Shown in pieces: positions 1 to 64,000 of a stretch of 64,000 nt of DNA (positions are counted from its first letter, which is position 1; every line of letters starts with the position of its first letter). The notes under the pieces were generated by a model that was not told where the DNA came from, did no database searches, and saw only the letters and a list, made by a program, of their open reading frames with translations. Source of the DNA: Candidatus Raymondbacteria bacterium RIFOXYA2_FULL_49_16 (GTDB taxonomy: Bacteria > Fibrobacterota > OXYB2-FULL-49-7 > XYB2-FULL-49-35); assembly GCA_001789205.1 (NCBI GenBank), contig MFYT01000073.1, forward strand, positions 47,452 through 111,451. Reading direction: 5' to 3'. The translations under genes were made by a program, and so were the position numbers.

Positions 1-474
1 GAATCTGTTCGACCCCATAACGATCGGAATAACCTTTGTAGCATCATCTCCTGGCTGCAGCTTTATGAATCCCCGCAGGGTCCCAGGCAGGGCAAGGGTG
101 TCGGTGGGCACTTCTGTTGTGTCGCCGTCAAACACCACGGAATCCAGATAACCCAGGCTGTCATCAACGCCCTCGGCAAAGACATTGTAGGTGTCCGCGG
201 GCAGATCGTCTGTGCCATACCAGCCCGTACTATCTGTGTAGACGGAATCAGCGATGGCAAACCGCTTCCCAATGGCATAAGGGTTGTGGTCAACAGTTAC
301 AAAGCGGACTTTAGCGTGTTTGGCAGGCGTGCCGTCTGAGTTGTAGATATACCCTGATGTCAGCGCGTTTCCCTGGCTGCTGCCGCCGCCCGCAACATCA
401 GTTGGGCCTGAACTGCAGGAGAGAAAAAGCGTGGTTGGGAGGAGAAGAAGGGTGAGGAGAAGTAAGAGTTTCAT
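1..474 (-). CDS. Putative lipoprotein with carboxypeptidase-regulatory-like domain (3' end outside window)
   Basis: The reading frame opens with an ATG at 474 and stays open to the window edge (158 codons, no stop). The first 19 residues are almost all Leu/Thr/Pro and end in a lipobox (FLSC, Cys20), so a lipid-anchored envelope protein is expected. The following segment (SGYIYNSDGTPAKHAKV, then a Gly/Tyr-rich turn) looks like the beta-sandwich of carboxypeptidase-regulatory-like domains, common in Fibrobacter lipoproteins. It lies downstream of, and on the same strand as, a TIGR02147 gene, a pairing often seen in Fibrobacterota. The C-terminus and function are unknown. Confidence 0.75.
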   Translation of the reverse strand, partial: MKLLLLLTLLLLPTTLFLSCSSGPTDVAGGGSSQGNALTSGYIYNSDGTPAKHAKVRFVTVDHNPYAIGKRFAIADSVYTDSTGWYGTDDLPADTYNVFAEGVDDSLGYLDSVVFDGDTTEVPTDTLALPGTLRGFIKLQPGDDATKVIPIVMGSNRF

Positions 475-490
475 GTGGGCCTCTGTTGTT

Positions 491-525
491 GCCACGGCCC
501 TTCGACTACGCTCAGGGGCCGTGGC
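491..525. repeat. Inverted repeat (10-bp arms) in the intergenic gap
   Basis: The arms 491-500 (GCCACGGCCC) and 516-525 are perfect reverse complements around a 15-nt loop. The loop and its flanks contain a smaller palindrome of the CTTCGACTACGCTCAGG type that recurs as an interspersed repeat in many bacterial genomes. It sits between the TIGR02147 gene and the lipoprotein gene on the minus strand. It could end or attenuate transcription or be a dispersed repeat. No strong T-run follows on the minus strand, so a Rho-independent terminator is not certain. Confidence 0.6.
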
Positions 526-541
526 TTTTGGAAATATTATT

Positions 542-1387
542 TTAACCTTTTATATTATCAATCTTACATTTTTTAGAACCAGGAAAGAACTGAACATTCA
601 CAATATATGCCTGGTTGGATTCCTTGTCATCCACCGCAATTTCCATAAGCCGCTGCTTGAATTTCTGTATCTCGCGTTTTACCAGGCCAAACCCCTTGTC
701 CGAAATCCCAATGACCAGGCTTGACACATCCCGCTGGTTGGGCAGGTAGTCTTCAATGGCTTCGCACCCCAGTTCCGCATACTGGCCGTTCATTTTCCGC
801 ACAGCCGGTGAAACAACCTCAGGATCTGTGGTAATAACCGGGTCTCTTTGAATATAGGTGCCGTTTTTTGTGCGCTTGATGAATCCCAGCGAAACAAGCA
901 GCGCCACGCTCTCTTTGGCCTGGGTGGTTGTGATAAAAGGCCTGACACAACTCGCAAGGGCTGTAAAATCGTCTTTCCACTTGCCAGTGCACGCCAATTC
1001 GCGCATAATGGGATTGTACCAGTTGGAGTAATACGCGAAAAGATCTGCTGGAACAATTACCGGTTTTACCCGGGGAATGGCGCCGCGAAGCAATGCCAGA
1101 AATTCGGCCCGCGCCTTGTGGGTTTTTGCCTGGTTGAAGTTGACCAGGGCCGTAAAATATTTCTTTTCAGCGTCGTCCGTGAGGCAAAGGCCCCGTATAA
1201 AGGCCGGAATGGTTGACAAGGAAAGATTGCGTCTGCCATGTATGACCTCAAGGACAAGCGAGTGTGTCTTGAGCCCCGCGATTTTGACAAAGGTCCGGTA
1301 TGAATACAGTGTATTGTTTTTTTTCTCGTTTTCGTAGAAATCACGGATATACTGGCGGTAGTCCATGTAGTGGAAGAGGTGCTTCAT
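542..1387 (-). CDS. TIGR02147 family protein (Fibrobacter-type putative regulator)
   Basis: The 281-residue product begins with the family's typical start (LFHYMDYRQYIRDFYE) and then LKTHSLVLEVIHGRRNLS, which looks like a helix-turn-helix near residues 35-60. It has no signal peptide or membrane segment. TIGR02147 proteins form a paralogous family almost restricted to Fibrobacter and relatives; their function is not established, although the N-terminal helix-turn-helix suggests DNA binding. A lipoprotein gene follows on the same strand after 67 nt. This gene is the best taxonomic marker in the window. Family assignment is from memory of the consensus, not from a search. Confidence 0.85.
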   Translation of the reverse strand: MKHLFHYMDYRQYIRDFYENEKKNNTLYSYRTFVKIAGLKTHSLVLEVIHGRRNLSLSTIPAFIRGLCLTDDAEKKYFTALVNFNQAKTHKARAEFLALLRGAIPRVKPVIVPADLFAYYSNWYNPIMRELACTGKWKDDFTALASCVRPFITTTQAKESVALLVSLGFIKRTKNGTYIQRDPVITTDPEVVSPAVRKMNGQYAELGCEAIEDYLPNQRDVSSLVIGISDKGFGLVKREIQKFKQRLMEIAVDDKESNQAYIVNVQFFPGSKKCKIDNIKG

Positions 1388-1501
1388 ACTCAGTAATATA
1401 AGCGTCTATGGGCGGGAAATCAACGGATGAAAGATCTTTTTGGACTCATTTGAGACCAGGGTCTGGCAACGGGGGAGTTCGTTCAGAGACTGAGTCGCGG
1501 A

Positions 1502-1738
1502 TCAGACAGCAACGGCGATATATTCGGCAAATGAAGAAGACGGGGGAATTGGCAAATGGTCTTCCTTCAAACCCTCAACATGCATCCGGATTGCCTCATA
1601 CATGTTTTGTTCTGTTTCGCCCTGCGTATCGCCGGTTGCGATACACCCTGGCAGATCAGGCGAATACGCGGAGAAATTGTTGCCAATTTTTTCGATTACA
1701 ACCAGAAAACGGTTAACTTCTCGCACTTTTTTCAGCAT
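1502..1738 (-). CDS. Orphan HicB-family antitoxin-like protein
   Basis: The 78-residue product carries the HicB/UPF0150 pattern: a beta strand (FLVVIEKIGNNFSAYSPDLPGC) followed by GDTQGETEQNMYEAIRMHVEGL. In complete systems HicB neutralises the HicA mRNA interferase and represses the operon. No HicA-like reading frame is present: only 32 nt separate it from the upstream gene, and the 114 nt downstream code for nothing recognisable. It also lacks the C-terminal DNA-binding domain of longer HicB proteins. It may be a solitary remnant or act on a partner elsewhere. Confidence 0.75.
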   Translation of the reverse strand: MLKKVREVNRFLVVIEKIGNNFSAYSPDLPGCIATGDTQGETEQNMYEAIRMHVEGLKEDHLPIPPSSSFAEYIAVAV

Positions 1739-1770
1739 AATTAAAATATAAATTTAAAATGTATGATTTG

Positions 1771-3525
1771 CTACAAACCAGGAACCAGGCCTGCGGTTGC
1801 CGCCAGAATAAGCAGAAAGGGCGCGTAAAAGGTGAAGTCGAGTACCAGACTGAACACTGCCCAGCCCGCAAGCTTGTTCTTTATGAACAGGTGATAGACC
1901 AGTAAAAGATACGCAGGGCATACCAGAAGCAGAAGGCTGTTTGCGGGAATGAGGCTGGTGAAAAAGCCTGCGATGGGAACCAATGCGCACAGAACAAGGA
2001 GGGGATAGGGAAAAAGAAGCGATAGTTTTTTACCCAATACAATAGGCAGGGTTTCTCGGCCTACTATGTTGTCGCGCTGAATGTCGTACAAATCGCGGAA
2101 TATGGTCCGGATAAAAACCAAAATGAAAATAAAAAGAAAGGCCACTATCTCGCCGGAAGAAGGCAATGAAGTGAACAGGCTGACGCCCGCATTGGGCAGC
2201 ACTGCGCAGATTACCGCCCATGCCATGGCAATGCCGATGTCTTTTGACAGCGTAATGTCTTTCAGGCGCCTGTTGCGGAGAAAGGGCAGGTTGTTTTTCG
2301 GCAGCAGTTTCATGTGGTACAATATGCCGGCAAAACTGGCCACCAGAAGCAGGATGAATTCGCTCAATCCCGACTGGTAGGCAAGCGCAATGGACAGCAA
2401 ACCCGTGAGCATGCAGAGCAGAATGGAAATTTTACGGTGACGGTAGATATAATCTGTCTTGAATATCTCCTGGTACTGGTTTTCCGTGATATTGGTCAGA
2501 TGGTTCAGAATGTACATTGAATTGATGTAGAGCCAGGCAATGGCCATGTGCAGGTAATTCGCGGACATGCCCTGGATGTACGATGCGGTCCACGCGGCAA
2601 GCGCCGCGCCAAAGGCAAGGTAGATATTGAAACTCACGGCTATTTTTACCGACTCGATGAATATCCTCTGGTACAGGGGTCGCTGATGGTCCGCGATTTC
2701 ACTCAGCCGTTCGTAAACCCGGTTAAGCAGCCATGACGGAGTGGAGGCGCCGGACGCTATGGCCACACTCCTGGTTCCCGTGAAATCAGCAGGATTCAGC
2801 TCCGCCTCGGTCTCGATGTGGAACACATGCGTACATGAGGCGCGCGCAAGGTCGGCAAGCCGTGTTGAATTGGCGCTGTTTTTCCCGCCCACAACCACGA
2901 CCGCGTCAGAGCTTTTTGACAGTGCAACCACCTCGGCTTGGCGCTGGTCAGTGGCGCGGCAGATGGTGTCGAAGATTGCCGCGTCCGCATATTGCGCACG
3001 GATGCGTTCCTTGATCCGTTCGTATTCACTGAGATTCTGTGTTGTCTGTGCGACCAGGCAGACCTTGCCGAGGCCAGGCAGTTTTCCAATCTGGTCCGGC
3101 GTCTGGATCAGGTATCCCTTGCCCTTTGCGCAACCAAGCAGGCCCACCACCTCGGCGTGGCCTTTGTCGCCGAAAATGACAATGGCGTATCCCTTGGCGT
3201 AATACTGTCCGATGATTTTGTGGATACGTTTTACATGGGGGCATGTGGCGTCAACGATGCGCACAGGCCGGGCCTCCATCTGGCCGCGGATGTCCGGAGG
3301 TACGCCATGAGTCCTGATGACAACCGTGGATGCGGTTACTTCGGCCGGTGTTTTCACTGTGGTGACGTTTTTTTTCCGGAGCAGCTCCATGGTCTGGGGA
3401 TTGTGGATAAGGGGGCCCAGGGTCTCAATGGGTTCATCTGATTCGTGCGCGTGTTTGAGAATGGTGTTCATGGCCATACGCACGCCCATGCAGAAACCCG
3501 ATGCCTGCGCAATGGTTATCCTCAT
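1771..3525 (-). CDS. ispH: IspH (HMBPP reductase) fused to a UbiA-like prenyltransferase
   Basis: Residues 1-275 are a complete IspH: the iron-sulfur cysteines C12, C95 and C189 and the substrate residues H41, H73, H123 and E125 are all present, with ATDQRQ, NSANSTRL and ASGASTPSW motifs. IspH makes IPP/DMAPP in the last MEP-pathway step. Residues about 290-584 are a polytopic UbiA-like domain with about eight hydrophobic segments. Its second Asp motif is clear (D478, D481, D485 in RDLYDIQRDNIVGRETLP). The first is degenerate (N341, N345, N349 instead of Asp), so its activity or substrate is uncertain. The start overlaps the upstream stop (ATGA). The fusion joins supply and use of the isoprenoid unit; context with G1P dehydrogenase hints at lipid ether synthesis. 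Confidence 0.92.
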   Translation of the reverse strand: MRITIAQASGFCMGVRMAMNTILKHAHESDEPIETLGPLIHNPQTMELLRKKNVTTVKTPAEVTASTVVIRTHGVPPDIRGQMEARPVRIVDATCPHVKRIHKIIGQYYAKGYAIVIFGDKGHAEVVGLLGCAKGKGYLIQTPDQIGKLPGLGKVCLVAQTTQNLSEYERIKERIRAQYADAAIFDTICRATDQRQAEVVALSKSSDAVVVVGGKNSANSTRLADLARASCTHVFHIETEAELNPADFTGTRSVAIASGASTPSWLLNRVYERLSEIADHQRPLYQRIFIESVKIAVSFNIYLAFGAALAAWTASYIQGMSANYLHMAIAWLYINSMYILNHLTNITENQYQEIFKTDYIYRHRKISILLCMLTGLLSIALAYQSGLSEFILLLVASFAGILYHMKLLPKNNLPFLRNRRLKDITLSKDIGIAMAWAVICAVLPNAGVSLFTSLPSSGEIVAFLFIFILVFIRTIFRDLYDIQRDNIVGRETLPIVLGKKLSLLFPYPLLVLCALVPIAGFFTSLIPANSLLLLVCPAYLLLVYHLFIKNKLAGWAVFSLVLDFTFYAPFLLILAATAGLVPGL

Positions 3526-5372
3526 GGCAGCAGTCCCTTCAATTCGGAAATAATGACTTTCAGAATAGCCGGGTTGTATCCCGCGATCTTAAAGGTATTA
3601 TTCACCAGGAATGAAACGGTAGGCTCTGTATTAAACACGGAATCTGAAAGGGCGACGGCCGCGGAAAAGAGCGTCTCTCCCTCCTTGCTGTGGGAACAGG
3701 CCCTGATTCTTACGGTATCGATATCGAGCTGGTGCGCGCACGCGTGCCATTCATCCGCGGGTTCTGGCGTCCTGGTTTCAAACCGCTGCTGCACATCAAA
3801 TCCGCGGCACAGTGCGTAGTCATAGGCTTTTCGCTTGGGATAGAGGGCAAAGACACACAACTGACGGCTGCTTTCGCGGATTTCACCCGGTCCATTGAGA
3901 CTCTGGAAAGCGTTGGTCCATTCTCCTTCCCGGGTTTTTTTTTGCGCGCGGTACGCATAGGGATGCAAGACTACGAGTGTCGCGGGAAGAGAATCAAAGA
4001 TTACGGTTTCGAATGAACGCAGCATTTCAACAAAAGGAGGATCCTGGAAAGAACCCATGATCTCGAGGCGGCCGGGCATGCGTATTCTGCTGAGCAAGTG
4101 GTATGATTTCACGACACTCTGGTTGATGCGGAGCTTGTTGCCAGCGGGGGTAAACGTAGCGCTGATTTCCGCGAACCGGGGATCGGCCGTTACAGCGCTA
4201 TCAAACAGAAAGGCCGGATATGCGGCAAGACCGTAGTGCGCAATGGTCTCTTTGCCGCGGGTGGCGTTGATATCGATAAAATCGAAACGCGCCTCGGGAA
4301 AACGGCGCCGTATTTCCATAATAATGTTCCCGGTATGGCAAGTGGGGCACGATTCGTCGTTGACCACGGTCACGGTAAAGGAGCGGGCTTTGGTAAAGAC
4401 GCACCGCGCCTTTTTTGTCATGGGATCGCGGCACACGCCGCTTTTACCCGCTTGCCTGCAGTCAGTGTCGTATCCGCACTCGGGGAACGCTACGCACGGC
4501 CCTGTCCGGGGTGCGTTGTCGCAGAAGAAGCGCTCCACCGGATAGGCGGTTATCGCTCCTTCGTATTCCACGCCATTGATGAAAAGCGTGGGTGAGCCGT
4601 TTACCTTGCGTTTTTTCGCCTCGCGTATGTTCAGGGTAAACAGGGAATCGCCTTTGCGCGAATCGACATATGCGGCAATGGCGGATATCGCCGGGGCGGA
4701 AAAACCCGCGGTGCGCGCGGCTTTTCTCCAGTCAGAGTCAATGTCCTGGTTCCTTTTCCGCAGATAATCGAGCAGCTTGTCAGGATAGAAGGCGGCTATC
4801 ACGGTTTGCCGCATGTCTTCGAGCACTTCATTGAGCCCGTGCAGGCTCACAAAGCGATCCGTGCCCTCCATGTTGCCCGAGGCCTGGCATTTGCTATCAA
4901 CTGAGGCGCCTTCGGGCAGGGGTTGGCCGGGTTCTTCAGCCTCTTGCTCGCCATCGCGCGCATGGGCGATGAAATAGAGGTTGAAGACGATGTTTTTTTT
5001 CCACGCACGCAGGAGGGGCAGCAGTTCATTGACCGCGGCAATGCCATAAGGACAGTAGCTCATGATAAAGAGGTCGAGGGTGACAATGCCGTTTTTCTTG
5101 CGTACAGGCGCATTCTTTGGTCCATGGCTGAAAAGGGCGTCGGATATCCGGGTGATATTCGCGGGAGTTGGCGCAAGCACGTGGCGCACGCCATTACCAT
5201 GACACGTTTCGCACGATTGGTGTGCGGGGTTGTTGCTCCATTCGGCATAGATGTCCTCGTGGCAGCGCTGGCATTGACCGCTGCCCGCCTGCACAGGCTT
5301 TTCCTGCACTGCGTTTCCCATACACCAGAAAAAAAGGACAAGTGCGGCAAGGGGAGCGGGGGCCATGCTCAT
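3522..5372 (-). CDS. Exported heme c / DsbA-like / thioredoxin-like chimera
   Basis: The 616-residue product starts with a hydrophobic export segment (residues 1-22) and two CxxCH heme c motifs (C34-H38 and C54-H58). A DsbA- or GILT-like domain follows with an MSYCPYG active site and a late GSPTLFINGVEY strand. Next come a Cys-rich linker and a second thioredoxin-like domain whose CPTCH could be a redox pair or a third heme site. The remainder is unassigned. It is probably an extracytoplasmic electron-transfer or disulfide protein. Both ends overlap neighbours by 4 nt, so translation is coupled to G1P dehydrogenase and IspH-UbiA. Its link to lipid synthesis is unknown. Confidence 0.75.
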   Translation of the reverse strand: MSMAPAPLAALVLFFWCMGNAVQEKPVQAGSGQCQRCHEDIYAEWSNNPAHQSCETCHGNGVRHVLAPTPANITRISDALFSHGPKNAPVRKKNGIVTLDLFIMSYCPYGIAAVNELLPLLRAWKKNIVFNLYFIAHARDGEQEAEEPGQPLPEGASVDSKCQASGNMEGTDRFVSLHGLNEVLEDMRQTVIAAFYPDKLLDYLRKRNQDIDSDWRKAARTAGFSAPAISAIAAYVDSRKGDSLFTLNIREAKKRKVNGSPTLFINGVEYEGAITAYPVERFFCDNAPRTGPCVAFPECGYDTDCRQAGKSGVCRDPMTKKARCVFTKARSFTVTVVNDESCPTCHTGNIIMEIRRRFPEARFDFIDINATRGKETIAHYGLAAYPAFLFDSAVTADPRFAEISATFTPAGNKLRINQSVVKSYHLLSRIRMPGRLEIMGSFQDPPFVEMLRSFETVIFDSLPATLVVLHPYAYRAQKKTREGEWTNAFQSLNGPGEIRESSRQLCVFALYPKRKAYDYALCRGFDVQQRFETRTPEPADEWHACAHQLDIDTVRIRACSHSKEGETLFSAAVALSDSVFNTEPTVSFLVNNTFKIAGYNPAILKVIISELKGLLP

Positions 5373-6406
5373 GGGAAAACCGCGTGGTAGGCTTTTTCAA
5401 TGGTTTTGACATCAGTCTCATCAAGAATCGAGTAGCGGCCGCGCCGCATTTCAGGCGCTTTGCGTACCGAGCACAGGAATTCCTTGCGCGAAAGCCCCAG
5501 GGCTGCGGGTGTCGCGGCCATGGAAAACCGGGTGAACATTCTGCGGACAGCGTCGGTTTTTATATGGTGAAGGTGCAAGGTAAAAAGCGTCGCAACCCCC
5601 ACCTGCTCACCGTGGCTTGAGCCTCTGTGATAGAGCAGGTCAATGGCATGGCTGATCATATGTTCGGCGCCCGAGCTGGGCCTGCTGCTGCCAGTAATGC
5701 CCATGGCAATGCCACTCATGATAAGGCCCTCAATGAGGGTCTTCAGGAGTGCGGATCCATTGAGCGCCGCAGAGCGGTGCTCAATGAGCTGAATGGCCGC
5801 GTTACGGGAAATTGTTTCGGCAAAATCGTCGATGCGGTCCTTGCCTTTGTGCCAGGCAAGACGCCAGTCCGCGCAAGCGGAGAGGTTGGAGACCAGATCG
5901 CCCATGCCGCTCCTAATGGTGCGTACCGGTGATTTTTGTATGACATCGAGGTCCGCGATGACGGCCATGGGCATGTGGGCGTTGAGGCTGCGCGTACGGC
6001 CCTTGCATTTGATCACCGCGATGGGTGAGGAGATGCCATCATTTGATACGGCCGTGGGTATGCTGATGAATCCAACCGCTTTTTCCGACGCGGCGTATTT
6101 TGCCACGTCAATGGCCACTCCTCCTCCCACGCCAATGACCGCGTCAGGCGCGCCGCGGTCGATCGCCTTTTGGACCACGGCGGTTTCAGCCAGGGTACTG
6201 TCGCGTACAATGAGGATGTCGCTGGGACATCCGATTTCCCGCGCCACGGAGCGGGCAATGGAATGGAGCGGTTCGTCGCCGGTGACAATGAGGCATTTCT
6301 TGAGAAAGACGTTGCGTTCTGACAAAAGCGGCCTGATGCGGGTGAGCGCGCCGTGATCCACGCACATGAACACGGGGAGCGGGACGTCTCTGCGGAGGAT
6401 GGCCAT
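5369..6406 (-). CDS. Glycerol-1-phosphate dehydrogenase (EgsA/AraM family)
   Basis: The 345-residue product has the iron-alcohol-dehydrogenase fold of G1P dehydrogenases. It shows the NAD(P)-binding GVGGGVAIDVAKYA (92-105), the family signature PTAVSNDGISSP (117-128) and the metal ligands D170, H249 and H265. These enzymes reduce dihydroxyacetone phosphate to sn-glycerol-1-phosphate, the backbone of archaeal lipids and of heptaprenylglycerol lipids in Bacillus (AraM with PcrB). The next two genes overlap by 4 nt and end in an IspH-UbiA fusion, which fits isoprenoid-glycerol chemistry. The start codon directly follows the T-run of the upstream gene's terminator and no Shine-Dalgarno sequence is visible. 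Confidence 0.9.
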   Translation of the reverse strand: MAILRRDVPLPVFMCVDHGALTRIRPLLSERNVFLKKCLIVTGDEPLHSIARSVAREIGCPSDILIVRDSTLAETAVVQKAIDRGAPDAVIGVGGGVAIDVAKYAASEKAVGFISIPTAVSNDGISSPIAVIKCKGRTRSLNAHMPMAVIADLDVIQKSPVRTIRSGMGDLVSNLSACADWRLAWHKGKDRIDDFAETISRNAAIQLIEHRSAALNGSALLKTLIEGLIMSGIAMGITGSSRPSSGAEHMISHAIDLLYHRGSSHGEQVGVATLFTLHLHHIKTDAVRRMFTRFSMAATPAALGLSRKEFLCSVRKAPEMRRGRYSILDETDVKTIEKAYHAVFP

Positions 6407-6442
6407 AAAAAAGAATGCCCCGCTGCAGTGAACAGCGGGGCA
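6407..6442 (-). terminator. Rho-independent terminator of the SWIB gene
   Basis: A 10-bp perfect stem (TGCCCCGCTG at 6416-6425 with CAGCGGGGCA at 6433-6442) is followed on the minus strand by TTCTTTTTT and then directly by the ATG of the G1P dehydrogenase gene. The position 25 nt after the SWIB stop fits termination of that transcript. Confidence 0.85.
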
Positions 6443-6467
6443 CCAAATACGGTTTTATCCGTTTCCG

Positions 6468-6737
6468 TTATTTTTTCAGGTTCTTGTTGACCAGTTTGGT
6501 CATCTCGAACATGTTGACGGATTTCTTGCCGCCGAACACTGCCTTGAGGGCTTCGTCAGCGTTGATCATACGTCTGTTTTTGGCGTCCTGCAGTTTGTTC
6601 TTCTTGATGTAGACCCACAGCTTTTTGGTGAGTTCGGTGCGGGGAAGGGGCTTGCTGCCGACGACTTCAGCGAGCTTTTCATTGGGCTGGACCGGAGCCA
6701 TGAACTTCGCGTTGGGTTTGCGCTTTTTCGCTGCCAT
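6468..6737 (-). CDS. SWIB/MDM2 domain protein
   Basis: The 89-residue protein is a single SWIB domain: a basic N-terminus, then LPRTELTKKLWVYIKKNKLQDAKNRRMINADEALK split over two helices, and a C-terminal helix ending in KKVLNKNLKK-like sequence. SWIB domains in eukaryotes belong to chromatin remodelers; in bacteria small stand-alone versions and topoisomerase-linked versions occur in Chlamydiae and FCB bacteria, probably as nucleoid proteins. A strong ribosome site (AGGAGG) precedes the ATG, and a clear terminator follows. This suggests an abundant small chromosome-associated protein; the precise role is inference. Confidence 0.88.
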   Translation of the reverse strand: MAAKKRKPNAKFMAPVQPNEKLAEVVGSKPLPRTELTKKLWVYIKKNKLQDAKNRRMINADEALKAVFGGKKSVNMFEMTKLVNKNLKK

Positions 6738-6849
6738 AACACTTTCCTCCTGGATAGGTTTGTTTTTTGTTAAGAAACCCTCTATGGAATTTCTTCTTTT
6801 TCACTGGTAATATCACATTTCTGACAGGAAGAAAGCAATACAAATTTTT

Positions 6850-7200
6850 TCAGGCCGTTTCAGCCTGGAAGGCGTCCCGTTTGTATTCATTGCGGTGCAG
6901 GGGGCAGAATTTCGGGTAAATGTACTGCTTGGGGAATATTTTTACCTTATATTTGTTCTGGCAATTTTCCAACTGGCAGGTGAGTTCAAGCTCGGTGACC
7001 TCGGTGAAACCGTGCTTGAAAACGAAGTTCTTGACGTCCACGGCCTCGTACTGTTTGATCTTACGCGTCCGATTGGCTATGTTGCGGTGAAATTCGCAGT
7101 ATTTTGCGATGGGGTGGCCGATGAATTCTTTGCCGCACCCCGGTTCCTGGCATACCTTGTGCTTGAGGCGTTTCTTTTTCTTATAGCGTGGTAGTTGCAT
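6850..7200 (-). CDS. Small basic double zinc-finger protein, function unknown
   Basis: The start is placed at 7200 because an AGGAGA ribosome site lies just upstream; a longer in-frame extension to 7323 would overlap the neighbouring small gene. The 116-residue product has two similar putative metal sites: C17-C22-C35-H38 and C75-C80-C99-H102, each of the form CxxxxC...CxxH. The N-terminus is very basic (YKKKKRLKHK). Nucleic-acid binding is likely from composition, but I do not recognise the family. It lies between a small acidic Cys-containing protein and the SWIB gene. Confidence 0.75.
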   Translation of the reverse strand: MQLPRYKKKKRLKHKVCQEPGCGKEFIGHPIAKYCEFHRNIANRTRKIKQYEAVDVKNFVFKHGFTEVTELELTCQLENCQNKYKVKIFPKQYIYPKFCPLHRNEYKRDAFQAETA

Positions 7201-7223
7201 GTGATGGTCTCCTGTATGGTTCT

Positions 7224-7394
7224 TTAGACGATAGTGAGGTCGTTTTCGTCGTAGCTCTCGTCGCTTTCCATGTCGTCGTAGGAATCGTACAGGATCATCT
7301 GGCAACCATCGAAATCGGGGCAATCGACACAGTTAAAGTCGTCGGCGCCCTCTATTTCGCACAGTTTTTGGGAAACCCGTGCCTGTCCTTCCAT
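7224..7394 (-). CDS. 56-residue acidic Cys-containing protein
   Basis: This frame has an excellent ribosome site (AAAGGAAGA) and lies 21 nt after the response-regulator stop. The product starts MEGQARVSQKLCEIEG, carries a CxxC-x5-C cluster (NCVDCPDFDGC) and ends in a strongly acidic tail (DSYDDMESDESYDENDL). It could bind a metal or act as an acidic partner of the basic zinc-finger protein encoded 23 nt downstream. I do not recognise a family. Spacing, ribosome site and biased composition argue that it is real. Confidence 0.65.
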   Translation of the reverse strand: MEGQARVSQKLCEIEGADDFNCVDCPDFDGCQMILYDSYDDMESDESYDENDLTIV

Positions 7395-7415
7395 TGTCTT
7401 CCTTTCATCCTCCCG

Positions 7416-7997
7416 CTAATTTTCTGAGGGATGCAGCAGGGTGAATATCTTCTGCTTGAGCTCAACGATTGAAAAGGGTTTTACAAGGTATTCGTCCGCG
7501 CCTAGCGTGAACATTTTTCTGATTTTACGGGTGTCACAGATGGCCGAGATGACCATGATCTTGGTGCTTGCCGTTTCAGCTGATTTTTTAATAAAGTTGC
7601 AGATTTTGTACCCATCGAAATCGGGCAGCATGATGTCGAGGAGGACCAGATCAGGCTTGAAGTCGATGGCGATGCCCGCGGCAAAACCCGAATAGGACTT
7701 TTTTATATCGTAGTTTTCCTTTTCCAGGATGCTCGAATAGAGGTTCATGGCGTCGATATCGTCCTCGACAATGAGGATTTTGCGGGAAGCGCTCTGGCTG
7801 ACGCAGGTTTCGAGCTTGTTTTCCTTGATAAACTTAAGCAGGTCTTCCTTCAAAATCCGGCGATGGCCGCCGGGGGTCCGGTAGCCATTGAGCTTGCCGT
7901 TGTTCATCCAGTAGATGACGGTATTGGTAAATACGTTGAGGGCTTTGGCGACCTCATGCGTCGTAAATACGGATTTATTCAGTTCCAGTTTTTTCAT
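7416..7997 (-). CDS. Excisionase-type HTH fused to a response-regulator receiver domain
   Basis: Residues 1-60 form a MerR/excisionase-like winged helix (FTTHEVAKALNVFTNTVIYW, then GYRTPGGHRRI). Residues 72-190 are a CheY-like receiver with the acidic pair D79/D80, the phospho-acceptor D121 (LLDIMLPDFDGY) and the Lys in YLVKPF. The N-terminal DNA-binding and C-terminal receiver order is the reverse of classical response regulators. No histidine kinase is nearby. The gene heads a minus-strand run with two small proteins, and is divergent from the NifU-like gene. Confidence 0.9.
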   Translation of the reverse strand: MKKLELNKSVFTTHEVAKALNVFTNTVIYWMNNGKLNGYRTPGGHRRILKEDLLKFIKENKLETCVSQSASRKILIVEDDIDAMNLYSSILEKENYDIKKSYSGFAAGIAIDFKPDLVLLDIMLPDFDGYKICNFIKKSAETASTKIMVISAICDTRKIRKMFTLGADEYLVKPFSIVELKQKIFTLLHPSEN

Positions 7998-8131
7998 ACC
8001 CGATTTTGTAGGAATTGTAGTTTTTCTGGGAATATATACATTAATTTCATGGTGTTTGTCAATACCTTTTATCCTCTTTCTTCTCGGGCCGGTTATTTGC
8101 TATTTTTTTGAGCATACAGAAGGAGCATTCC

Positions 8132-8350
8132 ATGAAAGAACAGGTTCTGGCGGCAATCAAGAAGATACGCCCCGCGCTCATGGCTGACGGCGGCGATATA
8201 GAGCTGGTGGGTATTGAGGGGGGGGTGGTGAAGGTACGGCTTACGGGCGCGTGCCACGGATGCCCCCACGCCGCAATCACGCTTAAAGAGGGCGTGGAAC
8301 GGATCATTAAAAGCGAAGTACCTGAAGTGCAGAGCGTTGAATCGGTGTAG
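8132..8350 (+). CDS. NifU-like iron-sulfur scaffold protein (C-terminal NifU domain)
   Basis: The 72-residue product is a stand-alone NifU C-terminal domain: IRPALMADGGDIELVGI, then GACHGCPHAAITLKEGVE with the CxxC that carries the [4Fe-4S] cluster. Such proteins assemble or deliver Fe-S clusters, here possibly to IspH, QueE and ferredoxin encoded nearby. The ATG at 8132 is chosen because AAGGAG precedes it by 8 nt; an upstream TTG at 8108 is less likely. It converges with tyrS. Confidence 0.92.
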   Translation: MKEQVLAAIKKIRPALMADGGDIELVGIEGGVVKVRLTGACHGCPHAAITLKEGVERIIKSEVPEVQSVESV

Positions 8351-8368
8351 CGAGCGGGCAACGAATGG

Positions 8369-9598
8369 CTATGCCACCCGCACCCGGTGGTAGGTCTTTT
8401 TACCTTTTCTCAGGACAATTATGCCTTGGCTGTCGGCAAGGTCTTTTGTCGCGGCCAGAATGGGTGATGTAATTACGCTGTCGTTTATCGATAATCCACC
8501 CTGTTCAATCAGTTTCCTGCCTTCGGATTTTGACAAAATAAGTCCTGACGCGAGAAAAAGGTCGAGGACGGTCATTTTTTCAGTCAGAGCCACATCTGTT
8601 GTGGGTATTGCGGCTGCGTTGGCCTGGCCGCCCTGTTCAAAAAGCGCGGCGCTTGCATCGCGCGCCTGGACCGCGGCCTTTTCGCCGTGGACAATTTTTG
8701 TCGCCTCAAAGGCCAGGGTCTTTTTCACCTCGTTTATGGCGGACTCCTTTTCAGCATTGAGCAGGACGATAGTCTCGTCAGTAATGAAGGTGAAGAAATT
8801 GATGAATTTCATCACATCAGCGTCGTGCGTATTACGCCAGTACTGGTAATATTCAAAAGGCGATGTGCGTTCAGCGTCGAGCCATACCGCGCCTTTTTCG
8901 GTTTTCCCCATCTTTTTTCCCGACGAGGTCTCGATGAGCTGCGCGGTGATTCCATACGTCTCTTTCTTTTCTTCCCTGCGGACAAGATCGATGCCCGCGA
9001 GGATATTGGACCATTGGTCGTCCCCGCCAATCTGGAAGGTGCAGTTGCGTGTTCGGTTGAGGTGCAGGAAATCGTAGGCCTGCAGGAGCATGTAGTTGAA
9101 TTCGAGGAACGAGAGCCCTTTCTGGAGCCGCTGCTTGAAACACTCGGCAGTGAGCATGCGATTGACTGAAAAGTGCCTGCCCACGGAACGGAGAAAGTCA
9201 ACATAGTTGAGGGGACGGATCCATTCGGCGTTGTTGACCATGATCGCCTTGTTTGCGCCCGTGAAATCGAGAAACCGTTCCAGTTGTTTCTTGATGCCAG
9301 CGGCGTTCGTGTCAATGGCTTCGATTGGCAGCATTTGGCGCATGTCGTCCTTGCCCGTGGGGTCGCCCACCATTGCCGTGCCGCCGCCGACAAGGATGAT
9401 GGGGGTGTGGCCTGCCCGCTGCATATGCGACATGACCATGACGGGGAGCAGATGACCCGCGTGCAGACTGTTGGCCGTGGGGTCGAAGCCCGCGTAGAAG
9501 ACGATTTTTTCGTCCCTGAGAATACGCTTGATCTCGTCCTCGTGGGTGAGCTGGGCTATGTAGCCGCGTGCATGCAGGGTTTCGAATGCGGTTTTCAT
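8369..9598 (-). CDS. tyrS: Tyrosyl-tRNA synthetase
   Basis: The 409-residue enzyme charges tRNA-Tyr. The class I signatures are HAGH (residues 46-49) and KMGKT (229-233), the tyrosine pocket includes YAGFDPTA and QIGGDDQWSNI, and the C-terminus is an S4-like RNA-binding domain (SEGRKLIEQGGLSIND). Length and order match bacterial TyrS of the longer type. The ATG has no Shine-Dalgarno sequence, and a -35/-10 pair ends only 8 nt upstream, so the mRNA may be leaderless. Confidence 0.97.
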   Translation of the reverse strand: MKTAFETLHARGYIAQLTHEDEIKRILRDEKIVFYAGFDPTANSLHAGHLLPVMVMSHMQRAGHTPIILVGGGTAMVGDPTGKDDMRQMLPIEAIDTNAAGIKKQLERFLDFTGANKAIMVNNAEWIRPLNYVDFLRSVGRHFSVNRMLTAECFKQRLQKGLSFLEFNYMLLQAYDFLHLNRTRNCTFQIGGDDQWSNILAGIDLVRREEKKETYGITAQLIETSSGKKMGKTEKGAVWLDAERTSPFEYYQYWRNTHDADVMKFINFFTFITDETIVLLNAEKESAINEVKKTLAFEATKIVHGEKAAVQARDASAALFEQGGQANAAAIPTTDVALTEKMTVLDLFLASGLILSKSEGRKLIEQGGLSINDSVITSPILAATKDLADSQGIIVLRKGKKTYHRVRVA

Positions 9599-9606
9599 AG
9601 GGAATC

Positions 9607-9636
9607 AAGATACAACACTTAAAAGGGCAATGTCAA
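9607..9636 (-). promoter_or_regulatory. Probable sigma-70-type promoter of tyrS
   Basis: On the minus strand TTGACA (9636-9631) and TATCTT (9612-9607) are separated by 18 nt. The -10 box ends 8 nt before the tyrS ATG, which places the predicted transcription start at or within two bases of the start codon. Confidence 0.6.
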
Positions 9637-9652
9637 TGCGTTGCTGTAATTT

Positions 9653-10837
9653 TCATTTGAACAGCTTGATCGCTTCGAGGATGAGCGCGGGCTGGTTTTT
9701 CACCGTGAGTTTCAGCAGGTCGATATATTTGAGTTTCGACGGGTCTTTGTTGATAAGTACCTCGGCCGCGGCCTCGATTGTGCTGTCGTTTACCTTGAGC
9801 ACCGCGCGCTTGAGCAGATACGAGCGTTCCTGCTGTTTGCCCACGCCGTTTTTCCAGCGCTTCTCGAACACGGACAAACGTTTTTCCGATACATCGCCTT
9901 CTGACAATGCCTCACAGGCGATGGAGGCGGCGAGCTTTGCTGAATTCATGGCAAAGGTAATGCCTCCGCCGTCGAGACAGTTGGCCATGCGCGCGGCATC
10001 GCCCACGACCATGAACCCGCCTGCCACTAATTTTTTGAGATAGAGGCCCAGGGGTACTGAGCCCACGGTGAGCGCGAGCGGTTTGGCCTTGGGAAAGCGG
10101 AGCGTCATGAAGCGGTTGAGTATCTGGACGGGCGATTCCTTCCCCGCAGCTTTTGCCGTGATGCCCAGGCCCAGGTTGGCTGTGCCGTCGCCCTTGGGAA
10201 ACATCCAGGCATAGCAGTCGGGAACGATGTTTTTGCCAAAATGGAGTTCGGGAAACCCCTCGGGCGATTCAACGTTCGTGACCCGGTATTGCGCGCAGAT
10301 GCCGATATCGTTCAGGTCGGTGATGGTGGAATTGAGACCCGCCAATTTGGCCATGCGCGATTCAATACCATCAGCGGCAATGACAATGCGGCACCCCACA
10401 TCGATCGCCATGTCGTGATGGAGCACCTTGACCCCGCAAATGGCGTCCTTTTTCCTGAGAAGCCCCACTGCCACGGTGCCGACACGTATGTCAGCGTTGT
10501 ATTTCGCCGCCATCTGGACAATGGATTTCTCCATCACAGGACGGTTGAGCATGTACGCCGGCTCCGGACAGGGCACGTTTACGCGCACCCCCTTGGGAGA
10601 TACAAAGGTAACACCGTTGACCGTATGGGTTATCCAGGAGGGATCCGGATTGATGGCAAGGGTAAGCCCGCGCTTTCCCACAAGCTCGCCGCATCGGACT
10701 GGAAGGCCGATCTCCCGGTCCTTTTCGAGCAGGAGCGTGGAAAAGCCGTTTTCGGCGAAAGTTTTTGCGGCAATGGCGCCTGCAGGCCCCGCGCCCACAA
10801 CAATGGCGTCGTAAAATTGTTCAAGGGGCAGTTTCAT
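9653..10837 (-). CDS. Geranylgeranyl reductase family flavoprotein
   Basis: The 394-residue product has an FAD-binding GAGPAG (15-20), an LLLEKD strand end, the family signature PxxYxWxFP (206-214) and VVGDAARMANCLDGGGI for the flavin diphosphate. These enzymes reduce double bonds of prenyl chains: archaeal di-geranylgeranylglycerol lipids, phytyl chains or menaquinone tails. The ATG at 10837 overlaps the ferredoxin stop (ATGA), matching the known use of ferredoxin as electron donor in Methanosarcina. A longer frame to 10900 would overlap ferredoxin and is rejected. The substrate (ether lipid or quinone tail) is open. Confidence 0.9.
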   Translation of the reverse strand: MKLPLEQFYDAIVVGAGPAGAIAAKTFAENGFSTLLLEKDREIGLPVRCGELVGKRGLTLAINPDPSWITHTVNGVTFVSPKGVRVNVPCPEPAYMLNRPVMEKSIVQMAAKYNADIRVGTVAVGLLRKKDAICGVKVLHHDMAIDVGCRIVIAADGIESRMAKLAGLNSTITDLNDIGICAQYRVTNVESPEGFPELHFGKNIVPDCYAWMFPKGDGTANLGLGITAKAAGKESPVQILNRFMTLRFPKAKPLALTVGSVPLGLYLKKLVAGGFMVVGDAARMANCLDGGGITFAMNSAKLAASIACEALSEGDVSEKRLSVFEKRWKNGVGKQQERSYLLKRAVLKVNDSTIEAAAEVLINKDPSKLKYIDLLKLTVKNQPALILEAIKLFK

Positions 10838-11025
10838 GCGTCCTCGAGGGTGAGTGCCCGGAAAGGGCAGATAATGACGCAGCGGCCGCACGCGGTGCAC
10901 TGGTCCTGCTCAATTTGCATGGACGTTTCGAGAAGGATAAGCGCGTCGGTTTTGCACACGGCAACGCATGAACCGCAGAAATCGCACTTTTGGATATCGA
11001 AAGTGATGGTTTTCTTTTTCTTCAT
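10834..11025 (-). CDS. 2[4Fe-4S] ferredoxin, probable partner of the geranylgeranyl reductase
   Basis: The 63-residue protein has two CxxCxxCxxxC sets: C14-C17-C20-C24 followed by K rather than the usual P, and C43-C46-C49-C53 followed by P. This is a clostridial-type low-potential ferredoxin. It is translationally coupled to the reductase by a 4-nt overlap. The upstream divergent gap carries AGTATATT on this strand (11053-11046), a likely -10 region. Confidence 0.93.
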   Translation of the reverse strand: MKKKKTITFDIQKCDFCGSCVAVCKTDALILLETSMQIEQDQCTACGRCVIICPFRALTLEDA

Positions 11026-11090
11026 GGTTTTCCCGGGACCTTTTTAATATACTATTTATTTTTGATACGGGCAACGTACGCGGGATTTAT

Positions 11091-11098
11091 GTATATTT
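11091..11098 (+). promoter_or_regulatory. Putative -10 element of the lptFG operon
   Basis: GTATATTTCT at 11091-11100 lies directly before the lptF ATG (11109) with no Shine-Dalgarno sequence between. The same 10-mer is found in the same place before the gene at 17098. The predicted 5' leader is only a few bases. Confidence 0.45.
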
Positions 11099-11108
11099 CT
11101 AAAATAAC

Positions 11109-12500
11109 ATGATCCTCTATAGGTATATAATCAGGGAACATATCTATCCCTTTATCTACGCCCTATTTGTCATAACTTTCCTGTTTATCATGGATTTCAT
11201 TGTCCAGATGATCGACAATATCCTGTCCAAGGGACTCGATCCACGGCTGGTGCTCGAGATGTTCATCCTCAACCTGGCCTGGATGTTCGCGCTCTCCATC
11301 CCCATGTCCGTGCTTATTGCCGCGCTCATGGCCTACGGACGTCTCTCCTCGGACAATGAGATCACGGCAATGCGCGCCGCGGGCATGAACCTCTACCGCA
11401 TCATTTTTCCCTCGTTTATCGCTGCTCTGGTTTTGGGCGGTGGCCTGGTCTATTTCAACAACAATGTGCTGCCCGAGGCGAACCACCGCGCGGCCATGCT
11501 CTACCGGGACGTTGCGCGCAAGCGGCCCTCGGCCTTTATCCGCGAGGGTTTTATCATCGAGGATTTCAAGGGATACCGGATCATTGTGGGCAAGGTTGAC
11601 GCCAAACAGGGGATTATGTACGATGTAAAAATTTTCCAGGAGGAGGGAAAAAACACCACCCTCACCTTTGCCCGTAGGGGCGCCATTGAGTACATTAACC
11701 ACGGCGAGGTGATACGGTTTGTCCTGTACGATGGCGAGATCCACAAGGAGGACATCGAGAAAAAAGGCAATTATTTCAGGGGAAACTTTTCCAAACAGGT
11801 CATCTACATCGACAATATCGACGATTCGTTCAAACGGTCGAGCGACAAGAGCCGCGGCGACCGTGAGATGAGCTCACAAATGATGCTCAAGGAGATACGG
11901 AAATACAAGGCGGAAAAGGCCGCGGTGACGCGGGAACTTGACACTCTCTTTGGCGGCAACATGAAGCAGACGCTTGCGCGCGTCGATTCCTCCGTGCCGG
12001 CCGTTTCCCTTGATTTCACAAAAGTGCAGAACACGGCCTTTAGGAGGGTCTTTGAGGAGGAAAAGCGGAGATACCGCAACCTGCAGCGCCGGGAAAACAT
12101 GATTTTAAGCAAGGATGAGCTCATTAACAAATACAAGGTCGAGGTCCATAAAAAATACTCCATTCCCGCGGCATGCCCGGTTTTTATCCTCATTGGAGCG
12201 CCCTTGGGGGTCATGGCCCGGAGCAGCGGCATTGGCGTGGGCGTTGCCTACAGCATCGCTTTTTTCATCATCTACTGGATATTCCTGATCGGCGGCGAAT
12301 CCTTGGCGGACCGGCTGATTATTCCCGCCTGGGCAGCCATGTGGGCGCCCAATATTCTCATCGGTTCCGTGGGCGCCGCACTCATCGTGCGCATGGCCAA
12401 GGAGGCGCGCTTCATCTCCTATGCATGGGCCAAGCGGCTCTTCCGCCGTTTTTTCCGGAGACCGGGCAGCGCCACAGACTTGTCGGAGACGCGCCCATGA
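11109..12500 (+). CDS. lptF: LptF/LptG-family permease (lipopolysaccharide export)
   Basis: The 463-residue protein has the YjgP/YjgQ fold: three N-terminal membrane helices (about residues 12-30, 50-75, 95-120), a long periplasmic domain, and three C-terminal helices (about 350-440). The motif ITAMRAAGMNLYRI is typical of LptF/G. LptF and LptG form the transmembrane part of the LptB2FG exporter that extracts LPS from the inner membrane. The periplasmic part carries a Lys/Glu-rich insertion around residues 255-330. It overlaps the next gene by 4 nt. Which of the two is F or G is assigned by order only. Confidence 0.88.
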   Translation: MILYRYIIREHIYPFIYALFVITFLFIMDFIVQMIDNILSKGLDPRLVLEMFILNLAWMFALSIPMSVLIAALMAYGRLSSDNEITAMRAAGMNLYRIIFPSFIAALVLGGGLVYFNNNVLPEANHRAAMLYRDVARKRPSAFIREGFIIEDFKGYRIIVGKVDAKQGIMYDVKIFQEEGKNTTLTFARRGAIEYINHGEVIRFVLYDGEIHKEDIEKKGNYFRGNFSKQVIYIDNIDDSFKRSSDKSRGDREMSSQMMLKEIRKYKAEKAAVTRELDTLFGGNMKQTLARVDSSVPAVSLDFTKVQNTAFRRVFEEEKRRYRNLQRRENMILSKDELINKYKVEVHKKYSIPAACPVFILIGAPLGVMARSSGIGVGVAYSIAFFIIYWIFLIGGESLADRLIIPAWAAMWAPNILIGSVGAALIVRMAKEARFISYAWAKRLFRRFFRRPGSATDLSETRP

Positions 12501-13597
12501 GGTTCAGGATCATTTATCTGTATATCTTCAAGCGTTTCTGCATAAACCTGGCCATGTGTCTTGTATCGAGTCTTGTGCTCTATATTGTCGTTGATTACGT
12601 GGGTAACATCAGGAAGTTTTCCGAGGTTTCTCTCCTCACTGTGGCCCGTTATTATCTGTTTCAGGTCCCTTTTATAGTCAACCTCATTTTCTCCATAGCC
12701 ATGCTGCTTGCTTCCATGTTCACCATGGGCATGCTCGCGAAAAACAGCGAGATCACGGCCATGCGCGCTGCGGGCATCAGCATTTTTTCCATTACGCGGC
12801 CCATTGTCTATCTTGCCATTGTTTGCACCTTGTGCAACATCGCCTTCAACGAAACGCTTATGCCGCGGATCAACCAGGCCCGGCAGCGCATGTACACGGT
12901 CTTCGTTAAAAAGCAGGAGCTCACGAACGAAATCTCGCGGAGGAATTTTTTCTATATCGGAAAGAAAAATGTTATTTTTCACTTCAAGGGCAGTTATGAC
13001 GCGGTGCGCAAGCGCGGCGACGATGTCGAGATCGAATTCTATCGCGCGGGCAGGCTCTGGACGCGCGTGTCGTGCCGGATCCTTGCGTGGGAAAACAAGG
13101 CGTGGACAGCCGTTGATGGCACTGTGCGCACCTTTTTTGACGACAGTCTGAGCACCGAATATTTTTCGCGGCTCACGGTTTTTCCCGCGGCCATAGAGGC
13201 GCGGCCCGAAGAGATCCTGAAGGAGCGGAAACAGCCCGATGAAATGAATTTCGTGGAATTGAAAGACTATATCGACAGCATGAAGCGGACCGGCGAGGAC
13301 CCAATGAAAATAGAAAGCCTGCGCGCGGACCTCCATTTCAAGGTATCGCTCCCATTCATCACCATCATCGTGGTGATGTTCGGAGTATCGCTTACTGTAA
13401 AGGTTGGCAAGAACGGCGTGGCCAGGGTGTTCGGCGTGGGACTCCTGGTCGGTTTTGTCTATTACTTTTTCATGAAATTGGGCCTGGGATTCGGCAAGAG
13501 CGGAGCTTTGCACCCGGTCATTGGCGCCTGGCTGGGAAACATCATCTTTTTCCCCTTGAGCGCCGGATACTTTTTCAGGGTCTCGAAACTGGAATGA
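12497..13597 (+). CDS. lptG: LptF/LptG-family permease (second subunit)
   Basis: The ATG at 12497 overlaps the upstream stop, giving 366 residues; an upstream extension would lie inside lptF. Membrane helices lie near residues 12-35, 55-80, 100-120 and in the last 100 residues. It shares NSEITAMRAAGISIFSI with the preceding paralogue. Together the two would pair with an LptB ATPase encoded elsewhere. The stop overlaps the start of a GGDEF protein, which is an unusual neighbour. Confidence 0.88.
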   Translation: MRFRIIYLYIFKRFCINLAMCLVSSLVLYIVVDYVGNIRKFSEVSLLTVARYYLFQVPFIVNLIFSIAMLLASMFTMGMLAKNSEITAMRAAGISIFSITRPIVYLAIVCTLCNIAFNETLMPRINQARQRMYTVFVKKQELTNEISRRNFFYIGKKNVIFHFKGSYDAVRKRGDDVEIEFYRAGRLWTRVSCRILAWENKAWTAVDGTVRTFFDDSLSTEYFSRLTVFPAAIEARPEEILKERKQPDEMNFVELKDYIDSMKRTGEDPMKIESLRADLHFKVSLPFITIIVVMFGVSLTVKVGKNGVARVFGVGLLVGFVYYFFMKLGLGFGKSGALHPVIGAWLGNIIFFPLSAGYFFRVSKLE

Positions 13598-15345
13598 TCA
13601 CACATAAACTCTTCGCCGCAGTGGCGATTTTCATGTTCCTCTCCGGCCTTTTCCTGGGAAAGGCCGCGGTGCTGGCTTTCATCATTTTCGGCGTGCTTGC
13701 CGGAGCGGGCGCCTGGTTCCTCTGGCAGGAGCTCAAGGACTGCGGGGCAAAACTTGAAAAGAAGGAGAAGAGCGACGACGATCCCCCGCCGTTTGTGAAA
13801 GAGGAGGTCCTTGACGGTGTCACTGATACATCCATGAAATGCCTGACGCCCGAATACAAGAAAAAGATACGAGCGGGCATTGAGGAGGCGATCGTAGAGA
13901 CCCTGGGGTCTCTTCTTGAGGTGCTTAAGGCCGCGGTACCGTATCATACCGCCGCCCTGTTCAGGCGCGGCAAGACTGATGTGCTCTATCTTTTCCTGTA
14001 CAACTCTGAAAGCAGAAGCGTGGCCCTTGGCGAAACCATCGGGTATGGCGTGGGCCTGGTGGGTCAGATAGCGCGTGAAAAAGAGGGCAAAGTTATTTAT
14101 GAGGGTGATGTACGGACTCCCGCCACAACGCTTGCCTATTATACCGAGGACGAAGAGATCCGCACCTTCATGGGCGCCCCCATCACCATTGACGGCGTGT
14201 GCCGCGGCGCGGTGGTGGTGGACTCCAAGAAAGAGAACGCTTTTTCCGAGCACGACCGTGAAATTATCAAGATATTCGCGCGTATTGCCGGGACCGTGCA
14301 ATATTATTCCTACCTCCAGCTCGAAAACCGCATTGACCGCAACAAGGTGACCGCGCTTTCTTCGTTCCAGCGCAAATTTTTCAAACTGGGCAGCGAACCG
14401 GAGATAATCGCGCTGCTGGGCGAAATTCTCAAGACGCTCATCCAGGCGAGCAGGATCAGCGTTTCGCTCGAATCGGACAAGGGCGGCTTTGGTGAAATCC
14501 GGTTTATCGACGGGCCTGACGCTGATTTTTTCACAGACTACTCCTTCCCTTTCAGCGAGAAGGGGCTTGTCAGCCTTGTCTTTGAAAAGAACGCGGTGGT
14601 CAAGCGCAGGTTCGACCCGGGCAGATATGTGCCGCGTTTTTCGGTCAGGGAAAAGGTGAACCACGATATTAAATCCGTTATCGCCGTGCCCATTCCTTCA
14701 TCGAACAATGACCGGTGCATAGGCGTCATTGCGCTCGAGAGCGCAGTGACGAACCATTTCACCGAGATTGATACTGAAAATATCCAGAACCTGGCCCTTT
14801 CCACTGGGCTTGCGCTCGAAAAAATCAAGATGCTCACCACCCAGACCCAGCTTGCCACCATTGACGGGCTCACGGGCCTGCCCAATCACCGTGAGTTTCA
14901 GAACTGGCTTGAGTCCAGGTTCAAGCGGGCCAAGCGTCAGAATTCAGAGCTGGGGCTTATCATTTGCGATATCGACCATTTCAAGAAAGTGAATGACACG
15001 TACGGCCATCCGGCAGGCGATCAGATCCTCAAGGCTGTTGCGTCCATACTCAGGGGTTCAATCAGAAAGGATGTGGATTTTGCGGCCCGGTACGGTGGCG
15101 AAGAGTTTGCCTGCGTGGTTGAATCAGGGGAAAACATGACCCTTGAGACCGCAGAGCGGATACGGCAGCAGATCAAAAAAACGCCGTTTGACTTGGGCAA
15201 TGGAAGCCAACTCAATATCACCATGAGCCTGGGGGTTGCGGTTTTTCCCATTCACGCCTCCAGGAAACAGGAACTCATCGATCGGGCGGACAAGGCATTG
15301 TACGAGGCCAAAAGAAGCGGCCGTAATTGCGTTAAAAAATATTAA
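13594..15345 (+). CDS. Membrane-anchored GAF-GAF-GGDEF diguanylate cyclase
   Basis: Two N-terminal hydrophobic segments (residues 5-45) are followed by two GAF-like sensor domains (about 90-245 and 270-410) and a GGDEF domain (430-583). The cyclase signature is intact: GGEEF at 501-505, DIDHFKKVNDTYGHPAGDQ and the late DKALYEAKRSGRN. The feedback inhibitory site, usually RxxD five residues before GGDEF, reads KxxD here, so product inhibition may be altered. The gene is coupled to lptG by a 4-nt overlap, which may tie c-di-GMP signalling to envelope biogenesis. Confidence 0.9.
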   Translation: MITHKLFAAVAIFMFLSGLFLGKAAVLAFIIFGVLAGAGAWFLWQELKDCGAKLEKKEKSDDDPPPFVKEEVLDGVTDTSMKCLTPEYKKKIRAGIEEAIVETLGSLLEVLKAAVPYHTAALFRRGKTDVLYLFLYNSESRSVALGETIGYGVGLVGQIAREKEGKVIYEGDVRTPATTLAYYTEDEEIRTFMGAPITIDGVCRGAVVVDSKKENAFSEHDREIIKIFARIAGTVQYYSYLQLENRIDRNKVTALSSFQRKFFKLGSEPEIIALLGEILKTLIQASRISVSLESDKGGFGEIRFIDGPDADFFTDYSFPFSEKGLVSLVFEKNAVVKRRFDPGRYVPRFSVREKVNHDIKSVIAVPIPSSNNDRCIGVIALESAVTNHFTEIDTENIQNLALSTGLALEKIKMLTTQTQLATIDGLTGLPNHREFQNWLESRFKRAKRQNSELGLIICDIDHFKKVNDTYGHPAGDQILKAVASILRGSIRKDVDFAARYGGEEFACVVESGENMTLETAERIRQQIKKTPFDLGNGSQLNITMSLGVAVFPIHASRKQELIDRADKALYEAKRSGRNCVKKY

Positions 15346-15412
15346 GTTTCTATGCGGAGGGATGTATATATTATCTTGTTTTTATTAAGTTCGTTAACCG
15401 AATAAATGGCAT

Positions 15413-16057
15413 ATGGCTGGCATACGACCACATTTCTTGCTGATACTTGCCGTTTTTCTTGTCCTGGGAAACGCGGCCTTTTCCTTTGACAAATTCAAGA
15501 GCGAGGAGGAGGCGCAAAAGGAATTTGACGCAATGTACGGCGCGGACGGCAATGCCATTGACGAAAACGCCTATAAGATCACCACCGCGTTCAAGGAGGA
15601 CGAGTCTAATTCCATTCGGAAGTTCATCGAATACCTCATCAAGCATCCCAATGAGATCGTCTATGTCGTATGCGGATCGGGTGGCGCGCAGGAAGACGCG
15701 GCCTCGCTCATCAAGTCGTACATTGGCCGCATGCGCGGGTATACGGTTACGGGCGCAGAGACCGACGAGACCGGCATCTCCATTGTCCAGGACTACAAGA
15801 TGAAGATGAGCATGCTGCTCAATTACAAGTGCATCATATTCGGCAGTTCATCGAACAATAGTTTTATCAAAACCATGCAGGACCGTAAAGAAGTCCAGAT
15901 ATCAGACAATAAGGCCCAGTTCAAGCTTCTCAATAATCCCAACTCGCTCGTTATTGCCTGCACCAGGGACGACATGTTCGTGGAACTGGTGCGTGTACTC
16001 CTCCGGTCGTACGACACCTTTGACGACGACGTGTATAGCTATTTTTTCATCAATTAA
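15413..16057 (+). CDS. Exported protein of unknown function
   Basis: The 214-residue product has a signal peptide (FLLILAVFLVLGNAAFS, cleavage near residue 24). The mature part alternates beta strands and helices (IVYVVCGSGG, CIIFGSSSNNSFI, NSLVIACTRDDMFVELVRVLL), resembling an alpha/beta domain. I do not recognise the family. The stop overlaps the start of the glycosyltransferase gene by one base (TAATG), so the two are probably translated together. Confidence 0.7.
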   Translation: MAGIRPHFLLILAVFLVLGNAAFSFDKFKSEEEAQKEFDAMYGADGNAIDENAYKITTAFKEDESNSIRKFIEYLIKHPNEIVYVVCGSGGAQEDAASLIKSYIGRMRGYTVTGAETDETGISIVQDYKMKMSMLLNYKCIIFGSSSNNSFIKTMQDRKEVQISDNKAQFKLLNNPNSLVIACTRDDMFVELVRVLLRSYDTFDDDVYSYFFIN

Positions 16058-17052
16058 TGCCTCTGCCCCTTGTTTCAGTCGTCATGCCCGTTTTTAACGG
16101 CGCACCATTCCTGTCCCAGGCTGTTCTGAGCGTTCTGGCGCAAACAATACAGGACCTCGAATTGATTGTGGTTAATGACGGATCCATGGATACAAGCCTC
16201 GCTATTGCCCGGGATTTCACGGATTCCCGTGTACGCGTCATTGACCAGGTCCACCAGGGCGTGGACGCTGCCATGAACGCGGGGCTGGCCGCTGCGCAGG
16301 GCGGGTTTTTCGCGCGTATGGACTGCGATGATATCTCCGTGCCGGAACGGCTGTCCTCCCAGATTGAGTACTTCAGCAATTACCCTGTTGATCTCATCGG
16401 CGGCTGCGTACAAATGTTTTCAGAAACTAAAGAACTGGAGGAAGGCTTTTTAAAATACGCCTCGTGGCTCAATGGTTTACAGACGCATGATGAGATGGCG
16501 CAATCAATGTTCGTCGAAAACCCGTTGCCGTCGCCCACGCTTTTTATGCGAACGGAAACCGTACGCGGGCTCGGAGGATATGACGTGGGTGTGTATCCCG
16601 ATGATTATAACTTCACGTTGAAATGTTTCAGGGCGGGCCTCAGATTCGGCAAGGTCAATCAGACAGTTCTGCAATGGCGCGACCATGCGCAACGGCTTTC
16701 ACGCACAGCACCGGAATTGCGCGACCAGCGCTTTTTTAATCTCAAGGCGCGGTATTTTTTTGATATGAACGCGCATCAAAACAGGCCTCTTGTTATCTGG
16801 GGCATTGGGAGAAACGGCAAAAACCTGTGCAGAGTGTTCGGGAAAGCGGGGCGCAATATTGCGGGTTTTACCGCGCCGCCGGAGTATATAAAGGAAAAGA
16901 GCCTTTATGACCTTCCTGTACGGCCTTTTCATGAATATCCCGGGGCTTTTTTTATCATAGCAACTGCAGCAAAAGGCGCGCGGGAAGAGGCCATGGCCAT
17001 GCTCTCGGCGCGCGGTTTGGCAAAGACGCGGGATTTTATGGCGTTTTGTTGA
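16057..17052 (+). CDS. Family 2 glycosyltransferase with C-terminal Rossmann-like domain
   Basis: Residues 1-215 form a GT-A domain: VSVVMPVFNGAPFL, the nucleotide-binding VNDGSMD, the metal-binding MDCDD (a variant DxD) and LPSPTLFMR. After about residue 235 there is a second domain beginning PLVIWGIGRNGKNLCRVF, a GxGxxG nucleotide-binding pattern, ending FFIIATAAKGAREEA. Such tails occur on envelope-polysaccharide glycosyltransferases. It is coupled to the exported protein upstream and lies in the LptFG neighbourhood, so a role in surface glycan is plausible. Donor and acceptor are unknown. Confidence 0.88.
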   Translation: MPLPLVSVVMPVFNGAPFLSQAVLSVLAQTIQDLELIVVNDGSMDTSLAIARDFTDSRVRVIDQVHQGVDAAMNAGLAAAQGGFFARMDCDDISVPERLSSQIEYFSNYPVDLIGGCVQMFSETKELEEGFLKYASWLNGLQTHDEMAQSMFVENPLPSPTLFMRTETVRGLGGYDVGVYPDDYNFTLKCFRAGLRFGKVNQTVLQWRDHAQRLSRTAPELRDQRFFNLKARYFFDMNAHQNRPLVIWGIGRNGKNLCRVFGKAGRNIAGFTAPPEYIKEKSLYDLPVRPFHEYPGAFFIIATAAKGAREEAMAMLSARGLAKTRDFMAFC

Positions 17053-17080
17053 ATACTTTTATTCTTCTTGGTCCAAAATA

Positions 17081-17090
17081 GTATATTTCT
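17081..17090 (+). promoter_or_regulatory. Putative -10 element before the CsgG-like operon
   Basis: GTATATTTCT is identical to the 10-mer at 11091-11100 and ends 7 nt before the ATG at 17098. No ribosome site is visible, so a very short leader or leaderless mRNA is likely. Confidence 0.45.
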
Positions 17091-17097
17091 TTGAGTA

Positions 17098-17772
17098 ATG
17101 AATGCGTTTATTCCTGTAGTGCTTTTCCCTCTTTTTGTCTTTGCGCAACAACTCACCGTCGGCGTCATGCCCTTTGCCAACAACAGCCTTGCCGACCGCG
17201 AGGCCATGCAGCCCTTGTGCAAGGGGCTTGCTGATATGATGACCACGGAGATGGGAAAAATAAAAAGCATCACGGTGATCGAGCGCGCCAACCTGGAGAA
17301 GGTGATAGCTGAAATGGGCCTGGCCCAGGCAGGACTGGTCGACGAGGCCAGCGCTGCCCAGGCGGGCAAGCTGCTGGGGGCCGACATCCTGTTGCTGGGA
17401 GGGTTCAACAACAGCTTCGGGGGTGAAATCCGCATAGACGCCCGGCTTGTCAAAGTCGAGACCGGCGAGATGGTAAAAGCCGAAGAGATCACGGGCAGCA
17501 CGAAAAAGCTTTTCAAGCTCCTGAAAAAATTGTCGTTTAAAATGGCCGGGAATCTTGATCTCAAACTTACCAAAGACGAAAAAAAGGCGCTCGACAACCT
17601 GGACAACGAGGACTTTGAGGCGTTGATGTGCTATTCAAAAGGCCTTGAGGCTGAAGACGCGGCTGATTATGCTCTTGCTGCGCAGATGTACCGCAAGGCG
17701 CTTTCACTGAACAGTTCGTACGCAAAGGCCGCTGAGCGCCTTGCCATTGTTGAACGGAAAAAACTGAAATGA
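17098..17772 (+). CDS. Exported CsgG/FlgO-like protein with a TPR-like tail
   Basis: After a short signal peptide (residues 1-16, ending FAQ), the 224-residue product shows a CsgG-like alpha/beta domain: VGVMPFANNSLADREAMQPL, ITVIERANLEKVIAEMGLAQAGL, AGKLLGADILLLGGF. The C-terminal 45 residues look like one TPR helix pair. CsgG-related proteins are periplasmic or outer-membrane lipoproteins used for secretion or envelope assembly. It heads an operon with a longer paralogue, a barrel-like protein and a lipoprotein. Confidence 0.8.
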   Translation: MNAFIPVVLFPLFVFAQQLTVGVMPFANNSLADREAMQPLCKGLADMMTTEMGKIKSITVIERANLEKVIAEMGLAQAGLVDEASAAQAGKLLGADILLLGGFNNSFGGEIRIDARLVKVETGEMVKAEEITGSTKKLFKLLKKLSFKMAGNLDLKLTKDEKKALDNLDNEDFEALMCYSKGLEAEDAADYALAAQMYRKALSLNSSYAKAAERLAIVERKKLK

Positions 17773-17789
17773 TCATAAGGAGTCTTATC

Positions 17790-19373
17790 ATGAAGCATTT
17801 TTTTATTACCGCGTCGTTCCTCCTCCTGGCATGTCCGTTAATGGCTCAGGATGTCCAGGATATCGACGATCAGACGCCGGTAACGGTCCAGGAACCAGAG
17901 GCCGCGCCCGATGACGAGGGCCAGGCGCCTGCGGGGGAAACGTCAGCGCCCGCGACGGTGCCAGCGCCTAAGACCGGAAACGCGCAACCTGGTGCGCAAA
18001 CTGAGGCGGACATCATGCCGCTTATGAAAACAGTCAAGTCAAATTTCGCCAAGGGCGCCTACGAAGCCGCGGACAAGGCGGTTGCCATGGCGCTGGGGAT
18101 AAAATCTGACGATTTCGAGGCCGTGAAGTACAAGGCCATGATCGCTTTTAAGACCGGCAATCTCGACGTTTCACGGCAGTATTGCGACTTGGCCCAGACC
18201 GCAAAGGTCTCTGACGCTGAGTTGAATTTTTACCACGGCGCCCTGCTCGAGAAAATGGGCGATTATATGGGAGCCGAGGAAAAATTTCTCACCTATGGCG
18301 AATTTAACGCCTTCAATCCATATCGGAAGCGGTTGGAACAGGCAGCGGACTATGTGCACGAAAAGGCGGCCCGCCAGCGCGCCCAGAAGTCCCTGACCAA
18401 CGAACAGGTCTTTACCCTCACACCCGAGGATTCCCTGAATGTGGCTGTGGTCAATTTCGCCAACATCGGCACGGCCAAGGACCTTGATCCATTGCAAAAG
18501 GGCCTGGCTGAAATGATCGCCACAGACCTTTCGCAGGTGGAGCGCCTTACGGTCATTGAACGGTCGCAGATGCAGGCGCTTGTCGATGAAATGGGCCTTT
18601 CCATGACCGGTCTTTTGGAACAGCAGAACGCTGACCGCATGGGCAAGCTGCTGCGCGCTTCCAAGGTGGTTAATGGTTCATTCACTAGCGTCGACGGCGT
18701 GGCGCTCAGGGTTGACGCGGCTGTTGCGGATGCTAAGAACGGCGGCGTGGAACCAGTGCAGGGCGTTGAAGGAACGCTCAAAGATTTTTTCAAATTAGAG
18801 AAAGACATTGTCTTCAAAATCGTGAAGGAGCTGGGCATTGTGGTTACGGACAAGGAGCGCAAGAAGATCGAAGTGGTGCCTACTGAGAACGTACTGGCTT
18901 TTCTCGCTTATTGCAGGGGAATCGACGCGGAAGACCGGGGCGATTTTTCAGCTGCCATGGGGTTTTACGCCCAAGCGTTGCAGGCTGACCCCAAGTTCAG
19001 AGGCGCCCAGACTGCGCAGGCTCAGGCAACTTCCAATGCCGAATACCAGAAGGCAGCGGACCTTACCCTGGCCGGTTCAGGACAGCGTATGACCGCTAGC
19101 GAATTTACCACCCCGGTATTTACCGTTGGCGCTGTCACGTTTTCCGCGCGGGGCGTGACCTCGCTGTATACCATCAATTCAGTCAACGCGTCCTTTATGC
19201 CCGAGGCTGTTGTGGCAGTATCAACCGCGCAGCAGGCAATCAAGAGCTTTACCATGCCGCAAAGCAGCGGAACAATCGAACGCAGCTCCTTTGTCGAGAT
19301 CTTCAACTTCGGATTCGGCGGCGGGGGTAAGAGCGTTGAGGTGCGCGCTCCCATTCCCGATGACGTCCACTAG
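17790..19373 (+). CDS. CsgG-like TPR protein, paralogue of the upstream gene
   Basis: The ATG at 17790 is preferred because AAGGAG precedes it; a 17769 ATG overlapping the previous stop has no such site. The 527-residue product has an export signal (ending CPLMAQ), a Pro/Ala-rich linker, a TPR-like helical region (about 75-200), a CsgG-like domain (about 215-370: LNVAVVNFANIG, LTVIERSQMQALVDEMGL) and another helix pair. The C-terminal 110 residues include a SARGVTSLYTINSV region of unknown fold. The match to the upstream gene indicates duplication and extension. Confidence 0.8.
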   Translation: MKHFFITASFLLLACPLMAQDVQDIDDQTPVTVQEPEAAPDDEGQAPAGETSAPATVPAPKTGNAQPGAQTEADIMPLMKTVKSNFAKGAYEAADKAVAMALGIKSDDFEAVKYKAMIAFKTGNLDVSRQYCDLAQTAKVSDAELNFYHGALLEKMGDYMGAEEKFLTYGEFNAFNPYRKRLEQAADYVHEKAARQRAQKSLTNEQVFTLTPEDSLNVAVVNFANIGTAKDLDPLQKGLAEMIATDLSQVERLTVIERSQMQALVDEMGLSMTGLLEQQNADRMGKLLRASKVVNGSFTSVDGVALRVDAAVADAKNGGVEPVQGVEGTLKDFFKLEKDIVFKIVKELGIVVTDKERKKIEVVPTENVLAFLAYCRGIDAEDRGDFSAAMGFYAQALQADPKFRGAQTAQAQATSNAEYQKAADLTLAGSGQRMTASEFTTPVFTVGAVTFSARGVTSLYTINSVNASFMPEAVVAVSTAQQAIKSFTMPQSSGTIERSSFVEIFNFGFGGGGKSVEVRAPIPDDVH

Positions 19374-19383
19374 GAGAACACCG

Positions 19384-20484
19384 ATGAAAAAAAACACGAC
19401 TATTATTTTATTTCTGATCGCCGTAACCTGCGGAAGCGTTGTCGCGCAACGTACTGATTTTATCCGCGACCGTAACTTCGAAGGCGGGCTGTATGCGAAA
19501 ACCGCGTGGGTGGGCGGCGGCAATGCCACGCTCATCGCGCTGCCCATGGTCTATTCCATGGCCTATACCGAGGACCTTTCATTCGACGCGGTTACTATTC
19601 CGGCCTTTGCGTTTTCGAGCCCCAGCAATTCGAGCGTTCTGCGGCTGTCCAATACCAAGCTCAGGGCAACCTATGTCTGGAACAACATCCTGATCGCCAC
19701 GTTTGGAGCAAAGGTGCCCACGGGCCTCAATGGGTTCGATGAATCGCAGTTGGGAACAGCCGGAAGCATTGCCACGCGCCAGCTGGGGTTCAGGAACGCC
19801 AATCTGTTCAATACCTGCGACATTATGGCGGGTGTTTCATCGAGCCTGCCTTTCAAAGACGCGGGTCCGGGCGACCTTTCGCTGGGCCTGGGCCTCTCAT
19901 ATTTGTATAAGATACCCTACCAGCCTGTTGCAGGGGCTGATGTCTGGTTTAGCCCAGCCAGCGAGTTCAATATCTCCCTTGCGGGTGAATATGTCTTCCT
20001 CGCGGCAGCACGCCAGATTACTTTGCTTGCTGACCTTGGCTTTACGGTGTATGGGGCGGACGAGTATGGCGAAACCGACCCGGTTGAAGTGGGGGCCAAA
20101 TTCAATTGGGCGCTGTTTGGTGCCACGGAAATGGTTCCCGGACTGCCGGCCAGCGTGCGTCTGGCCAATTACAAGAAGGGCGCAAACACACAGGGTCGCA
20201 TTGGGGAAACCAACAAAGAGGCAAGTGATCTGATAATTACTCTGAAGCACGGTCTGCCTCTTTTAATTAACAGCGCGCCCTATGGCATGCTGTCGCTGGG
20301 GACCTATTCGGGCGGTGGTAATAATTTCGGAGACGCGTTGGTCACCACAATTGGGGGCGGCGTGTCTCCGCGATTGTCCGAGCATCTGTTTGCCAATGGT
20401 GAAGTTGGTATTGACCTTGGCGAACTCGGAGGAGACTTTGTCTTTGGCATGGAAGTGTACGGAAAAATCCAGTACAAGTTCTAA
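19384..20484 (+). CDS. Outer-membrane beta-barrel-like protein
   Basis: The ATG at 19384 follows TAGGAGA; longer upstream frames lie within the previous gene. The 366-residue product has a signal peptide ending VVAQ. It then shows alternating aromatic/hydrophobic strands with glycine-rich turns (LGLGLSYLYKIPY, ISLAGEYVFLAAARQITLLADL) and a terminal aromatic residue (KIQYKF). This is the pattern of an outer-membrane barrel with C-terminal Phe recognised by BAM. Neighbours suggest an envelope complex with the CsgG-like proteins. Confidence 0.78.
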   Translation: MKKNTTIILFLIAVTCGSVVAQRTDFIRDRNFEGGLYAKTAWVGGGNATLIALPMVYSMAYTEDLSFDAVTIPAFAFSSPSNSSVLRLSNTKLRATYVWNNILIATFGAKVPTGLNGFDESQLGTAGSIATRQLGFRNANLFNTCDIMAGVSSSLPFKDAGPGDLSLGLGLSYLYKIPYQPVAGADVWFSPASEFNISLAGEYVFLAAARQITLLADLGFTVYGADEYGETDPVEVGAKFNWALFGATEMVPGLPASVRLANYKKGANTQGRIGETNKEASDLIITLKHGLPLLINSAPYGMLSLGTYSGGGNNFGDALVTTIGGGVSPRLSEHLFANGEVGIDLGELGGDFVFGMEVYGKIQYKF

Positions 20485-20500
20485 GGAACAGGAGAAAAAC

Positions 20501-21319
20501 ATGAAATATATCATACCTGTGCTGTGTGTTGCTGCTGTCACGCTGTTTTATTGTTCAAAAAGTCCGGTCAATCCGGAGCAGAGTGCGGCCCAGGGAACAA
20601 AACGGATATCGATCAATTCCAACCAATTGTTTTCGGGCCATGCAAGCGTGATTCCGGAAATGCGGCAATTCGATTCGCTGAAAGCCCTGTTTTCAAAAAC
20701 GCCTGATACAACGCCTTCTGCCAGGAAAGCCCAGGCACTCATCAATTTTTCCGAAGCAAAGGTTATCGTTTTTCGATATGATTATGATTATTTTCATACT
20801 GCCGCATGGTATACGCCGTGTGATTTTACCAGGGCCACGGTGGAGGCTTTTCAGGGGGTGGATCCAACGAATTGGGACGAGGTTATCGGGGCAATACGGC
20901 AGGTGTGTGTTGGTAGTATCATGGATGTTGTGTATACCGGTGATATGGCAAAAGACGGTAATTATGTAACCGGGAATGTCGAGGTCAGACCCGGCGCCAA
21001 TCTGGTGGTGGTGGGATTTATCCAGGACAATAAACTGATCTGGACCCAGCAGAGGGAGTATTACTATTTCCCCGATGAATGGAAAGACATGATGGAACCC
21101 TACTGCCACGGAGATTGTGTGCTCGATGGATGGATGTACGATTGGTCAGATGAACAATATATAACTAGGCAAGTGACTGATATGTACAATCCCATGACGC
21201 CGTCTTTCCCTCCATTTGATACATATCAATTTCCCGGGGTATTCGGGCCATTCAAAACAAATATGACGCAGGCTTTTTCTGACGCTGTCTGTTCGGGATT
21301 GGCCTTTATCTGGTTTTAG
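20501..21319 (+). CDS. Putative lipoprotein of unknown function
   Basis: A good ribosome site (AGGAGA) precedes the ATG at 20501, giving 272 residues. The N-terminus MKYIIPVLCVAAVTLFYCSKS ends in a cysteine (residue 18) with a non-ideal lipobox (LFYC). The mature region is rich in Trp and Tyr and has five cysteines (CDFTRAT, RQVCVG, YCHGDCVLDGW, SDAVCSG) that could form disulfides outside the cytoplasm. I do not recognise the family. It is the last gene of the CsgG-like operon. Confidence 0.7.
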   Translation: MKYIIPVLCVAAVTLFYCSKSPVNPEQSAAQGTKRISINSNQLFSGHASVIPEMRQFDSLKALFSKTPDTTPSARKAQALINFSEAKVIVFRYDYDYFHTAAWYTPCDFTRATVEAFQGVDPTNWDEVIGAIRQVCVGSIMDVVYTGDMAKDGNYVTGNVEVRPGANLVVVGFIQDNKLIWTQQREYYYFPDEWKDMMEPYCHGDCVLDGWMYDWSDEQYITRQVTDMYNPMTPSFPPFDTYQFPGVFGPFKTNMTQAFSDAVCSGLAFIWF

Positions 21320-21328
21320 ACAATATGA

Positions 21329-21500
21329 TCAGACTCTGACCATTGCCGATTCTCTGTCATTGTAGGTCAGCACCACTTCAATGTCCGCGTCTGGCCGTTC
21401 CCTCACCATATTCCTCATGGCTGCATGAGCGATTTTACTCAGAGCTTTTTTTTTCAATAAATGCGCCCGTTCGCGAATGCGTTGTTTGCAAATCTTGTAT
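21329..21500 (-). pseudogene. Relic of the 3' end of an MBL-fold hydrolase gene
   Basis: Reading the minus strand in fragments gives KQRIRERAHL (near 21485-21450) and then DIEVVLTYNDRES followed by a stop at 21331-21329. These match KQRIRERAHL and EIEITLTYRDKES in the intact hydrolase at 22993-23784. The middle is shortened and shifted in frame at an A-run. No start or N-terminal part remains. It is thus a decayed second copy of that gene's C-terminus, lying at the far side of the nucleotidyltransferase module. Confidence 0.75.
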
Positions 21501-21660
21501 TTATCGGATTAGGCTTATAGCTTTCTCAAGCTGGGCATCTATTCTATTACTAATCGCAACTGAACCATATGGAACAGGGATATCAGGGGAAAATCCGATT
21601 TTTTAATAGATTTTGCCATTTCGAATTGATGAAAATGTGTATGCGGTCTAACCTTCAACT

Positions 21661-22380
21661 TCATACAGGCAGCGCAGCGAGAAACAGCCTGCTCTTTTCC
21701 GTTAATGAAAGCACATTCACATGGCCTATACGCTCGCATGCCACAAGGCCATTCCGTGTCAAACGAAGCGCTTCGGCATAAACAGGCTGGTATGAGAGAT
21801 TTATCGCCTGCGCGGCTGCGCGAATACTTGTATGCGCATGCTGAGAGAGCCAGAACAGAAGATCTGAACGTATTGAGGGGCCAAACGCTGCCCGAAATGC
21901 GAGATTTTTGTTTCTCTGAAGCACTGTCTTGGACGTCTCAATCGCATCGTCCATTAATCTGATCGTTGAAGAGAATAGCCCCCAAGCCTTAAAGTCGTCG
22001 AGAGCATTGTCCTTTTCATGCTGCGCTGTGACATTCATGGCAGCCATGGAATGGAAGAGAATTTCCGGTTCGGGCTTTGGCTTGCATTTTTTTATGATAT
22101 TGTTCAGCTTTTTGTCAGCGTTGTTTTTAATTGCAATGGAAAGCACAGCACCTAACACTGCGATATCCGCTTCAGGAAGCATGCGAACCAGGCGTGCGCT
22201 GTTCAAGAGGTCCGCGAATTGAACAATCCAGGTAAGCATGGCCCATAGAAGACGGGTCTCGTTGCGTCCTGCATACGTAGTCTCAACAATGAGCTTTTCC
22301 GGATCAACGTCTTCCGGATATGGTTCAGTGCCAAACCTGATACCGAGTTTGCACCAAGAGGCGCGAAGAATGTCAGACAA
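21661..22380 (-). CDS. Winged-helix protein paired with a nucleotidyltransferase
   Basis: The 239-residue product is mostly helical, with a C-terminal winged-helix-like region (SDLLFWLSQHAHTSIRAAAQAINLSYQPVYAEALRL, then VNVLSLTEKSRLFLAAL). The start overlaps the nucleotidyltransferase stop by 8 nt. Two-gene modules of a nucleotidyltransferase and a winged-helix protein are typical of AbiE-like toxin-antitoxin systems, where the winged-helix partner is antitoxin and repressor. Gene order here is the reverse of AbiEi-AbiEii. Function is inferred from context only. Confidence 0.6.
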   Translation of the reverse strand: MSDILRASWCKLGIRFGTEPYPEDVDPEKLIVETTYAGRNETRLLWAMLTWIVQFADLLNSARLVRMLPEADIAVLGAVLSIAIKNNADKKLNNIIKKCKPKPEPEILFHSMAAMNVTAQHEKDNALDDFKAWGLFSSTIRLMDDAIETSKTVLQRNKNLAFRAAFGPSIRSDLLFWLSQHAHTSIRAAAQAINLSYQPVYAEALRLTRNGLVACERIGHVNVLSLTEKSRLFLAALPV

Positions 22381-22897
22381 GGCCTTTCTCCTTTAAATAC
22401 AGTTCTATTCTATGGGCTGTCTTTGCATCAAACCTGGAGATCTTGTCTATGGCACTTGTAATGGTGGGGATGTCCTTGGTTTCAGGTTTCAGAAATACAA
22501 TGTCTTCGATATCTTCGGGTCTGAAGGCAGCAAGTTTCATTATGATGAGGTCTACCCTGGATAATGCATACACTTTGATATGCTTAAAAGTGGCCTTCAG
22601 CCGGATCAGACGATCTCTGAAATCGTCAGGGAGATAATCGATGTATCCTTTTGCGCCATCGTTAATCCATTTTTCCGGAAGCCCGTGTTTATTTGCAAGC
22701 GATATAATGTGTTTTGAGAGTTGGGCAACAGGCGGTTCTCCGGCAAGAATATTTATATCCAAAGTGTCACGTTCAAGGCCATGTACTAGAATGCCAGCAG
22801 CGCCACCGCAAACAATAATTTGGGTTTGTATGGAAAGAGTCTGATCCAGTTCTCTAAGCAGAGAGACTATGCCTTCTTTTCCAAACTTTGTGTTCAT
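22373..22897 (-). CDS. DUF6036/AbiEii-like nucleotidyltransferase
   Basis: The start is set at the ATG 22897 (MNTKFGKEGI, 174 residues); the longer frame to 22972 adds only a Leu/Ile-rich stretch from AT-rich DNA. The product resembles a minimal nucleotidyltransferase: IIVCGGAAGILVHGLERDTLDINIL replaces the usual G-G-x-A...R.T.D.D core, with an adjacent DLIIMKLAAFRPEDIEDI motif typical of DUF6036/AbiEii proteins (K and D-x-D-I). Members are toxins of abortive-infection type or unknown. It overlaps the winged-helix gene, forming a two-gene unit. Confidence 0.7.
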   Translation of the reverse strand: MNTKFGKEGIVSLLRELDQTLSIQTQIIVCGGAAGILVHGLERDTLDINILAGEPPVAQLSKHIISLANKHGLPEKWINDGAKGYIDYLPDDFRDRLIRLKATFKHIKVYALSRVDLIIMKLAAFRPEDIEDIVFLKPETKDIPTITSAIDKISRFDAKTAHRIELYLKEKGLV

Positions 22898-22992
22898 GGT
22901 ATATAAAATATAAATAAATAATGAATAAAGCAATATCAATATTGCTATAAGCAATAATAATATGCCAAGCACTCACTCATTCGCAGCTAGGA

Positions 22993-23784
22993 TTACAATG
23001 CTATTTTCTTCGATTCTTTATCTCTATAGGTCAGGGTAATCTCAATTTCATCCCGCATGCAGAGTTTTAACGTTTCCTTCATTTCTTTTTGCGCCAATTC
23101 AGGTTTGTTACATTCTGTGCTGATATGCGCCAGCACAATGGCGCGCGGCATGCGGCTGCTTAACGACAGCACGGTCCGTATGAAATCACAGCTTTTTTCA
23201 TTGGATAAATGCGCGCGTTCGCGTATGCGCTGTTTGAGATAATACGGCCGTCCGCTGTTTTCGAGCATGATTGGATCGTGGTTTGATTCAATGACAATCA
23301 GGTCAGAATCGCGGAACCTCTCGGCCATGGCATGGGGCGCCTCGACCAGGTCAGTCGCGTAGGCGATTTTTTTGTTTCCGCACTGCACGGTAAACCCATA
23401 ACAACCGCCTTCTGAATCATGGGAAACTTCAAAGGGCGCAATTCTGAAAGGGCCTGCTTCAAAGGGCTGGGTCATAAAAAGCCGGACAGTGGCATTGCCT
23501 TTGGCCATTGCGGGCAGGGAAGCTTCGTAATACCCGGCGATTGCCGCGTTGCCGAACAGCAGGGGAACGCCGTTGGAGCGGAAAAAATTGCAGCAGGCAT
23601 TGGAAAGGTGGTCTCTGTGGCCGTGGGTAATAAGCGCCGCGTCAAGTGTCAGATCATTTTTCTCAAGGTGCTGCTTTAAAAGGCCCACGGGTATGCCCGC
23701 GTCAATGACCAGGCAGCCAGTCGCGTTCCAGAGCAGCGTGCAATTCCCGGCACTGGAGGAGCGGACAACCTGAAGGTACAGCAT
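22993..23784 (-). CDS. MBL-fold metallo-hydrolase (YycJ/WalJ-like)
   Basis: The 263-residue product has the metallo-beta-lactamase signature THGHRDHLS plus a later H in SHDSEG, and YATD for the second metal ligand. The start SSSAGNCTLL is typical of the YycJ/WalJ subfamily, which are predicted exonucleases or phosphodiesterases acting in the cytoplasm; no signal peptide is present. The C-terminus (VLAHISTECNKPELAQ) also matches. A decayed copy of its last 60 codons lies 1.5 kb away at 21329-21500. Confidence 0.9.
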   Translation of the reverse strand: MLYLQVVRSSSAGNCTLLWNATGCLVIDAGIPVGLLKQHLEKNDLTLDAALITHGHRDHLSNACCNFFRSNGVPLLFGNAAIAGYYEASLPAMAKGNATVRLFMTQPFEAGPFRIAPFEVSHDSEGGCYGFTVQCGNKKIAYATDLVEAPHAMAERFRDSDLIVIESNHDPIMLENSGRPYYLKQRIRERAHLSNEKSCDFIRTVLSLSSRMPRAIVLAHISTECNKPELAQKEMKETLKLCMRDEIEITLTYRDKESKKIAL

Positions 23785-23802
23785 GAAGAGTGGGCCGCTG
23801 TT

Positions 23803-24303
23803 TTATTCCGGCCTATTGATAATAAGATCAAAGGCGCGTTGGTTTTTCAGGTCAATGGAAATTGACCAGAAGTCGGGCACTGCATCGGGGAACATGACGG
23901 GTTCGCGCGTCCAATCGGGAAGGTCGTTCTGGTTTTTTGTCCAAAAGAGGTTCACGAACACGCAGCTGTCTCCCTCGTGGACAAAGCCGAAATACTGGCG
24001 CCTATATTTTTTCAGCGCCTGCTTGGGTCCCTGTTTGGGCGGGCATTTTTTCAGGGTGTCGGCAAGGAGCGATTCAGCGATGAAAATATCAGCGCACGAA
24101 GGAAACCATTTTGTCTTGAAATGGTGAAAGTCAAAGGTCCCGGCGGTTGTTGTATCCAAGATGACGCCTTGGAACCCGGGCGCCTTCACTAACATAGTTG
24201 TGGTAGAATCAGATACTGGTCCGCAGACGGTCTTTTGGACAGGGGCCGCGAAACATGCGGCGCAGACGCATGCGAACAACAGAGAGGTTTTTTTAAGAAT
24301 CAT
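23803..24303 (-). CDS. Small exported protein of unknown function
   Basis: Starting at the ATG 24303, the 166-residue product has a signal peptide (KKTSLLFACVCAACFA, cleavage before APVQ). The mature part has a PxxF-rich centre (FHHFKTKWFPSCADIF), two cysteines and a FVHEGDSCVFVNLFW strand. I do not recognise a family. No Shine-Dalgarno sequence is seen and a CATATT box lies 10 nt upstream of the ATG. A start three codons earlier (24312) is possible. Confidence 0.65.
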   Translation of the reverse strand: MILKKTSLLFACVCAACFAAPVQKTVCGPVSDSTTTMLVKAPGFQGVILDTTTAGTFDFHHFKTKWFPSCADIFIAESLLADTLKKCPPKQGPKQALKKYRRQYFGFVHEGDSCVFVNLFWTKNQNDLPDWTREPVMFPDAVPDFWSISIDLKNQRAFDLIINRPE

Positions 24304-24400
24304 ACAGCACAAAAATATGCAATTGTCCCATAGATGTGGTCAAGAGATATAGACCCACTCCAAGAAACATGCTTCTTTTCCTCATCAAGACGCCATTAAT

Positions 24401-24406
24401 TATATT
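24401..24406 (+). promoter_or_regulatory. Putative -10 element of rmuC
   Basis: TATATT lies 11 nt before the rmuC ATG (24418) with no ribosome site between, the same layout as before the genes at 11109 and 17098. Confidence 0.4.
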
Positions 24407-24417
24407 CTGTGCATACC

Positions 24418-25563
24418 ATGAATCCCCTGTTGATTGTTGTTATTGTCCTGGCGGTGTTTGTCTGCGTTCTGGCCATTGTCGTGTTTGTCAGGCGTCCGCG
24501 CACTGACGCCACTTCGATGCTCATGCTGCAGCAGCAGTTCGATGCGCTCAAGACGCAGATTGGTGAAAATTCTCAGAACTCAGGCCGCTTCTTCACTGAA
24601 TCAATGCTGAAACTCCAGGATTCGATAGGCACCAATCTAAAAACAATTACCGAGAGCATTGGCGTGCGCCTGGGCGAGAGCCGCGAATCCATGGACAATA
24701 CCAACAAGCGGCTCGATGTTGCGGCAAAATACATGCAGGAGCTTGAGCGCAGGCTTGGCATGCTCGGTGAAAAAACAGACCAGCTTTCCGCTATCGGCAA
24801 AGACCTCAACCAGCTATCCGCGCTTTTTCAATCGCCAAAGCTGCGCGGAAACATCAGCGAAATGTGGCTTGGCAACCTGCTCAAAGAGGTGCTTCCTGAC
24901 GCCCACTATACACTCCAGTACCAGTTTAAAACAGCCGGTACCCAAGTCGACGCTGTGGTGCGCATTGAAGGCCGCCTGGTGCCAATTGACGCCAAGTTTC
25001 CCTATGAGAATTTCAAGCGTTTTTCATCAGCAGAGATACCCGAGGCTGACAAGGCAAAATTGCGCAAGGAATTCATGAACGATGTTAAAAAGCACATTGA
25101 CGCCATTGCTGAGAAATACATACGGCCCGACGAAGGCACCTATGATTTCGCGCTCATGTATATTCCGGCTGAGGCGGTGTATTACGAGATTATTATACGC
25201 GACGAGAAAATGGCTGACGGCAATTCGCTGCTCGACTATGCTAACCGGAAGCGGGTGATACCTGTTTCGCCCAACTCGTTCTACGCGTATCTGCAGGTCA
25301 TTATTTTTGGCCTCAAAGGCCTTGAGATAGAGAAGAGCGCTGAGCAGATGCGCGAATGGCTCAAGCGCGTGCAGGTCGATTTTGGCAAGTTCTTCGACAA
25401 TTTCACAAAGGTCGGGACTAAAATCGACGCGGCGAAGAAGGAATACGACGATGCTGCAAAACGGTTCGACCTTCTGAATCAGCGTATGGGCCGCATTACC
25501 GGACAGGACGCTTTTTTATCAGGGGATCAGGAACCCCCGCCTCCCGGAAGCCTTTTGCTCTGA
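24418..25563 (+). CDS. rmuC: DNA recombination protein RmuC
   Basis: The 381-residue product has an N-terminal membrane helix (residues 2-25), a coiled coil (about 40-130) and the RmuC nuclease-like domain: GNISEMWLGNLLKEVLPDAHY, DAVVRIEGRLVPIDAKFPYENF and LMYIPAEAVYYEII. RmuC limits inversions at short inverted repeats and has been linked to phage restriction; the core resembles a PD-(D/E)XK fold (D...DAK). A GTG nine bases upstream is an alternative start. The last 68 nt overlap queC on the opposite strand. Confidence 0.93.
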   Translation: MNPLLIVVIVLAVFVCVLAIVVFVRRPRTDATSMLMLQQQFDALKTQIGENSQNSGRFFTESMLKLQDSIGTNLKTITESIGVRLGESRESMDNTNKRLDVAAKYMQELERRLGMLGEKTDQLSAIGKDLNQLSALFQSPKLRGNISEMWLGNLLKEVLPDAHYTLQYQFKTAGTQVDAVVRIEGRLVPIDAKFPYENFKRFSSAEIPEADKAKLRKEFMNDVKKHIDAIAEKYIRPDEGTYDFALMYIPAEAVYYEIIIRDEKMADGNSLLDYANRKRVIPVSPNSFYAYLQVIIFGLKGLEIEKSAEQMREWLKRVQVDFGKFFDNFTKVGTKIDAAKKEYDDAAKRFDLLNQRMGRITGQDAFLSGDQEPPPPGSLLL

Positions 25564-26170
25564 GTTTGCACGCCATGCATTTGCCGCAGGGCGGAAAGAC
25601 GCCCGTATAACAGGTGTGGCTGTGCGCGAGCGCGGGCAATGCCCCGATTTTTTCCGCAAGCCCGATTGACGCGGCCTTTGTCAAATGTATCAGGGGCGTG
25701 TGGATTTTAATCCGATGATCAAGTCCCAGGCACAGGGTCTTTTCCAATGACCGTATGGTACGCAAACGGCAGTCAGGATATCCTGAATAATCAGTCTCAC
25801 AGACCCCAGTGATCAGATGGCCTATGTTGTGCGCATACGCGTATGCCGCGGCAAAGGTCAGGAAGATGATATTTCTCCCAGGCACAAACGTGTTGGGCAG
25901 TTTTCCTTTTTGGGCCTTGTTTCCGATGCGCATGTTCCCGGTGAGCGCGTTGTTGCCAAGCTGCGCAAAGGTGTCTATCCGCAGCCTGACCAGGGGTATG
26001 CCTGCCATGCGGGCAATGGTGCGCGCGCACGCGGTTTCGCGCGCATGCCGCTGTCCATACGAGAAGGTGATCGCGATAACCGCGTCCTTGCCGAATTTCC
26101 TGATGGCCCAATAGAGGCAGGTGGTTGAGTCCTGGCCGCCGGAAAAGACAACAAGGGCCTTTTTTTTCAG
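25496..26170 (-). CDS. queC: 7-cyano-7-deazaguanine synthase QueC, start codon unclear
   Basis: The coding region gives about 224 residues, near normal length, with the PP-loop SGGQDS, SYGQRHA, PGRNIIFL and a C-terminal zinc site (HTCYTG...CGKCMAC). It makes preQ0 in the queuosine pathway. No ATG, GTG or TTG exists in this frame between the upstream in-frame stop and SGGQDS. The boundary given is a CTG just before an 8-A run. A ribosome site (AAAGGAA, 26195-26189) is instead followed by a TTG and ATT in another frame; losing one A would join them. A homopolymer error, slippage or a non-standard start (CTG or ATC at 26182) could explain this. Confidence 0.85.
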   Translation of the reverse strand: MKKKALVVFSGGQDSTTCLYWAIRKFGKDAVIAITFSYGQRHARETACARTIARMAGIPLVRLRIDTFAQLGNNALTGNMRIGNKAQKGKLPNTFVPGRNIIFLTFAAAYAYAHNIGHLITGVCETDYSGYPDCRLRTIRSLEKTLCLGLDHRIKIHTPLIHLTKAASIGLAEKIGALPALAHSHTCYTGVFPPCGKCMACKLRAKGFREAGVPDPLIKKRPVR

Positions 26171-26194
26171 AAGAGTGGTGATAAATAATTCCTT

Positions 26195-27310
26195 TCAATA
26201 CGCGCCATATTGATGGGCAGCATCAATGAAACGCAGGTAATTTTCCTCTGTTTTTTTATCTAGAGGCGAATTTATGGGCGCTGCAGTGGGCATAATGACA
26301 TATCCATAGCCTTCTTTTGCCTCGTCCATGCATGTTTTGACTGCCTTTTGCACATCTTCATTGCTGCCGTGTTCGAGCAGCTTCAGCTGTATATTCCCAA
26401 AAAGGCACATCTGCTTTCCCACGGCCTTTTTCACATCTTTAAGAGATATATCGCCGTCGGGCGGCGCTTCGCAGGGATCAAGCGCATCAGCGCCTGTGTC
26501 CAAAATAAGGTCGAGTACGGTGTTTATTTTTCCGTGGCTGTGTACCCTGGCTATGGCGCCTTTTTCGTGGATAAGGGTTACCATGTCCCTGACGCAGGGA
26601 AACACGAAGCGCTCGAACATTTCACGCGGCATATAGGGCGGGGTCGCGTATTCGGGCCCTACGATGCGGTAGAGGTCCACAACCTGTGTGTCGAGCATGT
26701 GGCGCAGGTTTTCCATGATGCGCTCGTGCATGATTGCAATAGTGCGCTCAAAATGGTCTGTTTCCATAAGTGCCCACACTGTTGCCTCCCCGAATTCCAT
26801 AAGGGGAACCGTGGCGCAGACCGCATCGCTGAGCGACGTCATTATGACACCGTTCTCGCTAACCTCGTTTCTGACCTGTTTATAATCGGAAAAATCAAAG
26901 GAGACTGGTTCGTAGGGAACAGACAGGGCCTTGTCCACGTCCGCAATGGTCTTGCACGGGTGCTCAACCTCCCAAACAGTATGGATGTTTTTGGTGATTT
27001 TGGTTGTTCTTGTAAGATCGCCCTTTGGCGTATGCAAGATGTTTTTGCTGACCGTGATATCGCCGTTGATGTTTTTCGATACATCTGTATCAATGTGATA
27101 CGCTGATTCAAACGCGGTTGCATTTGAACCAGGGTCCCACATGCAGATACAGTCGGTTGATGCGCGTATATAGTCCATCAGTTTTTTGTAGGAAGGGTCG
27201 TTGTTCTCGAACGCTTTAGTGTTATACCCAACCAGTTCGTACGTAGATATGGGCACGCGGTCAGTGGGCATGCGTTTCAGTGCGGCAAAGATGCGTTCGC
27301 GTGGAGTCAT
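26195..27310 (-). CDS. Uroporphyrinogen decarboxylase (URO-D) family protein
   Basis: The 371-residue product begins TPRERIFAALKRMPTDRVP, the hallmark of URO-D-like proteins related to corrinoid-dependent methyltransferases (MtaA/CmuA type) rather than HemE. Later motifs include LDTQVVDLYRIVGPEYA, HSHGKINTVLDLILDTGADALDPCEAPPDGD and LFGNIQ. Histidine/cysteine positions (HSHGK and DPCEAPP) could bind zinc or activate a thiol. It lies between queE and queC with 14-nt and near-zero gaps, so it is in their operon. Its substrate is unknown. Confidence 0.85.
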   Translation of the reverse strand: MTPRERIFAALKRMPTDRVPISTYELVGYNTKAFENNDPSYKKLMDYIRASTDCICMWDPGSNATAFESAYHIDTDVSKNINGDITVSKNILHTPKGDLTRTTKITKNIHTVWEVEHPCKTIADVDKALSVPYEPVSFDFSDYKQVRNEVSENGVIMTSLSDAVCATVPLMEFGEATVWALMETDHFERTIAIMHERIMENLRHMLDTQVVDLYRIVGPEYATPPYMPREMFERFVFPCVRDMVTLIHEKGAIARVHSHGKINTVLDLILDTGADALDPCEAPPDGDISLKDVKKAVGKQMCLFGNIQLKLLEHGSNEDVQKAVKTCMDEAKEGYGYVIMPTAAPINSPLDKKTEENYLRFIDAAHQYGAY

Positions 27311-27324
27311 GGTTTGGTCCTCTG

Positions 27325-27966
27325 TCAGATCCCTTTTTTTCTGCCTGGCCAGACTATTTTATGCAGTTGCAGGTTGAGGCGCACGTTCAGTTTGTCGTTG
27401 AGTATCCACTGGGCAAGGTGTTGGGCGCTGCCTTGGGTTTGCTCGGGCGACAGCAGCACCCTGCATTTTTTATCAAGCTTGTATTTTTTTATTATTTGCC
27501 TGGAAAAAGAATAGTCACGTTTGTCTGTAATAACAAATTTAATCTCATCTGTTCTTTTTAAAAGCCGGATGTTTGACAGCATATTATACTGTGTCATATT
27601 ACTCGAAGGGGTTTTTATGTCCATGATTATTTTGATCCTGCGCGGTACAGGGGAAAGGTCGCACGAACCATTGGTTTCGAGCAATACCTCATGGCCTTTT
27701 TTTAACAACGCCTTCATGAGGTCCACGCTTTTTGGCTGATGCAGGGGTTCGCCGCCCGTGACTTCGACCAGGGGGCAGTTCAGTTTTTCTACCGCGGTTA
27801 TGACCTGTGCCAGTGTCATTTTTTTGCCGCCAGTGCGCGCGTAACGCGTGTCGCAATAGGCGCAGTCAAGATTGCAGCCTGCCAGCCTTACAAAGGCGCA
27901 GCGGCGGCCAGCTTCGCTGGATTCTCCCTGCAGGGAGACGAATATTTCAGAAACAACAAGATCCAT
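27325..27966 (-). CDS. queE: 7-carboxy-7-deazaguanine synthase QueE (radical SAM)
   Basis: The 213-residue product has the radical-SAM cluster C31, C35, C38 (GCNLDCAYCDT), preceded by SEIFVSLQGES, and EVTGGEPLHQ. It catalyses ring contraction to 7-carboxy-7-deazaguanine in queuosine and preQ0 synthesis. It is the first gene of the queE / UroD-like / queC operon on the minus strand. A short perfect inverted repeat lies 12 nt upstream of its ATG. Confidence 0.93.
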   Translation of the reverse strand: MDLVVSEIFVSLQGESSEAGRRCAFVRLAGCNLDCAYCDTRYARTGGKKMTLAQVITAVEKLNCPLVEVTGGEPLHQPKSVDLMKALLKKGHEVLLETNGSCDLSPVPRRIKIIMDIKTPSSNMTQYNMLSNIRLLKRTDEIKFVITDKRDYSFSRQIIKKYKLDKKCRVLLSPEQTQGSAQHLAQWILNDKLNVRLNLQLHKIVWPGRKKGI

Positions 27967-27977
27967 AGCAAATGCAA

Positions 27978-27994
27978 AATACGATTGTCGTATT
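27978..27994. promoter_or_regulatory. Perfect inverted repeat upstream of queE
   Basis: AATACGA and TCGTATT form 7-bp arms around TTG. The site begins 12 nt before the queE ATG on its 5' side. It could be an operator or a small leader hairpin. Confidence 0.4.
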
Positions 27995-28035
27995 GCCGTT
28001 TCAAATGAAAAATAATTATATAGAACAGGAAGCGT

Positions 28036-28221
28036 TCAGTGCTCTGGATGGACCCGGTTGCGTTTGATCTTAAGAATGCGGGTGGGGGAGCGGGAACGCC
28101 AGGTGGAATTGCAGTCATGGCACACCCACCGATTGTCCCCGGTAAGGAATCGGTAGAGTTTTTTAAGGCCCTTGTCGAGTATTCGGATGCGCTCGCTCTT
28201 GCAGACAGGACAAACTCGCAT
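28036..28221 (-). CDS. Small zinc-ribbon protein
   Basis: Starting at ATG 28221, the 61-residue product has two CxxC pairs (VCPVCKSERI and WVCHDCNSTW) about 28 residues apart, and a basic C-terminal tail (RSRSPTRILKIKRNR). This is a zinc ribbon probably binding nucleic acid. A longer frame to 28266 has a poor N-terminus. It lies between apt (divergent) and the queE operon. The family is not recognised. Confidence 0.65.
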   Translation of the reverse strand: MRVCPVCKSERIRILDKGLKKLYRFLTGDNRWVCHDCNSTWRSRSPTRILKIKRNRVHPEH

Positions 28222-28376
28222 AGTATGGGTTATATATAAAAATGCACAGCCACGATTCAATAACAAAAGGGGAAGGGCCCATTATATTCTACGTGGAATC
28301 GGTCGATGTCAGCGCGGCTGTCCACGATCCCTCAGTCCTCTCGTTTAAAATAAAATATTATTAAAAGGAGCGTTTT

Positions 28377-28901
28377 ATGGATTTAAAGAAAACAATCAGG
28401 ACGGTCATGGATTTTCCAAAAAAGGGCATAGGATTCAAGGATATCACAACACTGCTTGTCAATGGGCCCGCGCTGCACCAGGCGATCCGGGACATGGCAG
28501 AGCCCTTCAGGAAGAGCAACGCGGCCAAAATCGTCAGTATCGAATCACGCGGTTTTATTTTCGGCATGCCCATGGCCTATGAACTGGGGCTTGGTTTTGT
28601 GCCTGTGCGTAAACCCAAGAAGCTGCCTGCGGCAACTGTCGCAGAAACGTATGCGCTTGAATATGGGACCGATTCCATTGAAATCCACAAGGACGCCATT
28701 GTTCCTGGCGAAAAGGTGCTTTTGGTCGACGATCTTCTGGCAACCGGCGGCACCATGGAAGCCGCAGTCAGGCTGGTGAAAAAACTGGGCGGCGAGCCTG
28801 TGGCGGCCGCGTTCCTTATAGAGCTTGATTTCTTAAAAGGCCGTGAGAAGCTACCGGGCATTCCAGTACATTCATTGATTCATTATGACTCAGAAGCATA
28901 A
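28377..28901 (+). CDS. apt: Adenine phosphoribosyltransferase
   Basis: The 174-residue enzyme salvages adenine to AMP using PRPP. Motifs include DFPKKGIGFKDIT, IESRGFIFG, VPVRKPKKLP and the PRPP loop VLLVDDLLATGGT. A good ribosome site (AAGGAG) is 8 nt before the ATG. The stop overlaps the next gene's start region by 17 nt, so the two are likely cotranscribed. Confidence 0.96.
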   Translation: MDLKKTIRTVMDFPKKGIGFKDITTLLVNGPALHQAIRDMAEPFRKSNAAKIVSIESRGFIFGMPMAYELGLGFVPVRKPKKLPAATVAETYALEYGTDSIEIHKDAIVPGEKVLLVDDLLATGGTMEAAVRLVKKLGGEPVAAAFLIELDFLKGREKLPGIPVHSLIHYDSEA

Positions 28902-29769
28902 GAGTCTTGTTGCAGCGGCCGCAGTACTGGCCGTTGTTGTCCCCGACTTGGTCTTTTCCCTGTCAAACGCCTATCTTCCCGGCAGCGCTGCGCCGCCGCA
29001 GGCGTGGTTTCCTTTACGCACTGCTGATTTCTCCCCTGCCCGCGCGCTTGCGGATTCATTGCTCGGCGCGTATATCAGGTCAGGCAAAGCGGAAAAGAAC
29101 GAGGCGCAAAACAGGCTTGACGGCGACACCTGGATCGATAAACGCCTTGCCGAGAGTGTGTGCGGAAACAGGGTGGGGGAGGCGGGCGTGGTTTTTCTTG
29201 AAGGGAAAAAGCTGGGCGAAGTGGCGCTTGCGGGTTTCCATGTGAATTGGTGCGATTTCTATGGCGCGCTTCTCGAAACCGAATATATTCCATCAAAAAA
29301 ATTCGACCTGAAAAAATATATGTCTGGCGCGCTTCTGGCAATGGGTCCAAAAAGCAAAACCGTGAGACCCTGCGTTTTTTCCCGTTTGCCCGGGATGGAT
29401 AAAAAAATCGCTTTTTATTACCGGTCAATGGACCCGCAGCCGTTCGAATATATACAGGACATGTCAGTGGACGCGTATGAATATGTGAGAAAAAAACAAG
29501 TGTGCGCGATTGTTAATTTCACAACAGGTACGGGTTTCTCTCCGGGCATTGTCTGTCTTCTTGAGGAGAGCGCAGACACGTTCATGCTCAAGGCGCAGTA
29601 TTTTATCGGAGAAAAGGCCGCGTTGGTCCAGGCGGTATGCGAGGAAGGCGAGAAAGACCCGGTCATCGAGGTGCACACGTCGGGAAGCGGGACAGAGTAT
29701 ATTGTTCTTCAATATAACGGCGAAGAATTCAAGGAAATATACAAGAGAAAAGAGAACGAATTTCCGTGA
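28885..29769 (+). CDS. Exported or membrane-anchored protein of unknown function
   Basis: The 294-residue product has an N-terminal hydrophobic segment (residues 8-24) and then a soluble region rich in Lys/Glu with DGDTWIDKRLAESVCG and strand-like sequences (VCAIVNFTTGTGF, GTEYIVLQYNGEEFKEIY). There is no recognised domain. It overlaps apt by 17 nt and converges on the flagellin gene 6 nt away. Confidence 0.7.
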   Translation: MTQKHKSLVAAAAVLAVVVPDLVFSLSNAYLPGSAAPPQAWFPLRTADFSPARALADSLLGAYIRSGKAEKNEAQNRLDGDTWIDKRLAESVCGNRVGEAGVVFLEGKKLGEVALAGFHVNWCDFYGALLETEYIPSKKFDLKKYMSGALLAMGPKSKTVRPCVFSRLPGMDKKIAFYYRSMDPQPFEYIQDMSVDAYEYVRKKQVCAIVNFTTGTGFSPGIVCLLEESADTFMLKAQYFIGEKAALVQAVCEEGEKDPVIEVHTSGSGTEYIVLQYNGEEFKEIYKRKENEFP

Positions 29770-29775
29770 AGGACT

Positions 29776-30594
29776 TTACGCCAGCAATGCCATCATGCTG
29801 TTTTTATTCACGTCCCTGAAATTTTTCATCGCGGCCATGGCTGTCTGGTTCAGCAGCCGCTGCTTAGCTTCTTCCACAATGCCAGCGGCGAAATCCTGGT
29901 CCCGTATGCGCGATTCCGCGTCCTGGGTCATTGCCGCCTGGTTGTCGTTCAGATCGCGCGCATAGCCCAGCCGGTTGATGTTTGCGCCAAGATTGGTCCG
30001 CTGGCCCGAGACATTCTGAATTGCCGTGTCAATGGCGTTGATGGCGTTTGACGCGTTTGCGGGCGATGAAATATCGGTCGCGGCAACTCCCAGGTTCGCG
30101 GCCGTGAAATCAGCGCCTTCAACAGGCAGGTCGCTGCCTGGGTTGGGGCCTGCCAGCACAGTGCCGCCAGCGGCCAATCCAGTGCCATTGGTCAAGTCCT
30201 GCATATTGAATTGGGTGGCGTTTGCCTGGCGGGTGAGTTCCTGGTTTATCTGCTGGTATTCTACATTGAGCGCCTCACGGTCGCGTGCTGTCAGCGTACC
30301 GTTCGATGATTGCACCGCAAGTTCGCGCTGGCGCTGAAGCATGGATGCAGTCTCGTTTCCCTCGCCTTCGGCAATGTATTGGGCAGCTTCAGCATACTCA
30401 ACATTCACATTTGCCATCTGAAAGCCGCGGATTTGCGTGCGCATTTGTTCGGAGATGCTTAGGCCTGCGGCATCGTCACTTGCCCTATTTATTCGCAGGG
30501 CAGTGGCAAGCCGTTCCTGGATTTTTGAAAGGTTTTTGTTTGATTTCTGGGCCGCACCGATGAGCCCGATTGTTTGGGCTTTATCTATCTGCAT
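29776..30594 (-). CDS. Flagellin
   Basis: The 272-residue product has both conserved flagellin ends: NKNLSKIQERLATALRINRA with SDDAAGLSISEQMR at the N-terminus, and the C-terminal DAESRIRDQDFAAGIVEEAK-like helix. The central part is short (about residues 145-195), so it has D0/D1 and little surface domain, giving a thin smooth filament. The very first residues (MQIDKAQTIGLIGAA) differ from the usual MxINxN start. Expression is from a consensus sigma-28 promoter with a ~95-nt leader and a strong AGGAGG site. No other flagellar gene is nearby. Confidence 0.93.
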   Translation of the reverse strand: MQIDKAQTIGLIGAAQKSNKNLSKIQERLATALRINRASDDAAGLSISEQMRTQIRGFQMANVNVEYAEAAQYIAEGEGNETASMLQRQRELAVQSSNGTLTARDREALNVEYQQINQELTRQANATQFNMQDLTNGTGLAAGGTVLAGPNPGSDLPVEGADFTAANLGVAATDISSPANASNAINAIDTAIQNVSGQRTNLGANINRLGYARDLNDNQAAMTQDAESRIRDQDFAAGIVEEAKQRLLNQTAMAAMKNFRDVNKNSMMALLA

Positions 30595-30693
30595 AAGATC
30601 CTCCTGATTAACGAGTTACAAGAGTTACGCAGATGTCCTTATCTTTGTCTTCCGTGCGTCCCTGCAAGGAAGGGATAGAATACTCCATTTCTA

Positions 30694-30720
30694 TTATCGG
30701 CAAAAACAGGGAAAACTTTA
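30694..30720 (-). promoter_or_regulatory. Sigma-28 (FliA) promoter of the flagellin gene
   Basis: On the minus strand TAAAGTTT (30720-30713), 11 nt, and GCCGATAA (30701-30694) match the FliA consensus exactly. It points at the flagellin gene, whose ATG is about 95 nt downstream. The leader holds several GGA motifs that might bind CsrA (speculative). Confidence 0.9.
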
Positions 30721-30812
30721 ATTAAAAAATGACTCACCAGCGGGCTTTGTCCCGTTGAGAGGTCTTGGGACAAACACCGTTTTTTCCAGACACTACTGAC
30801 AAAAAGGGCGCC

Positions 30813-31643
30813 TTAGAATTTCTTGATATACACGACTCGCACCTCCCGGCTGGTACCGGGTTCGGCATACACATATTCATCGATGGGTGACGGGTAGGCG
30901 CGTTTGTTTTCCAGAAGATCTTTAAGGTCGAGTTCGATGATAAAGGTCTCGATAATGGCCCAGCGCACGCCAATGTTGAGGTAGCCGTCAAGCAGGTTGT
31001 GCGAATAGTTGTCGTCCAGGGCCGCGTCGTATTCGGCCATGAGGCTGAGTTCCTCGTTTATGCTTTTGTCTATTCCCACGGCCATGTTCATGAACTTATT
31101 TGACGGATGGAGGTCTGATTCTTTTTCCGATTCAGCCTGGTTGTTGTCGACCGCGCTGTAGTTGCATTCAAAATGGAGCCCCAGGGGATACCCGAGCAGG
31201 AGATAGCTCTTACTGATTGCGACAAAAGCGCCTTTTGATTTGAAATAGAACCTGCCGGCTGTTTCGCCGAATTTTTCAAAATCACCCGACCCCTGCGAGT
31301 CGAATCCCAAGGCCAGCGCGGGCAGGTAATAACTCTCTTCCATGAGACGGTATTTGATGAGGCCGCCGGGATATGTCTGGCCGATGATGTCCCTGGTGCC
31401 AATGACATGCATGGCCTGGTAGGCGATGCCTATGGAGAGGCGGTTGGTAAGCCCCACGTTGACAGCGGTACTGATGCCACCCTCGTTGAAGAACTTCAGG
31501 TCGAGGTCGAAATACCCCCTGGGAAGCGAGCCCGCGGTATGGCAGTCAATGAGTTTGCGCGGCTGGATTTCAGTCCCGGTTTCGGCCATGCACAAGAGCG
31601 CACAGCCCGCTAGGAAAAGGGCGAACGCAGTGCGGATTACCAT
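30813..31643 (-). CDS. Outer-membrane beta-barrel-like protein
   Basis: The 276-residue product has a signal peptide (ending CMAETG) and alternating beta strands: GISTAVNVGLTNRLSIGIAY, YYLPALALGFDSQG, AISKSYLLLGYPLGLHFECNY, LNIGVRWAIIETFIIELDL. It ends in KKF, a terminal Phe favoured for BAM-dependent barrels. It resembles small YjbH-type or opacity-like barrels. It directly follows the zinc-finger-like lipoprotein gene with a 1-nt gap, so the two likely form a unit. Confidence 0.7.
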   Translation of the reverse strand: MVIRTAFALFLAGCALLCMAETGTEIQPRKLIDCHTAGSLPRGYFDLDLKFFNEGGISTAVNVGLTNRLSIGIAYQAMHVIGTRDIIGQTYPGGLIKYRLMEESYYLPALALGFDSQGSGDFEKFGETAGRFYFKSKGAFVAISKSYLLLGYPLGLHFECNYSAVDNNQAESEKESDLHPSNKFMNMAVGIDKSINEELSLMAEYDAALDDNYSHNLLDGYLNIGVRWAIIETFIIELDLKDLLENKRAYPSPIDEYVYAEPGTSREVRVVYIKKF

Positions 31644-31644
31644 G

Positions 31645-32010
31645 TTACTGGCCTCCTTTTGGTTCCGGTTTCAATGGGATATATTTCCCGGTTCCCTTGC
31701 ACAAGAAACATTTTCCAGTGCCTTCGCAATAATGGCATTTTCCCGTGCCATTACAGAACTGGCAGGGCGCTTCGTACCAGGCGTCCTTGGTCCCCAGGAG
31801 CCGTTTGCCTTTGCCGTCGCAGAAGGTGCAGACGGCGGTCCCTTTGCAGATGAAGCACTTTCCCGCGTCTTCGGCGTGGCCCCAATGGCTGCACAGAAGG
31901 CAGGCGTCCGCGTCGTAGCGCGGGCTGGGATCTTGTTTTTTTACGCATGCGGGGAGCATGGCCATGCAAGCGCACAGCGTGATGAAGATGATGGATCTGT
32001 TTTTTAGCAT
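31645..32010 (-). CDS. Lipoprotein with DnaJ-type CxxCxGxG repeats
   Basis: The 121-residue product has a lipobox (LPAC, Cys22) and then five CxxC units of the DnaJ zinc-finger kind: CLLCSHWG, CFICKGTA, CTFCDGKG, CQFCNGTGKCHYCEGTG, CFLCKGTG. The Cys-rich domain fills nearly the whole mature protein. In DnaJ these bind zinc and client proteins in the cytoplasm; here they would be at the outer membrane or periplasm, where the cysteines could be redox or metal centres. It overlaps the aminotransferase stop by 7 nt. Confidence 0.8.
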   Translation of the reverse strand: MLKNRSIIFITLCACMAMLPACVKKQDPSPRYDADACLLCSHWGHAEDAGKCFICKGTAVCTFCDGKGKRLLGTKDAWYEAPCQFCNGTGKCHYCEGTGKCFLCKGTGKYIPLKPEPKGGQ

Positions 32011-33200
32011 AGGCTGGTGAGTCCTTCCTTTATCCTCTGCATTCCTTTTGAGATATTTTCCATGCTAGTGGCGTACGAGACCCTGATGCACGCGTCGTTG
32101 CCGAACGCGCTTCCGGGTATTGCGGCGACCAGCTTTTCCTCGAGCAGGTAGTGGGCCATGTCGGACGAGTTGGCAATGGCGCGGGCGCCCGCCTTTTTTC
32201 CATAGAAGGCGGAGACGTCGGCAAAGACATAGAAGGCGCCGTCGGGATCAGTGCTGATAACCCCCGGGATTTCGTTAAGGTTTGTCAGTACGAATTGGCG
32301 CCGTTTGTTGAACTCCTCGACCATCCGGGTGATGCAGGTTGCGTTGTTGCGCAGCGCGGATGCTGAGGCGGTCATGGAGATGGTGGAGGGATGGTGCGTT
32401 GTCTGGCTTTGGATGGCAGCGATGGCCTTTGCAATGGGTTCGGGAGCGCCCAGATAGCCAATACGCCAACCGGTCATGGCAAAGGACTTGGAGACGCCGT
32501 TGACTGTGACCGTTTGTTCAAAGATCTCAGGGCCCAGTGAGGCAATTGAAATGTGGCGCGCGTTGTTGTAAATTATTTTTTCGTACACTTCATCGGCGAT
32601 ACAATAGAGATCTTTTTTAACCACGACCGCGGCAATGTCCTTGAGTTCGTTTTCACCGTATACCGCTCCCGAGGGATTGTTCGGGGAATTGAGGATGAGC
32701 GCCTTGGTTTTCGGCGTGATTGCCGCTGCGAGCTGCGCGCCGGTGATTTTGAATTTGTTTTCACGGACACCCTGGACAAAGACGGGCGTGGCACCCAGGA
32801 ACTTCACCAGTTCAGGATAGGTGACCCAGTAGGGAACTGGTACAATGACTTCGTCGCCGGGGTTGACCAGGGCCAGCAATGCGTTGAAAATGGAGTGCTT
32901 GGCGCCCGATGAGACCACGATTTGGTTTTGCGCGTATTTGAGACCATTGTCTTTCCGGAACTTGTCCGCGACTGCCTGCACAATGTCCTGCGAGCCAGCG
33001 GTAAAGGTGTATTTGGTGAGGCCCGAGCGTATGGCGTAGATGCCGGCGTTTTTAATGTGCTCCGGGGTGTCGAAGTCTGGTTCGCCCGCTCCCAGGTTGA
33101 CCACGTCGCGGCCGTCGATCTTCATCTGCTTTGCTTGTGAGGTGATGGCGATGGAAAGGGAAGGGGAGATGCAGGAGACCCGCGAAGCCAGCTGTTTCAT
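32004..33200 (-). CDS. Aspartate aminotransferase (class I/II PLP enzyme)
   Basis: The 398-residue enzyme starts at 33200, where its ATG overlaps the upstream stop (ATGA); a longer frame to 33290 would lie in the upstream gene. Motifs include NLGAGEPDFDTPEHI, SSGAKHSIFNALLAL, NSPNNPSGAVY, ADEVYEKI and the PLP lysine in NGVSKSFAMTGWRIGY. It moves an amino group between aspartate or related amino acids and 2-oxoglutarate. The sequence fits the subgroup I-gamma type (AspC of thermophiles and Rhizobium); specificity beyond aspartate is not known. Confidence 0.92.
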   Translation of the reverse strand: MKQLASRVSCISPSLSIAITSQAKQMKIDGRDVVNLGAGEPDFDTPEHIKNAGIYAIRSGLTKYTFTAGSQDIVQAVADKFRKDNGLKYAQNQIVVSSGAKHSIFNALLALVNPGDEVIVPVPYWVTYPELVKFLGATPVFVQGVRENKFKITGAQLAAAITPKTKALILNSPNNPSGAVYGENELKDIAAVVVKKDLYCIADEVYEKIIYNNARHISIASLGPEIFEQTVTVNGVSKSFAMTGWRIGYLGAPEPIAKAIAAIQSQTTHHPSTISMTASASALRNNATCITRMVEEFNKRRQFVLTNLNEIPGVISTDPDGAFYVFADVSAFYGKKAGARAIANSSDMAHYLLEEKLVAAIPGSAFGNDACIRVSYATSMENISKGMQRIKEGLTSLC

Positions 33201-33946
33201 TGCGCTTCTTCCTGGTGCACGGTCTCGAGTATGGCGTTGTCGTAGACAATGTTTCCGCCCGCGAGGCTCTGGCCTTTGGTTGATATCCAAATGCCCGGGA
33301 CCAGGCGCGCGACCGAGAAAAACCCGTGCGGGCCCGAGAAGAGGGGTTCGGTGTCTATGATGAGCGATACATTTTTCTGGTCGATATTGAGCACTATGTC
33401 GCGCACCTTGCCCGATACAACCGCCGCGTTACGGCCCCAAATGAGCCGGGGAGCGCTGTTTTTTTCCTTTACCTCGAGGAATTCCATCTGCGACCGTTTG
33501 AAGAACCGGATGTACGAGGCCGGGTGTCCCAGACTGTCGAAGGAATCGGGCGTTGCCGTGAAGAAGATGGAGGAGACCAGCGACTGGTTGTCCAAGGGAA
33601 TGGTTTGTGAAATGCGGAAGTCGACTGACGCGGATTCGGCGCTGACCTGTTTGTCGAGTGTCAGCGAACCCTCCTTGGGAAGGCGCTTGCGCGACCGGAC
33701 CGGGACATTCAAATTACCCGCGCTCTCGTAAAATTCTATGCTGCCATGGGGTTTCCAGGCCGTGTGTAATTCGTTGTTGTCAAAGGCGTCGAAGAAGATG
33801 AGTTGCGCTCCTTGGCGCGCCTCGTATGACTCGGCGGTCTTGTATCCCATTTTGATGCCAATGAAGCTCCGCTTGCCTTCGCCGGCAAAGACGGCGCAGC
33901 AAAGCAGCAACAGGACCAGTGTGAGACGAAGCGTTGTGGCAACCAT
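33197..33946 (-). CDS. Exported LamG-like protein of unknown function
   Basis: The 249-residue product has a signal peptide (LTLVLLLLCCAVFAGEG). The mature part reads as a concanavalin-like beta-sandwich: DAFDNNELHTAWKPHGSIEFYESAGNL, ESASVDFRISQTIPL, HPASYIRFFKR, VRDIVLNIDQKNVSLIID. This pattern is seen in LamG/DUF1080-type secreted domains that bind sugars or polymers. It is coupled to the aminotransferase by a 4-nt overlap, an odd pairing. Confidence 0.65.
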   Translation of the reverse strand: MVATTLRLTLVLLLLCCAVFAGEGKRSFIGIKMGYKTAESYEARQGAQLIFFDAFDNNELHTAWKPHGSIEFYESAGNLNVPVRSRKRLPKEGSLTLDKQVSAESASVDFRISQTIPLDNQSLVSSIFFTATPDSFDSLGHPASYIRFFKRSQMEFLEVKEKNSAPRLIWGRNAAVVSGKVRDIVLNIDQKNVSLIIDTEPLFSGPHGFFSVARLVPGIWISTKGQSLAGGNIVYDNAILETVHQEEAQ

Positions 33947-34045
33947 TTCGATAATTTATACTTCCGTGAATAATATACAATATATATTTTTTATCAAACA
34001 ACCAAAAACCTTGCGCGGGAGTGATACGCTAACCTATTTTACTTT

Positions 34046-35404
34046 ATGGTTCTTTCAGCCGTTCTTATCGTAAAAAACGAAGAAGCCAGGCTGCGCGCCT
34101 GCCTTGGGTCGCTTGCGGGGCTTGTTGACGAGACCGTGGTGGTTGACACCGGCTCCTCGGACGCCACCATGGATGTGGCGCGCGACCTGGGTGCGCGTCT
34201 CTTTTCCGAGCCGTGGCAGGGCGATTTTTCCGCTGCGCGCAATCGGTCCATTGCCGAGGCGCGCGGCGAATGGATCCTCTGGATCGACGCGGACGACTTG
34301 GTCCCGGCCCATGGACACGCGGCAATCCGCGCATTGTGCGCTGGTCCGCGCGACCGAGCCTTCTCGTTTATAATAGAAAATCTCTATGATAACCGGCCTG
34401 GCCAGGTGTTCAGGCAGACGCGCCTTTTTCCCGCGCGTCGCGCCATATGTTTCGATGGCAGGATCCACGAGACCCTCTCGTATTCGCTGGCTCGTGCGGG
34501 CCTTGCCGTGGTCCCGGCCGATGTGCGTATTATCCATACCGGATACAATACCGCGGCCGAACGCAGCGCCAAAATTGAGCGAAACCACGCGCTCCTCCTG
34601 CGCGAGCGCACGCGCTGTCCCAACGATCCCGCGGTTCTTATGGAGTTGGGAAACTCTTATTTTCAGCAGGGGCGATTTGCCGAGGCTGTGGCGCAGTACC
34701 GGGCCATCGCGGACCTGCCTGGCGTGGAACGTGCCCAGCCCGATATTTTTCGCTCTATTCCCTCCCTTGTAGGAAACGCCTATCTTGCGGCCGGAGACCG
34801 TTGTTTGGCGCAGGAATGGTTTGAACGCGGGGTGCGCGATTTTCCCGAACGCATGACCCCGCGCTATTTTCTGGGAAAAATCGCCCTCGACAACAATGAC
34901 GCGGACGCGGCCCTGGCCCATTTCCTCGCTGTCACCGGAATGACGGCCGCGGTCACTACCGTGGCGGTAGACATTTCAGGCATGCAGGCCAACGCCTTTG
35001 CCTATGCCGCCAACATTCTTCTGGGCAGGGGCGACCATGCGCGTGCGCTTGCGCTTTTTTCCGAGGCTGACCGCCGGTTTCCGGTCGCGGCCTTTTCATA
35101 TGGCGCCGCGGCCCAGGCCGCGCTGCGCGCGGGTGATGGCGCGGCAGCGCTCTCATTTTTCCGCAAAGGTGAGGCGCGGGGCGACCTGTCGGCGCAGGAG
35201 TATTCGGATTACGGGGTGCTGGTCTGGGAGACGGGCGAACAGGAGCGCGCGCTCGGTCTTTTTGAACGGGCCCTTGACAAAGATCCTGGGTGCGCTGTCG
35301 CGGCCGAGAACTACGCTGACGCCGCGGGCGCGGCGCATCAGGGCGCTCGCGCGTCCGCCTTTATCGCCGGTCTTGGCGCGCGCATTGCTCAGGGGGGGGG
35401 CTGA
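34046..35404 (+). CDS. Glycosyltransferase (GT2) with TPR tail, copy 1
   Basis: Residues 1-215 are a SunS/WaaE-like GT2 domain: LIVKNEEARLRACLGSL, VVVDTGSSDATMDVARD, SEPWQGDFSAARNRSIAEA, ILWIDADDLVP. The C-terminal 230 residues are TPR helices (NSYFQQGRFAEAVAQYRAI, LFSEADRRFPVAAFSYGAAAQAAL). TPR-linked GT2 enzymes such as SunS glycosylate proteins or peptides on Ser, Thr or Cys, so protein glycosylation is a fair guess. Two related genes follow. The -10-like TATTTT ends 5 nt before the ATG and there is no ribosome site. Confidence 0.85.
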   Translation: MVLSAVLIVKNEEARLRACLGSLAGLVDETVVVDTGSSDATMDVARDLGARLFSEPWQGDFSAARNRSIAEARGEWILWIDADDLVPAHGHAAIRALCAGPRDRAFSFIIENLYDNRPGQVFRQTRLFPARRAICFDGRIHETLSYSLARAGLAVVPADVRIIHTGYNTAAERSAKIERNHALLLRERTRCPNDPAVLMELGNSYFQQGRFAEAVAQYRAIADLPGVERAQPDIFRSIPSLVGNAYLAAGDRCLAQEWFERGVRDFPERMTPRYFLGKIALDNNDADAALAHFLAVTGMTAAVTTVAVDISGMQANAFAYAANILLGRGDHARALALFSEADRRFPVAAFSYGAAAQAALRAGDGAAALSFFRKGEARGDLSAQEYSDYGVLVWETGEQERALGLFERALDKDPGCAVAAENYADAAGAAHQGARASAFIAGLGARIAQGGG

Positions 35405-35405
35405 T

Positions 35406-36827
35406 ATGGCGCAGGTGCAAAAGCTTCTTCTGCCGGGCAACCTTCCCTCGGTCTTTCCGCCGCATACGCTGTCGCTCTGCATGATCGTGAAGAACGAGGA
35501 AAAGGCCCTGCCCGAGTGTCTTGCCGCGCTGCGTTCCGTGGCCGACGAGATCGTGATTGTTGACACTGGGTCAACGGACCGCACCAAGGAAATCGCCCGT
35601 TCGTTCAAGGCGAAGATACTCGACGATCCCTGGCAGGGGGATTTCAGCAGGGCGCGCAACTGTTCCATTGACCATGCCTCGTGTTCGTGGATACTTTGGC
35701 TCGACGCTGATGACCGGGTCGAACCGTCCTCACTGCACCACATCAGCCGCATCAAAAAAGAGGCGCTGCATCTTGATACTGCCTTTGGGTTCAAGGTCAA
35801 GAACCTCAAGGCAGGCGGCCTGGGCGATGTGTTTATGCAGATCCGCATGTTTCCCAACGATCCGCGCGTGCGGTTCGAGAAAAAGATCCACGAACAGGTC
35901 TCGCCCGCGCTTGCCCGCGCCGGCTACACTTTCATGTATCTCAACGACACCGAGATTGTCCATACCGGATACGCGCACGAAGGGCTCAAGCACGAAAAGG
36001 CGTTGCGCAACCGGACGATACTCGAGGACGACATGAAGAACTATCCCGGCGATATCAACTACGTTGCCGCCTATGCTGACACGTTTTTCATCACCAACGA
36101 GTGGGAGCGGGGAATTGAAGTGTACAAGGAGGTCATGGCGATCCCCGGTGCGCGGGAAAAACAACCCGACCTCTACAACCGGTGCCCGGTACTCATTGCC
36201 CTTGGCTACCAGCAGCTCAAGCGGTTCCCCTCCGCCTTGCAATGGGTGGAAAATGGGCTCTCGATCTGTCCAGGCCGCGCCGACCTGTTCCTTATCGGCG
36301 GCGAGGTCTCCTTTGAGATGCGGGAGTTTGCCAAGGCCCGCGGCATGCTGGACCAGGCGCTTGCCGCGCCCGAGGAACTATCGTCCGTGCCCATTGACTA
36401 CCAGGCCATACGGGCCAAGGCGGCCATTATGCAGGCGCGTATCTGCAGGGAGGAAAAAGACTTTGCCGGCGCCGAGAAATGGTACCAAAAGGTCATGGAG
36501 ACGCACTCCTATTTTTTCGATATGCCCGCGAACATCGGCGAGGTCGTGCTCGCACAGGGCCGTTTTCTCGACGCCATGCGGTTCTTCAGCGATTCGGTGA
36601 TCCGTTTTCCGGGCGCGGACGTGCGCGCCTATCGCCACTTGGGCCGCATCAGCGCGTCTGTGGGCAAAATCGACGAGGCTATTGACATGTACAGCAAGGG
36701 TTTGAGTTTTTTCCCCGCTGATCGCGCCATGCTCGAGGCAATACGCGATCTTTACCGCATGCGCGACGACACGGAGAAATATCTCGAAATCAGCCAGCGT
36801 CTCAGCGAACTGAACCAGACAGTCTGA
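35406..36827 (+). CDS. Glycosyltransferase (GT2) with TPR tail, copy 2
   Basis: The start is the ATG at 35406, one base after the upstream stop, giving 473 residues; a larger frame overlaps copy 1. The GT2 core repeats the motifs of the neighbours (LCMIVKNEEKALPECLAAL, IVDTGSTDRTKEIARS, DPWQGDFSRARNCSIDHA, LWLDADDRV). TPR-like helices run from about residue 215 to the end (LQWVENGLSICPGRADLFL, IDMYSKGLSFFPADRAML). Similar in layout to copies 1 and 3. Confidence 0.87.
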   Translation: MAQVQKLLLPGNLPSVFPPHTLSLCMIVKNEEKALPECLAALRSVADEIVIVDTGSTDRTKEIARSFKAKILDDPWQGDFSRARNCSIDHASCSWILWLDADDRVEPSSLHHISRIKKEALHLDTAFGFKVKNLKAGGLGDVFMQIRMFPNDPRVRFEKKIHEQVSPALARAGYTFMYLNDTEIVHTGYAHEGLKHEKALRNRTILEDDMKNYPGDINYVAAYADTFFITNEWERGIEVYKEVMAIPGAREKQPDLYNRCPVLIALGYQQLKRFPSALQWVENGLSICPGRADLFLIGGEVSFEMREFAKARGMLDQALAAPEELSSVPIDYQAIRAKAAIMQARICREEKDFAGAEKWYQKVMETHSYFFDMPANIGEVVLAQGRFLDAMRFFSDSVIRFPGADVRAYRHLGRISASVGKIDEAIDMYSKGLSFFPADRAMLEAIRDLYRMRDDTEKYLEISQRLSELNQTV

Positions 36828-36843
36828 AAGGACCGCGCCTGCC

Positions 36844-38142
36844 ATGCGCAGAACCATCTCTCTCTGCATTATAGTCAAGGACGAGGCGGTCTTTCTCGAC
36901 CGGTGCCTGGCGTCGTATGCGGGTCTTGCCGACGAAACCATTGTTGTTGATACCGGATCAGCGGACGGCAGCGATACTGTGGCTGCCCGGCACGGGGCGC
37001 GGGTCTTTCACGAACCTTGGGAGGGCGATTTTTCCAAGGCGCGGAACCAGTCGCTTGCACGCGCAACGGGCGATTGGATTGTATGGACCGACGCGGACGA
37101 CATCGTCACCCCGGAAAACCGGGAAAAGATTGTCCAGTTTCGGGATGCACATGCGCTCAATGTCTGTTTCAGTTTTCTCATTAAAAATTCGCAGGACGGC
37201 GTCTTGGGGTCTGTGTTCAACCAAGTGCGCATGTTCCCGCGCCACAACGCCATCAGGTTCAGAAACCGGGTGCACGAACAGGTGCTGCCTTCCATACAGG
37301 AATTAGGGTTTTCCACGGTCTATACGGACATCATGGTTGTCCATACCGGGTACAGCTCGCCCGAGGTGGTGGAGAAGAAGCAGGTGCGCAACCTGGCAAT
37401 ACTTGAGGATGAAATGCGAAAACACCCGGACCATCCGGTGATCCTCTTTTCGTACGCCGGAACCCTGGTCGACCTGAAGCGTCACAAAGAAGCGGTCCCC
37501 TGGTATCTCAAGGCCATGGAGCTTGCGGAAAAGCAACAGAGTGAGCGGCATATCTACGAGGGCGTGCCTGTGGCGCTTGGCGCGCTCTATGGCAGGCTCA
37601 AGGAGTACGGCAAGGCGCGGCCCTGGGTGGACAAGGCCTATGCGCTCGATCCCTCTCATCCTCAGACCAATTCCATGCTGGGAGAACTTGCCGAGTTGGC
37701 CGGTGACAGCGAGGCCGCGATACGGCATTTTGAGTTCGTGCTTACCTGTGAGGAAAAACCCACGTTTATTCCGGTCGACGTAAATATGCTCAAAATCAAC
37801 GCCTGTGCGCACCTCGGCGGACTGTATATGAAAAAGGGCGACAAGAAGAAGATGGTGGCCATACTCGACAAAGCGCTCGAGATAAAAACCGGGAAAAAAA
37901 CCAGGCCGTCGGACCGGGGACGCGTATTTTTTGACCGGGGCGACTTTTTGCAGGCGGGAAAAGAATATCTGATCGCGGTAAACGATCCCGCGTCCGATGA
38001 TTGGGCCTCGTTTCTGGGGCTTGCGCAGGTTTTCCTCGCGGACAATTCCCCCGCTGATGCCGTGGCCATTCTGACCATGGGACTTGAGCGTTTTCCCGGA
38101 AATATGGATCTCGTTGCGCTTCGCGGCCGCCTGAAGGCCTGA
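36844..38142 (+). CDS. Glycosyltransferase (GT2) with TPR tail, copy 3
   Basis: The 432-residue product has the same GT2 core (LCIIVKDEAVFLDRCLASY, VDTGSADGSDTVAARHGARV, EPWEGDFSKARNQSLARA, VWTDADDIVTP) and a TPR tail (KEAVPWYLKAMELAEKQ, AKRPWVDKAYALDPSHPQTN-like). It lies 16 nt after copy 2. The three together look like serial duplications with diverged acceptor-binding tails. An UDP-sugar dehydrogenase gene follows, which may make a nucleotide-sugar donor. Confidence 0.87.
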   Translation: MRRTISLCIIVKDEAVFLDRCLASYAGLADETIVVDTGSADGSDTVAARHGARVFHEPWEGDFSKARNQSLARATGDWIVWTDADDIVTPENREKIVQFRDAHALNVCFSFLIKNSQDGVLGSVFNQVRMFPRHNAIRFRNRVHEQVLPSIQELGFSTVYTDIMVVHTGYSSPEVVEKKQVRNLAILEDEMRKHPDHPVILFSYAGTLVDLKRHKEAVPWYLKAMELAEKQQSERHIYEGVPVALGALYGRLKEYGKARPWVDKAYALDPSHPQTNSMLGELAELAGDSEAAIRHFEFVLTCEEKPTFIPVDVNMLKINACAHLGGLYMKKGDKKKMVAILDKALEIKTGKKTRPSDRGRVFFDRGDFLQAGKEYLIAVNDPASDDWASFLGLAQVFLADNSPADAVAILTMGLERFPGNMDLVALRGRLKA

Positions 38143-38207
38143 CTTGTGAACAGCGGCGGCTGTTTGTTATTTTACCCATACGACAATTCACTATAAGGAG
38201 CGAGCGC

Positions 38208-39026
38208 ATGGCAAAACTGGGCATTATCGGGTTTGGCATTGTAGGCAAAGCCGTTGAATACGGGTTCAGGGGCAGTGGAAATATCATTACCGCATACGAC
38301 AAATACAAGGACCTTGCCACGCTCCAAACCGTGGTGACATCTTCGGAATTTATTTTTGTCTGCCTGCCCACTCCCTACAAGAACGAACGGATCGACCTTT
38401 CCATCATGGACGAGAATATTGAACAGGCGGCGAAATTCGCCTCGGGCACTGATAAAATCATCATTATCAAGTCCACGGTTGTCCCGGGCGTCACGCGCGC
38501 GTACGTGAAAAAATATCCCGGCGTTAAATTCTGCTTTAATCCCGAGTTTCTCACTGAAGCGAATTTTCTCGAGGATTTTGTAAAAGGCGACCGTATTGTT
38601 ATCGGCGCTGACGATGACAAGGTGTCGCTGCGTGTCACAGACCTCTACCGCGAGCGCTTTCCCCTTATGCCGCTCTATCGCACGGACCTTACCACCGCTG
38701 AGATGGTCAAGTACATGGCAAACTGCTATCTGGCGACCAAGGTCATTTTTGCCAACGAGATATTCGAGCTGTGCGAAAAGCTGGGCATTAAATACGAAGA
38801 GGTGAAATCAATGGTTGTCGCGGACAAGCGCATTGGCAACACACATCTCGACGTTACCACGGTAAAAGGATTTGGCGGCAAGTGCTTTCCCAAGGACATG
38901 GTGGCGCTCATGGGACTATACAGGGAGCTTGGCTTGGACTGTTCCCTTATGGAAGCTGCCTGGAAAAAGAACCTGCGGATCAGGAAGATAAAGGATTGGG
39001 AAGAGATTCCATTCGTAAAAACGTAA
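38208..39026 (+). CDS. Short UDP-glucose/GDP-mannose dehydrogenase family protein
   Basis: The 272-residue product has the NAD-binding GIIGFGIVGKAVE, VCLPTP, STVVPG, FNPEFLTE and the catalytic Cys in GFGGKCFPKD. It lacks the C-terminal UDP-sugar-binding domain of typical enzymes (about 400-450 residues). A good ribosome site (AAGGAG) precedes the ATG. It may oxidise a nucleotide sugar for the glycosyltransferases upstream or be a divergent subfamily with a shortened C-terminus. Confidence 0.85.
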   Translation: MAKLGIIGFGIVGKAVEYGFRGSGNIITAYDKYKDLATLQTVVTSSEFIFVCLPTPYKNERIDLSIMDENIEQAAKFASGTDKIIIIKSTVVPGVTRAYVKKYPGVKFCFNPEFLTEANFLEDFVKGDRIVIGADDDKVSLRVTDLYRERFPLMPLYRTDLTTAEMVKYMANCYLATKVIFANEIFELCEKLGIKYEEVKSMVVADKRIGNTHLDVTTVKGFGGKCFPKDMVALMGLYRELGLDCSLMEAAWKKNLRIRKIKDWEEIPFVKT

Positions 39027-39031
39027 GAAAA

Positions 39032-39075
39032 ACGGCGGCTACCGCTGGTATGGATACCAGACAAGTCTCCGCCGT
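39032..39075. repeat. Nested inverted repeat after the dehydrogenase gene
   Basis: An outer pair (ACGGCGG at 39032-39038 and CCGCCGT at 39069-39075) surrounds an inner pair (CTGGTAT at 39045-39051 and ATACCAG at 39054-39060). It lies just after the stop at 39026. No T-run follows, so it could be a terminator of a weaker kind, a processing site or a structured RNA element. Confidence 0.5.
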
Positions 39076-39285
39076 CCCCACTCCCCCCTTTAATGAGGCA
39101 GAGAAAAAGACAGCATATTTTGTTCCAAAACGGATAAAAATTGATAAAATATTAAGTTTCCAGCATATATAACTATTTAAGTTTTAATAATTTATGATAC
39201 TATTGGCGAATTTTTCACCAGTTTCTCTTAACTGGTGGTGAAATAATCGCCAAAATTTGGTTATTCGATAAAACTGGATTTTTTT

Positions 39286-39966
39286 ATGCGTCTTCATTTC
39301 ATTCTTGTAGAACCTGAAGTTCCTGAGAATATCGGCTCGTGTGCCAGGGCCCTGAACACAATGGGATTCGGATCGCTCAGGCTTGTGAATCCAGCATGCG
39401 ACCATCTCGATGCCCGTGCCTGTGCGCTTGCGCATGGCTCTGAATCGGTCTTGAAAAAGGCGAAAGTGTTCAAGTCGCTTGGAGCGGCATTGGAAGATCT
39501 GGATTTTATCATTGGTGCCACAAACCGGACAAGAACGCTCAGGCACGAATACTATTCCAGCACCCAGGTAGCGCGTATTCTCGAGGATAAAGGAGAGAGC
39601 GTTAATGACGCGGGCATTGTCTTTGGCCCTGAGCAACGCGGGCTTTCAAACGAGGATTTACGGGAGTGCGACCTGTTGTCGCGAATACCTTTGTTCAGGC
39701 GGCAACCGTCGCTTAACCTTGCCCAGGCAGTGCTGCTCTATGCATATGAATTTTCCCGTTTCACCATAGGCAGAAAAGAACGGCGGATGCGGCAGGCAGA
39801 CCCTGATGAATTGAAGATGTTTATGCAAAAAACAGATGAATTGTTCCGGGGGCTTGGTATTGAACCTTCGGGTAATCTTTATCGCCGAGCCATGGAACGT
39901 CTTGCAGCTCTCACGCACTATGACATGAGAATTGCCTATAGTATTATATCATTCATTAAAAGATAA
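39286..39966 (+). CDS. TrmJ/SpoU-like RNA methyltransferase
   Basis: The 226-residue product is a SPOUT methylase: FILVEPEVPENIGSCARALNTMGFGSLRLVNP, GATNRTRTLRHEY, IVFGPEQRGLSNEDL and RIPLFRRQPSLNLAQAVLLYAYE, which forms the SAM-binding trefoil knot. Family members TrmJ/TrmH methylate 2'-O of tRNA position 32 or rRNA; the VEPEVPENIGSCARA start favours TrmJ. Upstream (39076-39285) the DNA is AT-rich with no gene. No ribosome site is seen; the region is divergent in composition from the sugar genes. Confidence 0.88.
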   Translation: MRLHFILVEPEVPENIGSCARALNTMGFGSLRLVNPACDHLDARACALAHGSESVLKKAKVFKSLGAALEDLDFIIGATNRTRTLRHEYYSSTQVARILEDKGESVNDAGIVFGPEQRGLSNEDLRECDLLSRIPLFRRQPSLNLAQAVLLYAYEFSRFTIGRKERRMRQADPDELKMFMQKTDELFRGLGIEPSGNLYRRAMERLAALTHYDMRIAYSIISFIKR

Positions 39967-39974
39967 CGATACCT

Positions 39975-40181
39975 CTATAAGGGGCAGCGAGTATGTATCA
40001 TAATGTCGAGCATCGAGTGCTGGCCAATATATATGCTGTTGTCGGACAACGACTCGGATAGCGCTGGCTTCAGAAAATAGGTCCCGGCAGCCAGGGAAAC
40101 AACATACAGAGTATCTGAGCTTGTTCCGGTTTGTGCTTTAATGTTTAAAACAATGAACAATAATAGAAGGCACGTTTTCAA
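39975..40181 (-). CDS. Possible small secreted peptide (TTG start)
   Basis: The 68-residue frame begins with TTG at 40181 and encodes a plausible signal peptide (MKTCLLLLFIVLNIKAQ) followed by about 50 residues (TSSDTLYVVSLAAGTYFLKP). It lies 22 nt after the stop of the T9SS gene on the same strand, with a weak GAGAG ribosome site. It could be a real short secreted protein or a truncated relic. Not recognised. Confidence 0.4.
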   Translation of the reverse strand: MKTCLLLLFIVLNIKAQTGTSSDTLYVVSLAAGTYFLKPALSESLSDNSIYIGQHSMLDIMIHTRCPL

Positions 40182-40203
40182 TCTGGTCTCTCTGGGAGGT
40201 AGT

Positions 40204-41424
40204 TTACCTGAGCAAGACCATCTTTTTGGTAAGCATTTTGTTTCCTGCTTTCAAACTCAGGATGTACGTTCCACTTGGCAGGCCATGACCGTCAAAATTG
40301 AATGTATATATCCCACTCTTTAAGGTGCGATCAATGATTTGCGATACCATTTGGCCTTGAATATTATATACCGCCAGTTTGATTTTGCCAGATGACGGAT
40401 TTTCCAAAACAATCTGGGCCGTTGGGTTGAAGGGGTTAGGTTTTATATTTAAATTCAACTCTTTTCTGGCTGTGCCGGATTTTTCTGTGGCAATGGCACC
40501 GCCATTATTTGTTTTCAATACTGTGAAAGCATCTCCAGAAACCCAACCGTGCATAGTGTCGGAAAAAGAAACTGAATATAAATTAAGAGTTGTTCCACTA
40601 TTTTGAACCTGCCATGTCTGGCCGTTAAAATACAGAATTGTTCCACTATCTCCAACAGCCCAACCATGCATCTTATCGACAAAGAAAACCTTATTTAAAT
40701 GATGATTTGTTGGGCTTGCAAATGGATGCCATGATCCGCCTTCAAGTTTCAGAATTGTTCCACTTCCTCCAACAATCCAGGCAGTTGCTGAATCAATTGC
40801 ATAAACCGACAGCAAGGGGACTTTTTGATTAATAGCAACAATTTGCCAGGCACCATAATTGTACGTAAAGACATAAAATAGGGTATCTTCGGGAATTGCC
40901 GGACTTCCAACTGCCCAACCATGGTTTTTATCTGAAAATGAAATGTCATTAAATGCATAAGGATGCGGTGAATAAACGGTTGTATCCACAACCCAATTAT
41001 TTACAGGATTATAATGGAAAATAACACTCATTTCTCCTGCAGCTTCCAGGCTGTTTGAGTCTTGGTTCGTTATGGCACGGATATTTGAGTATGGCTGCAG
41101 GTTAGCCTGAGTGAATGTATTATCAGTGAATTTAAGAAATATACTACCCGCGCATCCTATCCAGCCTTCCCTTGTATCTTTAAAATTAATTGACATCAGG
41201 GAAAAAGGGCCGCCGGGACTTTTTTCTGACCACGTACTGTCTTGATATCGGTATAAATTATTATGTGTTATGGCCCATGCATTAGCGGGGTCGATTATTT
41301 GGATGGCTCGGACCAGCATAAGCTCATCAGTATGTTTTGCAACATTGATGAATGTATTGTCGATATTCCAAGCGCCAATGATCAATTGAGATAAAAAGAA
41401 TGTAAATGCCACGATAAGTTTCAT
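40204..41424 (-). CDS. Secreted YCF48-like repeat protein with T9SS sorting domain
   Basis: The 406-residue product has a signal peptide (residues 1-18), then YCF48/BNR-like repeats seen as recurring HGWAVG and SGTIL units (AWAIT, HGWAVGSPAIPE, AWIVGGSGTIL, HGWAVGDSGTIL, HGWVSGDAFTVL), expected to form a beta-propeller. The last 80 residues are a type A T9SS sorting domain (IKPNPFNPTAQIVL, VYNIQGQMV, LPSGTYILSLKAG, KKMVLLR). It is thus likely exported and attached to or released at the cell surface. DNA is AT-rich relative to flanks. Confidence 0.88.
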   Translation of the reverse strand: MKLIVAFTFFLSQLIIGAWNIDNTFINVAKHTDELMLVRAIQIIDPANAWAITHNNLYRYQDSTWSEKSPGGPFSLMSINFKDTREGWIGCAGSIFLKFTDNTFTQANLQPYSNIRAITNQDSNSLEAAGEMSVIFHYNPVNNWVVDTTVYSPHPYAFNDISFSDKNHGWAVGSPAIPEDTLFYVFTYNYGAWQIVAINQKVPLLSVYAIDSATAWIVGGSGTILKLEGGSWHPFASPTNHHLNKVFFVDKMHGWAVGDSGTILYFNGQTWQVQNSGTTLNLYSVSFSDTMHGWVSGDAFTVLKTNNGGAIATEKSGTARKELNLNIKPNPFNPTAQIVLENPSSGKIKLAVYNIQGQMVSQIIDRTLKSGIYTFNFDGHGLPSGTYILSLKAGNKMLTKKMVLLR

Positions 41425-41439
41425 ATTCGTTCCTTTTTT

Positions 41440-43305
41440 TTAATTCGCTTGATCAACTACCCAAGACCAGCCGACGGCGTAGTAAGTTAAACTACCGACT
41501 GGTATCCGGTTTGTAGTATTTATTACCTTTATTCTGAAGATTTGACCTGAAACTAAATTTGCATCATTAGAAGCAATATTAATAATTTCATTATTCGAAT
41601 TTTTACTCACGCAAACTTTTAAATGATTATTTGGAAAAGCGACTAAATCCATGTCTGTCAAATCATTAGTATTCGTTGAGGTATTTGCATTGCTGTTCCA
41701 TGTTAATACAATTCTTAAATGTTTTCCTGCAGGCTTGGTTGTGGGCACCAAACACCAGAAAGAATGGTTGCTGGCACCGGACTGGTACCAACTACCACCG
41801 TAAATCCCAGAAACACAGCTAGTCGTTGCGGAATCGCCATCCTGATTTACATGCGTTGCATTGCGGACAAACAATTCAGCATCATACCCTGAAATAACAC
41901 CTGCTCCGTCCCTTCCGTCAACAAACTGGCTCCATTCCCCTCCATCAACATTCTGTGCTGAAACTAATAAAGCTACCCTAACCCTTTCAGGCCATTCCCA
42001 CCAATAAGAACTATGGCTCTTTAAATTAGCAACAATTCCACTCGTGATTGGAGCGCTGTAACTAGTACCACAATACAAAGCTTCTACACAAGACGCCTCC
42101 ATGCCGATCCCTGTTACAGGAGTGATTCCTGGCGCTACAATATATGGCATCTCTCTGTCTGTATACGAACTCGAATATCTGTTTGCGGGATTTGTGGTTT
42201 CAGTACATAAATCGGAAGGAAAACAATAATGATGATCTGTGTCACAACGTACGTTTCCTATGCTCAAACCATTATATGCCCCCCAGCCCGAGACATAATT
42301 AAACCCATGATTACCAGTACAATTACAAAACATTGTGTATGGATATTGGTTGACAAACCAATCCATGAGAACCTGTTCTGCATCTGTCGGTAAACTATAA
42401 TCCCTGTGATAACTTAAACTGACCGAAGCAATCAGATGATCCTGCATCCATTGGATTCCCGCAGTATTGTAATAAGGCGTATAGAGACCATAATTATAAT
42501 GATGTGTGTAGCAATTTGGAGAAGTCCATTTCATAAAGTGAAAACACCCTTCCGAATGCAGATCTGCGCTTGCCGGTGCGACACCATGGTCCGCTGTAAT
42601 TCGAGTTAATTCAATACATGACAGATACGCATTAGACAATCCGCGTTCATAGGTTGCGCAACAAACACCTGACCCTAATAATGTCATAGTTCCGGTATTA
42701 TACGATTCGGTGACTAAATCATATTGAGGATAACTAGCTGGTTCTGAAACTCTAAATTCGTTAATATGAACAACATCTGAATCGAATGCCAATGCCGATA
42801 ATTTAGCCCAACTATCGTTTACTCTTACAACATAATTATTTGTATCAATTTTATCAAAAGGTACTAATTGTTTATCTCTGATATATTTTAAAATATCAAC
42901 TTGTGGTGCTAACAGATTAATATAATTACGATGTTTATAATCTTCGGATAAATGCGGCAAAGTCTTATCAATGAGAGGGACATCATTATGTCTGAGCACG
43001 ATTTCAACTTTTATGGGATCTTTTAGTAGACCATTTTTATGCTTATATACCATTTCATGGGAAAGAGCGCCATATCTTTTCCTGAATTCCGCCTCATTCT
43101 GTCTTTCAAGCGCCACAACGTCTTCTCCCGTGCTGGTTTTCAGAGCTATTGTTCCTTTCGCCTCATCGTATTCTTTTTCGATGGTTATCGTCTTGTTGAG
43201 ATATTCAAAGGTAGCCGTCTCTGGACTGGTGATTTGTACGGCTTCCGAGACCAGAAAAACGGACAAGACAACAAATAAGACGAACTTCACTTTTCCCTCC
43301 TTCAC
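41440..43305 (-). CDS. Subtilase-like (S8) secreted protein with altered active site
   Basis: The 621-residue product has a signal peptide and a propeptide-like region (about 21-190). The subtilase core is recognised by the Ser box GTSYSAP (S415) and the oxyanion Asn (N332 in CTGNHG). The Asp slot appears to be Glu (ATYERG, E220, in place of VIDTG) and the His box is not clear. There are many Cys and aromatic residues. The C-terminus (from about 500) is a beta-sandwich of P-domain type. It could be an inactive or divergent protease; it lacks a T9SS tail. It is 15 nt upstream of the propeller gene. Confidence 0.65.
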   Translation of the reverse strand: MKEGKVKFVLFVVLSVFLVSEAVQITSPETATFEYLNKTITIEKEYDEAKGTIALKTSTGEDVVALERQNEAEFRKRYGALSHEMVYKHKNGLLKDPIKVEIVLRHNDVPLIDKTLPHLSEDYKHRNYINLLAPQVDILKYIRDKQLVPFDKIDTNNYVVRVNDSWAKLSALAFDSDVVHINEFRVSEPASYPQYDLVTESYNTGTMTLLGSGVCCATYERGLSNAYLSCIELTRITADHGVAPASADLHSEGCFHFMKWTSPNCYTHHYNYGLYTPYYNTAGIQWMQDHLIASVSLSYHRDYSLPTDAEQVLMDWFVNQYPYTMFCNCTGNHGFNYVSGWGAYNGLSIGNVRCDTDHHYCFPSDLCTETTNPANRYSSSYTDREMPYIVAPGITPVTGIGMEASCVEALYCGTSYSAPITSGIVANLKSHSSYWWEWPERVRVALLVSAQNVDGGEWSQFVDGRDGAGVISGYDAELFVRNATHVNQDGDSATTSCVSGIYGGSWYQSGASNHSFWCLVPTTKPAGKHLRIVLTWNSNANTSTNTNDLTDMDLVAFPNNHLKVCVSKNSNNEIINIASNDANLVSGQIFRIKVINTTNRIPVGSLTYYAVGWSWVVDQAN

Positions 43306-43440
43306 TTTTTATCAGTTCTGTTTATGCAAAACAGATTTTCACCATGTAAAATATATTTTAATTTGTCGTATGTCAAGATATAGAATGACATTTATATGTT
43401 TTTTTATCACTTAGTTTTTGTAAAAAAACGCAATTTTTCT

Positions 43441-43725
43441 TTATGATATATCTGATTTGTATCGAATTTGGTGTTTGTTTGATGAACGACAATTATAATT
43501 GAGGTTCTTGAAAATAGTCTCCCATTTTGAAAACGACAGATTGCTGGTAATCATCACACTGCCCCGTTCATATCTGGCGGCGAGCAGTGTGAATAACACT
43601 TCCATTTCTTCACGGCTCTGCTGCACATAGCCGATGTCGTCTATCATGATGACCTCAAAGCGTTTGTTTTTGAGAACGAACCAGATTCTTGCGAAAATAT
43701 ACGCTAGTGTGTGTCCAGAGAAGCT
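43441..43725 (-). pseudogene. IstB-like ATPase fragment (IS21-family remnant)
   Basis: The minus strand reads GHTLAYIFARIWFVLKNKRFEVIMIDDIGY, then RYERGSVMITSNLSFSKWETIF, matching the Walker B and sensor parts of IS21 helper ATPase IstB. The Walker A half, the usual C-terminus and the IstA transposase are missing; an in-frame stop precedes the fragment and the end looks frame-shifted. It is a decayed insertion-sequence remnant beside the AT-rich T9SS genes. Confidence 0.85.
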
Positions 43726-44119
43726 TTCTTAGAGATTTTACAAATTTTTCCCATTTCGGCAAATTATATCATAGTTATTTTACAGCGCATTAACCTTTTA
43801 ACTTAAAGTTTAAGCAAAACTTAGTTAACTTTTTAAATTGTGGTATAAATGTTGCTTCAAGGTAAATGGAGATGGTCTTTTTACGGGTAAAGTCTATTTT
43901 TATCCTAGGAGGAATTTATCTGTTACAAATGTGACACAGGTTACAGATATATAACTATAATTTATTTAAAATTAAGTGGTAATATATGTATTTCATAAAT
44001 ATCTTGACAGCAAATAGGATTTTAGGTTATTTATCCAGAAACAAGACCTATTTTTTGAATGGTTTAATGGTCGGTTTTGTGGATAGCCTAATTTAATGAA
44101 ATATAGGAGGTTAAGGGTT
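43726..44119 (+). promoter_or_regulatory. AT-rich non-coding stretch with possible sigma-54 promoter
   Basis: No gene is seen in these 394 nt. TGG at 43841-43843 and TTGC at 43852-43855 give the GG-N10-GC spacing of a sigma-54 promoter (TGGTATAAATGTTGC). About 50 nt later a free-standing CTAGGAGG looks like a ribosome site but leads to no open frame. It precedes the HTH gene and the following envelope operon by about 265 nt. The promoter call rests on spacing and two dinucleotides only. Confidence 0.35.
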
Positions 44120-44353
44120 ATGGAAAAGTATTTAACAACAGGACAGGTTGCAAAAAACCTCAGGGTCTCCATCTCAACGGTAAAGAGATGGATTGGTTCC
44201 GAGAAGATCCTCTCGGATCGGGTCAACAATTCTAACGGTTGGCGGCTTTTCACTGAAAAGGACCTTGAAAAGCTGAAAGTATACAAGCGGGAAAAACGTA
44301 GAAATGGGAAAAAATTCAATTCCCATACGCTGACACCAGTGGGCAGAGGCTAG
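44120..44353 (+). CDS. Small MerR/excisionase-like HTH protein
   Basis: Starting at 44120 (AGGAGG 9 nt upstream), the 77-residue product has YLTTGQVAKNLRVSISTVKRWI, a MerR-type helix-turn-helix, a wing (SNGWRLFTEKDLEKLKVY) and a basic end. It lies 25 nt before the envelope operon and may regulate it or be cotranscribed. It resembles the DNA-binding part of the receiver-linked protein at 7416-7997. Its target is unknown. Confidence 0.85.
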   Translation: MEKYLTTGQVAKNLRVSISTVKRWIGSEKILSDRVNNSNGWRLFTEKDLEKLKVYKREKRRNGKKFNSHTLTPVGRG

Positions 44354-44378
44354 GATCCTGGCTCCAAAAAGGGACAGT

Positions 44379-45518
44379 ATGAAACAAAGATCCATTAAGA
44401 TGCTTGGGCTGCTCTGCCTGCTTGTACTGCAGCTCCACGGCCAGATAAAACGGTCGCGTGCAGAGGCAATGCCAGGCATTGAAGCATCGAACACCATGGG
44501 CTTCGGCAACATTTACTGCGAGTCCGCGCTTATGTTCCATTACCGGAGCAATGGCGCCTCCCTTTTTGAACCCTACCAGACCATTGGGTTGGGCCTTTCA
44601 CCTTACCTCGACATTTTTGCGGGCGTGGTGCCCTTTGAAAAGAGCATAAAACAGGTTGTGGGAAAGGCTGACGCGCATCTCAAGGCAACGCTTCCGGGCA
44701 ATGATAACCTCCGTATGTTCGGTATTGCCGTGCAGGGCGACCTTGTGCTTTCTTCGGAACAGGACACGGTAAGCGAGGGCCAGAACAAGGAACGGCCCGC
44801 GTTCAAACCGCGGGTTGGCATGACAATAATAGCGGACGCTGATCTCATCAAGAAATACAACAGGTTCCCGTTAAAAATTTACCTGAACTGGTCCTTGTTC
44901 GACAATGACAGGCTGCTGCAGTTCTACACGCAGCAGAGCATACGCGCGGGCGTTGAATACAAGGGGCCAGGCAACACCTATTTCGCGTCGTTCAGGTATG
45001 GTCTCTACAAACGGATTTTCCCGGGAACCGGCGCTGTTGCGGAAACATACGGTGAACGCACCCTCCATTTTATGCCCGGCGTCAGGTTCCGTGTCTTCAA
45101 CTGGCTCGCTGTAAATGCGGCGCTCACCATTGGCCTGACAGCCGCAAAAGCGGCGGGGTCGCCTTTGTATTACGAGAAAATAGGCGTGCGGTTTGGGGCC
45201 GAGTTTCCCCTGTATCACCGGGAGACCAATGCCGAGGCCATCCGCGCCATGATATACCTTGACCAGAAAAAAAGCGAGCTCGAAAAACAGCAGGCAGCGG
45301 CCAGCGGCAATGGAACACCGGCGGGTGGATCGCCTGACTCTGTCGCGGTTGAGAGCGGCCTGCTTGATGATGGGGGCGGGGACGCGGCCGCGGTCCAGGA
45401 CATCAAGAACATACTGGGTAATGACGCCACGCTTTTCGAGCGGCAGAAGAAGATAAAAGAAAAGCGCAAGGAGATCCAGAAGGAACTTGGCAAGATCGAA
45501 GGCCTTCTTGAGGAATAA
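44379..45518 (+). CDS. Outer-membrane barrel-like protein with coiled-coil tail (copy A)
   Basis: The 379-residue product has a signal peptide (LGLLCLLVLQLHGQ) and a beta-rich region to about residue 285 (NTMGFGNIYCESALMFHY, GLGLSPYLDIFAGVVPF, YFASFRYGLYKRIFPG). A low-complexity Gly/Ala linker then leads to a Lys/Glu-rich coiled coil (KKIKEKRKEIQKELGKI). It is followed by a paralogue 11 nt downstream. Barrel plus periplasmic helix would suit an envelope-spanning complex with the TPR and TolQR-like genes. The family is not recognised. Confidence 0.72.
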   Translation: MKQRSIKMLGLLCLLVLQLHGQIKRSRAEAMPGIEASNTMGFGNIYCESALMFHYRSNGASLFEPYQTIGLGLSPYLDIFAGVVPFEKSIKQVVGKADAHLKATLPGNDNLRMFGIAVQGDLVLSSEQDTVSEGQNKERPAFKPRVGMTIIADADLIKKYNRFPLKIYLNWSLFDNDRLLQFYTQQSIRAGVEYKGPGNTYFASFRYGLYKRIFPGTGAVAETYGERTLHFMPGVRFRVFNWLAVNAALTIGLTAAKAAGSPLYYEKIGVRFGAEFPLYHRETNAEAIRAMIYLDQKKSELEKQQAAASGNGTPAGGSPDSVAVESGLLDDGGGDAAAVQDIKNILGNDATLFERQKKIKEKRKEIQKELGKIEGLLEE

Positions 45519-45529
45519 AGGGGTGACGT

Positions 45530-46681
45530 ATGAACTACCGTAATTTTGTTTCCATTCTGGCGTTGTGCGCGGCTTTTTCCACAGGCATGGCGCAGAAACT
45601 CGATCGGGGCGAAGGGCTCTATTTCACCGAAAACTCCGATACGTATGGGGCCGGCAACATTTGGGTCAACGGCCATGGCAGGGCCTTTTATTGGGACAAT
45701 CCCAATGTCGAAACCGGCTTTCCCCTCAAGATTTTTCCCTGTCTGGGTATTGATGCGGGCATACTCCCGTTCATGGACGCGGGTATTTCCGCTGAACTGC
45801 TCAGCTATGGTTTCGCGGTGCCCGGCAATGTGAAGGTGCGCACAAAGTTCACCCTGCCTACCAATACCAAACTGCGGCTTTGGGGCGCGGCGCTTTCCCT
45901 GGCCTACAAAAAGAATTTCCTTGAGACCCCGCCGTCCATAGGCTTCCGCAACCAGGGGGTCGCCTTCTATGCCGAAGGGCTCATGTATCTGGGGAACTCG
46001 CTTGAAATCAAACTGATCGGCGATGCTGATCTTATTGCCTGGAAATCGTTCCTGCCGCTCAAGGCCTTCCTGAATATCGGCTATGCCATGCCTCTTGACC
46101 GGGACTACGCCTTTTTCGACCAGTACACCTTTTCCGCAGGCCTGGCCTATAAAGGGCTGAACACTGATTTTTTTGTCGAATACTCCATGGAAATCCTCAA
46201 TAGTTTTACCAGTCCGCTTAAAGTCGAGTTCACTGACTGGACCTCGACCAAGGTTTTTGAGCACTATTTTTCCGAAAACCCCCTGTACGTTACCCCGGGT
46301 GTGCGCATCCGCTACGACAACGGTCTCACCCTGTTCGCGGCAGCGCCCCTTACGGTAAGCAAGGAGGTGGCGCCTCCTGCGGGTTCGCTCAACAGTGTTA
46401 CGAGAAAACCGGGATACACGGACGGCTTTTCGCCCTTCTACACCAACTGGAAACTTGCGGGGAAAATGAGCTTTCCCATCCGGTTTGTCATGCCAGGATC
46501 GGAGATGATGCGCAAGTTCATGCTTATGAAGAACAAGAAGGAAAAACAGACAATGGACATTGACGAGGAGATAAACCGGAAGCCTGGTCCCGAAGGGCCG
46601 CAGCCCAGCGAGGACGAACAACGGATGCAGGACCTGCAGAAGGAAAAGGAAAATATCACCAAGGACGGGTCGCTCGAATAA
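45530..46681 (+). CDS. Outer-membrane barrel-like protein with acidic/coiled-coil tail (copy B)
   Basis: The 383-residue product shares the layout and motifs of the upstream gene: signal peptide, SDTYGAGNIWVNGHG, FPCLGIDAGILPFMDAG, YKGLNTDFFVEYSMEIL. Its tail (about 335-383) is a charged helix (EKQTMDIDEEINRKPGPEG...MQDLQKEKENI). A duplication of copy A is likely. In the Myxococcus Glt complex, beta-barrel proteins GltA, GltB and GltH occupy a similar place; homology to those is not established. Confidence 0.72.
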   Translation: MNYRNFVSILALCAAFSTGMAQKLDRGEGLYFTENSDTYGAGNIWVNGHGRAFYWDNPNVETGFPLKIFPCLGIDAGILPFMDAGISAELLSYGFAVPGNVKVRTKFTLPTNTKLRLWGAALSLAYKKNFLETPPSIGFRNQGVAFYAEGLMYLGNSLEIKLIGDADLIAWKSFLPLKAFLNIGYAMPLDRDYAFFDQYTFSAGLAYKGLNTDFFVEYSMEILNSFTSPLKVEFTDWTSTKVFEHYFSENPLYVTPGVRIRYDNGLTLFAAAPLTVSKEVAPPAGSLNSVTRKPGYTDGFSPFYTNWKLAGKMSFPIRFVMPGSEMMRKFMLMKNKKEKQTMDIDEEINRKPGPEGPQPSEDEQRMQDLQKEKENITKDGSLE

Positions 46682-46699
46682 CGGGCGCGGAACATATAC

Positions 46700-49600
46700 A
46701 TGACGCGTGTTGCCATACTCATATTTCTGACGGTTCTTCCGCTGCCTTCGTTGGCAGCCTGGGGAAAGAGCGCGCCTCCCTCCGAGGAACTCAAATGGTT
46801 TGAGCTCAAGGGACTCCAGGGCCGTCTCGAGCAGGAATATGACAGGCTTGAAATCGTGGAACGCGAGGTTGACCGCCTCAGGAGCACGGTTGAGGACATT
46901 GGCGCGCTCCGACTCTATCCGGCTTCGTGCACAAACCTCTCCAAGGAGCGCATCCTTTCCCTCGACAAGTCGCTCAAGGAATACCGCAGGCAGGTCACCC
47001 GCTTCAACGATGCGGTGGCAGCGCTTACCAGCGAATTGGGCGACGCCATCGGCATTTTCAAGGAGCTGGTCTACGAAGACCAGGAGCGTACCATGCTCCA
47101 GACTCTTGATGCCGAGAGCAAGGAGCGGGTCAAACGGGTGATTTTGCTCAAGCGGGAGATCAACAACTTGTGGAAAACCTTTAACGTGACGCTCGACAGC
47201 CTTTCCATTGCGGCCGGCATGGCCCTGCCGGAGCGGCAGCGGCAGCAAGAGGGCGATTTTGATTCCGAGTTCTTCGAGGTCCTTTATTCGAACCTGGGCA
47301 TGTCGTCCGACCTCTTTTTCAAGCGGCTCTCGGCGTATAAGGACCATATGCTTTCACGGGCTGATTCAAACGCCATGGCCTTTATGGCGACCGTTGACCT
47401 GAAAAACGCGCGGATCAAGTTCGACCAAGGCAATTTCATTGCCGTGCGGCGCGAGCTCTCCACACTGGTCATCCGTTTCGAAGGCAAGATCAAGCTGTCA
47501 GGCATCTATTTTTACCTGGGCCAGGCGACCCAGGCCCTTGGCAAGTACGCGGACGCGCTATTGGCCTACGCGCAGGTGCGCCCCACCAGCCAGTATTATG
47601 CCAAGGCGCTTCTGAACATTCTCCAGTGCCATCTTGCCCTGCAAAACCACCTTCAAGTCATCTCACTGTTCGAAAAAGAGCAGGAAGTGATCGATAAAAT
47701 CGGCACTCCCAACGAGGCCCTATTTGTCGCCTGCCAAGCCTATTACGCGCTCAAAAATGAGAAGGCGATTGTCGAGGTCTCGGCGCGCGCGCGGAAAAAC
47801 ACCCCACTTTACGAGGGTATTCTCTATGTGCTGGGCCAGTCATACCTTGCGCGGGGAGACCGGGAGACCGCGCAGACCATTTTCGAAAAAATCATTGAGA
47901 TCGCCAGGTCGTACAAGGCGGACCGCCTTTTTGTCGATCGTGCGGCAATGGCCCTGGCGCATCTCGATTTTGAGGCGGGCAACTACCGCCAGGCGCTCAA
48001 ACAATATCTGGTGTTGCTCGACCGCGAGAAGCTCTTTGCCGAAGCGCTTGAAGGCATTGCCTGGTGTTATCTCTACCTGGGTAACTATGAAAAGGCAGAG
48101 ATCGCGCTAAAGAAACTGGTGAATCAGGCGCCGCAGAGCCCCTCGGGTTGCGATGCCCTGCTCACACTCGCCAAGAGCTATCTGAAACAGGCCACCCTGG
48201 AATGGGAAAACCGGAAGGACCTCAAGGCCGACGCTGACCATATCGGCAGGCTGCGGCGTCTCCTCGATAAGCGGCGCGCGTCCGGCGAGGTTGATTCCGC
48301 CAGATACGCGGTCGCCTGCCAGCGGCTGGACCAGATAGAGGTGGAGAGCAAAAAACGCGACGTTTTATCATACGATGACATTAATGCGCTTTATGTCAGG
48401 GCGAACGACATCGGCGCCATGCTGGTACGCAGTTACCGCACTGGTGAATTCATCAAGAGCGCCTCGCAAAACCAGCAGCAGGAGCTTCTGATAAAGTTGC
48501 GCGACCTTTACCTGCGCGTTACAGCGGCCAAAACAGGCATGCTGCAGAAGGATGTCTTCAGGGAGCGCGAGGAACAGTCGCGCGCCCGCGAAACCATCGC
48601 CGCCACTGTTGTCCAGACGCGGCTTTTCCTGGTAAAGACCTTTCTTGAGCGCAGGGAATGGGAAAACGAATACCTCCAGTTTTACATAGGCGAGACCGAC
48701 TCCCGCATCGCCGCCATGCAACGCGACAGCACGCTTTCCGATTCCGCGCGCATCAGCGGGATTGAAAACCTCGTGCGGAGAAAAACCGCCGCTATTGCCG
48801 GCCGCGCGGCTCTCGACGCGTCAGACCGTACGGCCATGATCACTGAGCTGACCGCACTCTCCGGCGAAAACCTGACGGACAAGGAGGAGCAGTTCGTACT
48901 CTACTACCTGGGAGAGCTTTCGTACCAGGCCGCTGACGAAAGTTATGGCAAAAAAGTGACCACCTACGAACAGGCCATGTCCGATTTTAGGAATGGAACG
49001 GTGGCGGAACGGCCCGCGGCGCCGGTCATGGACTATAGCATGGTAAAAGCGTATCTCACAAAACTGATTGAAAAATACCCGGGGTCAGAATTCGGCGACG
49101 GCGCTCTATACTCGCTCACCTTCTGCCACCGGTGGGAGGACAGTACGGCAACGGCCATCTGGTACGCTGAACAACTCGTGAAAAAATATCCGCAGAGCCA
49201 GTACGCGCCCCAGACGTATATGATTATCGGCGAGTATTATTTCGACGAGAACAAGCTGGAAATGGCACTTGCCGCCTATCAGAAAGTGCTCCAGTTCCCC
49301 GAGAGTAAATGGTTTGACAAGGCGCTATATAAGATAGGGTGGGCCTATTACCGGCTCTCAAACTTCGAGAAGACCATCAGCTCATTGTTTTATATAGTCA
49401 ACGAACAGGACGAACTTGCCGAGGGCGGTCTCAACCTCGACGTTTTTGCCAAGAGCCTGCTCACCAAGGAGTCCATCGATTATATCGCCATCAGTTTCGC
49501 CGAGGGCGATACCACGGGCGAGGAGATGGCCGGGCTCAAGCGCGCCCGGCGCTTCGTCGACAAAATCAACAACGAATATATCGGCTCCAAGATCCTGCAT

Positions 49601-50200
49601 AAACTGGGGGACGTCTATCGCGAGCAGCTCAAATATGAGAACGCCATTGCCACCTACAAGGCGCTCCGCGACAAGTATTCCAATTACCGTGAAATGCCGC
49701 GGGTCATGTACAACATAATTGAATGCTACGAACAGCGGGGCGGCGAGAAGGACTTCCAGGCCGCTCTGACGGGCAGGCAGCAGCTGTTCAAGAAATACAA
49801 CCACACCGCCGAATGGAACAAGGCCGTAGGCGATAGCGTCGCTGCTGTGCTGGGCGATAGTTTGGCGGAACAGGCGCTCATTGAGGCGTCGAGTTCGCTG
49901 TATTCGCGGGCGCTTGAAAAGAACAGCAAGGACTTGTATCGTCAGGTGATCGATATGTACTGGGACTATATCAAGACCTATCCGTACAGGGAAAAGGCGG
50001 GGGAGTATCATTACTATATTGCCGAAATCCTTTTTGGCACGGGTGATTATTCTGAGGCCGCGAACCAATATATCACGGTTTCGCGCACCTACCGCGCTTC
50101 CAAGTATTGCGAGACCGCGGCGTGGAACGCGATTGTGGCCGCGCGCCGGCTGCTTGAGGTAGAGGAAAAAGAGGCAAACGGAGGAAACAAGAGCCAGTGA
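46700..50200 (+). CDS. Large exported TPR protein (1166 residues)
   Basis: A signal peptide (residues 1-19) is followed by a coiled coil (about 35-150) and then TPR-like helix pairs through most of the protein, such as ALGKYADALLAYAQVRPTS, AIAWCYLYLGNYEKAEIAL-like and ATAIWYAEQLVKKYPQSQYAPQTYM. Length and repeats resemble the AglT/GltE-type TPR proteins of gliding or Tol-like systems. The stop overlaps the next gene by 4 nt. It probably acts in the periplasm as a scaffold. Confidence 0.85.
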   Translation: MTRVAILIFLTVLPLPSLAAWGKSAPPSEELKWFELKGLQGRLEQEYDRLEIVEREVDRLRSTVEDIGALRLYPASCTNLSKERILSLDKSLKEYRRQVTRFNDAVAALTSELGDAIGIFKELVYEDQERTMLQTLDAESKERVKRVILLKREINNLWKTFNVTLDSLSIAAGMALPERQRQQEGDFDSEFFEVLYSNLGMSSDLFFKRLSAYKDHMLSRADSNAMAFMATVDLKNARIKFDQGNFIAVRRELSTLVIRFEGKIKLSGIYFYLGQATQALGKYADALLAYAQVRPTSQYYAKALLNILQCHLALQNHLQVISLFEKEQEVIDKIGTPNEALFVACQAYYALKNEKAIVEVSARARKNTPLYEGILYVLGQSYLARGDRETAQTIFEKIIEIARSYKADRLFVDRAAMALAHLDFEAGNYRQALKQYLVLLDREKLFAEALEGIAWCYLYLGNYEKAEIALKKLVNQAPQSPSGCDALLTLAKSYLKQATLEWENRKDLKADADHIGRLRRLLDKRRASGEVDSARYAVACQRLDQIEVESKKRDVLSYDDINALYVRANDIGAMLVRSYRTGEFIKSASQNQQQELLIKLRDLYLRVTAAKTGMLQKDVFREREEQSRARETIAATVVQTRLFLVKTFLERREWENEYLQFYIGETDSRIAAMQRDSTLSDSARISGIENLVRRKTAAIAGRAALDASDRTAMITELTALSGENLTDKEEQFVLYYLGELSYQAADESYGKKVTTYEQAMSDFRNGTVAERPAAPVMDYSMVKAYLTKLIEKYPGSEFGDGALYSLTFCHRWEDSTATAIWYAEQLVKKYPQSQYAPQTYMIIGEYYFDENKLEMALAAYQKVLQFPESKWFDKALYKIGWAYYRLSNFEKTISSLFYIVNEQDELAEGGLNLDVFAKSLLTKESIDYIAISFAEGDTTGEEMAGLKRARRFVDKINNEYIGSKILHKLGDVYREQLKYENAIATYKALRDKYSNYREMPRVMYNIIECYEQRGGEKDFQAALTGRQQLFKKYNHTAEWNKAVGDSVAAVLGDSLAEQALIEASSSLYSRALEKNSKDLYRQVIDMYWDYIKTYPYREKAGEYHYYIAEILFGTGDYSEAANQYITVSRTYRASKYCETAAWNAIVAARRLLEVEEKEANGGNKSQ

Positions 50201-53172
50201 AACGGCCTTTCGGGAAGACCTATGCCCTCATTGGGGCGCTTCTGATTGCCGCGCTGTTTGCGCTTTCCTGCGCAGGCGCCGGGAAAAAGGGTGAGGCGCA
50301 GCCTGCCGCGTCCCAGGCGCCGGCACCCCAGGCGAAGACCGTTGCCGGCGACTCCCTGGGCATTGATTCTTTGACAATTGGGAAATTGAGCAAGGCAACG
50401 CAGCTCTTGCTCCGGGCCGTGGACAACTATGTGGAGATACTGCCCAATTCCAAACGCTCTTCTGAAGTGATCATGCTAAAAGGGCATACCTTTTATAACA
50501 ACAAACTTTTTCCGTATGCGCGCGCCGCGTACCAGCGCGTGGTACGCGACTACAAGGCGTCCATCGACGTTCCCGAGGCCATAAAGATGACGGCCCAGAC
50601 CTATTACGAGGAGAGCAAGTTCGACGAGGCTGAAGTGTGGTACAAGAAACTCAAGGATGTGGCCGTGACCGGTGAGGACAAGGAAGAGGCTGACCTCAGA
50701 CTTTCCGAATCCTATTACCGGATTGCCGAACGGCACCGCGACGGCGGGCAGATCGATATGGCCATAAGCGAATTCGAGCGCGTTGTGCGAGAATATCCCT
50801 CCTGTAAACTAGCGGACGTGGCGCTCTTCAATGTTGGCCAGCTGTACGACGGCAAGAAGTCGTGGTCAAACGCCATTCTTTCTTTCAATAAGCTGATCGC
50901 CTCGTATCCGCAGTCCGAATATATCGAACAGGCGCTTTTCAACACGGCCAAATGTTACGAGGAAATGGGCAATTGGTCCAAGGCGGCCCTCACGTATATC
51001 GAGGTTTTCAAGCGCTTTCCCAATTCCAAGCACGTCAAAGAAGCGCTTTACAATGCGGGGCTCGCCTACGAGAAAGAGGAGAATTGGACCCTGGCCGCCA
51101 GCGTTTTCGAGAAATACGCCACGGTCTGGCCCAATGAAAAGGACGCGCCCGATGTTCTCTTCCGCGCGGGCGAGCTTTTCGGAAAACTCGAAGACTGGAA
51201 GAAGGTCGAGGAAATCAACACGCTTTTCAGCAAACGGTATGGCCAGGACAAGGACCGCATTATCATGGTGCTTTGCATGACCGGCGTGGCTTCGTATATG
51301 CAGAAGAAGTATGAACGGGCCCTGCAAGAATTTGAAAAGGCGATCAAGGCGGGCGCGGACGTGGGTCTGGATAAACAGGTCAACGCCTTCTACGCAGCCA
51401 AATCGCAGTTCACCATCGGCCAAATCAACCAGGAGCGCGCCGCGGCCATAGAACTCACCCTGCCCGAGAACGAGTATAAGCGCAAACTCAAGGACAAGGT
51501 GGCCTATACCGAGGCCGCGGTCAATGCCTATACCCGTGTCAGCACCTACAAACTCATCGAATGGACCACCCAGTCCATCTTCAAGATCGGCGAGACCTAC
51601 GAACAGTTCGGCATTGCCATGTACCGTCGCGAGCGGCCCATGACCATTTCGTTCGACAAAATGGTGGCGCTCGAGGAAGGCATTGCCAAGGTGGTCGAGG
51701 AATACCTGGTTGATAAGGCGCTTGCCACCCATGAGCAAAACGTGAAATTCGGCATCAAATACCAGATAGAGGACGAATGGATCAAGCGGTCGCGGCAACA
51801 GCTTACCAAATTGCCGTATCTTTCCGCCGAGAACTACACCAAACTGGTCGAGATCGTGACGGTTTCGGGCGACAAGCGCGCGGCCTCTGACCCTATGAAG
51901 ATCATCCAGGAAAAACTCGAGGCGCTGCAGAACATCGCGCCGTTCCAGGACAAGGCGATCAAGCTTTTCCTGAAAACACTCGAGGTCGCGGCCCGGTATG
52001 GCGTGGAGGACAAGTACAAGCAGCAGGCGTCGTCCGCCATCACCAAGATCTCGTATGACGTGGGCAACACGTATGCTGAGGTTGTCAATGTGGCCCGGAG
52101 CGCGCCAGTACCGCCGGCCTACGACGGGTACCAGAAGTTTTTCTACAAGGTGACCCTGCTCACCGAGGTCCTGGGCGAATACGAGGAAAAGGCCATCCAG
52201 GCCTTTTTCAAGAATATCAAGATCGCCGAGGCCTACGAAATCAAGGACGAATGGGTGGTTCGCTCCAAAGAGATGATCACAGAAATTCTTTTTACCCGCA
52301 GCTTTTGCTATGAAATATTGGCCGCCGAGGCGCTCAAATATCCGCCCATACCCGTTGGTGCATCCGAAGAAGAAGCCGAGGAGTATAAACTCCAGTTCGA
52401 GGAATTGGGATTTAAGCTGCAAGACGAGGCATTCGGCATGTACCGCGACATCCTCGAAAAGAACAAGCAGGGCATAACAACGGGGAAAAACGTGGACCTC
52501 TGCTATGTCAGGCTCTATAAGAATTTTCCCAACGAGGTGGGCGAGCGGGTCCAGCGCGACACCCTGGTTACTCTTGCCACGGGCAAGGAATGGCTTTTCA
52601 TGGATTCAGCCTATGCCGGATGGGAGACCGCCGGGTACGACGATGGCGAATGGAAAAACGTGAAAAAGGCGCAGAAGCCCGACTCAGTGGACCTCTTGGG
52701 CTTTTCCGAGCCGGTGTCCGGGGTCTGGGGCGGCGCGATACGGGAAGGCGCTTTTGTCCAAGAACAGGAGCTTTGGCTCAGGCGCTCCTTTCCTGTCCGG
52801 GAGAAGCCCTCGTCGGTGTCCCTTGAATTCGCGGCCACCGGCGCCTATGATTTATATGTCAACGGCGTGCCGGTCAAAAGCGACTCGCTCGAACGTACGC
52901 GCGCATGGTTCAGGTGCCGTCAGCGGAACGACCTGACCAACTACTTTTTGAAAGGGAAGAACGTGATAGCGGCGCATGTGGTGAACAAGGAACATTCGGC
53001 ATTTGGCTTTTATCTGCTCTGCAGGTACACGGACAAGATCGATGAGGTGAAACCGAAACTTCCCATGGAACAGAAGCTGCTTTCAAACGACGAATTCTAC
53101 CAACTCAAGGTTGAGTACCCCGTGGTCCCCAATTTCGATTACGACGAAGCGATCTTCAATGCAAAGAGGTGA
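50197..53172 (+). CDS. TPR lipoprotein with a C-terminal sugar-binding-like beta-sandwich
   Basis: The 991-residue product has a lipobox (LSC, Cys25). TPR units run from about residue 65 to 400 (AISEFERVVREYPSCKLADVAL, AILSFNKLIASYPQSEYIEQAL), then helical repeats to about 790. Residues about 800-950 look like the jelly-roll of glycoside-hydrolase sugar-binding domains: WLFMDSAYAGWETAGYDDGEW, LWLRRSFPV, AATGAYDLYVNGVPV, KNVIAAHVVN. A surface-anchored adaptor that binds a glycan is a fair inference. It is coupled to the preceding TPR gene (ATGA-type overlap). Confidence 0.85.
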   Translation: MKRPFGKTYALIGALLIAALFALSCAGAGKKGEAQPAASQAPAPQAKTVAGDSLGIDSLTIGKLSKATQLLLRAVDNYVEILPNSKRSSEVIMLKGHTFYNNKLFPYARAAYQRVVRDYKASIDVPEAIKMTAQTYYEESKFDEAEVWYKKLKDVAVTGEDKEEADLRLSESYYRIAERHRDGGQIDMAISEFERVVREYPSCKLADVALFNVGQLYDGKKSWSNAILSFNKLIASYPQSEYIEQALFNTAKCYEEMGNWSKAALTYIEVFKRFPNSKHVKEALYNAGLAYEKEENWTLAASVFEKYATVWPNEKDAPDVLFRAGELFGKLEDWKKVEEINTLFSKRYGQDKDRIIMVLCMTGVASYMQKKYERALQEFEKAIKAGADVGLDKQVNAFYAAKSQFTIGQINQERAAAIELTLPENEYKRKLKDKVAYTEAAVNAYTRVSTYKLIEWTTQSIFKIGETYEQFGIAMYRRERPMTISFDKMVALEEGIAKVVEEYLVDKALATHEQNVKFGIKYQIEDEWIKRSRQQLTKLPYLSAENYTKLVEIVTVSGDKRAASDPMKIIQEKLEALQNIAPFQDKAIKLFLKTLEVAARYGVEDKYKQQASSAITKISYDVGNTYAEVVNVARSAPVPPAYDGYQKFFYKVTLLTEVLGEYEEKAIQAFFKNIKIAEAYEIKDEWVVRSKEMITEILFTRSFCYEILAAEALKYPPIPVGASEEEAEEYKLQFEELGFKLQDEAFGMYRDILEKNKQGITTGKNVDLCYVRLYKNFPNEVGERVQRDTLVTLATGKEWLFMDSAYAGWETAGYDDGEWKNVKKAQKPDSVDLLGFSEPVSGVWGGAIREGAFVQEQELWLRRSFPVREKPSSVSLEFAATGAYDLYVNGVPVKSDSLERTRAWFRCRQRNDLTNYFLKGKNVIAAHVVNKEHSAFGFYLLCRYTDKIDEVKPKLPMEQKLLSNDEFYQLKVEYPVVPNFDYDEAIFNAKR

Positions 53173-53175
53173 GGT

Positions 53176-53508
53176 ATGAGGATTCTAACGCTTTTTGCCC
53201 TGTGTTTCGCGTTCGCTTCAGGAAGCGCCGAAGCGCAGAAACCGGCCAAGCTGGCCGCAGTGCCAGCAACGCCTGCGCAGGATGAATTCGTTATTCGCAA
53301 GCCGGGTGAAATCACCTTTACCACAGGCATTGTTATCGAGGGCCGCGTTGAAAAACCCCAGGTCATGCTCATCCTTACAAAAGAGCGGCTAAAACTGCAG
53401 TCCATCAGGTTCGAACGGTCGTTTGTCAATCGTATTACCGAACCGGTCGCCTACTCCACATTTGAACTCTCACGCGACAAGGGAACCTCGGATGACCTTA
53501 TACGATAA
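53176..53508 (+). CDS. Small exported protein of unknown function
   Basis: The 110-residue product has a signal peptide (ending GSAEAQ) and a basic segment (RFERSFVNRI). The mature part includes GEITFTTGIVIEGRVEKPQVMLIL, a beta-rich stretch of the kind found in small periplasmic linker proteins. It lies 3 nt after the TPR lipoprotein and 131 nt before the TolQ-like gene, so it belongs to the same locus. The gap after it has AGTATATTT at about 53549-53557, a possible promoter for the motor genes. Confidence 0.65.
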   Translation: MRILTLFALCFAFASGSAEAQKPAKLAAVPATPAQDEFVIRKPGEITFTTGIVIEGRVEKPQVMLILTKERLKLQSIRFERSFVNRITEPVAYSTFELSRDKGTSDDLIR

Positions 53509-53639
53509 CGCGTGCGCAGGGATTTCAATTGACACTCGCTTTCAACCTTAGTATATTTAAATGTTTTAGAGGATAACATTCTAAAATATAATGTGATACA
53601 TGGTGTTCCATCAGTTGCGCAGAAAAGGAGAAATACGGT

Positions 53640-54287
53640 ATGAGTCAGATGATCACCTTCATTGCAAAATTCTTTCAGGAGGGCGGACCGTTCATGTTTG
53701 TCATCCTCGGGGTGCTTGCCTTTGGTGTTGCCATAATGATTGAACGGGCCTACTACCTTATCATTCGGTGCCGTATCAACGCAAAGACCCTGCTCTCCCA
53801 GATCACAAAGCTGGTGAGAAGTGATAAGGTAAGCGATGCGCGCAAACTGTGCGTGCAGTCCAAGGCGCCGCTCGCCATTATCCTGGAATCGGCTTTGTGG
53901 CACTATGAACAGGGTCTTTCCAACGAGGAGATCCAGAACGCGGTCGACGAAACCGCGCTGCGCGAACTCCCCAAGGTCCAGCGCCGGACCCACTATCTTT
54001 CGCTCAGCAGCAATGTCTCAACCCTTTTAGGTCTTCTGGGTACCATCACGGGTCTCATGGCAGCCTTTGGCGCCCTTGCCGCTGCCGATCCTTCGCAGAA
54101 AGCAGTGCTTCTGGCCCTGGGTATTGCACAGGCAATGAACACTACCGCATGGGGCCTTATCGTCGCCATTCCCTGCATGGTTGCCTTTTCCGTGCTTTCG
54201 GCGCGCGCGAACGATATTATTGAAGAAATCGACGAAAGTTCAGTGCGTCTTCTGAATTTCCTTTTCATCCAGAGGAGCGGCAGATAA
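53640..54287 (+). CDS. MotA/TolQ/ExbB-family proton-channel protein
   Basis: The 215-residue protein has three membrane helices: about 17-40 (FMFVILGVLAFGVAIMIERAYYL), about 128-150 (NVSTLLGLLGTITGLMAAFGAL) and about 165-190 (AMNTTAWGLIVAIPCMVAFSVL). This matches ExbB/TolQ and the Myxococcus AglR motor subunit; the conserved Thr-Gly-Pro-like TGLMAAF is present. It would pair with the ExbD-like proteins that follow to harvest the proton gradient. An AAGGAG ribosome site precedes the ATG. Confidence 0.92.
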   Translation: MSQMITFIAKFFQEGGPFMFVILGVLAFGVAIMIERAYYLIIRCRINAKTLLSQITKLVRSDKVSDARKLCVQSKAPLAIILESALWHYEQGLSNEEIQNAVDETALRELPKVQRRTHYLSLSSNVSTLLGLLGTITGLMAAFGALAAADPSQKAVLLALGIAQAMNTTAWGLIVAIPCMVAFSVLSARANDIIEEIDESSVRLLNFLFIQRSGR

Positions 54288-54294
54288 GCGTCGC

Positions 54295-54783
54295 ATGGCA
54301 TTCCAACCCTCAAAGCGTAAGGACAAGGCGTTGAGCACGCTGGTCGGCGACGTCGATATCGACATTACGCCGGTCATGAATTTTTTAGTCATATTGCTGC
54401 CCTTCCTTGTGTCCATGGCTGTCTTTACCCAAATCGCGGTCATTAATTTTTCATTGCCGCCAGCGACCGAGGAGGGCGAGGGGGAGGCGGGGGCGCAAAA
54501 TCCTGAAAACCAGACCCTCGACATCTCCATTGCATTGACCGACAAGGGCATCACAGTCACCGGCACAGGCCAGGTCATGCCTCTTATTCCCAAACGCGAC
54601 GGTCAATACGACCTTATTGCACTCGACCGGATTCTCCGCGCCATCAAAATGCAGTATCCGCGCCAGGAAGACCTGGTGCTTATCATTGAACCCGAAGTCT
54701 TCTACGACGATGTGGTGCATGTCATGGATATCTGCAGGGACGCCCAGTTTCCCAACATCGGCCTGTCCGGGGGCTTCCAGTGA
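54295..54783 (+). CDS. ExbD/TolR-like protein lacking the proton-carrying Asp
   Basis: The 162-residue product has the ExbD layout: a cytoplasmic N-terminus, one membrane helix (about 25-45, DITPVMNFLVILLPFLVS) and a periplasmic domain. In ExbD, TolR and AglQ the helix begins TPxxD with an essential Asp; here it is Asn (N29). So this subunit may not carry protons itself. It ends overlapping the STAS gene by 4 nt. It may form a mixed pair with the ExbD-like protein at 55097. Confidence 0.88.
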   Translation: MAFQPSKRKDKALSTLVGDVDIDITPVMNFLVILLPFLVSMAVFTQIAVINFSLPPATEEGEGEAGAQNPENQTLDISIALTDKGITVTGTGQVMPLIPKRDGQYDLIALDRILRAIKMQYPRQEDLVLIIEPEVFYDDVVHVMDICRDAQFPNIGLSGGFQ

Positions 54784-55100
54784 AAATGAAGGTCAAAATC
54801 AGCGATACCCGCGCTGTGATTTTCCTGCCGCAAAAGCTTTTACGGGAGAGTACAATGTTTTTTACGGACGCGGTGCAGGAAGCGGTCAAAAAAGGGGCCA
54901 CCACCATAGTACTCGACATGAGCGGCACCACCATGCTCGATTCATCGGCTCTGGGCGCTTTTATCTACGCGCGCAAGCTCTATCCCCGCGACAAAGTCGA
55001 AATCATTATCCACAAACCTCAGGGGTATATCCGGACGCTCATTGAAAACGCGCGCATCAACGTGCTTTTTCCGATTTCCGGAAACGGGGAGGCGGCATGA
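54780..55100 (+). CDS. STAS-domain (anti-sigma-factor antagonist-like) protein
   Basis: The 106-residue product has the STAS core (TTIVLDMSGTTMLDSSALGAFI) with the phosphorylatable Ser at position 55. STAS proteins such as SpoIIAA switch between partners by Ser phosphorylation. Its location inside a motor operon, overlapping both ExbD-like genes by 4 nt, suggests that it controls assembly or activity of the motor rather than a sigma factor. No serine kinase (RsbW type) is nearby. Confidence 0.88.
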   Translation: MKMKVKISDTRAVIFLPQKLLRESTMFFTDAVQEAVKKGATTIVLDMSGTTMLDSSALGAFIYARKLYPRDKVEIIIHKPQGYIRTLIENARINVLFPISGNGEAA

Positions 55101-55609
55101 GTTTTCCCGCGTCAAAAACCAGCAGAAAAAAAGTAAAGAAAAATCATCGGTCCGAAGTAAAGACCGCCAAGCCGCAGCTTACGTCGCTGGTCGATATCAT
55201 GACCATTCTGCTGGTGTTTCTTCTGAAGAGCTTCTCCGCCGAGGGCGACATCATGACCCCGGCCGAAGGACTCAAACTTCCCGAATCAACGGCCAAAAAG
55301 AAACCCGAACAGGCGCTGCGCATCTCGCTGGCCCAGGACCATCTCATGGTCGAAGGACAGATTGTGCTCAGCATGGCGCAACTCGCGGCAAACGAGGACC
55401 AGCTTATTCCCGAGCTCGAACAGGTGCTCCAACAACGGCGGAATACCACCGAGAAAATCGCCGAGCAGTCCACCAAAGTCGAGTTCAAGGGCGAGGTGAT
55501 CATTGAGGCGGACAGAAAAATCCACTTCAGCGTACTGCAAAAGATCATGTACACCTGCGGCCAGGTCGGGTTCAGCAATTTTTCACTTTTAGTTCTTAAA
55601 AAGGAATGA
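55097..55609 (+). CDS. ExbD/TolR-like protein with intact Asp
   Basis: The 170-residue product has a basic N-terminus, a membrane helix (about 29-48, LTSLVDIMTILLVFLLKSF) with the essential Asp at position 33, and a periplasmic domain ending FSNFSLLVLKKE. It is the likely proton-carrying partner in a heteromeric stator with the N29 protein at 54295. Overlaps on both sides by 4 nt show tight coupling. Confidence 0.9.
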   Translation: MSFPASKTSRKKVKKNHRSEVKTAKPQLTSLVDIMTILLVFLLKSFSAEGDIMTPAEGLKLPESTAKKKPEQALRISLAQDHLMVEGQIVLSMAQLAANEDQLIPELEQVLQQRRNTTEKIAEQSTKVEFKGEVIIEADRKIHFSVLQKIMYTCGQVGFSNFSLLVLKKE

Positions 55610-56619
55610 GAGCGGGAATGGAATACGCGGGCCACGCGCCCCTCCAGCAGCGGAATGACGGCGTTGTCCGGCCGTCAACAAACGACGCCGAATGGAAATA
55701 CCGCGCTATTATCGCGGCCTCGTTCCTGATCCATATCATTTTTGCCGTGATCATGATGCGGACCGACATAACCATGCTTAAGCCGCCGACGGTAGAGGAA
55801 CTGCCGCAGCGGTTGATCAAGATCATCATGGACAAGCCCAAAAAGCCCGAGGTAAAGGTCGCGGAAAAGGCCGCGGCCAAAGAAGAGGCGCTGGCGCCTG
55901 AAGTCAAGGCCGAGAAAAAGGAGCAGGAAAAGCAGGTGCGCCGCCAGGAGGCGCAGAAAAACGTGGCCGCAAAGGCGCAGCGCGTGCAGCAACAGATGCG
56001 GACCACAGGCATGCTCGCCCTGCTCGCGGGCAAGGGACCCACGCGATCGCGCAGCAGGGCCGTGGTCGACGTCCTGGGTGGCCAGGGCGTGCAGACCGCG
56101 GACCTCGACGATGCGCTCAAAAATGTCACAGGCCTGCGCAAGGCGGGCAATGCTTCGGACATGGAAATGAAACTCTCCACCAAGGTGGTCTCGACCAAGG
56201 AAAACATCTCCATAGCCGACATGGTGAAGGGCCTTGATGGCGGTTCCATGAAAAGCCTCGAGAAGCTGGGTAGTATCGAGATCGCAAAGCCCAAGACTGT
56301 GGGACAGGCAAGTTCCAGCTCCCTGCGCGATGATAAGTCTATTTCTGACGTTGTGAAAAAGAACATGAAGAGCGTCACACTCGCTTACAACCGTGCGCTC
56401 AAGGCAAATCCGAGCCTGGGCGGCAAGATCGTGGTCAAATTCACCATCCAGCCCGACGGCAGCGTTACTGACGTTGAAATCGCCCAGTCAACCATGAACG
56501 ATTCCTCGTTCGAGCAGGATGTGCTCCGAAGGGTGAAAAACTGGACCTTTCCGGCCATAGCCGAGAGCGAGGGCAGCGTCACGGTCAACTTCCCCTTTAT
56601 ATTCCAGTCACAGGGTTAG
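55606..56619 (+). CDS. TonB-like protein with AgmX/PglI C-terminal domain
   Basis: The 337-residue product has one N-terminal membrane helix (about 32-51, YRAIIAASFLIHIIFAVIMM), a Lys/Glu/Ala-rich helical linker (about 80-130) and a C-terminal domain (NPSLGGKIVVKFTIQPDGSVTDVEIAQSTM) that matches the AgmX/PglI/TonB-C class. AgmX and PglI (GltJ, GltG) belong to the Myxococcus gliding complex. It would transmit energy from the TolQR-like motor across the periplasm. It is the last gene of the operon. Confidence 0.9.
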   Translation: MRAGMEYAGHAPLQQRNDGVVRPSTNDAEWKYRAIIAASFLIHIIFAVIMMRTDITMLKPPTVEELPQRLIKIIMDKPKKPEVKVAEKAAAKEEALAPEVKAEKKEQEKQVRRQEAQKNVAAKAQRVQQQMRTTGMLALLAGKGPTRSRSRAVVDVLGGQGVQTADLDDALKNVTGLRKAGNASDMEMKLSTKVVSTKENISIADMVKGLDGGSMKSLEKLGSIEIAKPKTVGQASSSSLRDDKSISDVVKKNMKSVTLAYNRALKANPSLGGKIVVKFTIQPDGSVTDVEIAQSTMNDSSFEQDVLRRVKNWTFPAIAESEGSVTVNFPFIFQSQG

Positions 56620-56681
56620 AAATCCTAGTTGATACGAAGGTGTTTTCCTGCATCCTGTGCCAGTAAGGAGATCCCCCTGTC

Positions 56682-56699
56682 TGTGCGCTTCAGCGCGCA
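56682..56699 (+). terminator. Possible terminator hairpin after the motor operon
   Basis: TGTGCGCT (56682-56689) and AGCGCGCA (56692-56699) can pair; the run after it is AT-rich (ATATTATTGT) but not a pure T-tract. It lies 63 nt after the operon's last stop. Confidence 0.45.
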
Positions 56700-56720
56700 A
56701 TATTATTGTCATGCATAAAA

Positions 56721-57039
56721 TTATCTTACGACAGCAAATTTCGCAAATATCTTCTGATTGTTACTCTTTATTCCAAGACAGAAGACTCCTGCGGGAAGGG
56801 TGCCTGTGGTGATCCACACTTCTCCCGAAGCGATGGAAATAATATTGGTATAAAGTCTTTTACCAGTTATACTGAAGATGGTAACTGTTGCTCTTGACGA
56901 ATGTAATGCTTGCGGTACTGTTATGTGCAAAGCATTGGGGATGAGATACTTTACAAATAAGGGAGCAGTGTGTATTGTGGAAAAATGATTTTCTTCAATT
57001 GATACGCCGACAGCTGGTGAAGTAATAATAGCACCGCCG
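56721..57039 (-). pseudogene. C-terminal end of a T9SS protein, cut off by an insertion element
   Basis: The minus frame from about 57039 to the stop at 56723-56721 is open and encodes NGGAIITSPAVGVSIEEN, then VTIFSITGKRLYTN, LPAGVFCLGIKSNNQ and a KFAVVR end, a type A sorting domain like that at 40204. No start and no N-terminal domain exist; the upstream neighbour (57040-57525) is a transposase-like protein, whose stop abuts the fragment. An insertion has severed the gene. Confidence 0.78.
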
Positions 57040-57525
57040 TTACCTATAGCAACAAATGGTCTTCAGCACTGCCTGGGTCAGCGCCTGGAAACCCGTTTTT
57101 ATGGTTCCGGTTGCTTCCTGATACAGCTTTGCAAGCCAAGGAGTCACTGTATTCTTAATCTGGCTTACTGCGCGGAGTATGACTCGCAGGGAAAGGCTCC
57201 ACTGATACTTCGCTATCCGATAGGCGGACATCCCGTCTGCCAGGGCATCGGCAATGCCTATAAGACCGTCCAGAAAAAACCGGCAGTAGGGCAAGACATT
57301 CTCCGGCAATACTGAGAAGGTATGCTCGCACGGTGGATTCAGGCACAGATAGCGCTGAATCGCTACTGTTCCGTGCTGGTGCTCCGATTTGGGCCGATGA
57401 AAGCCTTTGCGCTCGTAGGTGGCGTGTTTCCAGCACCGGCTAAACCCGCAATACGGGCAGTCTGGGCGTGATAAATTTCCTTTGCTTCCAGGCTTGCTGT
57501 TTGGTAATTTATACTTGGGTGACAT
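57040..57525 (-). CDS. DUF6431-type zinc-ribbon protein (probable transposase-associated)
   Basis: Starting at ATG 57525 (AAGGA ribosome site), the 161-residue product has a Cys4-type ribbon (CPYCGFSRC with CLNPPCEHTF) and helical segments (FFLDGLIGIADALADGMSAYRIAKY). Such proteins recur beside insertion sequences. The element's edges are not certain. Just beyond it a transposase-like fragment is seen at 57589. It has replaced or split a T9SS gene. Confidence 0.65.
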   Translation of the reverse strand: MSPKYKLPNSKPGSKGNLSRPDCPYCGFSRCWKHATYERKGFHRPKSEHQHGTVAIQRYLCLNPPCEHTFSVLPENVLPYCRFFLDGLIGIADALADGMSAYRIAKYQWSLSLRVILRAVSQIKNTVTPWLAKLYQEATGTIKTGFQALTQAVLKTICCYR

Positions 57526-57588
57526 GATGAATGTATCCTTTCTTCTCAAACCACCGGTCAAAGTAGTAATGAGAAGAAAGAAACTAAA

Positions 57589-57747
57589 ATGTCACCCGCT
57601 TTTTTCTCTACATCTTTTACATCAATGTTCCCGGATGAAGAAAATAGCGCGGAATTAATCAGCAGATTTCAGAGAAACTTAGGTGGGATTCAACAGCAGC
57701 ACCCACCGCGCATAAAGATAGCTTTTGAATTGACTTTTATAAATTAA
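57589..57747 (+). pseudogene. Possible IS1595-like transposase N-terminal fragment
   Basis: A 52-codon frame reads SFTSMFPDEENSAELISRF, which resembles the FPDEExCxExL start of IS1595/ISXO2 transposases, then diverges after RNLGGIQQQ and stops. The usual zinc ribbon and DDE domain are absent. With 57040-57525 it marks a degraded insertion-sequence region. Low confidence. Confidence 0.35.
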
Positions 57748-57846
57748 GAAAGTATAATTAAGAAGGGGTGTTACGACGATTATTTGGAAAAATATTGTTT
57801 TAAACAATAAATACGGAGTTATAAATATCAAGAAAGGATCGTTAAT

Positions 57847-58686
57847 ATGAGCACCAAGATAATGTTATTAATCTTTGTCTGTTTGCCAATAACTAATTTC
57901 GCTGACATTTCTTATTGTCCCCTTAATGCGGGAGATACCTGGACATATCATAGAGTACAAGAAGCGTCACCGTGGGGTGGAGGCGAGGCGTATGATGATT
58001 CCGTTATATACGCAATAATCGATACATCCTATAAAAGCGATTCATTAACCATTAATTTTAGTACGTATAGTACACAAGATACCATATCAGACACTCTTAA
58101 ATATATTATTGTTAATAATATATCTAATTTCAGATCCCAAGGTCAGGGAAGCATATTTTTGCCCGTATATGCACTTGGAGAGACAGCAAGTACGTGTAAC
58201 AAAATATTTTACAATGCCGAATCACTATACCTATGTACATATAACAATAACCCACTATGCCAAGCTGAAACCATTAATCAACTTGAGCATTACGGGTTGT
58301 ATCAATATTATCTCATGTCATCTTGCCCTGGGCCTGGGCCCTTCACACTGAATTTAATATCCTTCAATGGCACAAAAATAACAGTGGATGTAGAATCCAT
58401 CAAGGATAAAGAAACGAGCAAAGAGACTTGTCCAAATGTTCTTAAGCTAGACCAAAACACGCCTAACCCGTTTAATTCAACAACTAATATTATTTATAAT
58501 ACTGGCAATAATTTATTTGGCACAATCTGCATTTTTAATGTATCAGGGAGACTTGTCCATTTAGAACAAGTGATGGGTAGGGGATCAATCACCTGGAATG
58601 CAGGAAAGAACCCAAGCGGGATTTACGTGTGCAAGCTTAATATTGGAAAACAGGCGCAATCAATAAAGATGATGTTGATGAAATGA
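57847..58686 (+). CDS. Secreted protein with T9SS sorting domain
   Basis: The 279-residue product has a signal peptide (residues 1-19) and a mostly beta N-terminal region that begins YCPLNAGDTWTYHRVQE, of the kind found in secreted beta-sandwich proteins. The last 75 residues are a sorting domain (LDQNTPNPFNSTTNIIYNTG, IFNVSGRLVHLEQV, NPSGIYVCKLNIG, KMMLMK). It is expected at the cell surface. AT-rich DNA. Confidence 0.85.
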   Translation: MSTKIMLLIFVCLPITNFADISYCPLNAGDTWTYHRVQEASPWGGGEAYDDSVIYAIIDTSYKSDSLTINFSTYSTQDTISDTLKYIIVNNISNFRSQGQGSIFLPVYALGETASTCNKIFYNAESLYLCTYNNNPLCQAETINQLEHYGLYQYYLMSSCPGPGPFTLNLISFNGTKITVDVESIKDKETSKETCPNVLKLDQNTPNPFNSTTNIIYNTGNNLFGTICIFNVSGRLVHLEQVMGRGSITWNAGKNPSGIYVCKLNIGKQAQSIKMMLMK

Positions 58687-58943
58687 CAAACCCAACTATT
58701 TTTCAATAAATATTTATGATGTTGCCGGTAGACCCCTAAATTGTGTACGGTAAATTGATTTTATCAAAGGAAGATATTGACAATCACAAAGAAGGTGTAT
58801 ATATTTATAATTACTTAAGCGATTAATGAATATGGGGTAAGTAGAATCTGTGCGTTGAGAAGGAAATGTAATACAATTTATTCGCATAAGGTATAAATAT
58901 TTAAGAAGGATTAACCGCAATAAATAAATTTCTAGGGGTGGCC

Positions 58944-59816
58944 ATGAAAAATAGAGTATTTAATACAATTATTTTACTATTAGGCATCGATGTTTTTTGT
59001 TGCACATGCCCTTTACCGCTTGTTTCTGTTGACACCTTGTCGCAGGATACGGTTGTTGCTACGTATTGTGATTATTTTGAAGCCAACTGTCGCGTAGATA
59101 CGAACATTCTCACAGAAATGATGAATGTCTTAATTAGTAGATATGGTTATAGTGAAAATGTAATAATTGGGCATTATGATTCGGTAATAAGAACAGTGCA
59201 TCCAACTCTAAGGTTGGGCGATTCGGTAAGGGTTATAATAGATACGGCCTTAAAGATATCTGCAATAGAGGATACCTTCTGGGCGTTCAATAGAATAGCT
59301 GATGATTGCATTGAAGGGTTGCATAATCTGAAACACCGACAGTTTATCGCTTTTTTTAATAATCAATATATAATGGGAGATGGGATAGGGTTCAAAGAAT
59401 ATTTTTGTGATCTTATAAGTGATAGCGTAAAATTATTGGATGGGTTTTATTTAAAGAACAACATGATCGTGAATGATCGATATGTGGGTATTGGCATTCC
59501 TTTGGAATCATTTTTATCGGAAATATCTGTTATATCTTCCGAAAATAAAGTTAGAGATGTATGTTCGGCGGAGCGAAATTTTCTATTATTTCCAAATCCA
59601 TGCAATTCTATGCCGGTAATTGTATCGAAAGAAAGAGTTTCTTTTGTTCTGGATATTTTTGATGTTAAGGGAAAAAAAGTATTTAGCAACTATTATTTCA
59701 ATAGAAAAAAGCTTGATTTGAGAACGATATTGCCAAGAGGAATTTATATGATTCGGATTAGCTATAGTTCAAACCAAAATATATTACGTGAGGTTTTTCA
59801 ATATATAAGATATTAA
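58944..59816 (+). CDS. Secreted protein with T9SS-like sorting domain
   Basis: The 290-residue product starts at ATG 58944 and has a signal peptide (TIILLLGIDVFCC, possibly a lipobox with Cys). The middle is unassigned (DTNILTEMMNVLISRYGY). The C-terminus resembles a sorting domain with lower conservation (FLLFPNPCNSMPVIVS, IFDVKGKKVFSNYYF, LPRGIYMIRISYSS). It lies 10 nt before a large metalloprotease-like gene and may be in one operon with it. Confidence 0.75.
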   Translation: MKNRVFNTIILLLGIDVFCCTCPLPLVSVDTLSQDTVVATYCDYFEANCRVDTNILTEMMNVLISRYGYSENVIIGHYDSVIRTVHPTLRLGDSVRVIIDTALKISAIEDTFWAFNRIADDCIEGLHNLKHRQFIAFFNNQYIMGDGIGFKEYFCDLISDSVKLLDGFYLKNNMIVNDRYVGIGIPLESFLSEISVISSENKVRDVCSAERNFLLFPNPCNSMPVIVSKERVSFVLDIFDVKGKKVFSNYYFNRKKLDLRTILPRGIYMIRISYSSNQNILREVFQYIRY

Positions 59817-59826
59817 TGGAGGAAGT

Positions 59827-62800
59827 ATGCGTTTCTTGTTAGCCATGTTGATAATTGTTTCTTGTATTAGCGCAAAGGATAAATCTATTTACTATTTGGA
59901 TAGTTTGTATGCGGCGGGAAGAATTAATAAAAAAAAGCTAATTAAGTATAAATTATACTTGTTAACGAATAAGGCCAAGCGTATCCCTATCTCAGGTAAT
60001 TGGAATAAAATAACATGCGCTGAGGAATTGATTTGGCAGGTAAGGCAGAATATAAACTTACTTGACGATAAAGACAAGGAGATGTATTTTGATTATTTTG
60101 ATCGACCAGATGAACCTGGTGATGCGAGCACACATTACAGTCCGGGTTCAATTCTTTATTACTTCGCAGACACAGTGAAAAGCGCAGAATATGGTGAAGC
60201 ATATGCTGATAGAATAATTTGGGTTAAATATGTCACGAACGATCCAAATCATTCGCTGGCCACTCTTACAGATTCGGACACTCATGAACAATCTGAATTT
60301 AATCAACATAACGCCCCTGACGTTATCGAAGCTTTGGCGGATAATTATTGTAAAGCATATGATTTTATTGTAGGAGACCAAAATGGTAAATTGGGGTTTC
60401 TTGCGCCTGCTGATGATGAAGATGGAAATATTGATGTATATGTCGGTCATTGGGGTACCGCTGGGGGTTCAATTAATGGCGATGAAGTGCCACCTAATAG
60501 AATTTCTGGATTTAACAAGGTGAGTATTATAACCTTTTTTGGTACAGAGAAATATCAAAGGTCTATAGCACTACACGAATTATTCCATTTGACAACTTAT
60601 GGATATGGTGCACATGGCGGCGCTAAGTACATAAATGAAGCCTCAGCAGTGTGGGCAGAGTATCGTGGAACCGAGTATAACTCAAATGATTATGAGATTG
60701 GATACTATGGCTATGACAACATGGTTTATTGTGATAAATCAATTTATTTGGGAACATATGGAAACGGGAGTTGGCTGGCATATTTAGAAGAGAGCTTATC
60801 TCCGGATAAATACTTTGTAAGGGGCATGTGGGAAACTATATGGGAAAACGTTCTTCTTGATCCAAATTATTTTTGGTCAATTTGGACGAACCCAAATGCA
60901 GTATTTGATCTTTACTCGGAACAGCTAACATCAAAAGGAATGGGGTCGATTGAAAATGCATTTAAAGGCTATACTACTTGGAGTTTGCTGACGGCTGGAT
61001 TTCAGCAGGATGTCGTTTTCCCAAGTTACAATGTTAAAATGGCGATTGGGGTATATAATTGGGGAGGGCCTACGGGACTTGAACACGTTCCTTATCTTCA
61101 TGAAGGATACCGAATGGATGAAGGTCTTCAACGGCAACTACCAATCCCGCTTAATATTAACAATGGCATATTAATTGTTGGTTCAGACCAGAATAATTAT
61201 AATTCTGCGAAACCTATTCGACTGCCTGCATTTTCTCAAAGTAATATATTTATTGATGTTGGATCGAATTCGACTGGAGCAATTTCCATAGGGGTATATT
61301 TTAATGATGATTTGGACTGGAAATGCAGGATGTATATATTTAATAATGTTTCAGCGGATTTCACAAAATACGATCTGCTAAACATCGTTGACAACCCGGT
61401 TATAAAGAATATGGAAAATGGAAATGAGGGGTATTGGTATCTGCATGGAGGCGATGTTGAAGAGATGAGAAATAAAAGGGTAATACTCCAAGTGTTGAAT
61501 GCTTCAAGTAATTATGATTACGCTACAGATGGTATCTCACCAAGAGAATATAATTATAACTACTTTATATATAATGATCAGATTGATTACCCAAAAGTAT
61601 TTATTCCTCATAATTCAGCCACACTAAATCAAGCTTTCGTACATTACCCTTGTTCTGATGACCGTGAGTTTGTTGTTTTATCCCATATTAATACACTTTC
61701 AGATAATATTGAATGTTTTTTATCGAGTATGATCTCTCTCAAGAACGATTGCGAATTGAATATTAATGGTTATAATTTGTATTTGCCAAATGGCCAACTA
61801 GTGCTTGGCGGCCTTAATGTACTCTCGAATAATGGGCAAAGTGTATATTTATTGAAAAAAGAAGATGGAAAAATAATTGGTGTTTTTCCGTCATTGGCAG
61901 ATGCTGCAATGAAATTAACATCCAATTCTGAAGATATCATTGAAAGGTTCCCGCCAACGCCGAAAGCGTTTGTGGATGTCTCTCAAAATGTTAGAGTTGC
62001 GAACTACGATAATTCTCTTTTAGATCAAAGATTATGGACAAATACAGCGATTACGGGTAATTTTACTTATAAGCATGGCACCAGTGTTTGGGATAATTAT
62101 TTATTTTTAGCTAATGGGAGGGTCGGACGCCCCGTCGATAATAATAACTTGAATGTTCTGTATAATTTTGGATTTATAGGCCCCGACAAATACTATTTCA
62201 CAAGTTTAAACAAAGATATGTTCATTGCGGATAATTTCGATTGGAAATTTATGGAAGAAAAATATCAAACTGTCGGTGTGTTAAAAGTGGATTATAATGA
62301 TGATGGATACGACGATCTTTTATTATGCAACACATCTGGTCTTATAGAGGAACAAGAAGGTTACCCATTTGCACCAAATAGGCTATATACAAACAAACAA
62401 GAGGGTAGGGGATTTGCGCCCTGGATTGATCCTAATGAGGATACGCCCGATTTTACAAGTCTATTGGGTCAAACAAAATCTGCGGCAGCGTGGGATATTG
62501 ATGGATGTGGATACCCTGAAATATTTCTTGGCCACGACAATGTTCGTACGCAAACAAATATGGAGGGGGCCATTAGTGTTTATAAATATGCAATACCTGA
62601 AGGCAAAGAAGAATATGAATTTATTAACATTACTGACAATATTATTAATCCGGCGTTCAATTTTCCAGTAAAGGCTATCAAGTTATATGACACTGATTTA
62701 TTAAATGGACCCGAACTTTGGATGATTTCAGGTGGATCGTCAATGGGGATGGGATTGTATAAGCTGGAACGAATTGGAGGTGTTGGTCAATTTACATTAA

Positions 62801-64000
62801 TAGATGCGACACCTGGCATTGGCTTTTTCCCTTTAATGGAAGCTTTGGAAGATTTTGAATTCGGAGATATTGATGGGACTGTCGACGGTGATGTTGAATT
62901 GTTTGTTGGATTCAATGTATGGAAAAGAATTGGAAATGTATGGTCAGTCGTATATACATTGGAGAATAAGGACAGCTGGGGGCAAGTGTGGGGGTGTAAG
63001 TTGATCTCGATAGATGCGGATAAAAGACTGGACTTGTATGTGACTACTAGTAAAGGGTTAGACCTCTTTTATTTGAATAATACAAGCACGGATATAAGTT
63101 TTTCATTGGAGGATTTTATTTCTTCCCCACCCACGTATTCGACGGGGGCCGCATTAGGTGATTTTAATTGGAGTTCCGCAAGTTCAAAAATTGATGTGTT
63201 TAAATGTTCGGCCATTCCATCTCGTTCGCCAAACAGGTTGTTTGAGAACACTTATTCTGGTACTGCGTATTACAATGTCTTTTTAGTTGGAAAAGCAAAT
63301 ATATATGGGGCTGGGTACAGCAACAATAAGTGTATTGGTGGAAGAGTATTGTTATATCAAAACGGACATGCTGGAGATAATGATTACCTTGTCGCTAGTC
63401 GGATGATTACAGAAAATCAATCAGGGAATATTGGTTTTAACAGATGTTTTGCGGCCTTTGTCTTTCAGCAAGAAAACGTATTCGATGTTAAAGCTATGTT
63501 CCCTTCAGGGAAGATTGAGTATCTGTATAACATTAACGCAGGCACATATGTAATCGAAGAACCGGGCCCAAAGAAAAGGTTCGTTTCTGTTGGTAGCGCA
63601 TCCGATTATTCCACAGGGGCTATCAGTATTACTGCCGGTAAGAAAGAAATTACCGGAACAAGTACTGCGTGGCTGGCGGCAAATAGGGGCAAGGGTGATA
63701 GCATTATTATTAACCAGGTCGGTTACACAATAGATTCTGTTCCATCAGAAACACGTCTTGTACTTTCAACTTATCCCTCGCAGACCTTCTCAGGATCATA
63801 TGTCATTAAACGTAAATATCCCACCTTACAGATATGGGCAAGCACACACCGGGACCTTGTTGCTACCCAACAAAGCGAAGTTGCCGTACTGTACAACGAC
63901 GGCGTGGAATTCACCGTCAACTGGCAATCTCACATAGACGACGGCTGGAAGACCGATTCCCTGTACAGACTTACCATAACCGCCAATGAAAGAAACCGTC
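59827..64000 (+). CDS. Giant secreted metalloprotease-like protein with VCBS-like repeats (3' end outside window)
   Basis: A GGAGGA ribosome site precedes the ATG, and the frame is open for at least 1391 codons to the window edge. The N-terminus may be a lipobox (IVSC, Cys13). A zinc-protease motif HELFH lies at residues 250-254 with a likely third ligand E271 (NEASAVWAEY). Integrin/VCBS-like calcium repeats follow (VDYNDDGYDD at 821-830, DIDGCGYPE near 890, DIDGTVDGDVE near 1014, DADKRLDLYV near 1062). Composition turns more GC-rich after about 63.5 kb, suggesting a composite gene. A T9SS tail may follow outside the window. Confidence 0.78.
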   Translation, partial: MRFLLAMLIIVSCISAKDKSIYYLDSLYAAGRINKKKLIKYKLYLLTNKAKRIPISGNWNKITCAEELIWQVRQNINLLDDKDKEMYFDYFDRPDEPGDASTHYSPGSILYYFADTVKSAEYGEAYADRIIWVKYVTNDPNHSLATLTDSDTHEQSEFNQHNAPDVIEALADNYCKAYDFIVGDQNGKLGFLAPADDEDGNIDVYVGHWGTAGGSINGDEVPPNRISGFNKVSIITFFGTEKYQRSIALHELFHLTTYGYGAHGGAKYINEASAVWAEYRGTEYNSNDYEIGYYGYDNMVYCDKSIYLGTYGNGSWLAYLEESLSPDKYFVRGMWETIWENVLLDPNYFWSIWTNPNAVFDLYSEQLTSKGMGSIENAFKGYTTWSLLTAGFQQDVVFPSYNVKMAIGVYNWGGPTGLEHVPYLHEGYRMDEGLQRQLPIPLNINNGILIVGSDQNNYNSAKPIRLPAFSQSNIFIDVGSNSTGAISIGVYFNDDLDWKCRMYIFNNVSADFTKYDLLNIVDNPVIKNMENGNEGYWYLHGGDVEEMRNKRVILQVLNASSNYDYATDGISPREYNYNYFIYNDQIDYPKVFIPHNSATLNQAFVHYPCSDDREFVVLSHINTLSDNIECFLSSMISLKNDCELNINGYNLYLPNGQLVLGGLNVLSNNGQSVYLLKKEDGKIIGVFPSLADAAMKLTSNSEDIIERFPPTPKAFVDVSQNVRVANYDNSLLDQRLWTNTAITGNFTYKHGTSVWDNYLFLANGRVGRPVDNNNLNVLYNFGFIGPDKYYFTSLNKDMFIADNFDWKFMEEKYQTVGVLKVDYNDDGYDDLLLCNTSGLIEEQEGYPFAPNRLYTNKQEGRGFAPWIDPNEDTPDFTSLLGQTKSAAAWDIDGCGYPEIFLGHDNVRTQTNMEGAISVYKYAIPEGKEEYEFINITDNIINPAFNFPVKAIKLYDTDLLNGPELWMISGGSSMGMGLYKLERIGGVGQFTLIDATPGIGFFPLMEALEDFEFGDIDGTVDGDVELFVGFNVWKRIGNVWSVVYTLENKDSWGQVWGCKLISIDADKRLDLYVTTSKGLDLFYLNNTSTDISFSLEDFISSPPTYSTGAALGDFNWSSASSKIDVFKCSAIPSRSPNRLFENTYSGTAYYNVFLVGKANIYGAGYSNNKCIGGRVLLYQNGHAGDNDYLVASRMITENQSGNIGFNRCFAAFVFQQENVFDVKAMFPSGKIEYLYNINAGTYVIEEPGPKKRFVSVGSASDYSTGAISITAGKKEITGTSTAWLAANRGKGDSIIINQVGYTIDSVPSETRLVLSTYPSQTFSGSYVIKRKYPTLQIWASTHRDLVATQQSEVAVLYNDGVEFTVNWQSHIDDGWKTDSLYRLTITANERNR

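Follow-up and report, generated by a model that had tools for sequence, protein, structure and literature searches.

The genome of Candidatus Raymondbacteria bacterium RIFOXYA2_FULL_49_16 (Fibrobacterota; 100% complete, 0.63% contamination) may encode the core of an archaeal-type ether-lipid pathway in scattered genes, fed by a G1P dehydrogenase (G1PDH) located in the window (the whole stretch of 64,000 nucleotides analysed here). We give this reading, built on the genes observed, their homology and motifs, their positions in trees and the structure of the operon, about an even chance of being right. The window G1PDH would convert DHAP to G1P, a GGGP synthase (GGGPS) on contig C28 would attach the first prenyl chain and a stand-alone DGGGP synthase (DGGGPS) on contig C68 the second. 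A geranylgeranyl reductase family protein (GGR) from the window may then saturate the chains, bacterial CdsA-type enzymes would need to stand in for CarS, which was searched for in the genome and not found, and an IspH-UbiA fusion would supply C5 units at the membrane.

Natural G1P-based isoprenoid membranes in any bacterium are an open question of the "lipid divide", and mixed membranes have been proposed for bacteria of the FCB group (Villanueva et al. 2021, PMC7852524). The Cloacimonetes case has no known source of G1P, while in Fibrobacterota homologues of GGGPS and DGGGPS occur in genomes that have G1PDH and in genomes that lack it; since the phylum also has cultured members, the role of G1PDH is directly testable there by lipid analysis.

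The gene run containing G1PDH

Three genes follow each other on the minus strand. The first codes for G1PDH (5369-6406; EgsA/AraM superfamily, short bacterial type, 345 aa), the second for a DsbA/thioredoxin-like protein of 616 aa that carries CxxCH motifs and has a signal-like start (3522-5372; Pfam DSBA E 1e-6) and the third for the IspH-UbiA fusion (1771-3525), and both junctions are 4-nt ATGA overlaps. The sequence-only reading had G1PDH joined to the fusion by such overlaps; the three genes do form one overlapping run, but the two enzymes are not adjacent, as the 616-aa gene lies between them. It had also taken the coupling as a clue to function, and here the comparison with relatives (the 80 nearest genomes, all sharing only the phylum with the window genome) went against it. 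G1PDH was found near none of 14 other fusion loci and the fusion near none of 11 other G1PDH loci, so that among the loci compared the linkage is seen in the window genome only. A functional operon conserved across relatives is rejected on these counts.

Homologues of the middle gene were found in 33 of the 80 relatives. At about 770 aa they are longer, and their N-terminal part differs, being metallophosphatase-like; for one of these homologues Pfam was blank. In the window protein the CxxCH motifs are of the haem type and stand beside the DsbA domain. In addition, the SWIB-domain gene upstream has a strong intrinsic terminator of 13 pairs (6414-6444, minus strand), which ends directly before the G1PDH start codon. 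This leaves G1PDH nearly leaderless, and read-through, attenuation or a leaderless start are possible readings of the arrangement.

Identity and origin of the G1PDH

The two enzymes had been named correctly from the sequence. The G1PDH matched PRK00843 with an E value of 4.6e-83 (279 bits over residues 8-335 of 345, under the 413-bit equivalog cut-off) and the solved enzymes 4rgq and 4rfl (E 1.8e-44; residues 10-297 for 4rgq) and 3ce9 (E 4.7e-52), while the fusion matched Pfam LytB (E 4.4e-86) and UbiA (E 5e-12). Alignment of the G1PDH with 4rgq and 3ce9 showed D123, H249 and H265 to be invariant; we take these to be the Asp, His and His metal ligands of the enzyme. The predicted activity is the NAD(P)H-dependent conversion of DHAP to G1P.

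Strong G1PDH matches were found in 17 genomes besides the window's own. The enzyme is patchy in the phylum, and judging from the trees it has at least three lineages there (the window type, the short type of families f3 and f5 and the long AraM-like type of f8 and f9), and the window copy is of separate origin. Placing the G1PDH in trees had been proposed along with the lipid idea. The window copy stood apart from the f3/f5 copies, and a single ancestral Fibrobacterota G1PDH, with window and f3/f5 copies as one clade, was rejected (AU p 2e-49). A recent transfer from archaea is disfavoured, weakly, by the test of a grouping with archaeal sequences (AU p 0.031). The nearest relatives came from Coprothermobacter (L078/L079 and L080), with weak support for the grouping (92/65). 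Some Fibrobacterota, of f8 and f9 (L062, L063 and L064), have the long AraM-like type, about 440 aa in length, in place of the short one.

Archaeal-type lipid genes elsewhere in the genome

GGGPS, which the sequence-only reading had listed as the missing piece, is actually encoded on contig C28, behind alaS (PF01884 E 4.7e-42). It scored 205.3 bits against TIGR01769, the GGGP equivalog, for which the cut-off is 161.55, and the solved structures closest to it are those of GGGPS enzymes. A PcrB-type HepGPS is unsupported, as the match to the HepGPS model was 39.6 bits against 260 and TIGR01769 was over its cut-off. The AraM-PcrB pair of Bacillus subtilis makes up the heptaprenylglyceryl phosphate pathway. 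It resembles the present case in combining a G1PDH and a GGGPS-family enzyme in a bacterium, but the GGGPS of the window genome scores as the GGGP type and a DGGGPS homologue is present as well.

Five UbiA genes were found in the window genome, on contigs C68, C20, C107 and C61 and in the fusion. The stand-alone gene on C68, beside rluD and lspA, had the archaeal MjDGGGPS (6M31) as its top PDB match (8e-36), fell inside the DGGGPS clade together with it (99/94) and has both Asp-rich motifs intact; its scores were under the NCBIfam DGGGPS equivalog cut-offs. The remaining ones resemble MenA (C20), decaprenyl-phosphate phosphoribosyltransferase (C107) and a prenyltransferase without an assigned role (C61). 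The GGR lies in the window itself (9653-10900, minus strand), about 3 kb upstream of the G1PDH run, and is a candidate prenyl-chain saturase. It matched TIGR02032 at 209.7 bits (cut-off 158.8), and its top model was digeranylgeranylglycerophospholipid reductase, at 223.9 bits and under the 780-bit cut-off. A search for GGPP synthase, also proposed earlier, gave a partial answer in the form of two polyprenyl synthases. One of them scored best with CrtE (351 bits, under the cut-off of 460) and was above the FPP synthase cut-off, so that the two are candidate sources of GGPP; chain length is likewise a matter of prediction.

These genes are widespread in the phylum. GGGPS was present in 38 of 40 relatives, a DGGGPS-like UbiA in 75 of 80 (E<=1e-3) and the GGR family in 79 of 80. 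Their gene contexts are conserved, with GGGPS adjoining alaS and DGGGPS beside rluD in seven of seven loci each. With GGGPS, a DGGGPS homologue and GGR all encoded, the idea of archaeal-type lipid chemistry stands at the level of the genome, as far as gene content can tell. It had been tied to a joint refutation, the absence of GGGPS together with a non-lipid grouping of the fusion's UbiA domain; GGGPS is present, and that domain forms a separate clade outside DGGGPS.

In favour of the pathway are, then, a GGGPS over its cut-off, the C68 protein inside the DGGGPS clade, the GGR, two polyprenyl synthases, and GGGPS and DGGGPS genes that are widespread and keep their contexts. Furthermore, E. 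coli given GGGPS and DGGGPS from Cloacimonetes produced lipid of the archaeal type (PMC7852524). Against it are the absence of CarS, the ambiguous source of GGPP and the patchy distribution of G1PDH versus the near-universal GGGPS and DGGGPS-like genes, which indicates that in most relatives G1PDH is dispensable for whatever those two do. The polar lipids described for cultured Chitinispirillum are an ornithine lipid, phosphoglycerol lipids with ester fatty acids and two unidentified species; no archaeal-type lipid was reported, in an analysis not targeted at one (PMC4814513).

The individual enzymes are no novelty for the phylum, as Coleman et al. (2019, PMC6431249) had already listed G1PDH, GGGPS and DGGGPS for Fibrobacteres, and in Chitinispirillum and Chitinivibrio they occur in one genome, as here. 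The window G1PDH differs in being of another lineage than the f3/f5 ones and in its operon with ispH-ubiA, and GGR and the gene contexts are added to that picture. Candidatus Cloacimonetes also resembles the present genome, as an FCB bacterium with GGGPS, DGGGPS and GGR and without CarS (PMC7852524), but its MAGs have no G1PDH and carry GGGPS and DGGGPS side by side, whereas the window genome has a G1PDH and its genes are dispersed. As far as we found in the published work compared, two things are new here: an operon whose G1PDH was acquired independently, and the conservation of the GGGPS and DGGGPS contexts.

Alternative uses of G1P

The predicted use of G1P for lipid has a serious rival, even if we consider it unlikely, in a fermentative glycerol route. 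G1PDH would reduce DHAP to G1P, a HAD phosphatase would release glycerol, NADH would be re-oxidised, and GGGPS and DGGGPS would act without G1PDH. What makes it serious is that most relatives have GGGPS and DGGGPS-like genes without G1PDH, together with the phosphatase neighbourhood and the pattern of glycerol excretion. G1PDH adjoins a HAD-II (NagD/AraL-like) phosphatase gene in all nine f3/f5 loci inspected (L264-L272), suggesting a route from G1P to glycerol there. Chitinispirillum and Chitinivibrio excrete glycerol and Fibrobacter does not (PMC4814513). The genome-richest family, f2, which by inference corresponds to Fibrobacteraceae, gave no full-length match to G1PDH. However, by the test already described the window G1PDH and the f3/f5 copies have separate origins, no phosphatase gene adjoins the window copy and, judging by the overlaps, it is co-transcribed with the isoprenoid gene ispH.

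The supply of G1P for a nucleotide-activated glycerol of the CDP-glycerol type, destined for a polysaccharide or a solute, seems to us considerably less probable. It would fit the nearest G1PDHs, those of Coprothermobacter, whose genes overlap or abut a nucleotidyltransferase gene, and a Chloroflexota relative (L111) located among glycosyltransferase genes. But neither a nucleotidyltransferase nor a glycosyltransferase gene was found near the window G1PDH, and its grouping with the Coprothermobacter and Chloroflexota relatives is the weakly supported one (92/65).

The IspH-UbiA fusion

In the fusion, residues 1-281 (2683-3525, minus strand) form the IspH (LytB) domain, which keeps the three cluster cysteines and the active-site His/Glu motifs; a search of the genome found no IspH other than this one. 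Residues 285-584 (1771-2673, minus strand) form a UbiA-fold membrane domain (46 bits with Pfam UbiA). The AlphaFold2 model was confident (mean pLDDT 83), and its two halves matched structures of IspH and of the UbiA family (4tq3, 4tq4 and 6m31), respectively. Alignment of the motifs showed that the first Asp-rich motif is degenerate (2479-2505, minus strand), reading NHLTNITEN instead of NDxxDxxxD, while the second (2071-2094, minus strand), DLYDIQRD, is intact. The acidic residues of the first motif were missing in all 30 Fibrobacterota fusions examined, those of relatives being of an N-S-L-x-S type, while positions +4 and +8 are still acidic in all 57 of the other UbiA proteins aligned, which served as a control. 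D478, D481 and D485 of the second motif are invariant across the fusions.

In the UbiA tree (71 rows) the fusion domain formed a clade of its own (100/98). Forcing the window's fusion into the DGGGPS clade was rejected by the AU test (p 0.006), and a single group of all fusions plus the DGGGPS clade was tolerated (p 0.235), so that at depth the fusion clade as a whole may be its sister. By its motifs and tree position, then, the domain does not qualify as a canonical DGGGP synthase. The sequence-only reading had suggested this function for it, in a protein coupled to IspH and G1PDH, and we now regard it as very improbable, since the weak hits, of at most 29 bits, to NCBIfam models of GGGP geranylgeranyltransferase, the resemblance of the modelled UbiA fold to 6m31 and the tolerated common group are outweighed by the separate clade, the loss of the first motif and the far better fit of the C68 gene to DGGGPS.

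With DGGGPS set aside and one of its metal-binding motifs lost, the UbiA domain most likely serves to anchor IspH or to regulate it, or carries out another prenyl reaction. A more specific proposal, to which we attach a small probability, is that it would be a membrane-bound prenyl-diphosphate sensor or anchor setting the activity of the sole IspH, as a bacterial MEP-pathway counterpart of the action of UBIAD1 on HMG-CoA reductase. In either case, a UbiA-fold domain that has lost half its metal site is still joined to an essential isoprenoid enzyme.

"Rosetta stone" IspH-UbiA fusions with a UbiA part of unknown function were described in sulfate reducers (Rao et al. 2015, PMC4746011). Those also have IspH at the N-terminus and a UbiA-like C-terminus and occur in anaerobes, but they have two DXXXD motifs according to that paper, whereas the Fibrobacterota fusions keep only the second. 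A Fibrobacterota fusion that has lost the first motif and is the sole IspH appears to be new, again as far as found in the published work compared. The fusion is present in about 31 of the 80 relatives, and in 12 of 14 of their loci its neighbours are genes for ABC-2 transporters. Around the fusions at L250-L262 these are genes for an ABC-2 ATPase and a permease, mostly divergent, which do not accompany the window fusion.
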